A stretch of DNA of 64,000 nucleotides from Owenia fusiformis. Lineage: Eukaryota > Annelida > Polychaeta > Sabellida > Oweniidae. Position 1 is the stretch's first letter, and every line of letters starts with the position of its first letter. The stretch is from the NCBI GenBank assembly GCA_903813345.2, contig CAIIXF020000001.1, positions 47,635,885 to 47,699,884 on the forward strand. The letters run 5' to 3'. Of the stretch, positions 1 through 64,000 are shown piece after piece. The position numbers and the translations under genes are program-made. Under the pieces are notes generated by a model. That model did no database searches. It saw nothing but the letters and a program-made list of their open reading frames with translations, and was not told the DNA's origin.

Positions 1-417
1 GCCGGCCGAATAATCATTAATTTTACAAAGTGGGGCAAAATTCAGCTCGGACCCAAGTTTTAAACATTGCAAAAGTCAGTACAAGTGGCATAGAAGGCAT
101 TAGAAGAAGGTGTGACAGGTGTGACATAGACAGTTAAGTGTTCATACTCATACTCTTGCAAGAATACATCCTATACCCCTCCAAATTGCCACCACTTCCT
201 TGCACATAAAGATGTGCTCATCTGTCCACGTCATGCATGGTTCAGCCATGGAAGGATTTCTCACCAAACCATTACCACATGTGAATGAATGACATATCAT
301 TGCAAAGAGGAGAGGTGTGGCTTTATGGTACATCAAATGAAATTCATGTAGTCATCACTAGTTTTGGAATTTTACGAGATAACTACTTGTTGCGTTTTTT
401 TGATACGCCCTGTATAT
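1..417 (-). mobile_element. Possible end of a DNA transposon, cut by the window edge
   Basis: Read on the minus strand, the sequence begins near 417 with TACAGGGCGTATC, a type of terminus common in Tc1/mariner-like and related elements, and runs leftwards off the window. A 62-codon open frame at 148-336 (minus) lies inside, but I do not recognise its product as a transposase. No second terminus is visible, so this rests only on the end motif. Confidence 0.3.
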
Positions 418-499
418 TAGATTGACTTTGTTTTTCATGATTAGATGTCGCTGGAGTTAATTGACTTATATGTAAGATACTGGAGACGATCGATGAGTA

Positions 500-735
500 C
501 TCGGATTCAAGTTAAAAATCGGGAGGTAGGAGGAAAAAAGGGAGGACACAGACAAAATCGGGGGATTTTTACCTAAAACATGCGAAGTTTTTTGTAGAAA
601 TCGGGGGAAATCGGGAGAAAAAATCGGGAGATGATGAAAAATTACAAAATTAGAAAATCGGGAGATGGCAAAATTGCGCAGGAGATGGGTTAAAAAACAG
701 GAATCTCCCGATTTAAATCGGGAGTTGGCAACATA
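500..735. repeat. Degenerate AAATCGGGAG-type simple repeat
   Basis: The motif AAATCGGGAG and near variants recur roughly ten times between 500 and 735 with irregular spacing. No coding potential is seen. It grades into the minisatellite that follows. Confidence 0.6.
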
Positions 736-811
736 GAGTGACCAGGAGCTGAACAGAATATTATATTACCTCATACACCGGCCTAAATTGACCAAGAGGA
801 GCTAGATACTA

Positions 812-1075
812 CATGTATGGACCTCATACACACATTGAGTTACCAAGTATAGGTAAATGCTGTGGACCTCATACACACATTGAGTTACCAATTATAGGTA
901 AATGCCGTGGACCTCATACACACATTGAGTTACCAATTATAGCTAATGCCGTGGACCTCATACACACATTGAGTTACCAATTATAGCTAAATGCTGTGGA
1001 CCTCATACACACATTGAGTTACCAATTATAGCTAAACTGCTGTGGACCTCATACACAAATCGAGTGACCATTGTG
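812..1075. repeat. Minisatellite, about six units of 43-46 bp
   Basis: About six head-to-tail copies share the core GGACCTCATACACACATTGA followed by GTTACCAATTATAG. Copies differ by single substitutions and 1-2 bp indels, and the last unit is diverged. Degraded half-units with 'GAGTGACCA' continue to about 1,215. Confidence 0.85.
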
Positions 1076-1377
1076 AGCTGAATCCAATGGGCTTCTTATG
1101 CATATACTTTTATGTCATCTATAGTGTCCAATAGGAGAAAAAGACAGTGACATCATAGAGTGACCAATAGGAACTACACACAATGAACCTCATTCCCACC
1201 TTGAGCGACCAAAAGGAGCTGAACACTCATCAGCTCATTGCGGTTTCATTTACCAGGATATTTTGTTGGTAAACAAAATACAATACATTACCATGATTAC
1301 ATTACAGTAAAACATTTTATTCAATAAGATTTACGATTTCGCACAAAATTTAACGTGTAGCATAATGGTTTTTGACG

Positions 1378-1434
1378 TTAAGCCAAGGGAAAAATCAATA
1401 CCCGGTGATTTCAGCGGGAAGTTTCGTTTCGTTC
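1378..1434 (+). mobile_element. Fragment of a hAT-like MITE, left end only
   Basis: This segment matches, with few changes, the left half of the complete 172-bp MITE at 59,682-59,853. It shares CCAAGGGAAA, ATCAATACCCGGTGATTTCA and GCGGGAAGT. The right terminus is absent, so this copy is truncated. Confidence 0.6.
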
Positions 1435-2808
1435 AGTCTGCTGTTGTGTTTTATAACTTTTACTTTGTTTTGTATTTTGAAATACATTTATTTTTTTACA
1501 TATACATATTTATTCAAATATACAACATGCCACGAGTTCATTTTGTTTACACATAAAGGTTGAACTATATTTGCATTAGAGCTCCACTGGATCTCAACTG
1601 GTAAACAAGTAGCCTTTTTGCAAAAAGGGTATTAATGATGCATAATATAGTTAATTTCTAGTTGCAAGAAATAGAATAGAAAAAAGAATAGAATGGACAC
1701 ACGAATTCTAATTATAGATGATTTTCCTCATGCATATCCTGTTCCCGGCCTATGTTTTGTGAACATTGTACCCAGCCCGGACTTCCATATAAAGATCTTC
1801 GAAAAGTGACTTTATTTCAAGATTTATCAAAAAGTGTTCGTTGAATCTGTTTAAAACTTGATTGATATATGTTTATGTTTATTTCTTTTTTGAATTCACA
1901 TAAATATACAATGCATGAGTGGCTGACACTTAAAAAGTGTATATTCCCAACAAATCGAATACAAACATGATAATGATCGAGGGGTTCAGTGATATATGGA
2001 AGCTGTAAACAGCAGGCCATGTCAGAAATAAATATCAATCGAGTCAAAAGAATCAAAACTGTGTTTGATTATTACAATATAAGAGTCTGATAAACTGAGC
2101 GATATGTTATGTCCAGTAATAAAAGAGGACAAAAAAGAGAATACACAAGAGGAGGGGTGGGAGGGATGGCGAGGGCAGTGAGGAAAAAACAAAACAATAT
2201 ATCAAGTGAATTAATAGCATGTGATGAACCTTTAGCATACTTATTGTAATTTATCATCAAGATTTGGGTTGTTAAACTAATAAACCAGGGGTTTTAAAGA
2301 ATTTAAATATTGCACTAATGGAGATTTGGCCCAAGTTTTTTAAAAAGTCATGGAAAATGATTTAAATAACATAACTGTATAATCAAAATTATTCTTGTAG
2401 AAAACAATCCACTGATTAGAATTCAAATATGCCGTTTAAAAGAAGGCAAAGTAAGTCACCAGAGGTCTTATTTGCAAATATCTTAAAATCTCACGAAAAT
2501 GAGATTTAGTGAGATTAGTGGAAACTGTACTATAAAATCAGCTTTTAGCAGTTGGATATGTTACATGTTCATGTCTATATATTTATATTTAGTCACTGAA
2601 TTACACAGAGTAGCCTAGTTGAATACTTTTTACTACTCTGAAAAAACGTATTAAGAGACCATTTCATACTTAGTAAGCTTAATATTATGACTGGTTAATT
2701 CTGTTCAGTATTCTCCAGGACATCGTAAGTCTTAATGAAAGACTACAGTAGGTAGTCGAGAAGTCAAAAATTTTCTCTCTGGACGTCGATGAAAGTTATA
2801 TCACTTAC

Positions 2809-2956
2809 GTTTGGTAAAATGCCAGATGAGTACTCCAGTAATCACACCCAGGACAACCACTAAAGCAGTCACTGCAACGCCTATGATTATATGCCTCCTC
2901 TGTGTCATTTTCTGCGTGTTTTCAGATTGATTTGTATCCAGATCGAAATATGGCAT
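2809..2956 (-). CDS. First coding exon of a single-pass type II membrane protein (partial gene)
   Basis: The ATG at 2,956 (minus) is preceded by an in-frame stop and opens a frame of 49 codons plus one base, ending at the donor GTAAGTG (2,808 downwards). The product has a short polar N-terminus of about 20 residues ending in QRR, then a strongly hydrophobic segment of about 24 residues (HIIIGVAVTALVVVLGVITG and onward to VLIWHF), then TK. No signal-peptide cleavage site is obvious, so a signal anchor is the natural reading. The hydrophobic segment followed by W-H-F resembles the anchors of matriptase/TMPRSS-type membrane proteases, but that is only a resemblance. The next exons were not found in 1-2,800 and should lie beyond the left edge. 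The gene is divergent to the J-domain gene, with 1.25 kb between start codons. Confidence 0.6.
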
Positions 2957-3416
2957 CGTATAGAAAAAAGTTAATGAACTTTGGGAGTACTAGTATTTTG
3001 TCTACATCGTGTATATATCTTGCATTGTATTGTTTGTTCAAATTTGTTTCCGCATTGACGAGCCAACTAGTGTCTCTGAGAATGATGGCAAATACTGCTT
3101 AAAAGTTATTTATAACAGGGCTTCAAGAGGTAGATATGTACTGTATAATTTATCACTTTGTAAACAAACTGCAAACTGGAGTGTAGATATGTGTATCAAA
3201 TAAAGCAGAGTACATGACTGTATCAGTGGCCCGGATAAGATTCACCTCCACTTCTCACACATTGCTTATCCAAAATCATCCAATTTTTAGTTTTAATTAC
3301 TTTGATTACTTCAGAAAATGTTGAATTTTGCCAAGAGGTCTTTCAACGATATAAGATCCAAATAGCTCTGAGCTATATAAATAGCGGGATAAATAGGCCT
3401 TCTAATATGCAGTCCC

Positions 3417-3708
3417 AGGGGCGGATCTGGGAACCAACAGGGGGGGGGGCCGAATTTCTGGTCTGAGAAAAAAATTTGGGCCCCTAAAACCAAAAAGTGG
3501 GCCCAAATTTTGAAATTTTTAGGCCCATTTTCTTCAAAATTTGGCCCAAGATAAAAAATAAGGCCTTAGTAGGCCCCATTTATGACCAAAAAGGCCCACT
3601 TTTTAGGGCCTTAAGGCCTTTTTCGGCTCAAAAAATTTTTGGGCCCATTTTTTTCTGGGCCCACCAAAGGGGGGGAGGGCCCTGCCCCCCCCCCCCCAGA
3701 TCCGCCAG
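3417..3708 (+). mobile_element. GGCGGATC-ended MITE, copy 1
   Basis: A 0.29-kb element begins CAGGGGCGGATCTGG and ends with the approximate reverse complement, CAGATCCGCCAG. Its interior is rich in GGCCC/GGGCC and contains a G tract near the left end and a C tract near the right end. Copies lie at 45,448-45,730 (same orientation) and 51,655-51,920. CAGTCC occurs just outside both ends and may be a target duplication, but the exact boundary is ambiguous. Confidence 0.7.
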
Positions 3709-3828
3709 TACAGTCCATAACAGTATTGGATATGAACCTCTTAACCATGTTAACTTCTGAAAATATATTAAAGCTTGAAAATCCTCATCGAGTGATCAGT
3801 TGAACGAAACAATCCTAAAATGAAGACT

Positions 3829-3997
3829 GGTGTAAAAGGGCAGGAGGTCCTTTCAAAGTATGGTCCTACTTTCCATTGATTTATATGGTGACCCAAATAC
3901 AATTCTTTCCCTTATTATCGTATCCACAATCAGGGCCAGTAAGGGGCTTTAAGAAAGGGGACCATAATCCCCAGAGGACCATAATTTCTTTTACACC
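3829..3997 (+). mobile_element. GGTGTAAAAG-ended MITE, copy 1 (169 bp)
   Basis: A 169-bp element with terminal GGTGTAAAAG and CTTTTACACC. A full copy of exactly the same length lies in reverse orientation at 50,670-50,838. A partial second left end, GTGTAAAAGGGTCGGTGGTC, follows directly at about 3,999-4,040, suggesting a tandem or nested insertion. Confidence 0.75.
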
Positions 3998-4207
3998 TGT
4001 GTAAAAGGGTCGGTGGTCCAATCAAATTTTGGTCCTACTTAATTCTTATATTGGTATATTATATATTGCATTAATCATTTGCTCATTTGGTAATTTACCA
4101 CTGGAAAAAGCGAACAAAGTTGGTCCATGCATGTAATAATAATGTTTGCTAATTTGCTGTAGCACTTTTCGTGCAGTGTAATATATACTTCCGCAACTTG
4201 AGAAGTG

Positions 4208-7200
4208 ATGGCGGCAAGGAATCGCTCCAAAAGAACTGAATATTTGGAGCTATTGGGTATCAATGACGACGCAAGTGAAGGTATTGTTTAGTGAAGAATA
4301 TTTTTTTCTTCAATATGATACCATTCATCGAACTTTTGCGACTATTTTCTTAATAAAGCGAATTAAATTTGAATCGATCGTTTTTGGGATTCCCAGAAGT
4401 GAGCATTTTTTTATATTGATTCATTCATTCCCGGGGTATTATTATTTTACGTTTACCATGGATGGCGAACTCCCATGCAGTGTCTCGGTATAGACACTGC
4501 GGCGGGCAGATGAAGAAAATCTCCAATATTTGGTGAAAATAGCTTCCTTTTTCATCATTATATGTGGCCAATTTTCACACAAAAGGGAGGAACTACTTGC
4601 TCGCATCGACACTATCCTACTCGAACTCCCGTGCAGTGATAATATCACTGCGGCGGGCAGATATCTCACCGTAAGCATGGTAACTTCGTGATAAACAACT
4701 GACGTGATTGGTTCTAGTCCCATGCTCAGGTCGCGTGATTGTAAAATTTAGACAATTTCATTGGTTGAATTGCGCGTATTAACTAATAAACAACACGTGC
4801 GGTAAACTATTATCAACAAAACTTTTACTCAGAATTCATTCCGCGGTGATTTCTTCTCATATTTCAATAATTTTGAAATATTTTGACAAAATAATGATTG
4901 GTGAACATAAAAGAACATATATTTTATAAGTTGTATGAAAATCAAGTACATCTGTGACAAAAAGGGGGACTATCTTCCCCAAATTTTGGGGATTCCATAA
5001 TCTGCCCGCCGCAGTGTCTATACCGAGACACTGCATTGGAGTTCGTATCCTACTAGGAGAACAACACCCGCAAATCATAGACTTACAACTCATACTAGGC
5101 CTAAACACAAACATCAACGGGCCCACCAACAGAACAATCACAGAAGCGCTGCATCGCTATCTGCAAAATACAAAAAGATTCTAAGCAAACAAAATAAGAA
5201 AGAGACAGTGACTCTATACCAAACTCATGAGATAGTGACTCTTTTACAACTTAATACAGGATTAACTATATTTCTACTACCGTCATAATATTGAAATAAT
5301 ATATTCTTAGCGCTCTCTCTCCAACTTAGCAAAGTATAAGTGAAAAGTATAAGTGATAATAGTACCGAAGTGAATAACTGAGTAACCAGTGTCCAAAGGC
5401 AGCATTATAGTGCCAATAGTGTCACACGGACACTTAAAAGGATCAAGAAGAAGAAACAACTTATAAAATAGAATGAATGTTCCCCAAATTATTTTGTCAA
5501 AATATTTCAACTAGAAATATGAGAAGACATCACCGTGGAAGGAATTCTGAGTAAAAGTTGTTTTGATGATGGTTTACCGCACGTGTCGTTTATTAGTTAA
5601 CCAATGAAATTGTCTAAATTTTACAATCATGCGACCTGAGCATGGGACTAGAACCAATCATGTCAGTTGTTTATTACGAAGCTACCATGCTTACGGTAAA
5701 ATACCTGCCCGCCGCAGTGATATATCACTGCACGGGAGTTTGCATGGATAGGTAATAAAACAGTTGGGTCTTGTTGCAACAATTTCTGATACCATACATG
5801 ACTAAATTATTCGTAGACAAGTAAACTAACCCTGAGTTAGCTGAACTATCACGTTTCTTTTTGATGATAATTGGATATTTTTTTTGTTGATTTCAAAATG
5901 TTTGCAAGTGATTTGAATTAGGAAGATAATAAAATGATATGATATTAACCACCTATCTACTGACTTAGTATACAAATAGTGACTGCCATTGAGGGCAGTA
6001 GCGTAAATTATTTACCGAGGGAATATCCTCTAAAATATACTATTCCTGAAGCCACAGGCTTTTTTCTAATAAATTTCTGAGACTCTCACTTGACAAATTC
6101 AATCACATTTAACAAGCAAAAAAGATTATCATAACCACGGACCTCTGCCAGATTACCTCTTCTTGGTAGTGTCTAGGCTCAATTTATATACTCAAGGACA
6201 GACAAAAAGTCTTCGGAAAATTTATATATTTCCTTGATTTTGGAGTCAGTTTATCATTAAATATCACATGTCATACCTCAAACGATGCGTACTGTTGTTA
6301 GCTTCATCTCCAATCACTAAAACCACACATTCAAGAAAGCGTCTGTTGATAAAAGCATAAAACAAGCGAGCGATATTAAATGGAGTGCTTCGGCTATTTC
6401 CGTTGTTCAAATGTTTATTCCCGAAGTCAAATGCCTTTTCTGAGAATGTGATGTCACTCCCGATGACGTCACATCAGAGATTACCGAGAAATCCCATGAC
6501 GTTTCTTTAAACTCCTGTAGAAACAATACAACGCTTTGTTAGGCTACGCGATCCTTTACTTTTATTGGCTGTTTGTTGTGATGTGACGTAATTCAAGAGA
6601 CAAACAACATTGGACACTGCCGGAAATTACCGAAGTACTCCATTATCTTTACGCTCTGAAAATTTGAAAGAAATGTCCCGGGAAAATTCGATTTACAGCG
6701 TCAATAATTGATATCATGCAACCATTCAAACTAATACATAAAGAAGAGATTACAGGGTAAAAATTGATCACTCAATGTTTGAGAGATGGAAAAGATAAAG
6801 GTCAGTACGTGCGTCATATTTTTGGCTGGTCATTTTTGGATTATCCAAGTGGTTATATTGTATCATTCACCCATGTCTGTCATGGTGAACGGAGTTGATT
6901 TGTGTTTGTGCTCATCCTCCATTTTTGTGTTTTCATCTGCGCAGTGATGATGAGCAGACGTTTCCAAGGGTAATAGAAGTTGCAATGAGCGGGCAATAGT
7001 TCAAATGTATATTCCCTCAAATGTACATTTGAGGGAATATAACTTTCGAAGGGAAATAGTAAATCTATTTCGGAACACGTGACTAGGCATTGACCAATCA
7101 GGATATATTTGGTTTATAATAATATGTTCTAAGTCCTCAAGCATTACATAGTTTGTCACGTGTGCTATTATGTGAAAAGCATTGTTCGGAATTTTCTAAA

Positions 7201-10200
7201 TTTATGTTGAATTATGGTACTCACACCTCATGTTGATTTTAAATTGGGACAAAATGTGACCTATTTTAAAAAATAATCATTTTTGTGTGTATCATATATA
7301 ATACTCATAAGAATGTTTATGAAATATACATTTCCAAATAAAAGATATCTAAAGAAATTAAGCAATTGTGTAAATCAACTGCCAGAAATAAGTAGAAACA
7401 AAGATCTTGATATTTTCTCGTAACCTCTTTTTTGGAAAAGCCACGTGACTATACATGACTATTTAGGTCCCCAGGAATTTAAAAATCGCCATTATAATGT
7501 ATGCAATGATTGAAATGAGGCATGATTTCTCTGAATGAACTATTCAATTCAATTCAATTCTTCCTGAGAATACGACCCTCACAGTCATGTTTGGCTGATT
7601 TCACAATGTAATCTCAGTCAAAGGTGGACATAAAACATACTGTTAAGTAGATACGTGGTTAATATCATATCCTTTTCTTATTTTCTGAATTTAAATCACT
7701 TACAAACATTCTGAAATCAACTTTATGTCTATATGTCTATTTTCTCCTTGGTACACAGAGTTGGGGTGTGGGTAGATTTTCATTCCGGTCAATTTTACTA
7801 TCTGTGCCAGTGCTCGTGTCTGAAAGATAGATCAGCTTGGTTAAGTAACACCCAGAAAATGATTAGAAAACATGTTACAAACCATGAATATGATAATAAA
7901 TAAATAAATAAGAAAATTAAAAAATTTTACTTTTCCGCTTGTGTCATTTAAATTTGAACGAAGCTTGAATCACTATTGAGACAATTTGTAATTGAACTAC
8001 ATTTTGACCAGATAATCAAAACCTGATAACACAATCAAGATATGCAGTCACTTACATGGCAAGATTTTTCTGGTTAAGAAAGAAATACATGTGCTGTACA
8101 TGTAGCCTTTATTTTTTATCATAAATTCAGCTGTACTCCTCCATTCAAAACAATGTTTTATTCCTGGGGTTGTGAATGAAAAGTTAAATGTGAATTTTGT
8201 GAAATTCATGATATTTCTTGATAAAAGAAATCAACAAAGAGTGCTGTATATACGTACAATGTAAATGAAGTTAATCTCATACTATTTATTGATCTCAATA
8301 TACAAATATTTTATACTTTTAGATGACATCAAGTTGGCTTACAGAAAACTGGCATTACAGCTCCATCCTGATAAGGTAAACTTAACACAATTATTGACCT
8401 CTCCACGCCTCCAGTTTACCATGTTACAACTTTTTCTGAAAAATGTTTTTAGGAGAGAGATATTATTTTCTGAAATTACCTTTTAGAGACTCTGAAGAAT
8501 TATATTTCCAAAAAGTTATAAATCAAAGTATGAGTTGAGATGTAGAATCATAATTTACGTAATTTACACAAAGAATTTACACCATACCATTCCCCCATAC
8601 TGAAGCCTGTATTTCTTTAAAAGGAATACAGGCTACAGTGAAGTTGCAAATGAAGGACGTTTGTTTAATTTCCATATTTCTGAAGGTATACTAGGTTTTA
8701 CAAATATGGCAAGTGTTCTACATATACAGATTAGATTGTAGATTCATCGAGCAGTTTACCACTTGTATTATTACCAGAAAGCCCTATATACAAAGAAAGA
8801 GAAAACCTGCTCCATTTGCAACTTCACTGTAGCCTGTATCCCTTTTAAACTTGGACACATGGTAGGGATTAGGAACACTGGAAAAAGATCAGAGACATTG
8901 TTATGTTATTTGAGACTAATATAAAATATTAATTTATTTTTTACAATGAAATAATTTATTGTAGAATCTAGATGATGATGGAGCTACAGAGAAGTTCCAG
9001 AAGTTGAGTGAGGCTTACCAGTATCTCATGAAAGGTAAATGAAATCCTTTATTCTTGCCTAAATATAAATAGAGAACATGTAAAGGTAGTGCCATATAGT
9101 CCAGTAGAAATTAAAGAATGTAAAAGAACATTCTCAGATAGTACAAGTTGAATTCTAATGTCAAAATAAATTGAAGGATTGGACCCTCAAAACTCTCATT
9201 ATAAGTAGTTATGTTACCATCTTGCAAACGATGGAAAAGGTTTGTAATGTACTAAAGGGTTAAAAGGGGATTAGTTTATAGCCTAATAACACATTTTTGT
9301 TGCCAATCTTCAAATCCTAAGAAGCTTCAAAACTTGAAATCCCTGTGTTAAAATGGATGAAATGATCTCTTACTGCCCTCATCAGAGGAGCTGCAGCAAG
9401 GGAAAACCAAAATGTCCTTCGAACTCTCCCTGACCTTGAAGTCATTGGAATTTCAATAAACACTTAAAATGTCTAGTCTAAAATGGACAGCGAATTCTTA
9501 TTGGACTTATTCTTAAATTTTCATATAATTATGTTGTCAGCTTGAAAGTCAAATACAGCAAAGATGTTACTTCATGATAGTCTACATGGATTATATTTGC
9601 TTTCCTCTAGGGGAGGTGTCTGATGACGAAGATGGATTTGACTTCACCAGCTGTTTTGACAATGATGACGATGATGATGATTTTGTAAGTTTAGGTATCT
9701 TAAACACCGTCTCATCATTTAGTTTGTTAATCAATAATCATTTTTGTTTCATTGTTTAATTTATTTTCTTAACAAACAGATTTTATTGATATTAGTATAT
9801 ATTGCCCTTCAATCAATCAACCAGTCATATGTACACATGTACATTGACATATTATATAAATAGAAAAAGCATAGAATGAATCAATTCATTCTCAGGTGAA
9901 AGTACCCCATTTAAAAATTCAATTCAATCATAAATGTATTGTCACCTTTTCATTTCAGTTCCGATTCCGAGATCTGCTGAATTTATTGAGAAGTAAGTAT
10001 GATTGAGTTTAACTATCACGCCTAACCATCGACAAGGTACAGTCACGTGACAGGGACAAAATATACCGTAGTACACTTTTGATGTACTATGTCATTTCCG
10101 CCATTTTAGATCGCCATTTTCTAGAATGAGGAAGCGAGGAAAGAACTAGCATTGATTTGATCAATATTGTGTCAGTTCATCATCGGGTAGTTGTTGCATT

Positions 10201-13200
10201 CGATTTGTAATTAAGTTGCAAATATGCATATCTACCTCAAATGATCCTCAGCAACTTCAATATCTTGTTATAGATCTACCCAGTACGTCAGGGATCTCTA
10301 AATCTTGACTGAATTTCGCAAAATTCTCTCTAATTTTTGTTTTGCTATGCAAATAACAGCCAAACTATGACTAACACAACTTAGGATAAGTATACAAATA
10401 TACATCCAGAGTTAATGCAAAATCGCTTTTTACTTTGGATTGTCAACTCAAATGTATGTTGTCACATTGGCCTTACAGATCTCAATTCACAATAGGCATA
10501 TCAGATATATTTACTCTTATATTTTTTCCGTTAATCCATAAAATTGTCATTGATATGATTGAATTTCAATGTTACTATTTCTTTTTTGTGTTCCATAACC
10601 TGGCTTTTGAACTTCTGCACTTTCCAGATATACAGAGTGTCCCAAAGTATGCCCCCCCCCACCTAGGCAGACATATACCAATTTCTCCATAGTATGTGTC
10701 ATACACACCGACTATTGTTTTGGTGTAAAACTGACTTTAATTTTGACCAAACACTAACTTTTGAAATTCCTGTAACTTTTTTCCATTTGTGAGTTGAACC
10801 ATGATACTCGGCAAATTAATGTAACTTTGGATGAGCTTTAAAATGATATATGACACATACTATGGAGACATTGGTATATGTCTGCCTAGGGGGCCCATAC
10901 TTTCGGGACACCCTGTAGCATAAATGTTGAAAGTCATCTTGGATTAGCTAGTATATATAGATCTCTCCATGAACTCCTTAAGATTATTAAAATTCATAAA
11001 AGTGCAACTAAACATAACGTAACGTACCGACGCCGAGTGATCAAAGAGGTCGGAAGATAACACGCCATGGTCACATATTAATCACCATATTAACACTTTC
11101 ATAAAATAAAATAGCATTCAACGAAAAAATCACTTTTACGTGTTTATCTGTACTAGGGATACAGGAGCATGTTCGTTGAACATCACTTGTTACGCATAAA
11201 ACCCTTTTGCATTTTGAAATTGAATCATTGCAATGTTTAATATTATAACTCATGAATTTCAATTACAGGGACAACATACACTGTGAGTTGACAACGTACA
11301 TTTCTGATTTTTTAAATTATACCAAATGCATGAATATTTATTAAATCTTCACCCGTCTTAAACTATGTAGTTTAGAGAAACACATTCTCATAAATATATT
11401 CGACACTCTGAGATGTCAGGGGAGAAAATTATCAAAGGAAATGTGTAAAAAACAACCGAACAATTGTATGGGTAGACTTACAACGAAAAAAATCGAGCAC
11501 TGCTCGAAGATCTTTTAAGGTAATTAGAAAAATAAATGTCTTTGAAATCGAATACACGCGAAATCAAACATGAAATCCTTTATGTATTCCTCTAATTTAT
11601 TTTTGAAAACCTGCATCAAACCTACATCATAGTCCTTGCTTAAAATAAGTTAATAGTGACATATTACATCAAAAGTGTACTACGGCATATTTTGTCACTG
11701 TCACGTGACTGTACCTAAATAAAAGTTTCAAAGGGGATTAAGAATTTAAAACCACATTTGTAATTTTGTGATATCATCATATCACTTTGATGAATGAACA
11801 TAACAGATTGTTTCTCCTCGTATCAAGTTTATTGGGCTTTGGTAAAGAAAAGAAGGGATGGCAATGGCATTGACAATGGTCAAACAAATACAATGAGGTC
11901 AGGATTGGAAATGAAACAATTACAATGTTCTCAATATGCACAACTGACCGATGATAATTATTTCAGCAGCTTTCATAATTGCTCATTCTGTCGCGAAAAC
12001 ATGGAAGTTCAGAGCATCAAATTTATTCATGACTACTATTGATTCATGTTCTATTCATGATTATAGCTCGTATTATCCGGACACCATTTGGTATCTATGT
12101 GGTAAGAGATGATGATGACTGCGATTGTTTTGACTGCACATTTCGGCGTTTCATGCATGAGGGAAATTTCAACAGACACAGAGGGACCAGACCTGGCGCT
12201 AGTAGCAATTTGTTCTCTAACTTTGAGAAGCCACCAAGTTTCTATGATGAATCCAACCAAGTAGAGGAAAAACGAAGGAAAAAAGCTGAGAAGAGGAGGC
12301 AGAAGAAGCAAAACAAAAGAAATGCAGGTAGAAAACAATTTATCTAAATGTCTCCACCAAGAAATTTATACACATTGTTTTTGTCACCATATTTGTGACC
12401 AGCATAAAAAACGAAATCAAGTAGAATAAAAGATCGATAACATAAACATTCTACTTTTGCATTGAATATATATTCTTTCTGCGAATTCAACATTATCTGA
12501 ATAATATGCTGTCTGTACATTTTTACATGAAAGAATACATGTATGCAATGAAGGAATCTGAATAAATTTACGAAAAATGTTTTTCGTTTCAGTCATTCTT
12601 GAAGTGTGCATGAAAAAATATGAGCAAATCTTTTTTAATGAATAACTCTGTTCCCAACCTTGATCAGAGTCATGGACCACCTGGATCGAAACCCGACTCA
12701 ATTGAGTATTTTTGAAACTCGTCTCTACCCTAAAATAACCTTATACTTGCAACCAGTAAACTAGATACATTTATGTTGAATTTGTCCCTTTTATACCATA
12801 TTTTATGTCGCTGAAATAGTTGATTGCAAAGATCTCTCTCTTTCAGATCAGAATCAAAACAGCCGTGATGACATTAACTACACTGATGACATTGGTGTTC
12901 CTAGATCTGGCAATGATGAGAAGGCCAAACACACACCATCCTTTTACACCACACAGAAACAGAAAGAAGATGAAAGGGAGAAGGAAAATGCTACTCCTCC
13001 CAGATATTCTTCTAAACAGACAGACAGCTCTAAGGTAAGCATTTTAAATGAAACATTTTAATTGTACTTCAATTGTTTTTCTTTACAATATATGGGTCAT
13101 AACACAAATGCTATTAGCATCTGTTTGAATAAATCATAACTTTAAGTACATGTACATAAATGATGTTATATTAATCCTATTCAAAGTTTTTTTAAAATAT

Positions 13201-16200
13201 CTTATTGGTTTGATATATCGTTGTCATATTGCATGGTCAGCATTTGTGCTTGATTACCCGAAATTGCAATTTAGTAATCATTTGCAATTAAGTCAGGTTT
13301 TGAGATTTTGTCATGTTTATGTCTTGTGTTATGAAATGTAATTAGTAGTGTTTCTAATAACATCTTGATGGGCATTTGTTCTAGGGAACCACCTCAACTT
13401 CTGGTAAACAACAACCACAGGCAGCACCAGCTGGTAAGAAGCCACTAACAAAGAAGCAAAGATTAGCAGAGCAGAGGAAGAAAGAGAAGGTACATTAATC
13501 TGTAATTTGACTAAACCATTTAATAGCTTAGCCTTTGTAATGTGATCATTAAGTTCATGCGAGTGTTCCAAAATGCAGTTTTGAAATTAAAGCCTCACTA
13601 TGAGTATTTTCAACATCAAAATAAAGATTTGCTTTTGAATTTCTTAGTATTTCCAATGGATTGACAAGTACTTTATCTTTCATTGGACATCAAAAAGAGC
13701 TCAAACGGGTCACATCAAAGTAAAATAAATTATTAAAAATATTTTTGATCTGTCAAGTTTTTATACATCAAGTTTTTACCAATGTCAGTGAAAGGTGGCG
13801 AAGTTGTTTGTAGTACATGATTCATTCATTTTTATAGAAGTGTCGCCACCTTTTAAATCGAAGAGTTATTTAAAAACATGCAAGTTGTCAAAAATTGCAT
13901 GCACTACGAAAGATCTCTGAACTTCAAATGCTGTTTTCTCTGTGATTTAGTTTTTTCTTGGTTCAATATTAATGCAAATCAAGCTTTGTATCATATTTGA
14001 TTGAGTTTGTAACTAACATGTTAAATGATTATTTTATTAAATGAAATTATAGGAGGCAGCAGAGATAACTGAGCAGCTAAAGAGAGATCAGGAGGAGAAG
14101 CAAAGGAAAGAGGACGAAAGAAAGGAAAAAGAGAGGAGAAAAGAGGAGGAACTTAGGTCCATGAAAAAGTAAGGTTTCATTGTATTGACATACTGTATTT
14201 CTTTATCAAAAAAAACAAGACCTTCACTTCTTTGTTAGCTATTTCGCATTAAAAATCAGCTTGAACTGGAAGATTCTTGAGAAAAATGAGAAGAAATATG
14301 AAATTCAGAAAATGTTGTTTGAAAATGTTCAGAAAATAACTAAAAAATAGATTTATGATCATGACATATCCCCACACAAGACAACTTCCTCAAGTTGGAT
14401 GTTACATATGTCAATGATTACACTAGCTATGATAACTTACCATAAACCTATTGCTAAAATACATATGAGCTTTATTGTTAAGCTGTGCAGAATGAATCAT
14501 AATGTCAGTCAGTTATAGAGGAAAAATGCTGTCACTGCAATCTGATGTGATGTAGTATTTCTGTTTTTGTTGTTTCAAAGGATTTCATTCAAAGAGTGTA
14601 GATGCTCTTATAAGAGTGTAGGAGCTCATTTAAAGAACACAATTAATTTCTTGAAAAGGGGAGTAATAATTGATAACTGAGATAATGTTTTGTTATAGGA
14701 ACGTCTACATACCTGTTGTGAGTAGCTCTAAACTAACGGAAACTGAGGCACGTAGCAGGATTAACCAAGAGAAAGAGAAAGGTAAGAGATATCATTGTAA
14801 AATATACCTGGAGTAATATTCTAGTATCTGGAGATGTATATTAATAAGCCTAATGAAAATACCATTGATTCTGCATTACTTTGCATTGAATGGTTAAGAA
14901 TAATACTAACAATTACATTTTAAAGATGTTTAAAATATAACCAAGATTCCTTTAAATTTGACAAATGGGAGCTCAAGTGTCATTACTTGTTGATCACCCT
15001 GCATTTTGGTTAACATTGCTAGTTAAAGAGAATCTCTTATTTCAGATGCAGAGGACAGTGAGAGTGACTCAAGTCCTAGTAACCATGGCAACACTGTCAA
15101 GGATACTCCATCTGTAGAGCCTGCCTCAGCCAAGGTGAGGCAACCCAAGGTGAAGGCTGCTCCTACACTCTCAGCACCAAAAGTCAACAACACCAATGCT
15201 TCTAGAATCAACAAGGATATTGAGTTGGGTACAGGATCAAGATTTGCAACATTGGCAGACCTTGAGGGCCTAGAGAACATAAGCCAAAAAACAAATAAAA
15301 AACCAAAGAAAAAAGGTATTAGGGGGAATAAATATTTTTAGCATTGCATTCTAACAACTTACTACTTAGTACTTGCATATATGTGTCAGTGCTCTCTCAT
15401 TTCTAAATTAGTTTTTGGGGGAATTTTAGATTATAAAGGATTCAGAAGTCTGTAGCTACGGTTCTATTGTCAATGTGGCCGTATCCTAACCTTTCATTGG
15501 TTGAACATTACATCTACTGGTATATGGATTTTCTTTTATTTGACCCAGAAAAATATGAATTATATACGTCTTAATGTATATTTCTCTGTCTAACTAAAAT
15601 ATGTTATGACTAGTATTTACAATTGGTCATTTTTTTACAGCGCAACCAAACCATCAACCTATGCAAACCAAGGTTCAGGCAATGCAGTATCAGAATACAC
15701 AACATAGACAGCCTAGTAATATACCACCCCGGCTACAAAAGACACAGGCACACTATTCAAATGTATATCAACCACAGTCTGAGTCACTCAGACCTAGCAA
15801 TATTCCGTCCAATACTGACCAGCATACATACAATGCTTATACTGTCCAGGAAGACACTACCCGACATGCTACAGAAAACATGTGGGCTTCAAGACCGCAG
15901 TCATATCGTAGCTATGAACCGACCAATGAAAATGAGGAGGAGGAAATGATTCGTCTTGCCATGGAGCTTAGTCTGCAACAGGAGCAAGAGAAGAAACTGC
16001 AAGAAAAGAAACTGCAGGAGGAAAAACTGCTGATGAAAAAACAACAGGAGCTGAGACAGGCTGAGCAAAAACTGCAAGAGAAACAGAAAAATCGACCAGG
16101 TTTTGCTCAACACAGTTTACCCCCACAAATACATCCATTTAGTGACTCTCCATCCTACGACAAACCCCACTCAGATGATAAGCCACATACATCTTACGCT

Positions 16201-17655
16201 GCATTCAAAGAAAATAATGCATTGATAGATGACAGCTCCACTGAGAAGAATCAACTTAAGGATGTTTTCAAACAGAACTATCAATCCCCATTCCAAAGCT
16301 CAAAACTTAGTTCCCTTGGACCCCATATCACTGACAACGCACCACTTAACACAGTGTATAGCACAGGTTGTCAGAATATTGAAGATATTAACTCTGATAG
16401 TGATGAGTCTTGTGACCTTGATGACCTTGACTCGGCCAGTGATGATGGTAATACAGCTGATTTGTATGCAAAGCCTTCTATTATACCTACTGTTATACCC
16501 CCAATAATACCTACCAATATACCAAAAGCTAGTGGAAACAGTGGAAGTGACAATATCAGAAACTTTTTCCGTGATGGCATCCAGATGACAGACACTAATC
16601 AGGGAGATAGCGATAGAGGAATTGGTGAGCAGTTGCTCTCTGGTCCTGGCTTTTTGGGCAACCAAATAGGTGAACATAAATCATCAAGCAAAGAGATAAA
16701 TGAAAATGCATGTGAACCAATGCCAAGTAGTCACAAACAGATGCCATTATTTACAGGGGATGCTGATTCCCCTTCACACAATCCAGCTGATTCCCCTGTT
16801 CAAAATCCAAAGGGACCTGATGACCCTGTTCAGATTTCAATCAGACCAAATGCCCCTGTTCCCAATTTTGGACATACAGAACCTAGACTGCAGTCTAAAG
16901 TTCCTGTTCATCAAATGACAAATATTATTAACCAAAGTAGAAATCAACAACCACAAAATTTTGGCTATAGCAGACCTAAATCACCCCTTCAGAATGTTGG
17001 ATATCAGAGGCCTAATTCACCCCTCCAGAATGTTGGATATCAGAGGCCTAAGTCACCTCTCCAGAATGTTGGATATCAGAGGCCAAATTCACCTCTCCAG
17101 AATGTTGGATATCAGAGGCCTAATTCACCCCTCCAGAATATTGTATATCAGAGGCCAAATTCACCTCTCCAGAATATTGGATATCAGAGGCCTAATTCGC
17201 CCCTCCAAAATGTAGGATATAAAAGGCCTAATTCACCCCACCAAAATATGGGATATCAACAGCACTCATCAACTCAAAATATGGGACAATTGCCTGCTAA
17301 TCCCCCATATGACATGGGATACCAGCAATCACAATTTGGACACAAGCTTGGTAGGCAGCATGATACAGGAAACCAACAAAACATGGGAAATCAGCATAAT
17401 ATGGGAAGCTTCCGTAATATGGAAAGCTCACATGGCCAGGGAACCCTTTGGCAACAGTATATGGGAAATCGTCAGTATGCACCATTCAAGCAGTCATCAT
17501 TCCCAAACCAAAACATGCGCTATCAGCAGCCATATTGGCAGAAAGGCCAGCAAGCAAACTGGGGGTCACAAAACAATACGAGTAATATGCAATATGGGCC
17601 GTCACCTAACCCCACAGGGAGGAACTATAAGATGCCACCACCTGGCTTTTTATGA
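4208..17655 (+). CDS. J-domain protein with ubiquitin-interacting motif and 12-residue repeats, 12 exons
   Basis: Coding exons: 4208-4280, 8323-8375, 8965-9034, 9611-9684, 9959-9992, 12067-12327, 12847-13034, 13385-13489, 14053-14168, 14699-14781, 15046-15315, 15641-17655. All junctions are GT-AG, phases agree, and the total is 1,113 codons plus TGA. The J domain covers about residues 10-66, with the helix II pattern IKLAYRKLALQL followed by HPD at 39-41; HPD is the motif that stimulates Hsp70 ATPase. An acidic D-rich patch follows (70-90), then a Cys/Arg segment, Lys/Glu-rich probable coiled coils (exons 6-10), and a ubiquitin-interacting motif at 541-557 (EEEEM..LA...S with A549 and S553 at the expected spacing). 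Residues 884-979 are eight 12-residue repeats, and the tail is Q/N/M/G-rich. J plus UIM recalls DNAJB2/HSJ1, but length and repeats differ, so a chaperone/ubiquitin adaptor is inference. The weakest junction is the acceptor at 12,066. Confidence 0.88.
4467..5741. mobile_element. Two overlapping inverted-repeat elements in intron 1
   Basis: Pair A: CGAACTCCCATGCAGTGTCT at about 4,469 and its inverse ending near 5,046, each including GGCGGGCAGA. Pair B: arms 4,623-4,895 and 5,487-5,741, about 85-90% alike over roughly 250 bp, with GAACTCCCGTGCAGTGAT at the outer left end and its inverse at the right. The second arm of A lies inside the span of B, so the pairs interlock. Each terminus also contains its own small hairpin (GCAGTGTCT/AGACACTGC). 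A third related terminus occurs at 19,616-19,664. No transposase is visible. Confidence 0.7.
5050..5184 (+). pseudogene. Possible C-terminal scrap of a LINE reverse transcriptase
   Basis: An open frame immediately right of an inverted-repeat arm encodes a segment with ILLGEQHPQIIDLQLILGLN and then ALHRYLQNTKRF before a stop. This pattern is reminiscent of the end of non-LTR retrotransposon ORF2 proteins. It is about 45 residues long and has no neighbouring RT motifs. Confidence 0.3.
6379..6644. mobile_element. MITE of 266 bp with 24-bp terminal inverted repeats
   Basis: The left end AATGGAGTGCTTCGGCTATT matches the reverse complement of the right end (TACCGAAGTACTCCATT) with a few mismatches. 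The interior has several TGACGT/ACGTCA motifs. There is no coding capacity. It lies in intron 1 of the J-domain gene. Confidence 0.65.
7008..7041. repeat. Perfect 34-bp palindrome
   Basis: The 17-base half-site TATATTCCCTCAAATGT is followed directly by its exact reverse complement, with no loop. It lies in intron 1 of the J-domain gene. Confidence 0.8.
8603..8848. repeat. Short inverted-repeat element in intron 2
   Basis: AATACAGGCTACAGTGAAGT at about 8,625 recurs inverted at about 8,820-8,840 within arms of roughly 30 bp. The left arm also forms its own hairpin (AGCCTGTATT/AATACAGGCT). It is probably a MITE. Confidence 0.6.
10035..11716. mobile_element. 1.68-kb non-autonomous element with about 58-bp terminal inverted repeats
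   Basis: Both ends start AGGTACAGTCACGTGACAG, and homology continues inwards for nearly 60 bp, including GTAGTACACTTTTGATGTA. A second element is nested inside at 10,631-10,917. No transposase frame is seen. It fills most of intron 5 of the J-domain gene. No clear target duplication is visible. Confidence 0.75.
10631..10917. mobile_element. Nested mariner-like MITE (287 bp)
   Basis: The termini are TACAGAGTGTCCC and GGGACACCCTGTA, with inverted homology extending about 70 bp (CCTAGGCAGACATATACCAA). TA at both boundaries fits mariner-type TA target duplication. It is inserted within the element at 10,035-11,716. Confidence 0.7.
16963..17250 (+). repeat. Eight in-frame 36-bp repeats encoding a 12-residue unit
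   Basis: The units encode GYQRPNSPLQNV with small changes (K for N, I for V, H for L, V for the first G). The spacing is exactly 36 bp and the frame is kept, inside exon 12 of the J-domain gene. Each unit has an S-P dipeptide and a tyrosine. A degenerate ninth unit follows before the Q/N/M-rich tail. Confidence 0.95.
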
Positions 17656-17783
17656 ACACGTGAAACTTTATGATATGAATAATGATACATTCAGAGCCAT
17701 TTAAGCACATTAATCTCATGATAAACATAATGGCTAAAGTAAATAGACTGACGTACTGGGGACTGGCTGACCAGGGGACCATT

Positions 17784-17789
17784 AATAAA
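17784..17789 (+). terminator. Candidate polyadenylation signal of the J-domain gene
   Basis: AATAAA lies about 130 bp after the stop codon. Another AATAAA occurs at 18,073-18,078, so either or both may be used. Confidence 0.4.
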
Positions 17790-18264
17790 AACTTTATAGG
17801 GTTATCCATTATCAGAATTTCTAAACCAATTGTAACAATGGATATTGTGACGTCATACTAAGAGACCAATTCATTATAGTATAGTTTCTATTTCTATTAA
17901 TGAACCCCAGTAATATGCAGATAAGCAATAAGTCCATTGCCCATACCAGTTTTGCCAAACTGTTGCCAGGAGCAAATCCTCATTGGCACTTATGCCACTA
18001 TGAGTTTTGTTTCAAATCATGACAGTCAGATACTAGAGGTTGTATACTGGTGTATATAGGCAGCCGACTATAAATAAAATTATTTTGATAAAAAAATCAT
18101 TTCTCCAAATAAAAGGCATTAAAAAGATGGAGGGGTACCTATTATTTATTTATTTTTATTTGCAGAATTGGATTATGGCCTCACCAGCCTGCTTTTTAAT
18201 GTTATAACATATATTTTTTGACAATCATTTGCCAATTTATTTCAATAGAAAGTTATTTGCGCTA

Positions 18265-18740
18265 TATTAATAGACTAGATGCGAGTAGATATATTCTTGA
18301 TTTACGTCATTAAATCTTCAAAATCCAGTCATCAGGCCATTGTGATGCCATATTTAAAATTTACAAGTAAAAGTTCATCTACAAAAATGGTTTCGAAAAT
18401 TATTATTTTTTTGAAAATGTGACTTCTACTTGGGGGAGATTCTTCATAGACCCCATGTTATAAAATCACAAAAAGTTAAATATCTTTTCTTGTATTGGAC
18501 AGATACTATTTTCTTTTACTTGACATATTTTAATTTGCATAACTATTAGATACATAAGGGTGATATGAAAATTGAACCGCTAGAACTGATGAATATTTAA
18601 GTTAAAGCATGGGCTTTCAATTAGTTGAAAGCCCATGGTTAAAGGGAACTTTCTTCTATACCCGCCATGCTATCTGGCCCAAATGAGTCACCTGGTGGTG
18701 AAACTAGTAACTACCTATTCGCATCTGAGTCATTTGAATG
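18265..18740 (+). repeat. Dispersed repeat, copy 1
   Basis: Shares long stretches with 41,419-41,830, for example AACTATTAGATACATAAGGG, GAAAATGTGACTTCTA and the GGTGATGAAACT-type end. No termini or coding capacity are recognised. It lies just after the J-domain gene. Confidence 0.65.
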
Positions 18741-19201
18741 CTCTTTTATGTAGCTGATTCGTATTGTTTATCTATTGTATATACTTATGCTTTTTTGGTA
18801 TAGGTTATTTTCCAACAAGCACACATGCTTATTAAAAGTGGTGATTACTAAGTTATTTTTAAGGTATTGGCAATATTGAATATGCTTATAGTTAAGATTA
18901 TCCTATATGAAATATCAGGATATTGTAATTGTTCTAAGTGTGCGAGCAAAGGAAGGAATATACATGTAATGTGAATGTTTCCAAAAAGATAAATGTATGA
19001 CATTTAAAAAAATTGTGAAATCCAGTCTTTTAAAACATTTAATTTACATCACTACATTTGTAGTTATAGGAATAATGTATGAATAAAAAGCAATAAAATT
19101 ATCAAAATGGTATATATACACAATTATGTTTTTTGAAAAAACTACAGTTTGGCGTCTATAACAGAAGACCTCGGTTATTTAACGTGTCCAATGCAGGAGA
19201 T

Positions 19202-19371
19202 TTAACACCAAGAACAAATTGACCTGTTGAAGATAAGTTCACCGGCTACCACAGGGGGCCGTATTGGCACTCCCTGAACAGCATCAATACGCACTGGAGC
19301 TTCAGTACCCTGAAGGTACGTCACGCTATCAATCATACAGACCAACGAGCAAATGTTGCCCACGGAGTTTC
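19202..19371 (-). CDS. Candidate terminal exon of an unidentified gene
   Basis: A consensus acceptor (TATTTCAG) is followed by 55 open codons and TAA. The stretch is GC-richer than its surroundings and reads like protein (MIDSVTYLQGTEAPVRIDAV, then QGVPIRPPVVAGEL). I do not recognise the family. No upstream partner exon was found between 19.4 and 23.9 kb. The plus strand also has an exon-like reading here ending at an AAG/GTACGT donor, so strand and reality are both uncertain. Confidence 0.33.
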
Positions 19372-19615
19372 CTGAAATATAGATTCATAGTATTGTTTGT
19401 ATATGCTGTGTAATAGAAAATATATTTGACCGGGGTAGACTACCAGGAAAAGTATTGCTTACTAAACAGCTTTTACGTTCTGATACGATGATACATTTCC
19501 AAATACATTCAATATTAAATAAAATTGAAGGAATCGTGAGATAGATATTCCTGCAAGTAGATTGAATTGAACTGAATTAAGTTGAATAGAGGTCTCTGTG
19601 TCCACATATCTTGGC

Positions 19616-19664
19616 GAACTCCTATGCAGTGTCTCGGTTTTAGACACGGGAGTTCGATATCTTG
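19616..19664. repeat. Solo copy of the GAACTCC...GCAGTGTCTC hairpin terminus
   Basis: CGAACTCCTATGCAGTGTCT is followed by CGG and AGACACGGGAGTTCG, forming a small hairpin. It is the third copy of the terminus seen at 4,469 and 5,046. Confidence 0.6.
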
Positions 19665-20850
19665 GTATTAATTGCATTCTTTAAAAAAAATGTTTTTATC
19701 AAGCATTCAAGAGTAATCCGAAAATATTTGTATAACTGGAGGATGTTCATCAAAGTTGATAAAAAAGGAGCCATCTCGTAGCAGAGTACACTATAGTCAT
19801 CCATTCTCAATAACTAGGCACATTTCCATGAGTGAAATGGACCAAAAGTGAAGTTGGTTTAAATGGTTTCAATTTGATGTTTTATTATTTGAATATATGT
19901 CAAGTAGCTAAACCGCAAATATCTTCATCAATCTCAAACTCCTTCATGAAAAATTTGCATGTCGAAGCGCATATGATATTATCTTAAAAATGCAAGTCTC
20001 TGTCATTAACGTTATAGTGGGGTGTCATACAAAGAGACCTGTATTTTGAGCCAAAGCAATATTCTCATGTTTACTTTTGCATCTAAAAATAAGGATATAT
20101 TTTGCCTTGATAATGAATCATATATCAGAAATTTTGAAGATATATAATTGAAACAGACTCACATTGAAGACGGAAATCACAGATGAACTTATTATTCCCT
20201 TTCACGAACAAATCCTAAGTGCTACACGTCATTTCAATTTTGAAGAAAATCAGTCTAACTACGTTACATTTAGCTTTCTTTTCTGATGATGGATAGTATG
20301 AAGAATAAAATGATAGCTACGTTTTGGTGTTTGACACAGGAGGCATGATTTAATTGAGATTTATATATCATGACACCCTTGGTAACGTATATGATTCAAA
20401 AATAGTAACATCGTAGAATCAGTTATATCATTATGAATAATTGCAAAATATCAACTGGTGTTTCTTATATCATGTTTACACTGAAGTTTAAGCAATAATA
20501 ACACTTGAAACAGACATAGTCCAACGCCTAATCATGTTACGTAAATGATGGTGAAAGTCACTAAATTCTAAAATAGCTACATTAAAGAGAACACCAACCT
20601 CAACTATGTATGCAACGCATATGTAATTAACTAAGTGCAACATGCGCTACATGTTTTAAAGAAAAAATGCAGGCTTAAAGTTACTTTTTCTTTCTTTACA
20701 CATTTTAAATGCTAAAATCCTTTGTAACGTAAATGATACAAAACTCACAATGGCGGAATCAATACTATTTAGTATAAAATATGTGAGTATCGTCAAGAAG
20801 AAGCAACGCTAAGTGTCTCCTGATATATACAGAATATCACATCATTTTGA

Positions 20851-20954
20851 GTGATATCATTTTTATCGCCGAGTTGATAAGAAATATCAACACGAGTGAG
20901 CGAAGCGAATGAGTGTTGATAATTGATATCTACGAGGCGATAAAATGATATCAC
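20851..20954. repeat. 104-bp palindromic hairpin
   Basis: GTGATATCATTTTTATCGCC at the left pairs with its inverse at the right. The arms are about 50 bp with the core GAGTGAGCGAAGCGAATGAG. Related GATATCAC-type motifs continue to 21,240. No gene is seen in 19.7-23.9 kb other than candidates already mentioned. Confidence 0.7.
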
Positions 20955-23517
20955 GAGAAATTATGTGATATTGGGTTTATCCCATGATTACAATCACCTT
21001 GTGATGTTCTCATCCAATTTCCAATTTCTCTCAAAAGAGAATAAATTATCTGACCTAACTTCCAACAATATTGTGGCGCGAAATGCAAATGTGATATCAC
21101 ACGGATATGCGTGAGATAAACGATATCACACGCATATGAGTTTGATAAACGATTTTCTGGAAAATATCACACTGATTTCAATAATATCAGAAATATCAAT
21201 AGCTGTTATTGTACTGATAACACATTAATCGTGGGATAACATACGATACATAACTACTAAAAACTTAACTTATTCCTCCATTACCTTTGCTTTGTCATAT
21301 ATATCCTGGACCAAGTTTGCATCTCAGGACTCCGTTCGAATAGCCTTGGGGTTGGCTTCTCCATTTCAGATAAAATATTAGTATTGGAGATTTTCAGACA
21401 AATAATGTCACTTTTTAGAGGAAGAAGACACATTTTGCTTCTCCCTAAAATAATTTCCCTATCATTAGTCTCTACACTTACAAAAAATATTTAAATCAGC
21501 GGTTATCATAAACTGCAGTGACATATTCGCCAACGTGTACCCCAATATCTTCACTGTCAGTATGCATGTCTCTGACATTAACACTTTTAAAAGGTGTTAT
21601 TGTATCTTCTTGTATATCCATAAACCTGTGTGCAGTTCGGCTTTGACACGATTTATTTGCGTTGACCAAGGTAGCCTATGTCCCTTTGCCTGTGACAACC
21701 GTCGGGTACACAGTCCTGTTTTTGTTGTCCTCTTGCAAAATTCATGTTTAATGTGTTACTTGATCATGAAACACTGTCATAGCCGCTTGTGTCACAATGA
21801 TTATTTCGGCATCCCTGGGGTCATTAGCTGCCAATAGTATCTTTTCTGATTTTTCTTTTGTTTTTTCTTGCTGTTAGGCTATTTATTTATTCTTAAAACG
21901 ACCTCTTTATCTTTTCAGATGACATTGCAGCTATTGGGACAATAAAATTATTGAACACGTTCTTTGGCCATGTACGATCCACCTATTTTGTTTTTTCCTC
22001 TCATGATAGTATTTTTGAATTTCTGCACTAGTCTCTCCCATCTACAAAGTGTACATGTTGATAAATAAATATACCGGTAAAGTTTTGACGGCAAACAAAT
22101 GTGTGCACCAGAGTTCATCAACTACGTTACCATCGGTAACGTAAGTTATCATATAATAAAAACACAGGGCCAGAGCTTCAATACAAAATCAATGATAGAA
22201 ACGTGTTTTTATGTACATTTTCACATTTATTCTAACAATGTTTATGCCATAGTTAACATTAAATTAACAACATGTATTCGTTTCACATGAGAGATACTAT
22301 ATAGGGTGTAATACATACCTTAAATTGCGTGGTTTTACTCCGAAAAAGTGGTAGACTTTCTTGATTCAGATTCAAACCAATATGTGAGCTTAAATTTCCC
22401 TCGTTATAAACTTTATTCAGAGCTAGGAGTATGGTAATAGTTATTTTCGTACCACAAGGTATCGAAAATGATGGTATAGTAAATGATGCAAACGACACTC
22501 TCGCTGCTGTATTGTATTCAAACAAAGTTAAATTGGTTGAACATAGTGATTAATCAGGTACACCCCTACCATACAATTAGTTGATATAACATGAATATGC
22601 TCAACTACGTATTGACCGTGGAAACATTGATCACGTAAATGATTTTCTTATCTATAACTTCATGAAAAGCTGTGATTATAATTTTCTAATGCCCAAATCT
22701 TCACGTTTCCAACAGCAACTTGTACGACTTTCTAACAAGTATTTACATTTGAATCCAGAAAAATATATAGCACATTGAATACATTATTTTTTCACCATCT
22801 TTATATAATTCATAGCACAAGGGGGTAAACATAAAAAAAGACTGGCGACATTTGCTTGGGAATATTTTTGGTAAGGTGAAAATGTCAAAATGATCGTTTC
22901 TATCATTTGACTAGAAGCTAGGATCATCTTGTGTATAAGAAAACACTTTATATGGGATGTTACGTATAAAAAGTTCTTCAATGACACCATACAATCCTGA
23001 TTTTTGATATGGCGACAGTCACGTAAATTATGAATAGGCATATTCGAGTACATATAATAAAATATGTGTAACTTAGAAATCATATATTACATACGTGCTT
23101 GGTAGAGGGTCATATATACTACTTGTAAACACATGAAAAATTGATGTCAGTAATGTTAATACTAAGACTGAGCCTGGCGACATCAATTGTGCCTAGTTAT
23201 TGAGAATGGATGTACACAGTGAAATGTCAGCGCCCAGTTGGAAATATGTACACGAATTCTTAAGCAAGCGAAAAAACGATGGGTCTTAGGACTAGGTTTA
23301 CCTATTTAACTTCGTCAGCTTTGGATAAGTTTGATTTTGGTGAACCTGTTTGAAATGAATCTCAAAACATTTTATCAAATGTGCTATCATCTACCAAAAC
23401 TCCCGACATGGACCATATACTACAACCATAAAATTGCCTTAGTAACCGACTTCTTGTCAACATTTGAGATGAACAGCTGAAATAATAATTATAACTTTTA
23501 GACTGCCCATAATATTT

Positions 23518-23523
23518 TTTATT
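23518..23523 (-). terminator. Candidate polyadenylation signal for the CqsA-like gene
   Basis: AATAAA on the minus strand, about 400 bp beyond the stop codon. It is the nearest canonical signal I found. Confidence 0.3.
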
Positions 23524-23924
23524 CTGTAGTCAAAATAAAAATGTACAAACTATATAACGTATATCAGCTATATACAGCATATTTACAATGACTCATCCAC
23601 ACTGTTGAAAAATATATCTTTAAATTTATAAATATCCACACTTTTTCATTTTTGACAGTTTTAAACTGTCACTTTAGACACTTTATAAGTCAGTCGATGA
23701 CCCGAGTTGTATTTACACAGTTCATAAAAATGACATTTTGAAGATGCCTTGTAATATTCTTGTGAGATAAACGTGATTTGAGTTAATTAATTACACACCA
23801 AATGTAAAATTACAACACGATAGATAACAAACTAAATCTAAAATAATATGTTTTACAAAGGTATCTCTAATGATTTGATTTATGAGATTTTGGATGCTCT
23901 CATTGATCTTTGGCACTATTGCAA

Positions 23925-25220
23925 TTAATAACATGGTCTCTCATAGTCAGGCCATTCTGATGGCTTTGCCGTGCCATCATCAATAAATTGTTTCAACACG
24001 CCGAGTGTATAGTCCAATTGTTCCATTGTTACTTGGTCAGTCACAGTCCATCTGAGTAATGAACGATCTCTTGGCGCAGCGGGAAATGTGAATGCAGTTG
24101 GGAATATGCCCTTAGATTTAAGGGCTCTGTCCAACCCAACTGTATTGTCATAATCGCCAGTGCAAAATCCGAATATTTGACTTGGCTGGTCAAGATAGTA
24201 ACCATGGTAGCCGATATCTCTCATCTTCTGTTTTAAATAGGTGAATTTCTTGTGGAGGGACTCACGCCTATCCGTTGCCCCTTTCACGATCTTCAATGCT
24301 GTCAACAGGCGGACTGCTTCGTAATCCTGGACTGCGTAACTAAACACCGATTTGGTTGTGTTTCCGCGGAATAACTTAATAAATTCTTTCGTACCCGTGA
24401 AAAGTCCACCAGTGGAGGCAAGACCCTTGGTGAGGCCGGCTGTTCTAAAATGCACCCTATCTTCTAGTCCTTGCTGACACACTATTCCGTTCCCAAGATC
24501 TCCATGTGCCCCAAGACCGTGGGATTCGTCGACAATTAACGCTGATCCGTATTTGTCCGCAAGATCACAAATGTCTTTTAACGGTACTATCGTACCAAGA
24601 GAACTGTACAAACTGTCCACGATTATGAACCCTGGGCCACGCTTTGCCATTTGGGCTTCTAGATCTTCTAAGTTATTGTGCTTGAAGACGATCATCTCCC
24701 CCTTAGCTGCTGATATGCCATATCGAAATGTCTTATGGGCAAGGAAATCAAGATAAACAGGGATATCGTTATTTGAGAGGAGGATTTCCATTAGACCACA
24801 ATTGGCATCCATCCCACTTTTTGTCAACACAACTGCTTCAGCGTTAAGCCATTCAGCCGCCGCTTCCTGAAATTTGACCATCGGGGAATCCTTCGTACGG
24901 GGCCATACAGCTGTCTTACCCCAGGCAGCTTTACCATCGTCAATTTGTGAAAGGATAAATTCAGCTTGGGCTTCGTTGATTCTACGGTCGTGCCCTATAG
25001 CCAAAAAATCACAGCTGGAATAATCAATGTCCCCCTTTTTGTGATCAGTCCAATTGAATCCGACAGCAAAGTTCATTGTTCTGGCATTACGAACCGTAGA
25101 GTCGGGAAGCGCAATTTTTGAAGTTATTTCAACTTTTGGAACATCTTTTGTCGCCGCCTTGTACATACCACGTCGGCCGCTGGCCACGAGCGCTGGTTGC
25201 CATAGTCTTCGGAAAGCCAT
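23925..25220 (-). CDS. Intronless CqsA-like alpha-oxoamine synthase (PLP enzyme)
   Basis: 431 codons plus TAA, uninterrupted. The start is the first ATG, in an ideal GCCATGG context; the frame is open slightly further upstream but without another ATG. The fold-type I PLP features are present: SGMDAN (135-140), the AHK that stacks on PLP (His162), VDESHGLGAHG (Asp231, His234), and the Schiff-base lysine in AGLTKG (Lys265). The stretch GPGFIIVDSLYSSLGTIVPL is far closer to Vibrio CqsA than, as I recall them, to animal GCAT/KBL, ALAS or SPT. CqsA condenses an acyl-CoA with an amino acid to make the CAI-1 autoinducer precursor; the substrate here is unknown. Residues 1-25 are Arg-rich and lack acids, like a mitochondrial presequence. 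A lone intronless gene among intron-rich ones suggests horizontal transfer or retroposition. Confidence 0.85.
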   Translation of the reverse strand: MAFRRLWQPALVASGRRGMYKAATKDVPKVEITSKIALPDSTVRNARTMNFAVGFNWTDHKKGDIDYSSCDFLAIGHDRRINEAQAEFILSQIDDGKAAWGKTAVWPRTKDSPMVKFQEAAAEWLNAEAVVLTKSGMDANCGLMEILLSNNDIPVYLDFLAHKTFRYGISAAKGEMIVFKHNNLEDLEAQMAKRGPGFIIVDSLYSSLGTIVPLKDICDLADKYGSALIVDESHGLGAHGDLGNGIVCQQGLEDRVHFRTAGLTKGLASTGGLFTGTKEFIKLFRGNTTKSVFSYAVQDYEAVRLLTALKIVKGATDRRESLHKKFTYLKQKMRDIGYHGYYLDQPSQIFGFCTGDYDNTVGLDRALKSKGIFPTAFTFPAAPRDRSLLRWTVTDQVTMEQLDYTLGVLKQFIDDGTAKPSEWPDYERPCY

Positions 25221-26835
25221 GGCGATGCGTCCAATAAGTGATTGCAATTTCCAACACGTTAAGTCCCTTACACTTTTTCAACTGTCACACTTGTAGTCTG
25301 ACTTGTAATATGTTGCAATTTATTGATCTCTGATCGGTTAAGTGTTCAAGAACGGGGTTGACCTGATGAGGTCGAGTCCACAGTTTGATTAGTGTCTCAT
25401 TTATTAAACTCATTACTCAGTTCCTGAACTGTCTATGTATTAATCAGTTTATCTTATGTTTTATTTCGTACAGATTTTAAACTTACTGACCTCGTATAGA
25501 TAGGCGAGTTTTCTACCAACAAAGAATTAAACGAGAACAAATGTCAATCGCATGGCCTATTTGATGAACAGCATTATGTTATAACAATTTCTCCAAACAG
25601 AAACCTTTTGGGGAAACTATCATTCAAAAAATTGTTTAAACACATATCATAAAAGGAAATGCTGGATTATTATAAGCCAATACCAACGAAAGGAAAATAT
25701 TTGCCAACATATTGCTTTCTTCTTTCCGAATTTATCCCCCGAATTTATCCGTCACACAAAACTGGGGTACGTACTGCCGGGCGGTAACAAATAACCATAC
25801 CCCAACATCAGACTTTCGCCGACGGATAAGAAAAATAGTCCAATAGCCTTGAAAAAGACCTCCACATTACTTGTGTTTCCAAATCTGATTGAACTGAATC
25901 TTTAATATTGTTATCAATTGTGTCAATGAAGTAAAATAAATAAATAAATAAATAAAGCAATTAGCACATCAGAATATGAAAAGGCACAGAATCAAAAAGT
26001 TCAAATGTGCAGTCCAGAATTCATGGTTCATCACATTTGCTGTTTAGTCTTAATGACGTATTTTGTAACGACTTGATTTTGCTAATCATTTAGCCTTACA
26101 TTTATCATCCGCTATATTTTATATTAATGGGTTAGTGCAACACGACTCTGATAACCCCATTTACTTTATCACGACACCCCTTCACAATTAAAATATATAA
26201 ATTAAGTCAGTTGAGTAGAGATAAGAATAAAAGAGCAATTGTCCTTTGCAGTAGACCAGTCAAAATTGAAGTATAAGGGTAGTTTAGAAAATACAACACC
26301 AAGAAAATACATGTAATTTTACAATGTGAGAGGGTAAATCAAAGCAGAGTACATTAATTGTACTCTATTTCATTGACGATTTCATTTCAAAGTTATATAC
26401 TTTATCCAACATGTCCAAGAGAGGGAACAATCTTTTTTGAAATACTTTCATAAAACCATTACATGATTTTGATGCGGTCCCCTGAAGAATCACCTTGACC
26501 AAATTGACATCGGAGTATTTACAATCTGAAGTCGTGTAATCATGATACTTTACCAGACTTTAACTGGCATTATATCCGCATATGTAGCCTTGAAAAAGTG
26601 ACGTCCACTTCCTTAATTATCTGTTCCTTTATTTCAGATCGAATGACTTGTCCCCGGGGACTTGTATTGAATCTGTATTGAAATAAACTCAAAGAATTAA
26701 TACATGATATAACTCAACGCTTGCAGGAAAGTGATTAATTGCGACCGATGTAACTAATGGTTGCACACTAATGGTTGCACGTAATGTAATGTTGAGTGAT
26801 TACAATACAACGAATGTCAAAAAATAAATTCAAAT
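25221..26835. other. Intergenic, no gene seen
   Basis: AT-rich sequence upstream of the CqsA-like gene. A short AAAT tetranucleotide run lies near 25,937-25,957. No exon-like or RNA-gene signal was recognised. Confidence 0.4.
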
Positions 26836-27625
26836 TCAAAGATGTCTGAACCCCACATAGCTCAATAAAGTAATTGCACTCAATCTGGATCAATGATTAC
26901 AGTTGTGTCTGAACCCCACATAGCTCAATAGCTCAATCGTTGCACTCAATCTAGCTCAATGATTATAGTTTATGTCTGAACCCCAAATAGCTCAATAGTT
27001 GCACTCAATCTAGCTCAATGATTACAGTTGTGTCTGAACCCCACATAGCTCAATAGTTGCACTCAATCTAGCTTAATGATTACAGTTGCATCTGAACTAC
27101 ACAAAGCTCAATAATTGCACTTAATCTAGCTCAATGATTATAGTTGTGTCTGAACCCCATACAGCTCAATAGCTCAATAATTGCACTCAATCTAGCTCAA
27201 TGATTATAGTTGTGTCTGAACCCCAAATAGCTCAATAATTGCACTAATCTAGCTCAATGATTATAGTTGTGTCTGAACCCCATATAGCTCAATAGCTCAA
27301 TAATTGCACTCAATCTAGCTCAATGATTACAGTTGTGTCTGAATCCCACATGGCTCAATAATTGCACTCAATCTAGCTCAATGATTATAGTTGTGTCTGA
27401 ACCTCACATAGCTCAATAGTTAAACTCAATCTAGCTCAATGATTACAGTTGTGTCTGAACCCCACATACCTCAATAGTTGCACTCAATCTAGCTCAATGA
27501 TTACAGGTGTGTCTGAACCCCACATAGCTCAATAATTGCACTAAATCTAGCTCAATGATTACAGTTGCATCTGAAACCCACATAGCTCAATAATTGCACT
27601 CAATCTAGCTCAATGATCACACTTT
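26836..27625. repeat. Minisatellite, about 13 units of 54-70 bp
   Basis: Units share GTGTCTGAACCCCACATAGC, TCAATAATTGCACTCAATCT and AGCTCAATGATTACAGTT. Length variation comes partly from an optional extra AGCTCAAT. It lies between the CqsA-like gene and the composite repeat at 27.7 kb. Confidence 0.9.
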
Positions 27626-27706
27626 TAGCTCAGTGTCTTCAATTAAGTAAGCTGAGTACAGCTCAATTTTATGAGCAGCAATAGCTCGAGTTTTAACATT
27701 CAATAA

Positions 27707-29203
27707 AATTAGTACCGTGGGTACTGGGCTCACATGGTGACAGAAAATAAAAAAGAAACGGATGTAATTTTTTTGCTGATTTTTTGTAACAAAATTATTT
27801 CAAGCCACTTGCCACTATTTTGGACTGACTGAGAGACAGATGGACAAATCGATGTTAAGTAAAATGGCTGAAAAAAAAACGGATATAATTTTTTGCCAAT
27901 TATTTGTAAAAAAATTATTTCATACAACTACTCTTTACAGTGACATGGCTTTTTGCAATGCAAGACACCTGAAATTATTTGTAAAGCTAGGAAATGGGCC
28001 AAAATTGAATTTCGCGAGACAAAAGTGGCGACCATTTTGAAATCAGGCAAGCTTTTGAACTGGAATCCTATCGACAGAGGTTTTAAGCAAATGGTCCAAA
28101 AGAGGATTACGCGAGACAGATGGACAAATCAATGTTAACTAAAATGGCTGAAAATAAAAAAACGGATATAATATTTTGCCGATTTTTTGTAACAAAATTA
28201 TTTCATACAACTACTCTTTACAGTGACATGGCTTTTAACAATGCAGGACAGCTGAAATTATTTGTAAAGCCAGGAAATGGGCAAAAAGTGAATTTCGCGA
28301 AACAAGAATGGCGACCATTTTGAAAATAGGCGAGCTTTTGAACCAAGAGTCATAGGAGAGTTTTTTGTATTGATGTTGAACAAAATTAACTTAAAACGTG
28401 AATCCTATCGACAGAGGGTTTAAGGTAAATGGTCCAAAAGTGGATTTTGCGAGACAGATGGACAAATCAATGTTAACTAAAATGGCTGAAAATAAAAAAA
28501 TGGATATAATTTTTCGCTGGTTTTTCGTAACAAAATTATTACATACATCTACTCTTTACATTGAAATGGATTTTTACAATGTAGGACACTTGAAATTATT
28601 TGTAAAGCTAGGAAATGGGTCAAAAGTGAATTTCGCGAGACAAAAATGGCGGCCATTTTGAAAATAGGCGAGCTTTTGAACCACGAGTCATAGGGGAGTT
28701 TTCTGTATTGATGTTGAACAGAAATAACTTAAAACAGGAATCCTATCGACAGAGGTTTTAAAACGTGCCACTGTTATTGATGGAAAGTGGATTTCGCGAG
28801 TCAGATAGACAAATCAATGTTAACTAAAATGGCTGAAAATAAAAAAATGGATACAATTTTTCGCTGATTTTTTGTAACAAAATTATTTCATATATCTACC
28901 CTTTACATTGACATGGATTTTTACAATGTAGGACACCTGAAAATATTTGTAAAGCTAGGAAATGGGTCAAAAGTGAATTTCGCGAGACAAAAGTGGCCGC
29001 CATTTTGAAAATAGGCGAGCTTTTGAACCAGGAGTCCTAGGGGAGTTTTCTGTATTGATGTTGAACAGAAATAACTTAAAACAGGAATCCTATCGACAGA
29101 GGTTTTAAAACGTGCCACTATTGTTGACGGACAGACGGACGGACAGACAGACAGACGGACAAGTGAGTGATTGCAAAAGCTCACCATGTGAGCTAATAAT
29201 AAC
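27707..29203 (+). mobile_element. Composite dispersed repeat, copy 1
   Basis: Starts AATTAGTACCGTGGGTACTG, then GGCTCACATGGTG; ends in a GACGGACAGACGGAC-type microsatellite, then AAAAGCTCACCATGTGAGCT. Inside are four diverged internal copies of roughly 300 bp, each with ATGGCTGAAAATAAAAAA and GGCGAGCTTTTGAACC. GCTCACATGGTG and CACCATGTGAGC at the two ends are inverse. The second copy is at 35,623-36,805. Small ORFs in it are by-products of the internal repeats. Confidence 0.75.
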
Positions 29204-29756
29204 AGGTGGACCACAAATGCAAAACACTTAAAACTGCATAACTGTCAATAACTATGGATGTTTCTCAATTAAACAGCACATAACTTTTAATCACCATTCA
29301 AATATATTTTCATTCCTTCCACCATTTAATTGTATAATATTCCACAAATAAAGTACAGGTATACTAATGACAACTGAACTATAAAATATATGTAAGGAAA
29401 AATATCTCATTTAAGGAACCCAATTGTAAGCTGATTACAACTCCCATGATTTTGCTTGCTGTATACAGTGTAATGGTTTATCAATATATTTAAATAACTT
29501 ATGTTGTATAAATAACTCAAATTGTATTGTTACAATCCAATATTCCAGTACACATCACCACCACAGTTGTCCCAAATATGTCTTGTCATTTGTATGTTGA
29601 ATATGTGTACATAACTGATATATAAGTACACATGTTTCTGCAAGATGTTAGTCCATACAACATTGGTAGAAGTCAGTTCTATTAAATAAGTCTATACAAC
29701 CATCTATAGATGTCATCCCAGAATGAAATATATACGCTTATAGATGTCTCTAATGT

Positions 29757-32700
29757 CTAGTCCCAGCTCTCCCAGTCATCTTCCTGCAACACAATACAAT
29801 ACAATTTTAATATTAAATAGACCTCTCCACTAAATACAATCCATTTTGCCAATCCAAAGGATTGGCTAGCTTTATGATGTCATAATCTATAGGTAGCAAT
29901 ATTTGTAGATAGGACTAAAGGTTTTGAAATCTTTGAAAGTTCCTATAGGTATAAACCCTAATAATCAAGCAATCTAATGACCACTGTGCAATATTATTTG
30001 GGGAAAATTTATTCATATTTTCGATACAAAACCTTTGTATATATCAGATAAATTAGTTTTATGTACAGTAAACCTTTTCCATGCATTTATAATAATTTAA
30101 GAAGTTTCAGCCATGAACATTTTGTCTAAAATGACATATCAGAGTAGCATCAAGCATTTCATAATGTACAAAGTTTTTGCATCTAAAGCATGAATGTATT
30201 TTTAATTACAGTGGTAGTGGAAAACAATTCCTGGGGGTCATAATATTGCACGATTTACTTTCAAGTTCTCATCATTTAGATCAAAGTTTAACAACATAAT
30301 TTTTGTTCTTCCAGAACTGTTGACATATGGACATCATTTTAATTAAAATGAGCACAAATGGATATGCCATAATATGAACATGTGATACCTCTTCATCTGC
30401 CACATCTTCCATCTTTCCAAGACTCATTTTCTTAGCTGCCTCTGAAGCCAGTTTCAGTTCCTCTTCTGTCAGCTCAATATCAAAATCTTTCTCCCAATCC
30501 TCGTCAACACTAGAGGACTCTGGAAGAGAGGGAATTCAATGGTTGGTAATGGTATGGTGAAAATCAAGACTTATGTGGCACATGTCCACACACAAATGCC
30601 CAGAAAGATGCCTGTCAATGCACAAAAGTGTGATAAAAATATTATATCACCATTTCCTATGTGCAAGATGGCATGGCATTATGCATTTTGGTAATTTTAC
30701 AAAATGAAGAATCGTAAGAAAGTATATTTTGCTCTAGCTGTCCCTTGTCTTTAGGTACTAATGGATAATAGATCCATTTCTTTCTTATGGTCTCTGGGAT
30801 TATTTGGGTGCATATAATACTTGGCTTTTACAAAATGGCTGTATACAAAATTACTGAATTGCCCTTCCTCAGTTATGTTGAGTTGTAAGCTATGAATACA
30901 TACCTTTATTGCTACTGCTACTGGTCCCATTGCTGCCATCAGACAATGGTGTCTCACCATCTGTCACAACAATCATATCTCCTTTATCTTTCATCTTCAG
31001 CTGGTCAACAGCAACTGTAAGAGGCTCTTCTATAGGCCTCTTTTTGTCCACCTCTTCGACTCTTTCAGAAGGGGGCTCCACAGGAAGATCTGCAGTTGTT
31101 TGCACATCCTTAATGTTATCCTTATTCACTTCAACAGTGATATCACCCTTTGCATTTTCTCCTTGGCTTGCCCCAACAGGCTTAATGTTGTCAGTTGGTT
31201 CGCTTTTGTTTGGTACATCATTTGTCTTGGATGAGCATTGCACTAGTTCTGATATTTCAGCTTTATTCTCTGTGTCTATTTTCAAAATAGATTTAGTGTC
31301 AACTGATTGTTTGGCTGAAGTAATTTCTGGAATTTTTTCTGGTTCATTTTCAATGTCACTTTTATCAATTTTTGGTCCAATGTGTTCTGAGTTTTCAGAT
31401 GATGAGGGGACAATCAGATCAACTGAGTCACTCTCGTCCATATTTAGAGGTACTGCAACTTTCACTTTTGTTATTTCATCAATGTTCATACCCTCATTCT
31501 CTTTCACAGAATGTGTATTAGTTACAGTGCCAACTCCACCCAACTCTAGGGGAGAATGCTCCCTGTGGTTAATCCTTGTGGGAGAGTGCTCAGGGGAACC
31601 ATCAGCAAGATCTGCCCAATCATCCTCTGGAGAAAAATTGTTAATGCTTTCTTTGAAACTAAAATTCCAATCTTCATAATATCATGTTTTGAGTGATGGC
31701 AGAAATCGCAAAAAGGAATCATATGAGAAACATAAACTTACAAAATCTCTAATAACCATATCAACTCATAAAGCCAGAAAATCTAGCCATTCAATAAATT
31801 TAGACAGGCAACAAATGTTAAGGTAAGATTGATTAAAAACATATTCAAACCCTCACCATCATCCCAACCCAGGTCAGTCTCTACATCATCAGCTCTCTTT
31901 ACCAGTTCCTTTTTACGTGCCTCATCTTTCTCGAACTGTTGAACCTTGTAAAAGTATCGATGCCAGAAGTCCTTGTGGGACACAGTGGATGGAACCTTCG
32001 AATAAACAAAAGATACATTTTTGGAAACGCCTGTATTCAATGGTAAAGACTAAGGTAGTCTAATTGTAAGATATTGTTATAGATTGCTCCTGAAGTAAAA
32101 GCATATCATGAGAGGTACTAAAATGAGGAACAGTCAATTCTCCTAAAGTACATGTACATGTATATGCTTCTATGATAAAACTAATGAGTAAGATGAATAC
32201 TTAGCATGCCAATATAAACTGTAATTGGTAATTCACAACAATTACTATGAACTGCACAAGAATATACCACCAACACTACAGGTTGTACCACTAGTTTTGC
32301 AAGTTTTAGACTTATAATATGATTAGTGAAATGATATATGCAAGTTCACTGAATGTCCCAAATAAAGAAATACAAACATAAATATCGGTTGAGAGAAATA
32401 ACATCATCTTCAGGCAACAGGCTTTACCCAGTTTTGTGATCAATTAGTAGGAAAAAGTTTTCAACAATGCAATATAAGCCCTCTGAATAGTATTTTGCAT
32501 AAATGAAGGAGCAGCCTAAAAACAATGTGCATGTACTTGCAATCAATACCCTTGATGATGATTGCTTTAATCATAAGCTGACTTAAATTTTACAATGCAA
32601 GATGCGATATTGACATAATAATGCATTTCAATAACTGCTTTTTTTTCTAGTTATTTAATAATTTATCTTCTGGGTTTATTGATGGGAAATTGGTCTCATG

Positions 32701-35700
32701 ATAAGCCAAAGTGTCTCTGCAACAAGATGCTCTGCCAGCTTTTGGTAGGAGGGAGACTTTTTGGCTTTTAAACCAGTGTCTAGTTCAGGCAGTCAACATT
32801 CTCAAGCTCTGATTAATGTATTTGAAATATGTGATTTGTATTCAAAATCTACATTCTGGAAGACAGGCATCTCGTTGCAGAGACAAAGTGGCTGGCATCA
32901 AGTTGACACCCAGCTGCTATAAAAGACATAAAATCATGGAAAAACAAAAATACTAAATTCTGATGTAATAGCATTATGGTACACATCACACTCACACTGT
33001 ACATTGTACTGATCTACAATACTCAATAAACTCTTGAATTATAAGAGATTCCTTAATACATGTAGCTATTTAACAAGTAATCTGAGCTATATTCATGATG
33101 CACAACTCACCAACTGTGTGTAGAGGGACCTGATCTCAGTCTTAGTAACAAGCAACTCTGAAATGGTGCCCTTGTTAGCATCAAGCACAAATGTTTCCTT
33201 CCATTCTTGATACTGTGCCCTTTGTCCATCAGGATCAATGCAGTATGTATCTGGGTCAACCTGAATGGCATGGAGTCTTGCCTGTAATGTGGAGGCATAG
33301 TGCTTTAGTCTGGATTTATTTCATACAGTTTGAAGACTACATTGACAGATCATAAATTGTCTTCAATTCAATTTGGCATATAAATTAGAACAAATAAATA
33401 ATTATTCAGGACAATTTATTCTTTGATTTAAATTTTATGATAACTTCATCAAAGGTAAATAAGATGATGACATAACACTAAGTTTAACACCTCTGTAAGT
33501 TAAACACCTCTTCTTGTAAAACACCTCTCTCTTATCCAATATTTCTAGCAACCACTTCCTCTGTAAGGTTTGAAGGCCAAATGCATGTAAACATACACCA
33601 TTTCAAAGATGTGAGACTCAGTTACATACAAGTTTTGACTGATATACAGTACATCATCAATATAACATTTTCAGGCTTGAATCTAAACACATGCACTAAT
33701 TTAACATTGCCTATGACTACCAAACAATCTAGCCCGTTCCAAACCTGTATTCTTCCTGGAAAATACATCTCTGTGGATTGCTTATAAAAATAAAACATGG
33801 TAGAACTAGAAGTACTACATACATACTAATTTATTGTGCTATAGGTCTCATATTATAGTGTTTGACATGCACTTTAAGTATCAAAAATACAAAACTTGAA
33901 ACTAGTTGCATAAAAAACAAGAACTCTGGTATGACAGAGCTCCGAACAAGGAAATGGAGGTTGATACAAAAGTACTGAAATAGCTTTCTCTCATGGAATC
34001 TGTATGAATTTCATGTGTAGATAGAAGGTTCAATGTTATAAACAATGGTGTGCTTACATAGTAGCTACTATCCATGTGCTTTAATTCATAGCTATTATTG
34101 CCTTATTGGTGTGCTTTAATTCATAGTAGCTACTATTGGTGTGCTTAAATAGTATCTACTACTGGTGTGCTTACATAGTATCTACTTCTCCATTGAGAGA
34201 AATGATGCTTTCTGTCAAGGCAAATAATGGGGAAAATCCCAATTAAGGAATTTAATTTTTTGAATTTTTAGCAATTTTACATCTTGGGGATGCCTAGATG
34301 GAAAATGTTATTCTAAAGCCAAACTAGAAAGACAGCAACTCCACGGAGTAGCAAATCCCACCGAACAAAACATATTATGCTTATTATAGCTTGTGGAAAT
34401 GTTGAAATGTTTGTGCACTTTGTGATAGAAGCATGAAATTTGGCACAAAGTTAGTTCATACCATTGTGAACTAGGCATCATCATATAAAATTTGAACCAA
34501 ATCCGTTCACTGGTATATGAGTTATCAAAGATTACGTTTTTTACGAAAATTGGCCGCCATCTTGAAATTTAGCCACCATCTTGAAAATTATTTCTTGAAC
34601 AGACCTACTGTGTCCCTAGGCATAATCATATAAAATTTCAACCAAATCTGTTCACTGGTATTTGAGTTATCAAAGATTATGTTTTTTACGAAAAATTGCT
34701 GCCATTTTTAAATTAAGCGGCCATCTTGAAAAAATTTTGTCGAACATAGCTACTGTGTCCCTAAGCATCATCATATAAAATTTGAACCAAATCCGTTCAC
34801 TGGTATTTGAGTTATCAAAGATTACATATTTTTACGAAAAATGGCCTCCATTTTGAAATTAAGTGGCCATTTTGAAAATCTCTTTTTGTGCGAAACTCCT
34901 TTATCCCTAGGCATCAGCTTATAAAATTTGAACCAAATCCTTCTACTTGTATTTGAGTTATCAACGATTACATTTTTTACGAAAATGGTGGCCATTTTGA
35001 ATTGAGCGGCCATATTGAAAATTCCTTCTCAAGCAGAGGTCCTACACTCACAAGGCATAAGACTATAAAATTTGAACCAAATCCGTCAACCGGTATTGGA
35101 GTTATCGCCTGGACACACGGACGGACGGATGAACGGACGGAAGGCTTCTCTATATCCCCCTCGAACTTCGTTCGGTGGGATAATTATTGATACTCTGAAA
35201 GTACAACACTGAATCCTTCATTGAACACCCTGTCTACACATTGAAGAAAACTAGAGGGTTATATTTTGTGTCACCTTGTATTTGTGATTTTCTCTTAACA
35301 ATATCATTGCAATGGTTGAGTCACGGTGAAACATGCTTATTTTAAACCTGCACATCGCTCCAAAACACAATCTTGGGTTGTTTCGGGGGTGAACTTTATC
35401 ATTTTGAGCTTAATGAAAGATTATAGAATGATGAAAAAATGGGGCAAATCTTGTGTAGAAATACTTACGATAAATGTGTCATTTCAAAGATTTTTCATTG
35501 AATTGCTTCGATCGGGGCCGACGATATGATTTTGGAAAGGTTTCTAAATGAAGAACGTGACGTCACTTCCGAATCATAGCATTCAAAATAAGTAGCTTTT
35601 AATTACTTCCACCATTCATAAAAATTAGTACCGTGGGTACTGGGCTCACATGGTGTTGCTCAAAAGTGAAAATAAAAAAGACGGGTATAATTTTTTGCAG

Positions 35701-38700
35701 ACTTTTTGTGACAAAATTATTTCATACAACTACTCTTTACAAAGACATAGGTACGAAAAATTTCGAACGGAATGCGTGACATATACGTAATTCGCGTGAA
35801 AAGTCCGAACAACATGCGTACATTTTTTCCGGCGTTCGTATTTTTGCTGTGTAGACGATCTTTTTTAGAAATTTTTCTACAGAAATATTTTTGCTTGGCA
35901 ATTACCAAGTAAAATGCGTATTTGATATTACAAAAATAACTGGCGTGACTTCAAATTCTTCAGCAAATGCGTGACAAATACGCAAATTGCGGGACAGTTG
36001 ACAGGCCTGTTACAGTGACATGGCTTTTTACAATGCAGGACAGCTGCAATTATTTGTAAAGCTAGGAAATGGGCCAAAAGTGAATTTTGCGAGACAAGAA
36101 TGGTGACCATTTTGAAAATAGGCGAGCTTTTGAACCAAGAGTCATAGGAGAGTTTTTTGTATTGATGTTGAACAAAATTAACTTAAAACAGGAATCCTAT
36201 CGACAGAGGGTTTAAGGCAAATGGTCCAAAAGTGGATTTTGCGAGACAAATGGACAAATCAATGTTAACTAAAATGGCTGAAAATAAAAAAAATGGATAT
36301 AATTTTTTGCTGATTTTTCGTAACAAAATTATTTCATACATCAACTCTTTACATTGACATGGATTTTTACAATGTATGACACTTGAAATTATTTGTAAAG
36401 CTAGGAAATAGGTCAAAAGTGAATTTCGCGAGACAAAAATGGCGGCCATTTTGAAAATAGGCGAGCTTTTGAGCCAGGAGTCATAGGGGAGTTTTCTGTA
36501 TTGATGTTGAACAGAAATAACTTAAAACAGGAATCCTATCGACAGAGGTTTTAAAACGTGCCAGTCAAAAGTGAATTTCGCGAGACAAAAATGGCGGCCA
36601 TTTTGAAAATAGGCGAGCTTTTGAACCAGGAGTCATAGGGGAGTTTTCTGTATTGATGTTGAACAGAAATAACTTAAAACAGGAATCCTATCGACAGAGG
36701 TTTTAAAACGTGCCACTATTGTTGACGGACAGACGGCAGACGGACGGACAGACAGACAGACGGACAAGTGAGCGATTGCAAAAGCTCACCATGTGAGCTA
36801 ATAATAATAATAACACGGTGGTGTAGCGGTAGAATTCACGTTAGCACGCGGGAGGCCCGGTTCGAATCCCGCATCCACCTTTTTATTTTTTTAACTAAAT
36901 GATTGTTCTTTGATATTACGCAGAAAAAACAATTTTTATTTACATAAACTTTATATTAGAGCTTAAAAATGTAAAAACAATATATGTCAACATATTGCGT
37001 TTTGGAGCGATGTGCAGGTTTAATTATGCACATTTTACACTGCATAGTTGTGACCTTTAAACAAGTTTATGCTGTCCTGTGACTGTGGTTCAGACCAATG
37101 CTAGTCAACAGGTTGTAGTTGAAGTTTACTCTTGATCAGATGTTTACACATAGCAGCCAAAATAACTGGAACTAGGCCTATATGCAATATATAATTGTAT
37201 GTCCTGTAAATTGATGTATGTCCTATACACTGTATAATAGGCCTACCTTAGCTCTGCTATAGACTTGATGGTCTGGAACAACCACCTTAATAGCTTGACC
37301 AGCATCGTCTGGCTCAATGACCAGAGCCTTAGATATGCCACCCAGCACTTTGGTAAAGCCCTCCTTCACACGTGATCCAGCCACTTTGGCATTCTCTTGC
37401 TGTATACAAAGTGAAAAAGAAAAATATTTTGGTAAAAGCCATGCCATGGTTCTTTTTCTAGTTCAAACAGAGGCACTATCAGTAAATAGGGACATTTAGG
37501 TATCTCTTGATATTATTACATAATATAATATTTGCATTCATTTAAGAAAGATTCCACAATGAAAAACATTGAATCTGTATCTTTTAAACAGTAAAGATAT
37601 TAGATCGTATATATGAGTTCATGGTACTCACAGTAAGCTTCTCTTTCACCAAGACCTCGGTGTCTTCGATTGTGACTTGTCCAAATTCAACAAGATCCTT
37701 CTTCACAAAGTCCACTGCTGCTTGGGACTAGAAAAGTATATATGGTAAATGGTACAATTTCCTCTCCAAGCTATTTTTCTTTGAAGAACAGAACAGAAAA
37801 GTAAGTGGCTGGTGTAGGGACTAAATAATGCCATAAGTTATAAATCAGTAGAAATGATACAATCTTCTTTACTTAGTTTTGGTTTAATTCCGTAAAGTAC
37901 TTTTGGTTTATTTTGGAGTTTTCTATCATATCATTATGTGTCGCCTCAACATTGAAACTCCTTAAGTTACAAAAGGCCAAAGCTTTGCATTACTCTCTGA
38001 AATATGGAAAAGTTTGGCCATGTACACATGTTTCAATGGTTATAATGAAAACACGCGCTACGCGCTAACGCGCTAGCGCACTAACGCACTGTTCAGAATG
38101 ATCGGTCCCACAGGCCCAGGAACATGTATAAAAATCGAGTGAGTGAAGAGATTAGGTGGCTCATCAGAAAGCAGAAGTATGAAGAAGCCCAATGTTTGAT
38201 CGTTAACTGTGCAAAGATTATCGATTGTCAGTGCCGTTTTATCTGATTTAAAAGGAATATAGAAAGTAGCACCTTACAAGATGAATGGTCGCAGATATGC
38301 GAATATGCTCCCTATTTCATTGCATTATTTGGGTCCATCCATCGGCGAGAAAAATCCCGTTTCGAAATCTGAGCCGGGGGCCCGACTACTTGACTAATGA
38401 CTTAATATAATGTTTATTTGTCGCATGTTACCTCTTAATATCAAGTCATGGATGTTTTATATATCTTTACTCTTTGTATTTGAAGTTATATCTCAAATGA
38501 CTTACCAAACGGTGGGATATATAATTCAGGCGTCGCATTTATATTTTTCTTTTCGTGCCCGGTTACTCTCTTTCGCTTTCATGGGGGGGGGGGGGGTGTA
38601 TAGGGTTATCGTATAAGAGGGTGAAAATTTATTGTGTATGGCCGCATAAAGAGGGGGCAACATTTATCGTATATGGCATCGTATAAGTTAAATAAACATA

Positions 38701-41700
38701 TGTTTTAAAAGAATTAAAGAAGCCTATTATGAAATTTAAAGGCAGTTTGAACGAATACTGCAGATCCAGCTTATCCCCATAAATTTGGGATTTCAATACA
38801 CAAGTAGTTGTGGGGGCTTGCCCATAGCCAGCTTTTTTCCAGGGGAAGCTTTTTCACAATTTTGGCTAATAATCATGAAAAAATGGTGAAAAACTGCATG
38901 ATTTTGAAAGAATCTCTGGCCAGAGGGGGAGCTCCGCTCCCCCAGCTCCCCCTCTGGCTACGGGCCTGGTTGTGGGGGTGATTTGAAAAATCAGTCCCAC
39001 ATTTATGGGGGTAATCCATATCTCTATATAGTAGTCTCTATATGCCATATGCCAGGACAGTAACCAGGATTTCCCGGGGGGGGGGGGTCACTTTTTCAAA
39101 AATTCCAAAGTCACCCTCCGAACCCCCCTGGCTTCGGGGCTGTGTACTGCCTATTTGCCGTATGATTATACATTTGGTACTACGTGGATTCTTGCATTAT
39201 GTTATTTCCTTCTGAATATTATCCAAACTTTTCTCAACGGTATCAAAATTATCGTACAGATATATTATTTACCCGACCTTTTTGTAAAATATAGTACTAT
39301 AGGGAGTAGGTGCATTCATGCACCCTCTGGGTCTCTGAGGATCGTGTTGGTTCACCGTCTATATAGGGAGATGTGAAAAATATTGCATACACTGTATGTT
39401 ATACATGTAAAAGGGGTGAAAAATGCTGAGGGGCTTGTGAAAAATAGTGTATATGGATTTCCAAGACCCCTATGAACCCCCCTTTCATGTTTGCTTTCGT
39501 TTTTCTAAAATTTGATTTTAGATTTAAAAAGTTTTGAATTACGTCAGTCCCAGTGAATGTTGTATTACCTATTTTACCGGGAATATTGTTGAAAACAGGA
39601 TTGTATTTCATTTGGAATTAAAGTTTTAAATAAGAGACGATTTAAAAAGTAATGTAAACCCGACCAGCGTGTTTTATCATTGTCCGGTAATTGGCCGTAA
39701 ATATTTATTAATTCTAAGTTACTCATGTTCTTTCAGGTCAAATACAGAGAAAAGTACACGTTCATTTAGTTTTGGAATTATTTCCTAAATTGAAGTTGAA
39801 TTCTGTTTTTTAACGGTGTGAAGAACGGGTGCACCCCAGTTGTCCGAAACCCAGTTGTCCGAAACCCAGTTGTCCGAAACCCAGTTCTCCGAAACCCAGT
39901 TGTCCGAAACCCACTTGTCCGAAACCCATCACTCCGAAAAATATAGTCATAATTTACCAGAGAAAGGGGAGACGTACTAAGCTTAGGCCAGTTTCATGCC
40001 ATGTATTTGGCCAAATTAATGGCATGGACGCATTCTGATGTTCATAGATCTCTCTCTCTCACTTTGAATTGCATCCATTGCACGCGTTACCAGAATGGCA
40101 GGAACGGGGGATTTATTTTACATTGTGATTCTAAAAAAAGGTTATCAAAACACAATATATATTACGGAACAGTTTATCTTATCTTCTTCAATCTCTTTTA
40201 TATAGGCAAAATAAAATGAATGATTTTGAAACAGATAAAATAAGTTTACGCATAGTACTTTAAGAATAAAACAGTATACATATTACGTTGTCAAAATATT
40301 TCGTCGCATTTAATTTCTTAGTCTCTGTATTTTATCAAATCGTAAAGGAACAAAACATTCTTAACTTTATCACTTGGGATCAACTGGAAACGAAGGCGGG
40401 CTGTCCTCGTATCAAAATGGATGTTCTCCCATTTGCAAGAAGTTTCATTTTCGCCATGTACTCACTTCATCCTTTTAATTTAATCTCTATTTCTCGAACA
40501 GAGTACGTAAATGAAGAATAAGTTTTGGTTTCAAAAGATGTACATGTCAACTTTACTAAATAAATGCCCACTGGCTTGGGAAAGCTATTTTTCTTTTTAT
40601 GAACGCTCATCACCCATTGGAAAAATGTTGTTCCCTCTCAAAAAAGGCCCATGGGCCATAAAGAAAATTGGTTTAAAAATTGTAGACCCCTATCTATGTA
40701 TGTTGTGTAAACGCCATTTTACAATGAGAATAACATAATTTAACTTTGTTTGTTTGAACATCTATATCACCTGTATATGAACTTTCGTAGTAGGCTAAAC
40801 ATTAAACAATTAACGTCTTGACTTAGCATAATTAGCCTAATTTTGCAATGATGTCAACGTTATTCCAATGTTATGTTGTGATTCGCAGAGGTTGCGACAA
40901 CGAGATTCGTTTAAAAAAATGTATTTTTCAAATAAGATCTTCTAATTTTCGGAGAACTGGGTTTCGGACAACTGGGTTTCGGAAAACTGGGTTTCGGAGA
41001 ACTGGGTTTCGGACAACTGGGTTTCGGAAAACTGGGTTTCGGACAACTGGGTTTCGGACAACTGGGTTGACCCCGTGAAGAACATCTTAATTGGTCTTAT
41101 ATTTTTAGAGAAATCGTAACTTGAAAAGTGTAATTTTCGAGAGGCTTTGTTTATTTCCTGCGGCCGCAAAGTTCACATCAAAGTCTGATTGACAGGTTAG
41201 CGGGGATTTATACAGTCTTTGAAGTGTCAATGTTTTGACAAGTTCCCAGGGAGTCATAACCCTAATTATACATGTCCCTGGGCCAAGGGTATAGACCAAT
41301 CATAAACATGCGCTTAAAACATGCGCACACATCGTTGGGGAAGGATCATTTTCTATTAGCGCATTGGCGCGTGGCGCGTTAGCGCGTAGCGCGTGTTTTC
41401 ATTATAACCTGTTTCAATAGAGCAGATGCAAGTAGAAATAATCTTGATTTAGGCCTACATCATTAAGTCAAAGTGACATCATATTTGAAATCTACATGTA
41501 AAGTAACATGTAGAAATGGGGTTTCAAAAATTGAAAATGTGACTTCTAGGTCGTGGAGATTCCCCATTAGACCATATGTTATAAAATCACAGAAAGTGAA
41601 ATTTCTTTTATTTGACAGATAATATTTTGTCTCACTGGACATAATCATATTTTCATTTGTTTAACTATTAGATACATAAGGGTTATATGAAAATTGATCC

Positions 41701-42538
41701 AATCGAACTGATGAATCTTCAAGTTTAATGTAACCTTTTTATATACCTGTCAAGTTATCTGACCAAAATTAGCCTCCTGGTGATGAAACTGGTAACTACT
41801 TACTTGCATCTGGGTTATTGTTCTATAAACTATTGCAAAGTAGTCCTTTGATTGCTTATTTTACAGGGTCAAAGAACTTTATAGAATCAACAATCCGACT
41901 GTAAAAATATCATGTATAAAAATCAACTCTGAGTCCCCAAGAAGATTAGGTAGATATCCAGAAACCAAAAGTTTGATCATGAATTTTGCTAAGATGATCG
42001 CTTGTCAGTATGTTTTATCTGATTTCAAAGGAAGATGAAGTAGTAAATAGCAACTTAAACCATTAAAAGTCACAGATATGCGAATATACATTGCATTATT
42101 TAGGACCATCAACAAGAAAAAAAGAATACAAATCTGAGGGGGCCAGACTTAATCTCTTATTCTGGATATTTTAATTATGACTCAAGTGGTTTGCTATCCT
42201 AAATAAAAACCAAATAATGTCAGTTAATGTGATTACCAAAACTTGAGTTAAATTTCAGTTTAAATATGGTGTGAGATAATGTTTCATATAAAATGAACTG
42301 AATGGCTTTTATGAATGGCTGTAGATTCTAGCTAAACTTAAGATTAGCCGGCAATCGTCTAAATTATTGATTTGACTTCTATTATCAATAAAACCCTAAA
42401 TCATTAGAAATGTTGATGTACTCCTCATTTCATGTTAAAAATAGCAAGAACTTAACTTCGGCATATAAGTGTTACCTGATGAATGGCACCCTCACGTGCC
42501 TTCCAAATGGTAGTAAACGAACTCCAATGTAACTCCAT
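29757..42538 (-). CDS. BSDC1: BSD domain-containing protein 1 (BSDC1) orthologue, 8 exons
   Basis: Coding exons in gene order: 42538-42476, 37727-37632, 37399-37247, 33281-33111, 31995-31857, 31671-30904, 30519-30389, 29783-29757. Splice sites are GT-AG, phases agree, and the total is 515 codons plus TAG. Three regions match vertebrate BSDC1: FVKKDLVEFGQV near residue 30; ISELLVTKTEIRSLYTQL followed by FWHRYFYKV (residues 171-179), which is the BSD domain; and the acidic, Trp-rich end with EDWEKDFDIELTEEEL and DWESWD. Exon 6 (256 codons) is a low-complexity, Ser/Glu/Lys-rich linker, longer than the vertebrate one (human protein about 430 residues). The function is poorly defined. Exon 1 lies in a palindrome with an inverted copy of itself. 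The first intron is 4.7 kb and filled with nested transposons; intron 3 carries further repeats. Exon 1 is the least conserved and least certain part. Confidence 0.9.
33915..35195 (+). repeat. Composite repeat with five internal units of about 120 bp in a BSDC1 intron
   Basis: Begins near AACTCTGGTATGACAGAGCT and ends after a GGACGGACGGATGAACGGAC microsatellite followed by CGAACTTCGTTCGGTGGGAT. Between 34,450 and 35,110, units repeat ATATAAAATTTGAACCAAAT and GAGTTATCAAAGATTAC. It has the same architecture as the 27.7-kb family (internal units, GGAC microsatellite, short tail), but the sequence differs. Confidence 0.7.
35623..36805 (+). mobile_element. Composite dispersed repeat, copy 2
   Basis: Same ends as 27,707-29,203. 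The order of the internal units differs, and a 240-bp stretch at about 35,745-36,010 containing ATGCGTGACATATACG-like sequence is absent from copy 1. The last unit is partly duplicated. It lies in BSDC1 intron 3. Confidence 0.75.
36817..36879 (+). pseudogene. tRNA-Gly-like sequence with an Ala-type AGC anticodon loop
   Basis: The sequence follows the animal tRNA-Gly(GCC) pattern: GGTGGTGTAGCGGTAGAATT, then CACGCGGGAGGCCCGG, a perfect B box GGTTCGAATCC, and a T-rich Pol III-type terminator. The anticodon arm is one base shorter and its loop reads TTAGCAC, giving AGC. The T stem and acceptor stem have mismatches. It follows a dispersed repeat directly, so it is probably a tRNA pseudogene or SINE head, but a divergent functional tRNA cannot be excluded. 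Confidence 0.5.
38038..41409. mobile_element. Mutator-like non-autonomous element, 3.37 kb, with 9-bp target duplication
   Basis: The terminal inverted repeat starts GGTTATAATGAAAACACGCG and continues CTACGCGCTAACGCGC at both ends. It is flanked on both sides by the identical TGTTTCAAT (38,029-38,037 and 41,410-41,418). A 9-bp duplication is typical of Mutator-like elements. No transposase is recognised. The interior holds a dispersed repeat (38,110-38,395), a small GC-rich hairpin (38,918-38,965) and a second nested element. It is inserted in BSDC1 intron 1. Confidence 0.85.
39827..41074. mobile_element. Nested element with tandem-repeat terminal inverted repeats, 1.25 kb, 9-bp target duplication
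   Basis: The ends GGGTGCACCCCAGTTGTCCG and, inverted, GGGGTCAACCCAGTTGTCCG are flanked by the identical GTGAAGAAC (39,818-39,826 and 41,075-41,083). Each terminus is a tandem array of the 15-bp unit CCCAGTTGTCCGAAA: about seven units at the left (39,835-39,939) and about eight inverted at the right (40,947-41,068). The interior of about 1 kb is AT-rich, with only short ORFs. It sits inside the 38.0-41.4 kb element. Confidence 0.88.
41419..42170 (+). repeat. Dispersed repeat, copy 2, in BSDC1 intron 1
   Basis: 41,419-41,830 matches 18,265-18,740. The following 41,890-42,165 matches 38,110-38,395 inside the neighbouring Mutator-like element, for example in CAGATATGCGAATAT and TGCATTATTTGGG/TGCATTATTTAGG. 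No coding capacity is seen. Confidence 0.65.
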
Positions 42539-43022
42539 CAGCTTATAATTCCGTCTGATCAACAATAAGTACAGTTATACAAGAAATGTAAACGAACTGA
42601 AAAAACTTCCAAAAATTTTCCAACTGCCTTGTCATTTCCGGAAGTTATGATACGTTAATATATTACCGAACATGTGTGAAAATGAAATGTTTGTTCGTTC
42701 ATTTTACGAGAGCTAAATAAAATGTGATCATCTGAGCATCGAACAAACATTTCATTTTCCCACATGTTTGGTAATATATTAACGTATCATAACTTCTGGA
42801 AATGACAAGCTACACTGTATGTGGAAAATTTTTGGCAATATTTTCAGTTCGTTTACATTTCTTGTATAACTGTTGATCGGATGGAAAGATAAGCTGATGT
42901 AGTTACATTGGAGTTCGTTTACTTCCATTTGGAAGGCACGTGAGGGTGCCATTCATCAGGTAACACTTATATGTCGAAGTAAGTTCCTTCTATTTTTTAC
43001 ATGAAATGAGAAGTACATGTAA
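42413..43022. repeat. 0.6-kb palindrome spanning BSDC1 exon 1 and its inverted copy
   Basis: The arms of about 300 bp (42,413-42,720 and 42,722-43,022) meet almost without a spacer. Each arm carries an exon-1 sequence, its GTAAC donor and roughly 180 bp upstream. The arms are highly similar, with a few indels near the centre. The arrangement is head-to-head, so the shared centre could act as a divergent promoter. Confidence 0.9.
42897..42959 (+). pseudogene. BSDC1: Inverted duplicate of BSDC1 exon 1 with a nonsense second codon
   Basis: 63 bp differing from the functional exon (42,538-42,476, minus) at two positions only: codon 2 is TAG instead of GAG, and codon 10 is TCC instead of ACC. The donor site is kept. 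No other BSDC1 exon follows on this strand, so it cannot encode the protein. Confidence 0.85.
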
Positions 43023-44680
43023 TTGGAAACGAAACTGAAAATTAGCGAAAAAATGAAATGCAATAAGAAATTTTTGTTTTGTTTTTTTTCAACCTAGTTT
43101 TTTTCTAATGGAACTCAGACTAAATGTTTCTACATCTGTTCCTGGACCTACGCACCAAAGTGTAGGACACTTACTCGAGTCTCTAGCCAATACTTGGCTA
43201 GAGGGGATTTCATCTGGAATACTGTGAACTCTATTTGAAAAAAGCTGGCCGGGGTGTCATAAATTTATTAAATATTTTAAAAATCGCCAGATAAATAAAT
43301 CATTAATCAAACCGGACCCAGCCCGGCTCCTTGATGAGATATTACACGATTTCATCAGGATTTCGTCTAAAATTAAAACAAAATGGCTCCAAGAAAAATG
43401 GCGATGTTCAAAAACTGGACGAAATGTCGTTAACGTCTGACATTAGTAACTGGCTGTAAATTCTAAGTTAGCGATCCAGAAGATGTGAACTAATACACTG
43501 ATCACTTTATGTGTGTTTTGGAATTTTTGGTGAGGTAATAAGACCAAAGCTCGCAATTCAAACTGTGATGTGGAAAAATGGCGGACATATGATTTCAAAT
43601 TTTATGATTACGACATGACCAGTTGTTCATGCAGAAATATATCTGTACTGGAAGGCCACGATACAGTGGCCTTAGAAGAAGGTAATAGGACACCTACAGT
43701 ACAGGTATATTTTAGCTGAATCCTCCTTTAGGGAGTGAATTACTTCTGGTGTACCTTATGCACGGTCAGTTGCAGTTTCGCAAATCAACTTGTATTTGTT
43801 TCGAAGAATAACGAAAACACTGATTTGGGCAAACTGCAATTGAGTGAGATAGTCTATGTTTACTCGAGTCTCTAGAAACTTCATTGATTTCGTATGTACT
43901 GTACTACACGCACCTACACGCACCTAGAACTCATTTTTAATAAATTTTATAAATATTTTTAAGAATATTAATCATATTTAGGATGAAGCGTTGCTTGTCT
44001 GGATTTAGATATTTCAAAATTTCATTTCGGAGTTTCAACACATGGTGAAATTTTCTCGCTGTAGCTAAAAATGGCTTCCGGTTCTGGACGTGAATAACAT
44101 TTGAAATTATTCTCGCTTAAAGAAATCAAATATAACAATAGATTCAGACGGGGATGTGAGCTGGTGTTCTTCAAATCTATACATAAAGGTATATTTCATA
44201 TTATTATGCCATATTTACTGTGCGTGTGACACAATGATTTACAATATTTATAATACAAGGCAGCTCAATCTTCCTCCTCAAAGCCGGAATATAGAGAAGG
44301 CTTTGGACCGAAGTAAGTCTATGTGACATGTCATACAAAAAATCCATCCGTGGACATTTCATTTACCTTTTCTTTTGCACTTTGTATCCATCCTCCCCAC
44401 CAAGACCCATCATCGGAATTCCTAAAATATTGAGAATATATATTTATGTGCATCACCTGGTATCTTGTATAGAGTATTTAGTGGTTAGAATGTTGTTATA
44501 TATTCTAAATAAGGAAATAAAAAATTATTTTCTCACCCTTCTGCCATTTTGTTTTGTATTTATAGTCTCAAACCAAACTTGTTTTACATTACTTATACGA
44601 ACGACCAAAATTACATTTCATTCAAGTTCTGGTTTATTTTGGTATTTCGATGATCTTTGAGTTGCGTACATAGTGAAGGA
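43023..44680. other. Gene-free AT-rich stretch
   Basis: I see no exon, RNA gene or well-bounded repeat. A 110-codon frame at 44,328-44,660 (plus) has no recognisable features and no codon-like bias. Confidence 0.4.
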
Positions 44681-45213
44681 CATGGCGTAGAATAATGGAA
44701 ATAACGTCACAACGCATGCGTGTAAATTGACATTTCATGGTCCAAATATTTCAATGGAGAGCAGTCTTCATCAAAATTGTAAATCTTAATAACTTTTTAG
44801 CAAATCTTTTATTTTCTTAGGATTCAACGGATCCTTGTTAGACCCGACGAAGTGTTCATTTTGATATATAAAACAGCAAAATCCATCCACAAATCTTTCG
44901 GCCTTTTAATGATTTGATTTTAGGGATATTTTGCTAAAATCTCCCATTGGGCGCCATTATAAACTTTGAAAAAACCCAAATCCTCATCATTTCATATCAT
45001 TCGTTAAGTGATCTAAACAACTCCAATCGCTTAGGATTCAACGGATTCTAAGAGATCAAAGCTAATACAATATGTTGACAACCACCGTTTCAATATTTGC
45101 CCCATAATCTTTCGGCCTTTAAGGATATAAATTTGTCAATATTTTGATTTTCGACCATTAATGACGTACTTGGATCCGAGATTCATTTCCTATTTCCATT
45201 ATTCTACGCCATG
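44681..45213. mobile_element. MITE of 533 bp with 23-bp terminal inverted repeats
   Basis: The left end CATGGCGTAGAATAATGGAA is the exact inverse of the right end TTCCATTATTCTACGCCATG. Two internal copies of TTAGGATTCAACGGAT lie in direct orientation. Confidence 0.75.
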
Positions 45214-45332
45214 AACAATACGTAACATCCATGTTTCACCCATAGACACTTTCTCAGAAGGGATCTGAAAGATTAGAGTGATACTCTAAAAAGCGAACGT
45301 TGTAAAGAAATGTCTCCGCCATTAATCCCACG

Positions 45333-45422
45333 GGCGGATCCAGGATTTTGTGCTAGGGGGGGGGGCGTGTGATAATAACTGTGATTAAGGAAAAAGACGA
45401 ATTTTCCGAGATCCGCTGGTGA
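45333..45422 (+). mobile_element. Short GGCGGATCC-ended element
   Basis: A roughly 90-bp segment begins GGGCGGATCCAGGATTTTGT and ends CCGAGATCCGCTGG, with a poly-G tract after the left end. It is related in end sequence to the element immediately to its right. Confidence 0.5.
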
Positions 45423-45447
45423 ATTATCCTGGGGTATATATAAACCA

Positions 45448-45730
45448 GGGGCGGATCTGGGAACCAACAAGGTCTGAGAAAAAAATTTGGGCCCCTAAAA
45501 CCAAAAAGGGGGTCCAAATTTTGAAATTTTGAGGCCCATTTTTCTTCAAAATTTGGCCTAAAATTAAAAAATACGAGGCCTTAGAAGGTCCATTCATCAG
45601 TAATCTAAAAGGCCCACTTTTTTGGGGCCTTAAGGCCTTTTTTGGCTCAAAATTTTTTGGGCCCAATTTCTTTTCTGGGCCCACCCAAGGGGAGGGGGGC
45701 GGGCCCCTGGTCTGGCCCCAGATCCGCCAG
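45448..45730 (+). mobile_element. GGCGGATC-ended MITE, copy 2
   Basis: Begins CAGGGGCGGATCTGG and ends CCAGATCCGCCAGTG. The interior matches 3,417-3,708 closely, including TTTGGGCCCCTAAAACCAAA. Confidence 0.75.
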
Positions 45731-45888
45731 TGTAACCTAGTACTGTACATATACCTCGGGGTATCACTCCAATACACCCCTTAATACCTATGAACCGCAC
45801 CAAAGACCGCCCTTTTGAGCATTTTTTCCATGTCAATTTCCTCTCAAGATGAAAGTTTCCATGTATACTTCCTCTCCGACTATAGTAT

Positions 45889-48800
45889 GGGAGCAAAGGT
45901 AACTCCGTGTCCTTTTTAGAGGCGAGCTAAGCGACATATATTTTTATGAACTATATGAGATACTTACCAAGAAAAATGATGTTGGCAATTCTGAATCCGC
46001 GACGGCGTTGCTATGGTAACCAAGTAAATGGGCCACGCCCACTTTTGGGGGCTCTTTTCAGTGTTTGGCCCTAATCTACTTCATTATTGCTCAGATTTCG
46101 ATGAGATTCACATCAAATGGAAGGTAATAGATAACGCACTCAAAATATATTAAGTTGGCAATTCTGAATCCGCGGCAGCGTTACTATGGTAACAAAGTAA
46201 ATATGCCACACCCACTTTTAGGGGCTCTTTTCAGTGTTTGGCCCATATCTTTGTCATTATTGCTCAGATTTTGATGAAATTTGCACCAAATGAAAGGTAA
46301 TAGATGAAGCAATCATACAGTTTATAAAATATGCAAATAGGGTGATTTGCATCTTAATAATGACGTCATAACTGTTTATTTTTGTGTATTTTATTTTAAT
46401 CATAATGTATAAATCTGCGAAATGATTATTTTTAAAATGGTCAGTAATGCTTTTAACTAGTTAATTAGTTAATTTATTTTAGTTGAGTTTATTAGTTTAT
46501 TACATTCATACATGTATGGTCATAAAACATTGAATAAATGTAATGAAAGTGACCAATTCATGCTGTTGCTATGGTAACAGCAAGTAGCAAAACGATCCGC
46601 TGTAAACAAGAGAATTCTTTAGGAAATGTTACATTTTGACCATTTGACTGTCATGTATTCTTTTTAAAATTTGGTGACAGAAAATAACCTAATAACTATA
46701 GAAAATTATTTAATTTGGATTGTGTTATATTAAGATGTCATAAGGGCAATTGTTAATCAGGGGCGCAGCGAGCTCTCAGTCAGGGGGGGGGTGCTTCGAC
46801 ACAATTTTTTTTAAAGATTTTGTTTAATTTGACAAAAATTGATGCAACTTCCTTCAAAACTGAGCTAGAAGGTTCGAGTCAAATGCATTTTAAAACTCTT
46901 CTTCTATCTAATGGTTCTATTTTTTATTGGTTACAGGGGGTGCACTCATTTCACCCCCTGGCTATGCCTATGTTAGCTATGGTAACCAGGTAAATATGCC
47001 GTCCCCATTTTTCAAGACTTTTCCAAAGTTATGCTTCTATCTTTGTTATCATGATAGCTCTGGTGTATATGAAATTTTCATCAAATGGAAGCTAAAGTTT
47101 GGTTATCTTGCTGGGTTTCTTTACAGTGTTTGGTCCTTTCCCTTTGGTATTTGCGCTTAGATATTCATACTTGTAAAGAAATAGAAAGAGAATCAATCAT
47201 AGTTTTCAGTTTTGACCTCATTTTATGGTGAATGTCAAAGGACAAGGTACCAATTTGGAATAATTTTGAGCAATTCTACCTTATTTTAAGAAAATAATCA
47301 CAAAAGCAACTATGATACCAAAACGAGTATGCCAGTCAGTTAATCTACATTATCCATGCATTTTCTGATTCACCTGGCATATTCACCTGGTTACCATAGC
47401 AACATCATATTGGATTAACATAACCCCCCCCCCACACCCATAAACAATAAGAGATTTAACCCATTAGTGTCTATGTCCCGAATGTGGCACGTTTTTTGAG
47501 TATATTGGAAGATGTCAGCACTGTATCATTAGTACTTTATATTTCTTACAAAAGAAGATACTAGTATAGTAGATTTCTCTAAAGTTCAAGGTCATTTTGT
47601 TTTTTGCAGGCATCTTTTGAATTTTTTCACAGGAAAGGGCCCAATGTCCCTCAAATTGATATATCAGTCCATAGGCCATAGGGGGCCACTACCATGCTAT
47701 TGAGGGCCACTTGCATGTTTTTGATGCCATCGGGGCCACTTAAATTTCTTTTGGGACCACAGGGGTCTACTAGGATGCATTTGGGGGCCAAGGGGGTCCA
47801 CTGGAATACGTTTGGGACTTGGGGGCCACTGGGATGCTTTAAGGGGTCACAGGGGGCCACCAGGGTGCTTTTGATGGCCATGAGGAGCCATTTGCATGCT
47901 TCTGGCAGCCTCTTGCGGGCCACTAGTATGGTTTTGGGGGCCACCGGGGGCTAATAGGATGCTTTCAAGGGCTACTTAGATGCTTTTAGGGGGTATAATG
48001 GGGCCCTTGGATGCGTTTTTGGCCACTGGGTGTCACTAGTATGCTTTTTGGGGGCCACTAAAATGATTTTGGGGTCCACAGAGGCCCTTTGGAGTGCTTT
48101 TAGAGGCCACCTGGGGCCACTGAGATGCTTTTTGGGGTCACAGTTGGCCAATAGGATGCTTTCGGGGGCCACTAGGCTGCTTTTAGGGGGCATAATGGGG
48201 CCACTTGGATGCTTTTGGGCCACTGGGTGTCTCTAGTATGCTTTTTGGGGGCCACTGGGGCGGCAAATGGGAAGGTTTTTGGACGACTGGGGGCCACTAG
48301 AATGATTCTAGGGCCCATTGAAGTGCTTTTAGAGGCCACCTGGGGCCACTGAGATGCTTTTTGGGACCACAGGGGGCCAATGGGATGCTTTCAGGGGCCA
48401 CTAGGATGCTTTATAGGGGGCGTAGTGGGGCCACTTGTATGCTTTTTGGGCCACTGGGTGTCACTAGTATGCTTTGTGGGGGCCACTGGAGGGGAAATGG
48501 GAAGCTTTTGGGGCCACTGGGGGCAACTAGAACGATTTTAGGGCCCATTGAAGTGCTTTTAGAGGCCACTGAGATGCTTTTTTTGGGCCACAGGGGTCAA
48601 TAGGATGCTTTCGGGGGCCACTAGGATGCTTTTAAGGGGCATAATGGGGCCACTTGGATGCTTTTTTGGGCCACTGGGCATCACTAGTATGCTTTTTGGG
48701 GGTCATTGGGGGGCAACTGAGAAGCTTTTGAGGCCTCTAAAATGAGTTTGGGGCCTTTGGAGTGCTTTTAGAGGCCACTTGGGGCCACTGAGATGCTTTT

Positions 48801-50450
48801 CGGGGCAATGTTTTGGGACCACAGGGGGCCACTGGGTTGATGTCATGAGTCACAGAGGGGTACTAGGATACTTTTGAGGGCCTCATAGCAGCACTAATTT
48901 GTTTTTGGGGGCCACTGGGGACAACTATATGATGCTTTTGAGGACCACACGGGCCACTATGATGCTTTTTGGGGGCATCTAGGGGCTATTGGGATGCTTT
49001 TTGGGGCATCTGAGGGCCACTAGGATGATTGGGGGAGTCGTATGAGCTGCAAGTATGCATAGGGGGGCCACAGGGGCCACTAGAATGCATTTGGGGTCCA
49101 CTTTGGGGCACTGGGATGCTTTTTCGGATCATATGGGGCCACTGCCGTGCTTTTGAATGTCACTGGGGCCTATTTAGTATTGAATTATAACAAACAGACT
49201 AAGTTGAAGTTAATGACAGTGTAAAATTACATGATTGTTAAAGTTATGATATTATAAATAGGTTTTACAACCACGAAATCATTACCACTTAACCCAAAAT
49301 GTTTCATGGACACTTGTCTCTAGAACAAAAACTAATTTTTTCTTAGTTATGCTTCCCAGGTTAGAAAAACAAAAAAATTATTTAAAAAATACTGATGCAT
49401 TCAATTTGTTGTCATTATTGGGTTAAAATGCTTTTGACTTGAAGCTTCTAGCTCAATTTTGAAGGAAGTTGCATCAATTTTTGTAAAATTCATCTTAAAC
49501 ATTTTTGGGTTGCTTATGCCAAGATCGCTCCCCCCACCCGACTGAAAGCTGGCTGCACCCCTGATTAATAATTGCCCTTATGACATGATAATATAACACA
49601 ATCCAAATTAAATAATTTTCTATAGTTATTAGATTATTTTGTCATCAAATTTTAAAAAGAATACATGTCAGTCAACTGGTCAAAATGTAACATTTCCTAA
49701 AGAATTCTTGTTTACAGCGGACAGTTTTGCTACATGATGTTACCATAGCAACAGTGTGAATTGAACATTTTTATTTGAATTAGACATATTTCATTACAGT
49801 TATTAAATTTTTCTATGACCGTAAATGTATGAATGAAATAAACTTATAAACTCAACTCAAAGAAATAAACTAGTTGAAAGCATTACTGACCATTTTAAAG
49901 ACAGTAATTTCACAGAGTTATACATCATGATTAAGATAAAACATGCAAGAACAAACAGTTATGATATCATATTTAAGATGCAAATCACCCTAATTGCATA
50001 TTTTGTAAAGTATATAATTGCTTTATCTATTACCTTTCATTTGGTGCAAATTTCATCGAAATCTGAGCAATAATGACGAAGATATGGGCCAAACACTGAA
50101 AAGAGCCCCTAAAAGTGGGTGTGGCATATTTACTTGGTTACCATAGTGACGCTGCCGCGGATTCAGAATTGCCAACTTAATATATTTTGATTGCATTATC
50201 TATTACCTTCCATTTGGTGTGAATTTCATCGAAATCTGAGCAATAAGAAGGAGATAGGGGCCAAACACTGAAAAGAGCCCCTAAAAGTGGGCGTGGCTTA
50301 TTCACTTGGTTACCATAGCAACGCCGTCGCGGATCCAGAATTGCCAACATCATTTTTCTTGGTAAGTATCACGTATAGTTCATAAAAATGTATGTCGCTT
50401 AGCTCGCCTCTAAAAAGGACACGGAATCTCTTATTTGGACTTTTGCTCCC
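45889..50450. mobile_element. 4.56-kb foldback element with about 1-kb inverted arms and minisatellite core
   Basis: The left arm starts GGGAGCAAA with GTGTCCTTTTTAGAGGCGAG nearby and runs to about 46,905. The right arm runs from about 49,415 to TTTGCTCCC at 50,450 and matches inversely, except for a short indel near the outer end. The arms contain repeated blocks with TATGGTAACCAAGTAAAT and AGTGTTTGGCCC. The inner region has a further inverted pair (46,976-47,000 and 47,376-47,399) and a tandem array. No transposase is recognised and no convincing target duplication is seen. Confidence 0.85.
47680..49165. repeat. Minisatellite core of the foldback, units around 35 bp
   Basis: About 1.5 kb of degenerate units of the type GGGGCCACTAGGATGCTTTT followed by G-rich spacers. 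Longer blocks of about 180-200 bp recur as well (GGGGCCACTGAGATGCTTTT with the same following order). Frames stay open on both strands because of the repeat. Confidence 0.85.
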
Positions 50451-50669
50451 AGACTAACTAATAAAAGGGAGTAAATTTCCTGAAATATTGTTATAACTAC
50501 AAAATCCACTTTGTGGGCGATTTGTTCCAGACTTCGCTAACTGAACTAGACTAGTAACCGATTTACTAGCATTTATGAGAAAAAAAAACGGATTTTTGAC
50601 TTTAAAAGGCTCTCCGTCTCCGACATTCCATGTTTTTTCCTCTCAGAGTGGCCAGGTTCCATATATGCC

Positions 50670-50838
50670 GGTGTAAAAGAAATTATGGTCCCCTGGGGAT
50701 TATGGTCCCCTTTCTTAAAGGCCCTTACTGGCCCTGATTGTGGATACGATAATAAGGGAAAGAGTTGTATTTAGGTCACCATATAAATCAATGGAAAGTA
50801 GGACCATAATTTGATAGGACCTCCTACCCTTTTACACC
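50670..50838 (-). mobile_element. GGTGTAAAAG-ended MITE, copy 2 (169 bp)
   Basis: Inverse-orientation copy of 3,829-3,997, identical in length, with GGTGTAAAAG and CTTTTACACC ends. It shares AATCAGGGCCAGTAAGG (read on the minus strand) and most of the interior. Confidence 0.8.
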
Positions 50839-51037
50839 GGGCCAAAATTGCCCGTGCTGCACATACCTTCCCAAAAAGTTTAGAGTGAACCCCCGGGCCT
50901 AGTAATGCGATATTGTAATCTTACCCAATAATACCAAAATGTCTCTCGGCCCTACCATGGCCCTACAGCCCTTTGTGAAACTTTTTTTTTAATTCAGAAA
51001 GTTTTTTTTAAAGATCATTAATTTATTTAAAACTTTA

Positions 51038-51550
51038 AGCCCGGTATACACCAATGGGGCAAGTTGGGACCTCCATAGACTTAACATTGCGTGGGACCTC
51101 GTGGGACCTTTTGGGATTTTGCCCCATGAAGTCCGTGGGACTCCATGGGACTCCGTCGGATTTTGCCCCATCTTGCCCCATCGAGTCCCACGAGGTCCCA
51201 TGAGGTCCCACGAGGTCCCATGAAGTCCCACGTGGGACTCGGTGGGACTCGATGGGGCAAGATGGGGCAAAATCCCACGGAGTCCCATGGAGTCCCATCG
51301 AGAATGAACATGTTCATTCTTTCCATGGGGCATCGTGGGATTTTCGATCATATGACGTGTTGTGTGAAGCCCGACATACACCAATGGGGCACGGTGGGAT
51401 TTGATGGGGCTTGATGGGACTCCATGGGGCTTGATGGGACTCCATGGGGCACGATGGGGCAAAGTCATCAAGGTCCCATGGGACTTCGTGGGATTCGATG
51501 GGGCAAATTGGGATTCGATGGGGCAAGATGGGACTCGATGGGGCAAGAGG
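51038..51550. repeat. Degenerate GATGGGGCAAGATGGGACTC-type repeat patch
   Basis: Short words such as GATGGGGCAA, GGGACTCCATGG and TCCCATGGAGTCCCA recur in both orientations. AGCCCGRYATACACCAATGGGG occurs at about 51,040 and 51,370. Much of the patch is self-complementary. Confidence 0.75.
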
Positions 51551-51654
51551 TCACAGTATATTTTAATAAATAATATTTCACACTTATGCATGCATGTAGC
51601 ATTCATGTTTTTGAAAAAATACAAAATTGATTGATAAATACTAAGCTAAGCGTT

Positions 51655-51920
51655 GGTGGATCTGGGGGTGGGGGGGAGGAGGGGCAGGGACAGAATAAAT
51701 TGGGCCAAAAAATGCCTTGAAGGCCCAATAAGTGTGCCTTTTTGGGCATTACTGGGCCTTTTAAGGCCTTACTTTTTAATTTTTGGGTCGTGTTTTGAAG
51801 AAAATGTGCCTTAAATTTTCAAAATGTGGGCCCGATTTTTGATTTTAGGGGCCAAACATTTTTATCTGACTTTAAATTTGCCCCCCCCCCCTCCCTTGTT
51901 GGTTCCCAGATCCGGCCTTG
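51655..51920 (-). mobile_element. GGCGGATC-ended MITE, copy 3 (diverged)
   Basis: On the minus strand it starts near GGCCGGATCTGGGAACCAAC and contains GGGCCC blocks and GGCCTTAAAAGGCCCAGTAA. It is more diverged than the other copies. Confidence 0.6.
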
Positions 51921-53600
51921 TTAAGTAAGCGAGAAATAAACTCATTCATGCATGCAATTGGTTCGAGAAAAGCATATTAGTTCTCATTGAAACCAATAGT
52001 ACAGTAATATTTAAAACATTATATGTAATATATTCTTCTTTTCAATCGAGTTAGTCAATCAAAGGTTTATTTTGAAGTTTAGCATATTAAGAAAAGATTG
52101 ACTTAAAGAGAAATAACACATTTTTCTAAAATTTTTGCCATCTGAATGACACATCACGATAAAATCACATGTGTTGCAAAATATAGCCTATCGAGACACT
52201 GCCATGGGATTTTGAGATTACATTGGTCAATTTCGCCGCAGATTCATATAGAAAGATGTCGCCTACAAAAACAAGTAAACACCAATAGCACCACTTGCTC
52301 CCAAAGAGGATTGGCTCCCAGAGTGCAACATCGTTATTCTGTCCCATATATAGGCATGTCGTGATACAAAATTCGAATTCAAACAGCCGCCATTTTGTTC
52401 ACTTCAACATTTGAATCGTGAATATTGGTCTTATTTCCTGACAAAAATTCCAAAACTCACAAGAAATGTTTGAGGTATTGGTTTGAATCTTTTGAACTGT
52501 TTATTCTGATTTTATATAGGGTTGTAATTTCAGAAAATAAAGACATTTAACTACGTTTTCATTGTTTGAAAATATCGAGTTTCGATCCTGGGAGCCAATA
52601 CTCCTTGACTTGCTCCAGTGCACTTGTAGATATATCAAAATAAGATATATCAATCTAATGATTGATAAATAAAGAGTAAACCTTCAGAATTACCAAATAA
52701 CAGCAATATTCTTAATGATTGTGAACTAGGTTGTGCACTGGTCTGGTTCATCATCGATCATTGAGTTTTAACCTGGGATGATTTTAAGCAGAGCCATTCC
52801 CGGGAGCCATTCCTCCAGGGCGAGATAGTAGGATGAACTTAGTATTGATCTGCCATCTATATGCGTTTTTACTTTTAATCCTCATATTTAAATAGTTTGT
52901 ATACCATAAAATGAGTAAAAATGAGTTAAAGAAAGGACAGGTTACTATCAAAATCAAGTTGTCTGCAACAAACCCCCAAAAAGTCGTATGCATTAAATAA
53001 TGAAATTAAAGATATTATGAGTACTTCATTATGCACACTGACTACCATTACTAGGAAAGTGTTAATGAGTGTGGATAGAAACCGTGCCAAGAAGGGTTAG
53101 TGGGACAAAGGTCTTATAAAGGGTAATTTGATCGTCTAAAACTCCAAGCTTATTCTACTAATCTATCAAACATGTTTTTCTGCACTTTTAATTTGTGTTA
53201 CGAATTGCAAGACAAAGTCTAAAAGTCAAAAATATTCTGACATTGAACTCATGTAAGCATGGAGAAACTTAGTTTGATAATGTTATCATGTGATATGTTC
53301 TCAGTAAACATAGCCTATACACATTCAATAATCAAGGAACACCAAGTCACCAAGCTCTCCCCTGCTTACTATTGAGACAACTCATCTCAATGTGCGTACT
53401 GTCTGAAGTGGCACTCTGAGTCCACTGGATGACTTAAGCTTCCACACAGGCATACCCCAACCTCACAAAATGTCAAAATGATTCTTATATCGGGTGCCTG
53501 AAAAGTACAAGGCTTCGATTTTGGCCTTAATTAAACTTATGGGTTCATCGTGGCAATACTGTTCAAAGTAAATAAGACTTGTTTTCCAAGTCTATGCCAT
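51921..53600. other. Gene-free stretch
   Basis: AT-rich, no bounded repeat or convincing exon. Short ORFs show no features. Confidence 0.35.
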
Positions 53601-53614
53601 AAATATATTTGTAA

Positions 53615-53850
53615 TTATTCATGATATTCTTTGAAAAAAGATATTCTTATCTTTAGGTGCTCTTGGGCCCAACCTCCCACACATTCAAGCAGGGGTTCAG
53701 ATATAATATCCCTTATTTCCACCCATTGATCCCGGATCTTTTTATCGTCCTTTTTAGAGTTCCTTTCATTCTGGAAGTCCTGAAAATTTCTCCATAACCC
53801 TGCATATACTTGTTGATAAGGCAATTGCGGTTCATTGACCTCTTAATTAC
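53615..53850 (-). other. Protein-like open stretch of unknown identity
   Basis: Reads about 75 codons to a TAA, including WRNFQDFQNERNSKK, DQWVEIRDIISEPLLECVGG and WAQEHLKIR. The composition looks like a soluble helical protein. There is no ATG at the start, and the possible acceptor at the upper end lacks a pyrimidine tract. It could be a terminal exon or a gene relic. Confidence 0.3.
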
Positions 53851-55607
53851 ATATTTTAATCTTCTTCATGTGACGTCAAAAGATAGTTTGCAATAATATA
53901 ATTTGTATATGTTTTGGTTGTAAATTAGAATAGAAGTTCAATTACTGCTCAATATATTAGAACAAGGCATTTTAATACCCCTAGTGTAGAGTCTGATGGC
54001 GAATCTCTCTCGTAAGAAGCGAAGTCGAATGAATGGAAAGGCGATTTAAAAAATCAACCCTGATATTACATTTCTCAATGTGAGGAAATACTGCCATTCT
54101 TATATATATATATGATTTGCATATAATGAGACTTGTGAGACTTGAGACTGTAATGGGTGAAACATGGCACAAATATTTGTCATATTTGCAAGTGAATATG
54201 TCGTTTATACCTTGGGTGAATATGCCATATTCACAAACCGATGTGGACGCGTAACAAAAGGACGCAAGTGGATTACGTCGATTTAACGAGAGGTCAAAAG
54301 TTTATATCTTGATAGAATAATCAAATATTTAATTAAATAAATTGAATTGGATTGAATGAATCAACAATACAGTACATTATAAATAGATTTTATTTACTGG
54401 GAGAGATTCAGTATGAGTTTTATTCTTGTTTTAGCCGTCAGTGAACGTTTTTCCAATGATATTTTTAAAAATATAGGAAGTTCAAAACGCTCCTGCCATT
54501 TTGAAAAATGTTTTGAAGCAATGCACTTTACATACTAAATATGCCTCTGAAAAGGTATGAACAGAATGTACCACACCAATGATATTCATAATATGGTGGC
54601 TCTTATGTATGTATTTTATTTATTGCCATCATCAAAAGGAGAAACACAATTATACAGGCGATATGAAATGGTGCAACGAAGGCCCTGGTCATCTAAATAT
54701 GAATAAAGCTGATGATATGCGTCAACTTTAATTGTTAATGCTATTAATCGACCCCTGTGGAACACCATCATTTATTTAGTTTTTCTCAGGTGTTTTGGTT
54801 CTGAATTATTCTCTCTAATAATTTCCTGGTAATTGTATTTAGTAGGAAACCTGCTATATATAACTTCTGATAGACATCGTATTGCTTAAGCAAATGTGGA
54901 CGTTTTGCAAAAATCAACAAGAGTGTACAATATTTACATGTCGATACATGTTTATGTATATTATCATGTCTTGTGGCACGTTTATGATCATCACTGATGA
55001 GTATTTATTGATGTCCAAATTCGGTAAGCACACGCCAACTTTAATGTGATCACACTACCAAAGCCCGCAAGACAAAGACACCGCTGCATTTTAATTATCA
55101 TCGATATACATTTACATGCTAACTGTGCTAAAGAAAATAGATGTTATTGTTATGTTTCCCAGCAAGCAAAAACTTAAAGTGTTGTTATTTTACGTCGAGA
55201 TGTAATTCTATGGTAATGTCAACAAGTTGTTTTAAGGGGTAATGTTCCAGGGCACGATGACTTGGGAGAACCCAAGATCTTGCCTTCTACTGCAGGATAG
55301 TTTGACAGCAAATTCTGATTAGCATAGAGCTCGTATCTCGAGGCCATGGCCTCTGTTGTCAAGTGCCTGGCGTTGATTGGTTAACAGGATGGTAGTCATT
55401 TATTAAAGGATGTCCCACTCGATATAGTTAAGTTTTGACAGTCAGCTGAGAGACGAAAAGTTTATCGCAAGCACCAGCACTACCAGTTTCTCATAGCAAG
55501 TCTAGATCATCAGGAACAACCTGTTGAGCTATTCTTCACGTCACTTCAAGCTGTGATAGAGAGTCAAAAGGGAGATAGCAAAGTACTTGCAGGATTTAAA
55601 AACCGAG
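53851..55607. other. Region upstream of SoxF
   Basis: No gene is seen. Presumably contains the SoxF promoter and 5' UTR near its right end, where GC content rises. No core promoter element could be assigned with confidence. A (TA)n run lies near 54,105. Confidence 0.4.
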
Positions 55608-58600
55608 ATGGACACCCTTTCGTCTCACATAGGCTGTGTTAGTCACAACGGTACCCAGTTACTCTCGCCAGGGGGTCCGTTTTCCGGAGTACCGAATCAC
55701 CACTACCACTACCCAGGGTACCAGCCAGCTGCAAAGTGGATGGATCGATCCTGCCTCGGAGAGCCCAGGGCTCCCACAGCCAGGCCTCGGGCTGAGCCCC
55801 GAATCCGTAGACCGATGAATGCGTTTATGGTATGGGCTAAGTCTGAGAGGAAGCGACTCGCTGACGAGAACCCGGATGTCCACAATGCAGACCTTAGCAA
55901 AATGCTGGGTAAGTTTATATAAGAATTACAAGACGTAGAGTGGGATATTGTATAGATCTTTGCGATAGGACAATTTAATCAAAATGCTCATACAGGTACA
56001 TGAATAGCTAAAACATTTCCATCTAGAGTAAGATTTCAATTATTACATGGCATTGGATCGTAAGAAATATAGGTTTCAGGGTTTTTTACATAGTCCAAGT
56101 ACAACTTCCACAGTGTATCGCAATTAATTGTTTTTATCATTTGCTTTAAATAACCTTTTAGGTTCGGCAACAAGCAAAAACAAAGCAAAACACCATTATA
56201 AATAGGTGAACTTGACATTAAAGTGGTAGAAATTAAAATGATAGAGAGCATAAATTCACGGCTGTATTTTTAACATTAGCACGTCAATGTCTCGCTTACG
56301 ATCCCTTTAATATATTTGAAAAATTGACAAATCCTTTTTTCAATCAAACCATCTTCACCGTATACACGAATTAACAGAAACTTTTCCGGAACGTTATTAC
56401 AGTTTTACTTGTATGCAACTAGTAACTTCAGTGCTCACATCACTCCGTGTCAGACCTACGGTATCTCCTAAACAGCGACGGCTTTGCGGCGGCTTTGACA
56501 CTTGCATGAACTTCGAGACTAAATTCTGTTTGTTTTATACCATTTGAGACTGAATTATCTATCTTGCGTGAGTACTAATATCTTCTATTTTCGATGCCTA
56601 GAGTATCTGAAATACAATGTAACTTTGTATTTCATCTTCCTTATTTGTTCAAGATCTTTTACACTGACTCGGGTAAGTCTAGTATGAATGAAATGTTCTG
56701 TAGAGTTGTGGTTTCGGATTGTGTTGATGATTTCTAAATGGTGGGGATGGAAGGGAGGGTGTTGCCAGGCATTGTTTCTTTGTGGGATAGATTATAGGTT
56801 GTTATGACCGGTTGTTTCAGTTACTTGTCTTGTGTTGTGTTTTCTGATACTCTGGTCTCTCCATTTGGCACTTGTGCGGACTGATTTCCAAGTGAACGAT
56901 CTATTTGATATGGTGTAATTCTCGTTTCAATAGAGGGATAGGAAGAATTAAGCTGTATATTTAGCTATTGGTAATTTTCTTGCCATATTGTTTACAGACA
57001 CTGTGCCCAATTTTCGATAATTTGTTTCATCAAAAGGGACCGGAATTTGTTGAAAGGATCCATTTACAATTACTCACAAAACCTGACGTTTTAATTTGGA
57101 CAATGGACATGTATGCGTGCATCTTTGATGTGCAGTATCTTCCAATCATATTTGGTCAACTATCTCATTCAGGAATTATTTAGGATCCAATGTAACAAAT
57201 ACACGTTGCTTCAAATATTTTACTGAATTTCGCTGCCAGTTGGAATCTGGAAACAAAACACGTGTTAATTTCAGCAAAACTGTGGATCTTTAGCTTTGGC
57301 ATCCCTTTAACTCTAGTCCTACACTATGTACATTGAGAGGTCTTATGTAGGACACAGAGACATAGTTTTGGTGACCTAAGTACTTTTGTATGCTTAAGCA
57401 ATACATTAATAGTTATATTATTGGGATGCTGAATTGTCAATTATACCTTTTATGATTTAAATGTCTGGGTTATACTTTAAACTTTGGATCATAAGTTGCT
57501 TTGACTGTTATTTTGGATTGCCATCTTGTCATATTGAGCAATGTTATGGTATTCGTGAGACAAAAATCAAATATTCTCTTCTCAACACTCTCTTGAAACT
57601 AGAATAAATCTGAAGATCAAATTTATTGTTCTGAATTGGGGTTTCGAAAAGTATTAAACAGTGTAAACTAAAATAATGACAGCTCGCTGACGACACGAGG
57701 TTTACCTTTATTATCCCAGCGAGCGAACGCTGATCGGACTGTAGCAAACTCATCTGTCCGTCTGTCGTCCACTAAAGAGTCATAAAGATATTTCCTCTAT
57801 ATTTTGTGTGACCGTGGGAAAATACAGTCGTTTATGTTTAAGTGGTTGTTGTACCTTCGATACCTAAAACAGCAACGTTTTACAATACGCACAAACTTAC
57901 ATGAATTGCCAAATATCTTGAATTGCCCCTTGTATGGCGCAAAAACCAAATTTGCAGGTTGATTCAGCGTTTACGCTTAGATCATATGCATATGAGAAGA
58001 TCTGTTGTTGTAGATCCATAGGGATTTTTTGGGTTGTAGCCTCATATATGTTGCAGTGATATATAAATAAATTACACGTAACCATGACGACTGCATGATT
58101 GGAAATGATTGGAACAATAGACTTGCAACACTCTTATAAAGTTGAGAGTTAGTTTAAAGTTTAATATAGTTTATTTTTGTGTCACAAGCATGTTAAAATA
58201 CATTTAAAACATTTTAAAAACATTTGCTTCCAGCCGATGCCGGCTTATGAGACACCATATGGTACATGTATACAAAATATTCATTTTTCAACAAAATATT
58301 CAATTTTCAATGTAAACTTACTAAATGCAAAATAAACAGTCATAGAGACCATGTATACAAAGTTCATTGTTCCTTTACTTATACTGAAAGGAGACATCTT
58401 CCCCAAGGTTGATGTTCCTGTAGATAAGTGGAAAAAGAAACCATGATCAATTGGTGATGTGAGGGCCCTCTGGTTGGTCCAATACCCCCAAAGGGGTCCC
58501 CACAATGTAGTAGATTTACAGAGTTGCTATTATGTTATACATTATTATGGAAATATTTATGCATCATTTATACATTATGACAGTATCACAATTCTAAATA

Positions 58601-61600
58601 GTGAGTAAAAGGTGCTGTAAAGTGGCAAAATCGATTTTATAAGGCCTCCATCCAGTCATACTATATAAATATATAACTGACCATTGACAGATAACATTTC
58701 TGTGCTTATAACAAAATAGAATATGAGACAATTCATTAGTTTGCTATTCTTGAGTAATTACAAATATAGGTTCTGTTAAAGTCTTTCTAGATCAAAGTTC
58801 CTTTTACTGAACATCTTAAACAGTGTACTTGCAAAGGTTCTCTGTATACAGGGTGTGTGCATAAGTCTAGAGAACAGCATAATATGATCATTTGTACCAG
58901 TATCAATGTTAGGGGCCAGTGTATTAACAGAAGCTAGAAAATTATTTCTCAAATCATTGTAGTGAGAGCACCTGAGAGTGAAGTGTATCTCATCCTCAAT
59001 CTCATTAGTGTCACATAAAGCACATTTTCGTTCCTCTAGGGGTGTATTGGTATAACGGCCTGTTTCAATGTTCAGTTTTAATGCTCCAGTTCTTAGTTTT
59101 GCAAGGATACTTCTATGATGGCGAGGCATAAACATTTCAATGTACGCTTCGGTTGATGCACCATATTTAAATTGACGATATGTTCTAAGTTTGTTGCCAT
59201 TTGTTTCATTATTTTTATCGTTCCAGATATTTCGAAGAAAAGGATCAATAGTTTGGAGGTGATATTTAATAGCTTTAATACATGGTTTTATCTCAATGTA
59301 CTGATTGTTCAGAAGTATACCACAAGATTCAATGAAATGTTTTGTGCGGAAATTCCAGCTTGATTTTCTCCGTAGTGACCATATATGTATCCGGTTATTT
59401 AGTCTGGTATTTTCCATATTGTGGAGTCGCAAATATAGTCGGGCACACTCCAACTTTTGCTTGTGGATAGGAGGGCTCCATCCCATGTCACCTCTCGCTC
59501 CTTCATTGCTTGTCTTTTGGCCTACTCCTAGGAATATTTTTGTTGCTTTATTTTGTACATTATTGATACAGCGATTGGGCGAATTTTAAGCAATACTTTA
59601 TGTTATTAACCAGTATATCATGAACTGTTCCATCATTGACATTGATTTGAAAACACCAACTTATTTTGTTTATCGTTCAACCAAGGGAAAGATCAATACC
59701 CGGTGATTTCAGCGGGAAGTGGCGTTTCGTTCATTGGATGAGCTGCGCGCGCACGCATAAAATGTAGGCTATAAGCACAGTGACCTACAGAGGGCGCTAT
59801 CACAAACAAGTACTGGACGAACCGATAAATTCCCGGGTATTGTAACGCCCTTGGTTCAACAGCGTGGCGTTGTCGTTTGCAATTCTGCCTCTGGCAAGGT
59901 TAATGCAGGATACCTTTACCTTGACCGAGTAACGTTCTTTAAATAAGTTTATTACTCAAGTTGTTACTTTTTCATTACATCTCAAGTTATATGTCTTTTA
60001 AAATGCTCATTTCTCTATCTGATTCTATACAACACATCCAAAAAGACGACGTGCTAGTCTCGGTATAGGTATTTCATTTTGGGCCTATTCCATTTTATGT
60101 TACGGCCCCAAAGAAAATGTATCGACTATGGGATCTCATACTGTACCCCCAATCCTTTTTGAAATGTAATACAGCTCAGCTCTACGTTGATTTACTTACA
60201 AATATAATTTGAGCCCCTTCCCTTACGGATTTCCGTACCTGCCTCCGTAATCTGGATCTCTTTTTCACATGAATAAAAAAAACTAATAGGCCTACAGCGG
60301 TGTATGGTATCCTCTCTTGACCCTTAAAGCACTACATATTCTACGTGTAAAAATTCTATTGCAAACAATTATATTCATTACATGTTTCGAATAATTGATC
60401 GCTGCGAATATTTTAAACGTTGAATTTTATGACTTGTATATGAATTTAGTTATATCTATGGTGCTTATAGTAGTTTGATAGTAGTTTGAGAATAAAAATG
60501 GTAAACATTATTGACTGTAGTTGACATGAGTGAGTACTCATAATGGGCAATGGTTGTCATGTATCAGAGAGTGTTTATAATGGGCAATGGCTGTCATGTA
60601 TCAGTGAGTATTCATATAGGGAAATGGCTGTCATGTTCAGTGAGTATTCATAAAGGGCAATGGCTGTCATGTATCTGTTAGTGTTCATAAAAGGGCAATG
60701 GCTGTCATGTATCAGTGAGTGTTCATAATGGGCAATGGCTGCCATGTATTAGAGAGTGGCTGCCATGTACCACTATTAGAGAGTGTTTATAATGGTCAAT
60801 GGCTGTCGTTTATTAGGGAGTGTTCAAAACGGGCAATGGCTGTCATGTATAAACTAGTGTTTATAATGGGCAATAGCTGTCGTGTATCAGTGAGTGTTCA
60901 CAATGGGCAATGGCTGTCATGTATCAGTTAGTGTTCGCAATGGTCTGTCATATATCAGAGAATGTTTATAATGGGCTATGTCTGTCATGTATCAGTAAGT
61001 TTTCACAATGGGCAATGACTGTTGTGTATTAGGGAGCGTTCAACACGGGCAATAGCTGTCGTGTATCAGTGAGTATTCACAATGGGCAATGGCTGTCATG
61101 TATCAGTTAGTGTTCGCAATGGTCTGTCATGTATCAGAGAATGTTTATAATGGGCTATGTCTGTCATGTATCAGTAAGTTTTCACAATGGGCAATGACTG
61201 TTGTGTATTAGGGGCGTTCAACACGGGCAATAGCTGTCGTGTATCAGTGAGTGTTCACAATGGGCAATGGCTGTCATGTATCAGTTAGTGTTCGCAATGG
61301 TCTGTCATGTATCAGAGAATGTTTATAATGGGCTATGTCTGTCATGTATCAGTAAGTTTTCACAATGGGCAATGACTGTTGTGTATTAGGGAGCGTTCAA
61401 AATGGTCAATTCTTGTCATGTATCAGAGAACTTTTGTTTTGGGCAATGACTGACATGTATCAGTGTTCACAATGGGCAATGACTGACATGTATCAGGGTT
61501 AATAATGGGCAATGACAAAGCATATTCTTTCAATGGATTCTATCAGATAATTCATGGATGTGTTGTTAATTATTAGCGTTTGGTTTATTTTTTCGACCAG

Positions 61601-64000
61601 ATGTAAAATCAATTTGAAAAATCTCAATTTACTAAAATGTGAGAGCACATTAAAATCGGGAAAATCAATGATAAATTGGAAAAAAGTATATATACGAGTA
61701 TATATGCAACGGTATAGCCCTTTACTGTCTTGTCGGAATGTGTATAATGATTTATTGAAATCCTACAATATACGATGTTCAGTACATTCTCGATGTCTTA
61801 TTAATGTTTCTTTTAAAAATCTAAATGACTGATTTATTCGACACTATGACGTTCGTATTCGCATTGACGAAAACTGTCCAAGGGGGCCTCTTAAGAGTGA
61901 TTTAGTATTATTAGTACATTCTTTGATCTTGTATAGTGGTCAAGGTACCCTATGTGAAGGATCTGAACTTCAAAAAGTTGATCAATCGTTACACAAAACA
62001 CAAAGGTCAAAAATTAAAAGAGCATTAGATCGATTCGTGCACTGCCAATACTTATCAATGTTTGCCGAGTCCCAATTCCTCACCAAATCATTCAAGAGAC
62101 AAACTCCCGTGTGCCCTGTTACCAAAGAATTCTTGATGAGTAAAAATCATGTGCTTGACGTTTCTACGAAATGTTAGACTTCTGTTGTTGTTTACCATGA
62201 CGTATATTATTTATGATCTCTTGTCCTGGGAACGAGTTTTGCTGCTGTTCGTGACTCCGATTTGAATCATCTTTCACGAAGTCGGTCTTTTGGAAAGGGA
62301 GGGATGACATACTTGTATTTGAATTAATCATTATTCATAATTTTATGCTACTGCTTTATAAGGCCACTCAGATGAGAATGCTGAATTTAAGATCAATCAG
62401 AGAACATTGAATAAATATATGTTTTGTTATTAGGATAAGACGACGTATGTTACGATACTATAAGTTCCTTGATACTTCAAGTTCTTTTGGTAAAATGACT
62501 ATTGATATTAATAATCTGCCAGAATCCCATTGTCACGAATTACTACAATTTCAAAACTAGTAAAAAACTTTCAAATTTCAAAACTAGTAAAAAACTTTCA
62601 AAAGCTAGTAAGCAATCGCTACAGTGAAGAAAGTGGGTAAAGAGAAACACACATCGCAGCTGAAAGGTCTTGAAGTAATTATAATTATCTACTCCTGTTT
62701 TGAAAAATCGGAGCCAAACCTATTTGGAGAAATCAAGTGCAAATCCAGGCTATGACAAGTTTAACATGACCAGGTTTGTAAGAGACGTAAATATTATATT
62801 CAACTATACCAATGAGTAACAGTTCAAGACTATTAGTGTAACGACTACACAGTGCAAACGATGATGCAATGTCCTATACAACAGAATGCAATGCAATACA
62901 ATACAATGCAACACAATACAATATAACACAATACAATGCAAAACAATACAATGCAATACAATACAACGCTACGCAACGCAACGCAATACAATACAACACA
63001 ATACAATACAATGCAATACAATACAACACCACGCAACGCAACGCAATACAATACAACACAATGTCCACACAGTGTCCAATACAATGCAATGCAATACAAT
63101 ATAATACAATACAATACAATGCAATACAATACAACGCCACACAACGCAACGCAATGCAATACAATACAACACAATACAATACTTACAATGCAAATACAAC
63201 ACAATACAATAAAATACAATACAGTACAACACCATACAATACAGTACAATACAATCCAATACAGTTACAATATGATAATACAATGATGTACCATATAATA
63301 TAAAATAGCTAATACATCATGAAATAGAAAAGAAGAGTAGCTCATACAATATTTACAATACAAAGCCATATTCACAAAGTGAGCTAGTTAAAGGATAGTG
63401 GGTGAATAAAAAACCAAAGCATGCATTAACATGGAGAATGGAGATGCATAGTATCTTCTTCGTGCCAGGCATTTATCTGCTAATTAGAAATCATGGGATA
63501 CCGCTGTGATAAGACAAGTAGTTTTACTTACAGTTTAATTGCATTCTAATTAAATCAGCTCCCATTCTAATTGACACACTGAGGGCTAGGCCAGGACACC
63601 GATCTCTGAATCTGACACCAGTTGAGACGCCTTTAATAAACATTTCGCGAAACCCTCAACGACCTAATGACTTTTAGAAGAATTTAAAGACGATTCTTTC
63701 AAAAGCAATTAATCATAACTAAACTAAAAACCACAAACAAAAAGCATTTTCTTGGTAGGCTTTTATACATCTTTCTGTACTTGTACGTCATTGTCAGCTG
63801 ATGTGCTGTTTATATCTCATGCTTTACTAATATTTCTCGTATGTTGTATTTATAGGGAAGCGCTGGCGCAGTCTTCCTCTAGTAGAAAAGCGACCATTTG
63901 TGGAGGAGGCAGAGCGACTGAGAGTCCTCCATATGCAGCAACACCCCGACTACAAGTACAGACCACGAAGGAGGAAGACGCCAAAACGAGCAGTAAAGAG
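55608..64000 (+). CDS. SoxF: SoxF-group HMG-box transcription factor (Sox7/17/18-like), 5' part
   Basis: Exons 55608-55908 and 63856-64000 (continues beyond the window). The start is the first ATG after an in-frame stop. Residues 1-64 are Ser/Gly/Pro/His-rich. The HMG box begins near residue 65 with [20 protein letters not shown] and continues in exon 2 as [20 protein letters not shown], then [11 protein letters not shown]. It binds AACAAT-like DNA and bends it. [14 protein letters not shown] and the RPRRRK end are SoxF-like, and the phase-1 intron after KMLG sits at the position I recall for SoxF genes. The protein is nuclear; SoxF factors act in endoderm and vascular or mesendodermal development. 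The beta-catenin-binding C-terminus lies outside the window. The 7.9-kb intron holds repeats only. Confidence 0.93.
58150..59585 (-). mobile_element. 5'-truncated non-LTR retrotransposon (LINE), 3' end
   Basis: An open frame at 58,776-59,585 encodes the C-terminal part of a LINE ORF2: [37 protein letters not shown], then [19 protein letters not shown] and a Cys-His cluster CALCDTN...[10 protein letters not shown] 0.6-kb 3' untranslated part follows, with AATAAA near its end. The reverse-transcriptase and endonuclease domains are missing, so this is a dead-on-arrival copy. It lies antisense in the SoxF intron. Confidence 0.85.
59682..59853. mobile_element. hAT-like MITE (172 bp) with GTTCAAC target duplication
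   Basis: The ends CAAGGGAAAGATCAATACCC and, inverted, CAAGGGCGTTACAATACCCG are flanked by the direct repeat GTTCAAC (59,675-59,681 and 59,854-59,860). hAT elements usually make 8-bp duplications; 7 bp match here. The interior is GC-rich (GCGCGCGC). A partial copy is at 1,378-1,434. Confidence 0.75.
60520..61510. repeat. Minisatellite of 35-36-bp units with a 179-bp higher-order repeat
   Basis: The basic unit resembles GGGCAATGGCTGTCATGTAT followed by CAGTGAGTGTTCACAAT. From about 60,860 to 61,397 a block of five units repeats three times with a period of 179 bp; AATGTTTATAATGGGCTATG recurs at about 60,961, 61,140 and 61,319. Confidence 0.88.
61554..62177 (+). other. Unidentified stretch with two unconnected short ORFs
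   Basis: ORFs of 92 codons (61,554-61,832) and 84 codons (61,923-62,177) lie in consecutive sequence. The second contains [21 protein letters not shown] recognise no family and see no splice link. They may be relics or chance frames. Confidence 0.2.
62880..63290. repeat. (ACAAT)n-type pentanucleotide microsatellite, about 0.4 kb
   Basis: An imperfect array built from ACAAT, with GCAAT and ACGC variants, e.g. AATACAATACAATGCAATAC. Because five is not a multiple of three and stop codons are rare in this word set, several frames stay open on both strands without being genes. Confidence 0.95.

Follow-up and report, generated by a model that had tools for sequence, protein, structure and literature searches.

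A multi-copy family of CqsA-type alpha-oxoamine synthase genes in the genome of the annelid Owenia fusiformis

In the usual account, animals possess just three kinds of alpha-oxoamine synthase, serving heme, threonine breakdown and sphingolipids. A 64,000-nucleotide stretch of the Owenia fusiformis genome (hereafter the window) contains a reading frame which an initial annotation, made from the DNA letters, had read as a homologue of the bacterial quorum-signal synthase CqsA. This raises the question of whether a fourth, bacterial-type enzyme is resident in an animal and, if so, where it came from and what it might make.

An intact gene and its paralogues

The coding sequence occupies positions 23925..25220 on the minus strand (ATG at 25220, TAA at 23925-23927) and was defined by its ORF, a profile, a PDB sequence match and its paralogues. 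As had been proposed, it is an intact single exon: 431 codons are open from 25220 to 23925 and encode a protein of 431 amino acids (P0001) in one uninterrupted frame without an internal stop, and an open frame of this length combined with nearly full-length homology rules out a chance ORF. The start codon is embedded in GCC ATG G, with G at both -3 and +4, bearing out the suggestion of a good eukaryotic start context. The neighbouring genes had been described as intron-rich, which may hold, just one HMG-box exon having been recognised in the window. A better control for introns was provided by this genome's canonical enzymes, as ALAS (on contig C5), two GCAT loci (C6) and one SPT gene (C8; labelled SPTLC2 in this analysis) are split and match exon by exon.

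Contig C1 (62.2 Mb), which carries the window, belongs to an assembly of 498,259,871 bases in 525 contigs, in which C1-C12 measure 31.9-62.2 Mb, C13 660 kb, C14 186 kb, and C15, C20 and C525 50 kb each; for this species, twelve chromosome-scale scaffolds comprising 505.8 Mb and obtained by 3d-dna scaffolding are described in PMC9977687. Elsewhere in the window, positions 15661-17655 (+) hold a glutamine-rich frame of 664 aa that carries QRPNSPLQNVGY-like repeats in tandem and has no Pfam match, positions 62842-63300 consist of low-complexity repeats that are open in multiple frames on both strands, and positions 58776-59486 (-) hold a 236-aa frame without a Pfam match which gave the impression that it may be a retroelement remnant. 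Apart from the CqsA-type gene, the HMG box was the sole Pfam family among the window ORFs scanned; its beginning is carried by an exon at 55560-55919 (+) that we take to resemble SoxF.

Only one such gene had been noted at the outset. That gene is real, and a protein search of the genome identified four further long intronless paralogues on three other chromosomes as well as one dead copy. The four are located at C8:29533790 (58% identity to the window protein), C12:7554828 (69%), C3:22103482 (the first C3 copy, 68%) and C3:22724525 (the second, 69%). Together with the window gene they make up five copies with a full catalytic set, here called active copies, which are spread over four chromosome-scale contigs and are 51-85% identical between pairs. 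In the C12 copy (L002 near 1546-1626) the frame shifts approximately 25 residues short of the C-terminus, reflecting either an assembly error or true damage.

The dead paralogue lies on a fifth contig (L005 514-1794, equivalent to C4:20707013-20708293, with the search match at C4:20707211), shows approximately 31% identity and has 426 open codons. Missing from it are the stacking histidine, the Asp-His pair's histidine, the arginine for the carboxylate and the lysine that binds PLP; judged by its open frame without a catalytic lysine, it is a predicted pseudoenzyme. In a tree it joined the five active copies with 100/99 support, though its branch is very long and its placement was flagged as unsure by the tree program.

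The five-copy family has diverged under purifying selection. Silent sites were saturated between the window copy and the other four (pS 0.76-0.79) at protein identities of 58-69%, and the three youngest copies gave dS values of 0.20-0.36 with dN/dS of 0.27-0.38. The GC3 of the family copies (0.36-0.44) is close to that of the host ALAS and GCAT exons (0.47-0.48), so the family genes are no compositional outlier. At two loci (L003, L004) TTTAG followed by AAATG occurs right at the start codon; this resembles a splice acceptor, and a 5′ leader intron is possible.

Family assignment and origin

Searching NCBIfam with the window protein returned NF005526 (alpha-hydroxyketone autoinducer synthase, CqsA/LqsA) as the best family at 290.4 bits, the next being bioF at 174. 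The same family scored 286.5 bits for the C8 copy, 286.3 and 277.3 for the two C3 copies (C3a, C3b) and 275.4 for C12, with the next family at 178-191, such that CqsA leads by 84-116 bits in all five active copies; for the C4 protein the values were 123.4 versus 72 bits. The curated cut-off of NF005526 is 428 bits, which was missed by all five active copies (275-290) and passed by 6/6 bacterial controls (n=6, 492.7-653.2 bits). A PDB sequence search gave V. cholerae CqsA at 3e-52 and the next family at 1e-33, and the Pfam domain Aminotran_1_2 (fold type I PLP domain) was matched at 95 bits against a cut-off of 19.7. An AlphaFold model (pLDDT 85, pTM 0.85), for which P0001 was combined with 32 bacterial relatives, has the alpha-oxoamine synthase fold, with matches of Z up to 47 across 374 residues; a structure search with this model placed four CqsA entries first (Z 46.3-47.1), followed by KBL (43.4) and other superfamily members. 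Profile, PDB and tree results thus agree with the earlier suggestion that the protein is closer to CqsA than to the animal ALAS, GCAT and SPT enzymes.

The phylogenetic position was examined in one quick tree and two careful trees. In the quick tree (66 rows) a split with support of 100 separated the animal copies and bacterial CqsA from BioF, KBL/GCAT, ALAS and SPT; the animal's own ALAS, GCAT and SPT gene fell on the non-CqsA side, as did ALAS and GCAT in both careful trees, and in no tree were the CqsA-type copies found within animal GCAT or SPT. Membership of the animal copies in the CqsA clade was supported at 100 in the quick tree and at 100/100 in both careful trees. The quick tree took in 44 of the best 80 loci of a pattern scan (below) plus L092, an IMG/VR relative with 31% identity. 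All trees were built without L094 and L095 (unmatched in the local search), L108-L116 and SPTLC1, and the bacterial rows called KBL, ALAS or SPT were named by their position beside the animal genes. The careful trees were built without five long rows (L107, L092, L099, L096 and the animal SPT), leaving one BioF-like row, L093.

In the first careful tree (61 rows) the animal clade (100/100) was nested within bacterial CqsA, beside the Candidatus Neomarinimicrobiota sequence L014 (91/79) and inside a nine-member set (98/98). The second (58 rows) had Candidatus Neomarinimicrobiota sequences added, 14 bacterial rows thinned and L122 dropped as a copy of L014; here the animal clade grouped with L014 and L126 at 99/92. 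In neither careful tree did any of 200 bootstrap trees recover a bacteria-only CqsA clade. However, an AU test of bacterial CqsA as one clade gave no rejection (p 0.306 and p 0.166), and the animal stem is long in all three trees (2.2-2.8 changes per column), which carries a risk of long-branch error. When 84,980 species genomes were scanned by pattern, 348 related loci were identified, the best 80 of which are 31-38% identical. The long stem together with a best bacterial identity of 38% points either to an old acquisition or to fast divergence.

Searches for a closer donor were made in several directions. In Candidatus Neomarinimicrobiota a CqsA-type gene was present in 7/245 genomes (>490 bits, with the next-best hit at 257), using a query alignment that included two sequences from this same phylum; a donor near this group is only suggested, and only among the sequences sampled. 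Myxococcota were rejected as a closer donor, since 195 genomes yielded 3 matches at E <=1e-45 with 35-38% identity, one being L030 itself (Corallococcus, genome G004), which is no gain over other bacteria. A phage carrier was likewise rejected, as 0 of 14 matching phage records covered 80% of the query and, among the 10 listed, those annotated were a KBL or bio locus. Among the titles and abstract openings of open-licence papers listed by our searches, none concerned an animal CqsA, and the terms oxononanoate, autoinducer and quorum are all absent from the main text of a compendium of horizontal gene transfer in Metazoa (PMC13342648). Automatic annotations of animal CqsA-type proteins may well exist.

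Horizontal transfer from bacteria, as first put forward, is the best reading of these trees, although it is not proven. The alternative that survives best holds that the copies are an old eukaryotic branch of alpha-oxoamine synthases, inherited vertically, patchily lost and sister to all bacterial CqsA, the intronless genes being retrocopies of a split gene that was lost. The unrejected AU constraint leaves room for it, and bacterial CqsA was drawn as a single group in the quick tree, with support of 36; the 0/200 bootstrap trees and the 99/92 sister grouping with L014 and L126 speak for nesting among bacteria instead. The ceiling of 38% identity among the best 80 of 348 loci would also be expected of an ancient eukaryotic lineage. 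Homology between the young copies ends within approximately 70 bases either side of the coding unit, which would fit retrocopying, but inspection by eye saw no poly(A) tail at the copy ends. On balance, we consider a vertical origin unlikely.

The protein had further been said to begin with a basic, acid-free segment resembling a mitochondrial presequence. Its first acidic residue is indeed residue 26, and 7 of its first 30 residues are K or R; the presequence-like residues 1-25 (25146..25220, minus strand) form a helix at 2-22 in a low-confidence part of the model. Acid-free starts of 24-25 residues are found in the C3a, C3b, C12 and C8 copies, and one of 21 residues in C4. Because 2/11 bacterial sequences compared (L020, L086) also start acid-free over a similar length, this evidence for a presequence is suggestive only, and the window protein is probably targeted to mitochondria.

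The reading we favour, to which we assign a probability of about 0.78, is that of a resident animal family of PLP-dependent alpha-oxoamine synthases of CqsA/LqsA-clade descent. A bacterial gene, with Candidatus Neomarinimicrobiota as its nearest sampled source, would have entered the animal lineage long ago (or changed fast thereafter), gained a mitochondrial presequence, and then duplicated and diverged under purifying selection.

Active site and acyl pocket

The catalytic residues named in the initial annotation are in place in the alignment. H162 (V. cholerae CqsA H133; 24735..24737, minus strand) is presumably the contact to the PLP ring, and within D231-E-S-H234 (24519..24530, minus strand) we take D231 and H234 to be the PLP-binding Asp and His. 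The carboxylate of the substrate is presumably held by R390 (CqsA R358; 24051..24053, minus strand). The CqsA-type GPG stretch was found as GPGFIIVDSLYSSLGTIVPL at residues 195-214 (24579..24638, minus strand), with S at the CqsA 178 position. The Schiff-base lysine is K265 (24426..24428, minus strand), corresponding to K236 as named for CqsA in PMC3376566. At each of nine active-site positions checked, 5/5 active copies match bacterial CqsA, with S at 178 accepted as equivalent to T, and the PLP lysine, the PLP-contact His, the Asp-His pair and the carboxylate Arg are present in all five, D231 being invariant.

Given this conserved catalytic set, the active copies would follow the standard catalytic cycle. 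An amino acid (or SAM) would replace K265 on PLP to form the external aldimine, with R390 holding the substrate carboxylate; the quinonoid would then attack an acyl-CoA, and decarboxylation would free an alpha-amino-ketone (or an enamine). With SAM as substrate, CqsA itself is described as giving an enamine (PMC3376566, PMC3285556).

The acyl pocket of CqsA is lined by H30, V32, F79, F257, I263, F264, C346, P348 and A349 (PMC3285556). Across 51 bacterial CqsA rows seven of these nine positions are well kept, the commonest letter occurring in 44-51 rows; H30 is found in 44/51, F79 in 46/51, Y or F at 257 in 36/51 and C346 in 46/51. The variable positions are 32 (L 19, M 19, V 5) and 257 (Y 20, F 16, C 6, S 5), and in the two closest Neomarinimicrobiota rows the nine letters are H, L, F, Y, I, F, C, P and A. 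In the animal copies H30 is replaced by N (5/5) and position 32 is A or S, these two being the least sure, as the model is of low confidence where they align. Further changes are F79 to W (4/5), F257 to G (4/5) and C346 to V or T (5/5), with five different letters at 263. F264 and P348 are kept in 5/5 copies, A349 in 3/5, F79 and I263 in 1/5 each, and the other positions in none. Since the pocket is altered at most of its nine lining positions, the animal enzymes probably use an acyl chain other than the C8-C12 one of CAI-1/LAI-1.

These changes bear directly on whether the animal makes CAI-1/LAI-1-like alpha-hydroxyketones directed at bacteria, as a true quorum-signal synthase would. Membership in the CqsA clade and the intact catalytic set agree with such a role, and responses of host cells to LAI-1 have been reported (PMC4669118), but the residues lost from the pocket and the scores below the family cut-off both tell against it. 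A search of the genome for a CqsS-like sensor domain, run without a positive control in an animal genome, gave no match, which together with the altered pocket makes a direct role in bacterial signalling less likely. We regard this reading as quite improbable: of the original description as a quorum-signal synthase homologue, the kinship stands, whereas the function is not supported.

A different question is whether the copies simply arose as diverged paralogues from the GCAT, ALAS or SPT that the animal already has, with which they share superfamily and fold. A mitochondrial-like N-terminus, found also in ALAS and GCAT, would suit this idea. However, position 178 is T or S in 46/51 CqsA rows and M in 21/21 rows of other alpha-oxoamine synthases, and the trees contradict such an origin, as the split at 100 sets the CqsA-type copies apart from the animal's ALAS, GCAT and SPT gene; we consider it very improbable. 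The bacterial affinity of the protein could in principle stem from contamination by bacteria or from an endosymbiont sequence inserted recently, but this is contradicted by copies residing on four chromosome-scale contigs, host-like GC3, silent-site saturation between the window copy and the other four, the absence of any close bacterial relative among the best 80 of 348 loci, and five other window ORFs of at least 150 aa of which 0/5 match any Pfam family.

Possible product and comparison with known systems

The locus thus belongs to a real, intact and conserved animal family with bacterial CqsA kinship, whose function, to go by the pocket residues, has probably been retuned. A fourth animal kind of alpha-oxoamine synthase, with five active copies and one dead, would offer an assayable carbon-carbon bond-forming step and, if the reading is true, a candidate enzyme for making the amino ketones or amino alcohols that marine worms contain as natural products. 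One of the animals sampled for such compounds, A. viridis, is a sea anemone. Vicinal amino alcohols, the carunculines, occur in the fireworm Hermodice, and their biosynthesis is hypothesised only; matching signals are described in extracts of Perinereis, S. spallanzanii, Eisenia and Sipunculus, and also of A. viridis, and carunculine-type signals are described as absent from B. brandaris, M. sabatieri and P. lividus (PMC9504318). Volatile ketone pheromones are described in Platynereis (PMC8477482). We hypothesise that the condensation of an amino acid with an acyl-CoA by such an enzyme could be the committed step to vicinal amino alcohols; Owenia does not figure among the animals listed above.

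A bolder and doubtful version of this idea is that an annelid lineage domesticated a bacterial quorum-signal synthase as a mitochondrial enzyme family producing medium-chain alpha-amino-ketones, as the committed step on the way to vicinal amino alcohols of the carunculine/complanine type or to ketone pheromones, with the dead paralogue as an SPTLC1-like partner. The animal would then possibly be using a bacterial chemical idiom.

Among known systems, CqsA/LqsA (NF005526; V. cholerae 2wk8, 3hqt) resembles the animal copies in sequence, profile, structure, tree position and catalytic set, the likeness extending to T/S at position 178 and D at position 48. In contrast to CqsA/LqsA, the animal copies have an animal host, a presequence-like extension, a C-terminal tail and a rebuilt acyl pocket, with identity of at most 38%, scores under the 428-bit cut-off and no match to a CqsS-type sensor domain in the uncontrolled search described above. 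GCAT/KBL, ALAS, SPT and AONS have the fold, the PLP chemistry and the catalytic residues in common with the CqsA-type copies, but form a separate clade (100), and ALAS, GCAT and SPT are split in this genome. ALAS and GCAT are mitochondrial enzymes, the location predicted here for the window protein. Finally, SPTLC1 and SPTLC2 illustrate how a dead alpha-oxoamine synthase paralogue is retained alongside an active one, and their heterodimer provides a precedent for the dead C4 paralogue beside the active copies, with which a putative pairing can be envisaged by analogy.
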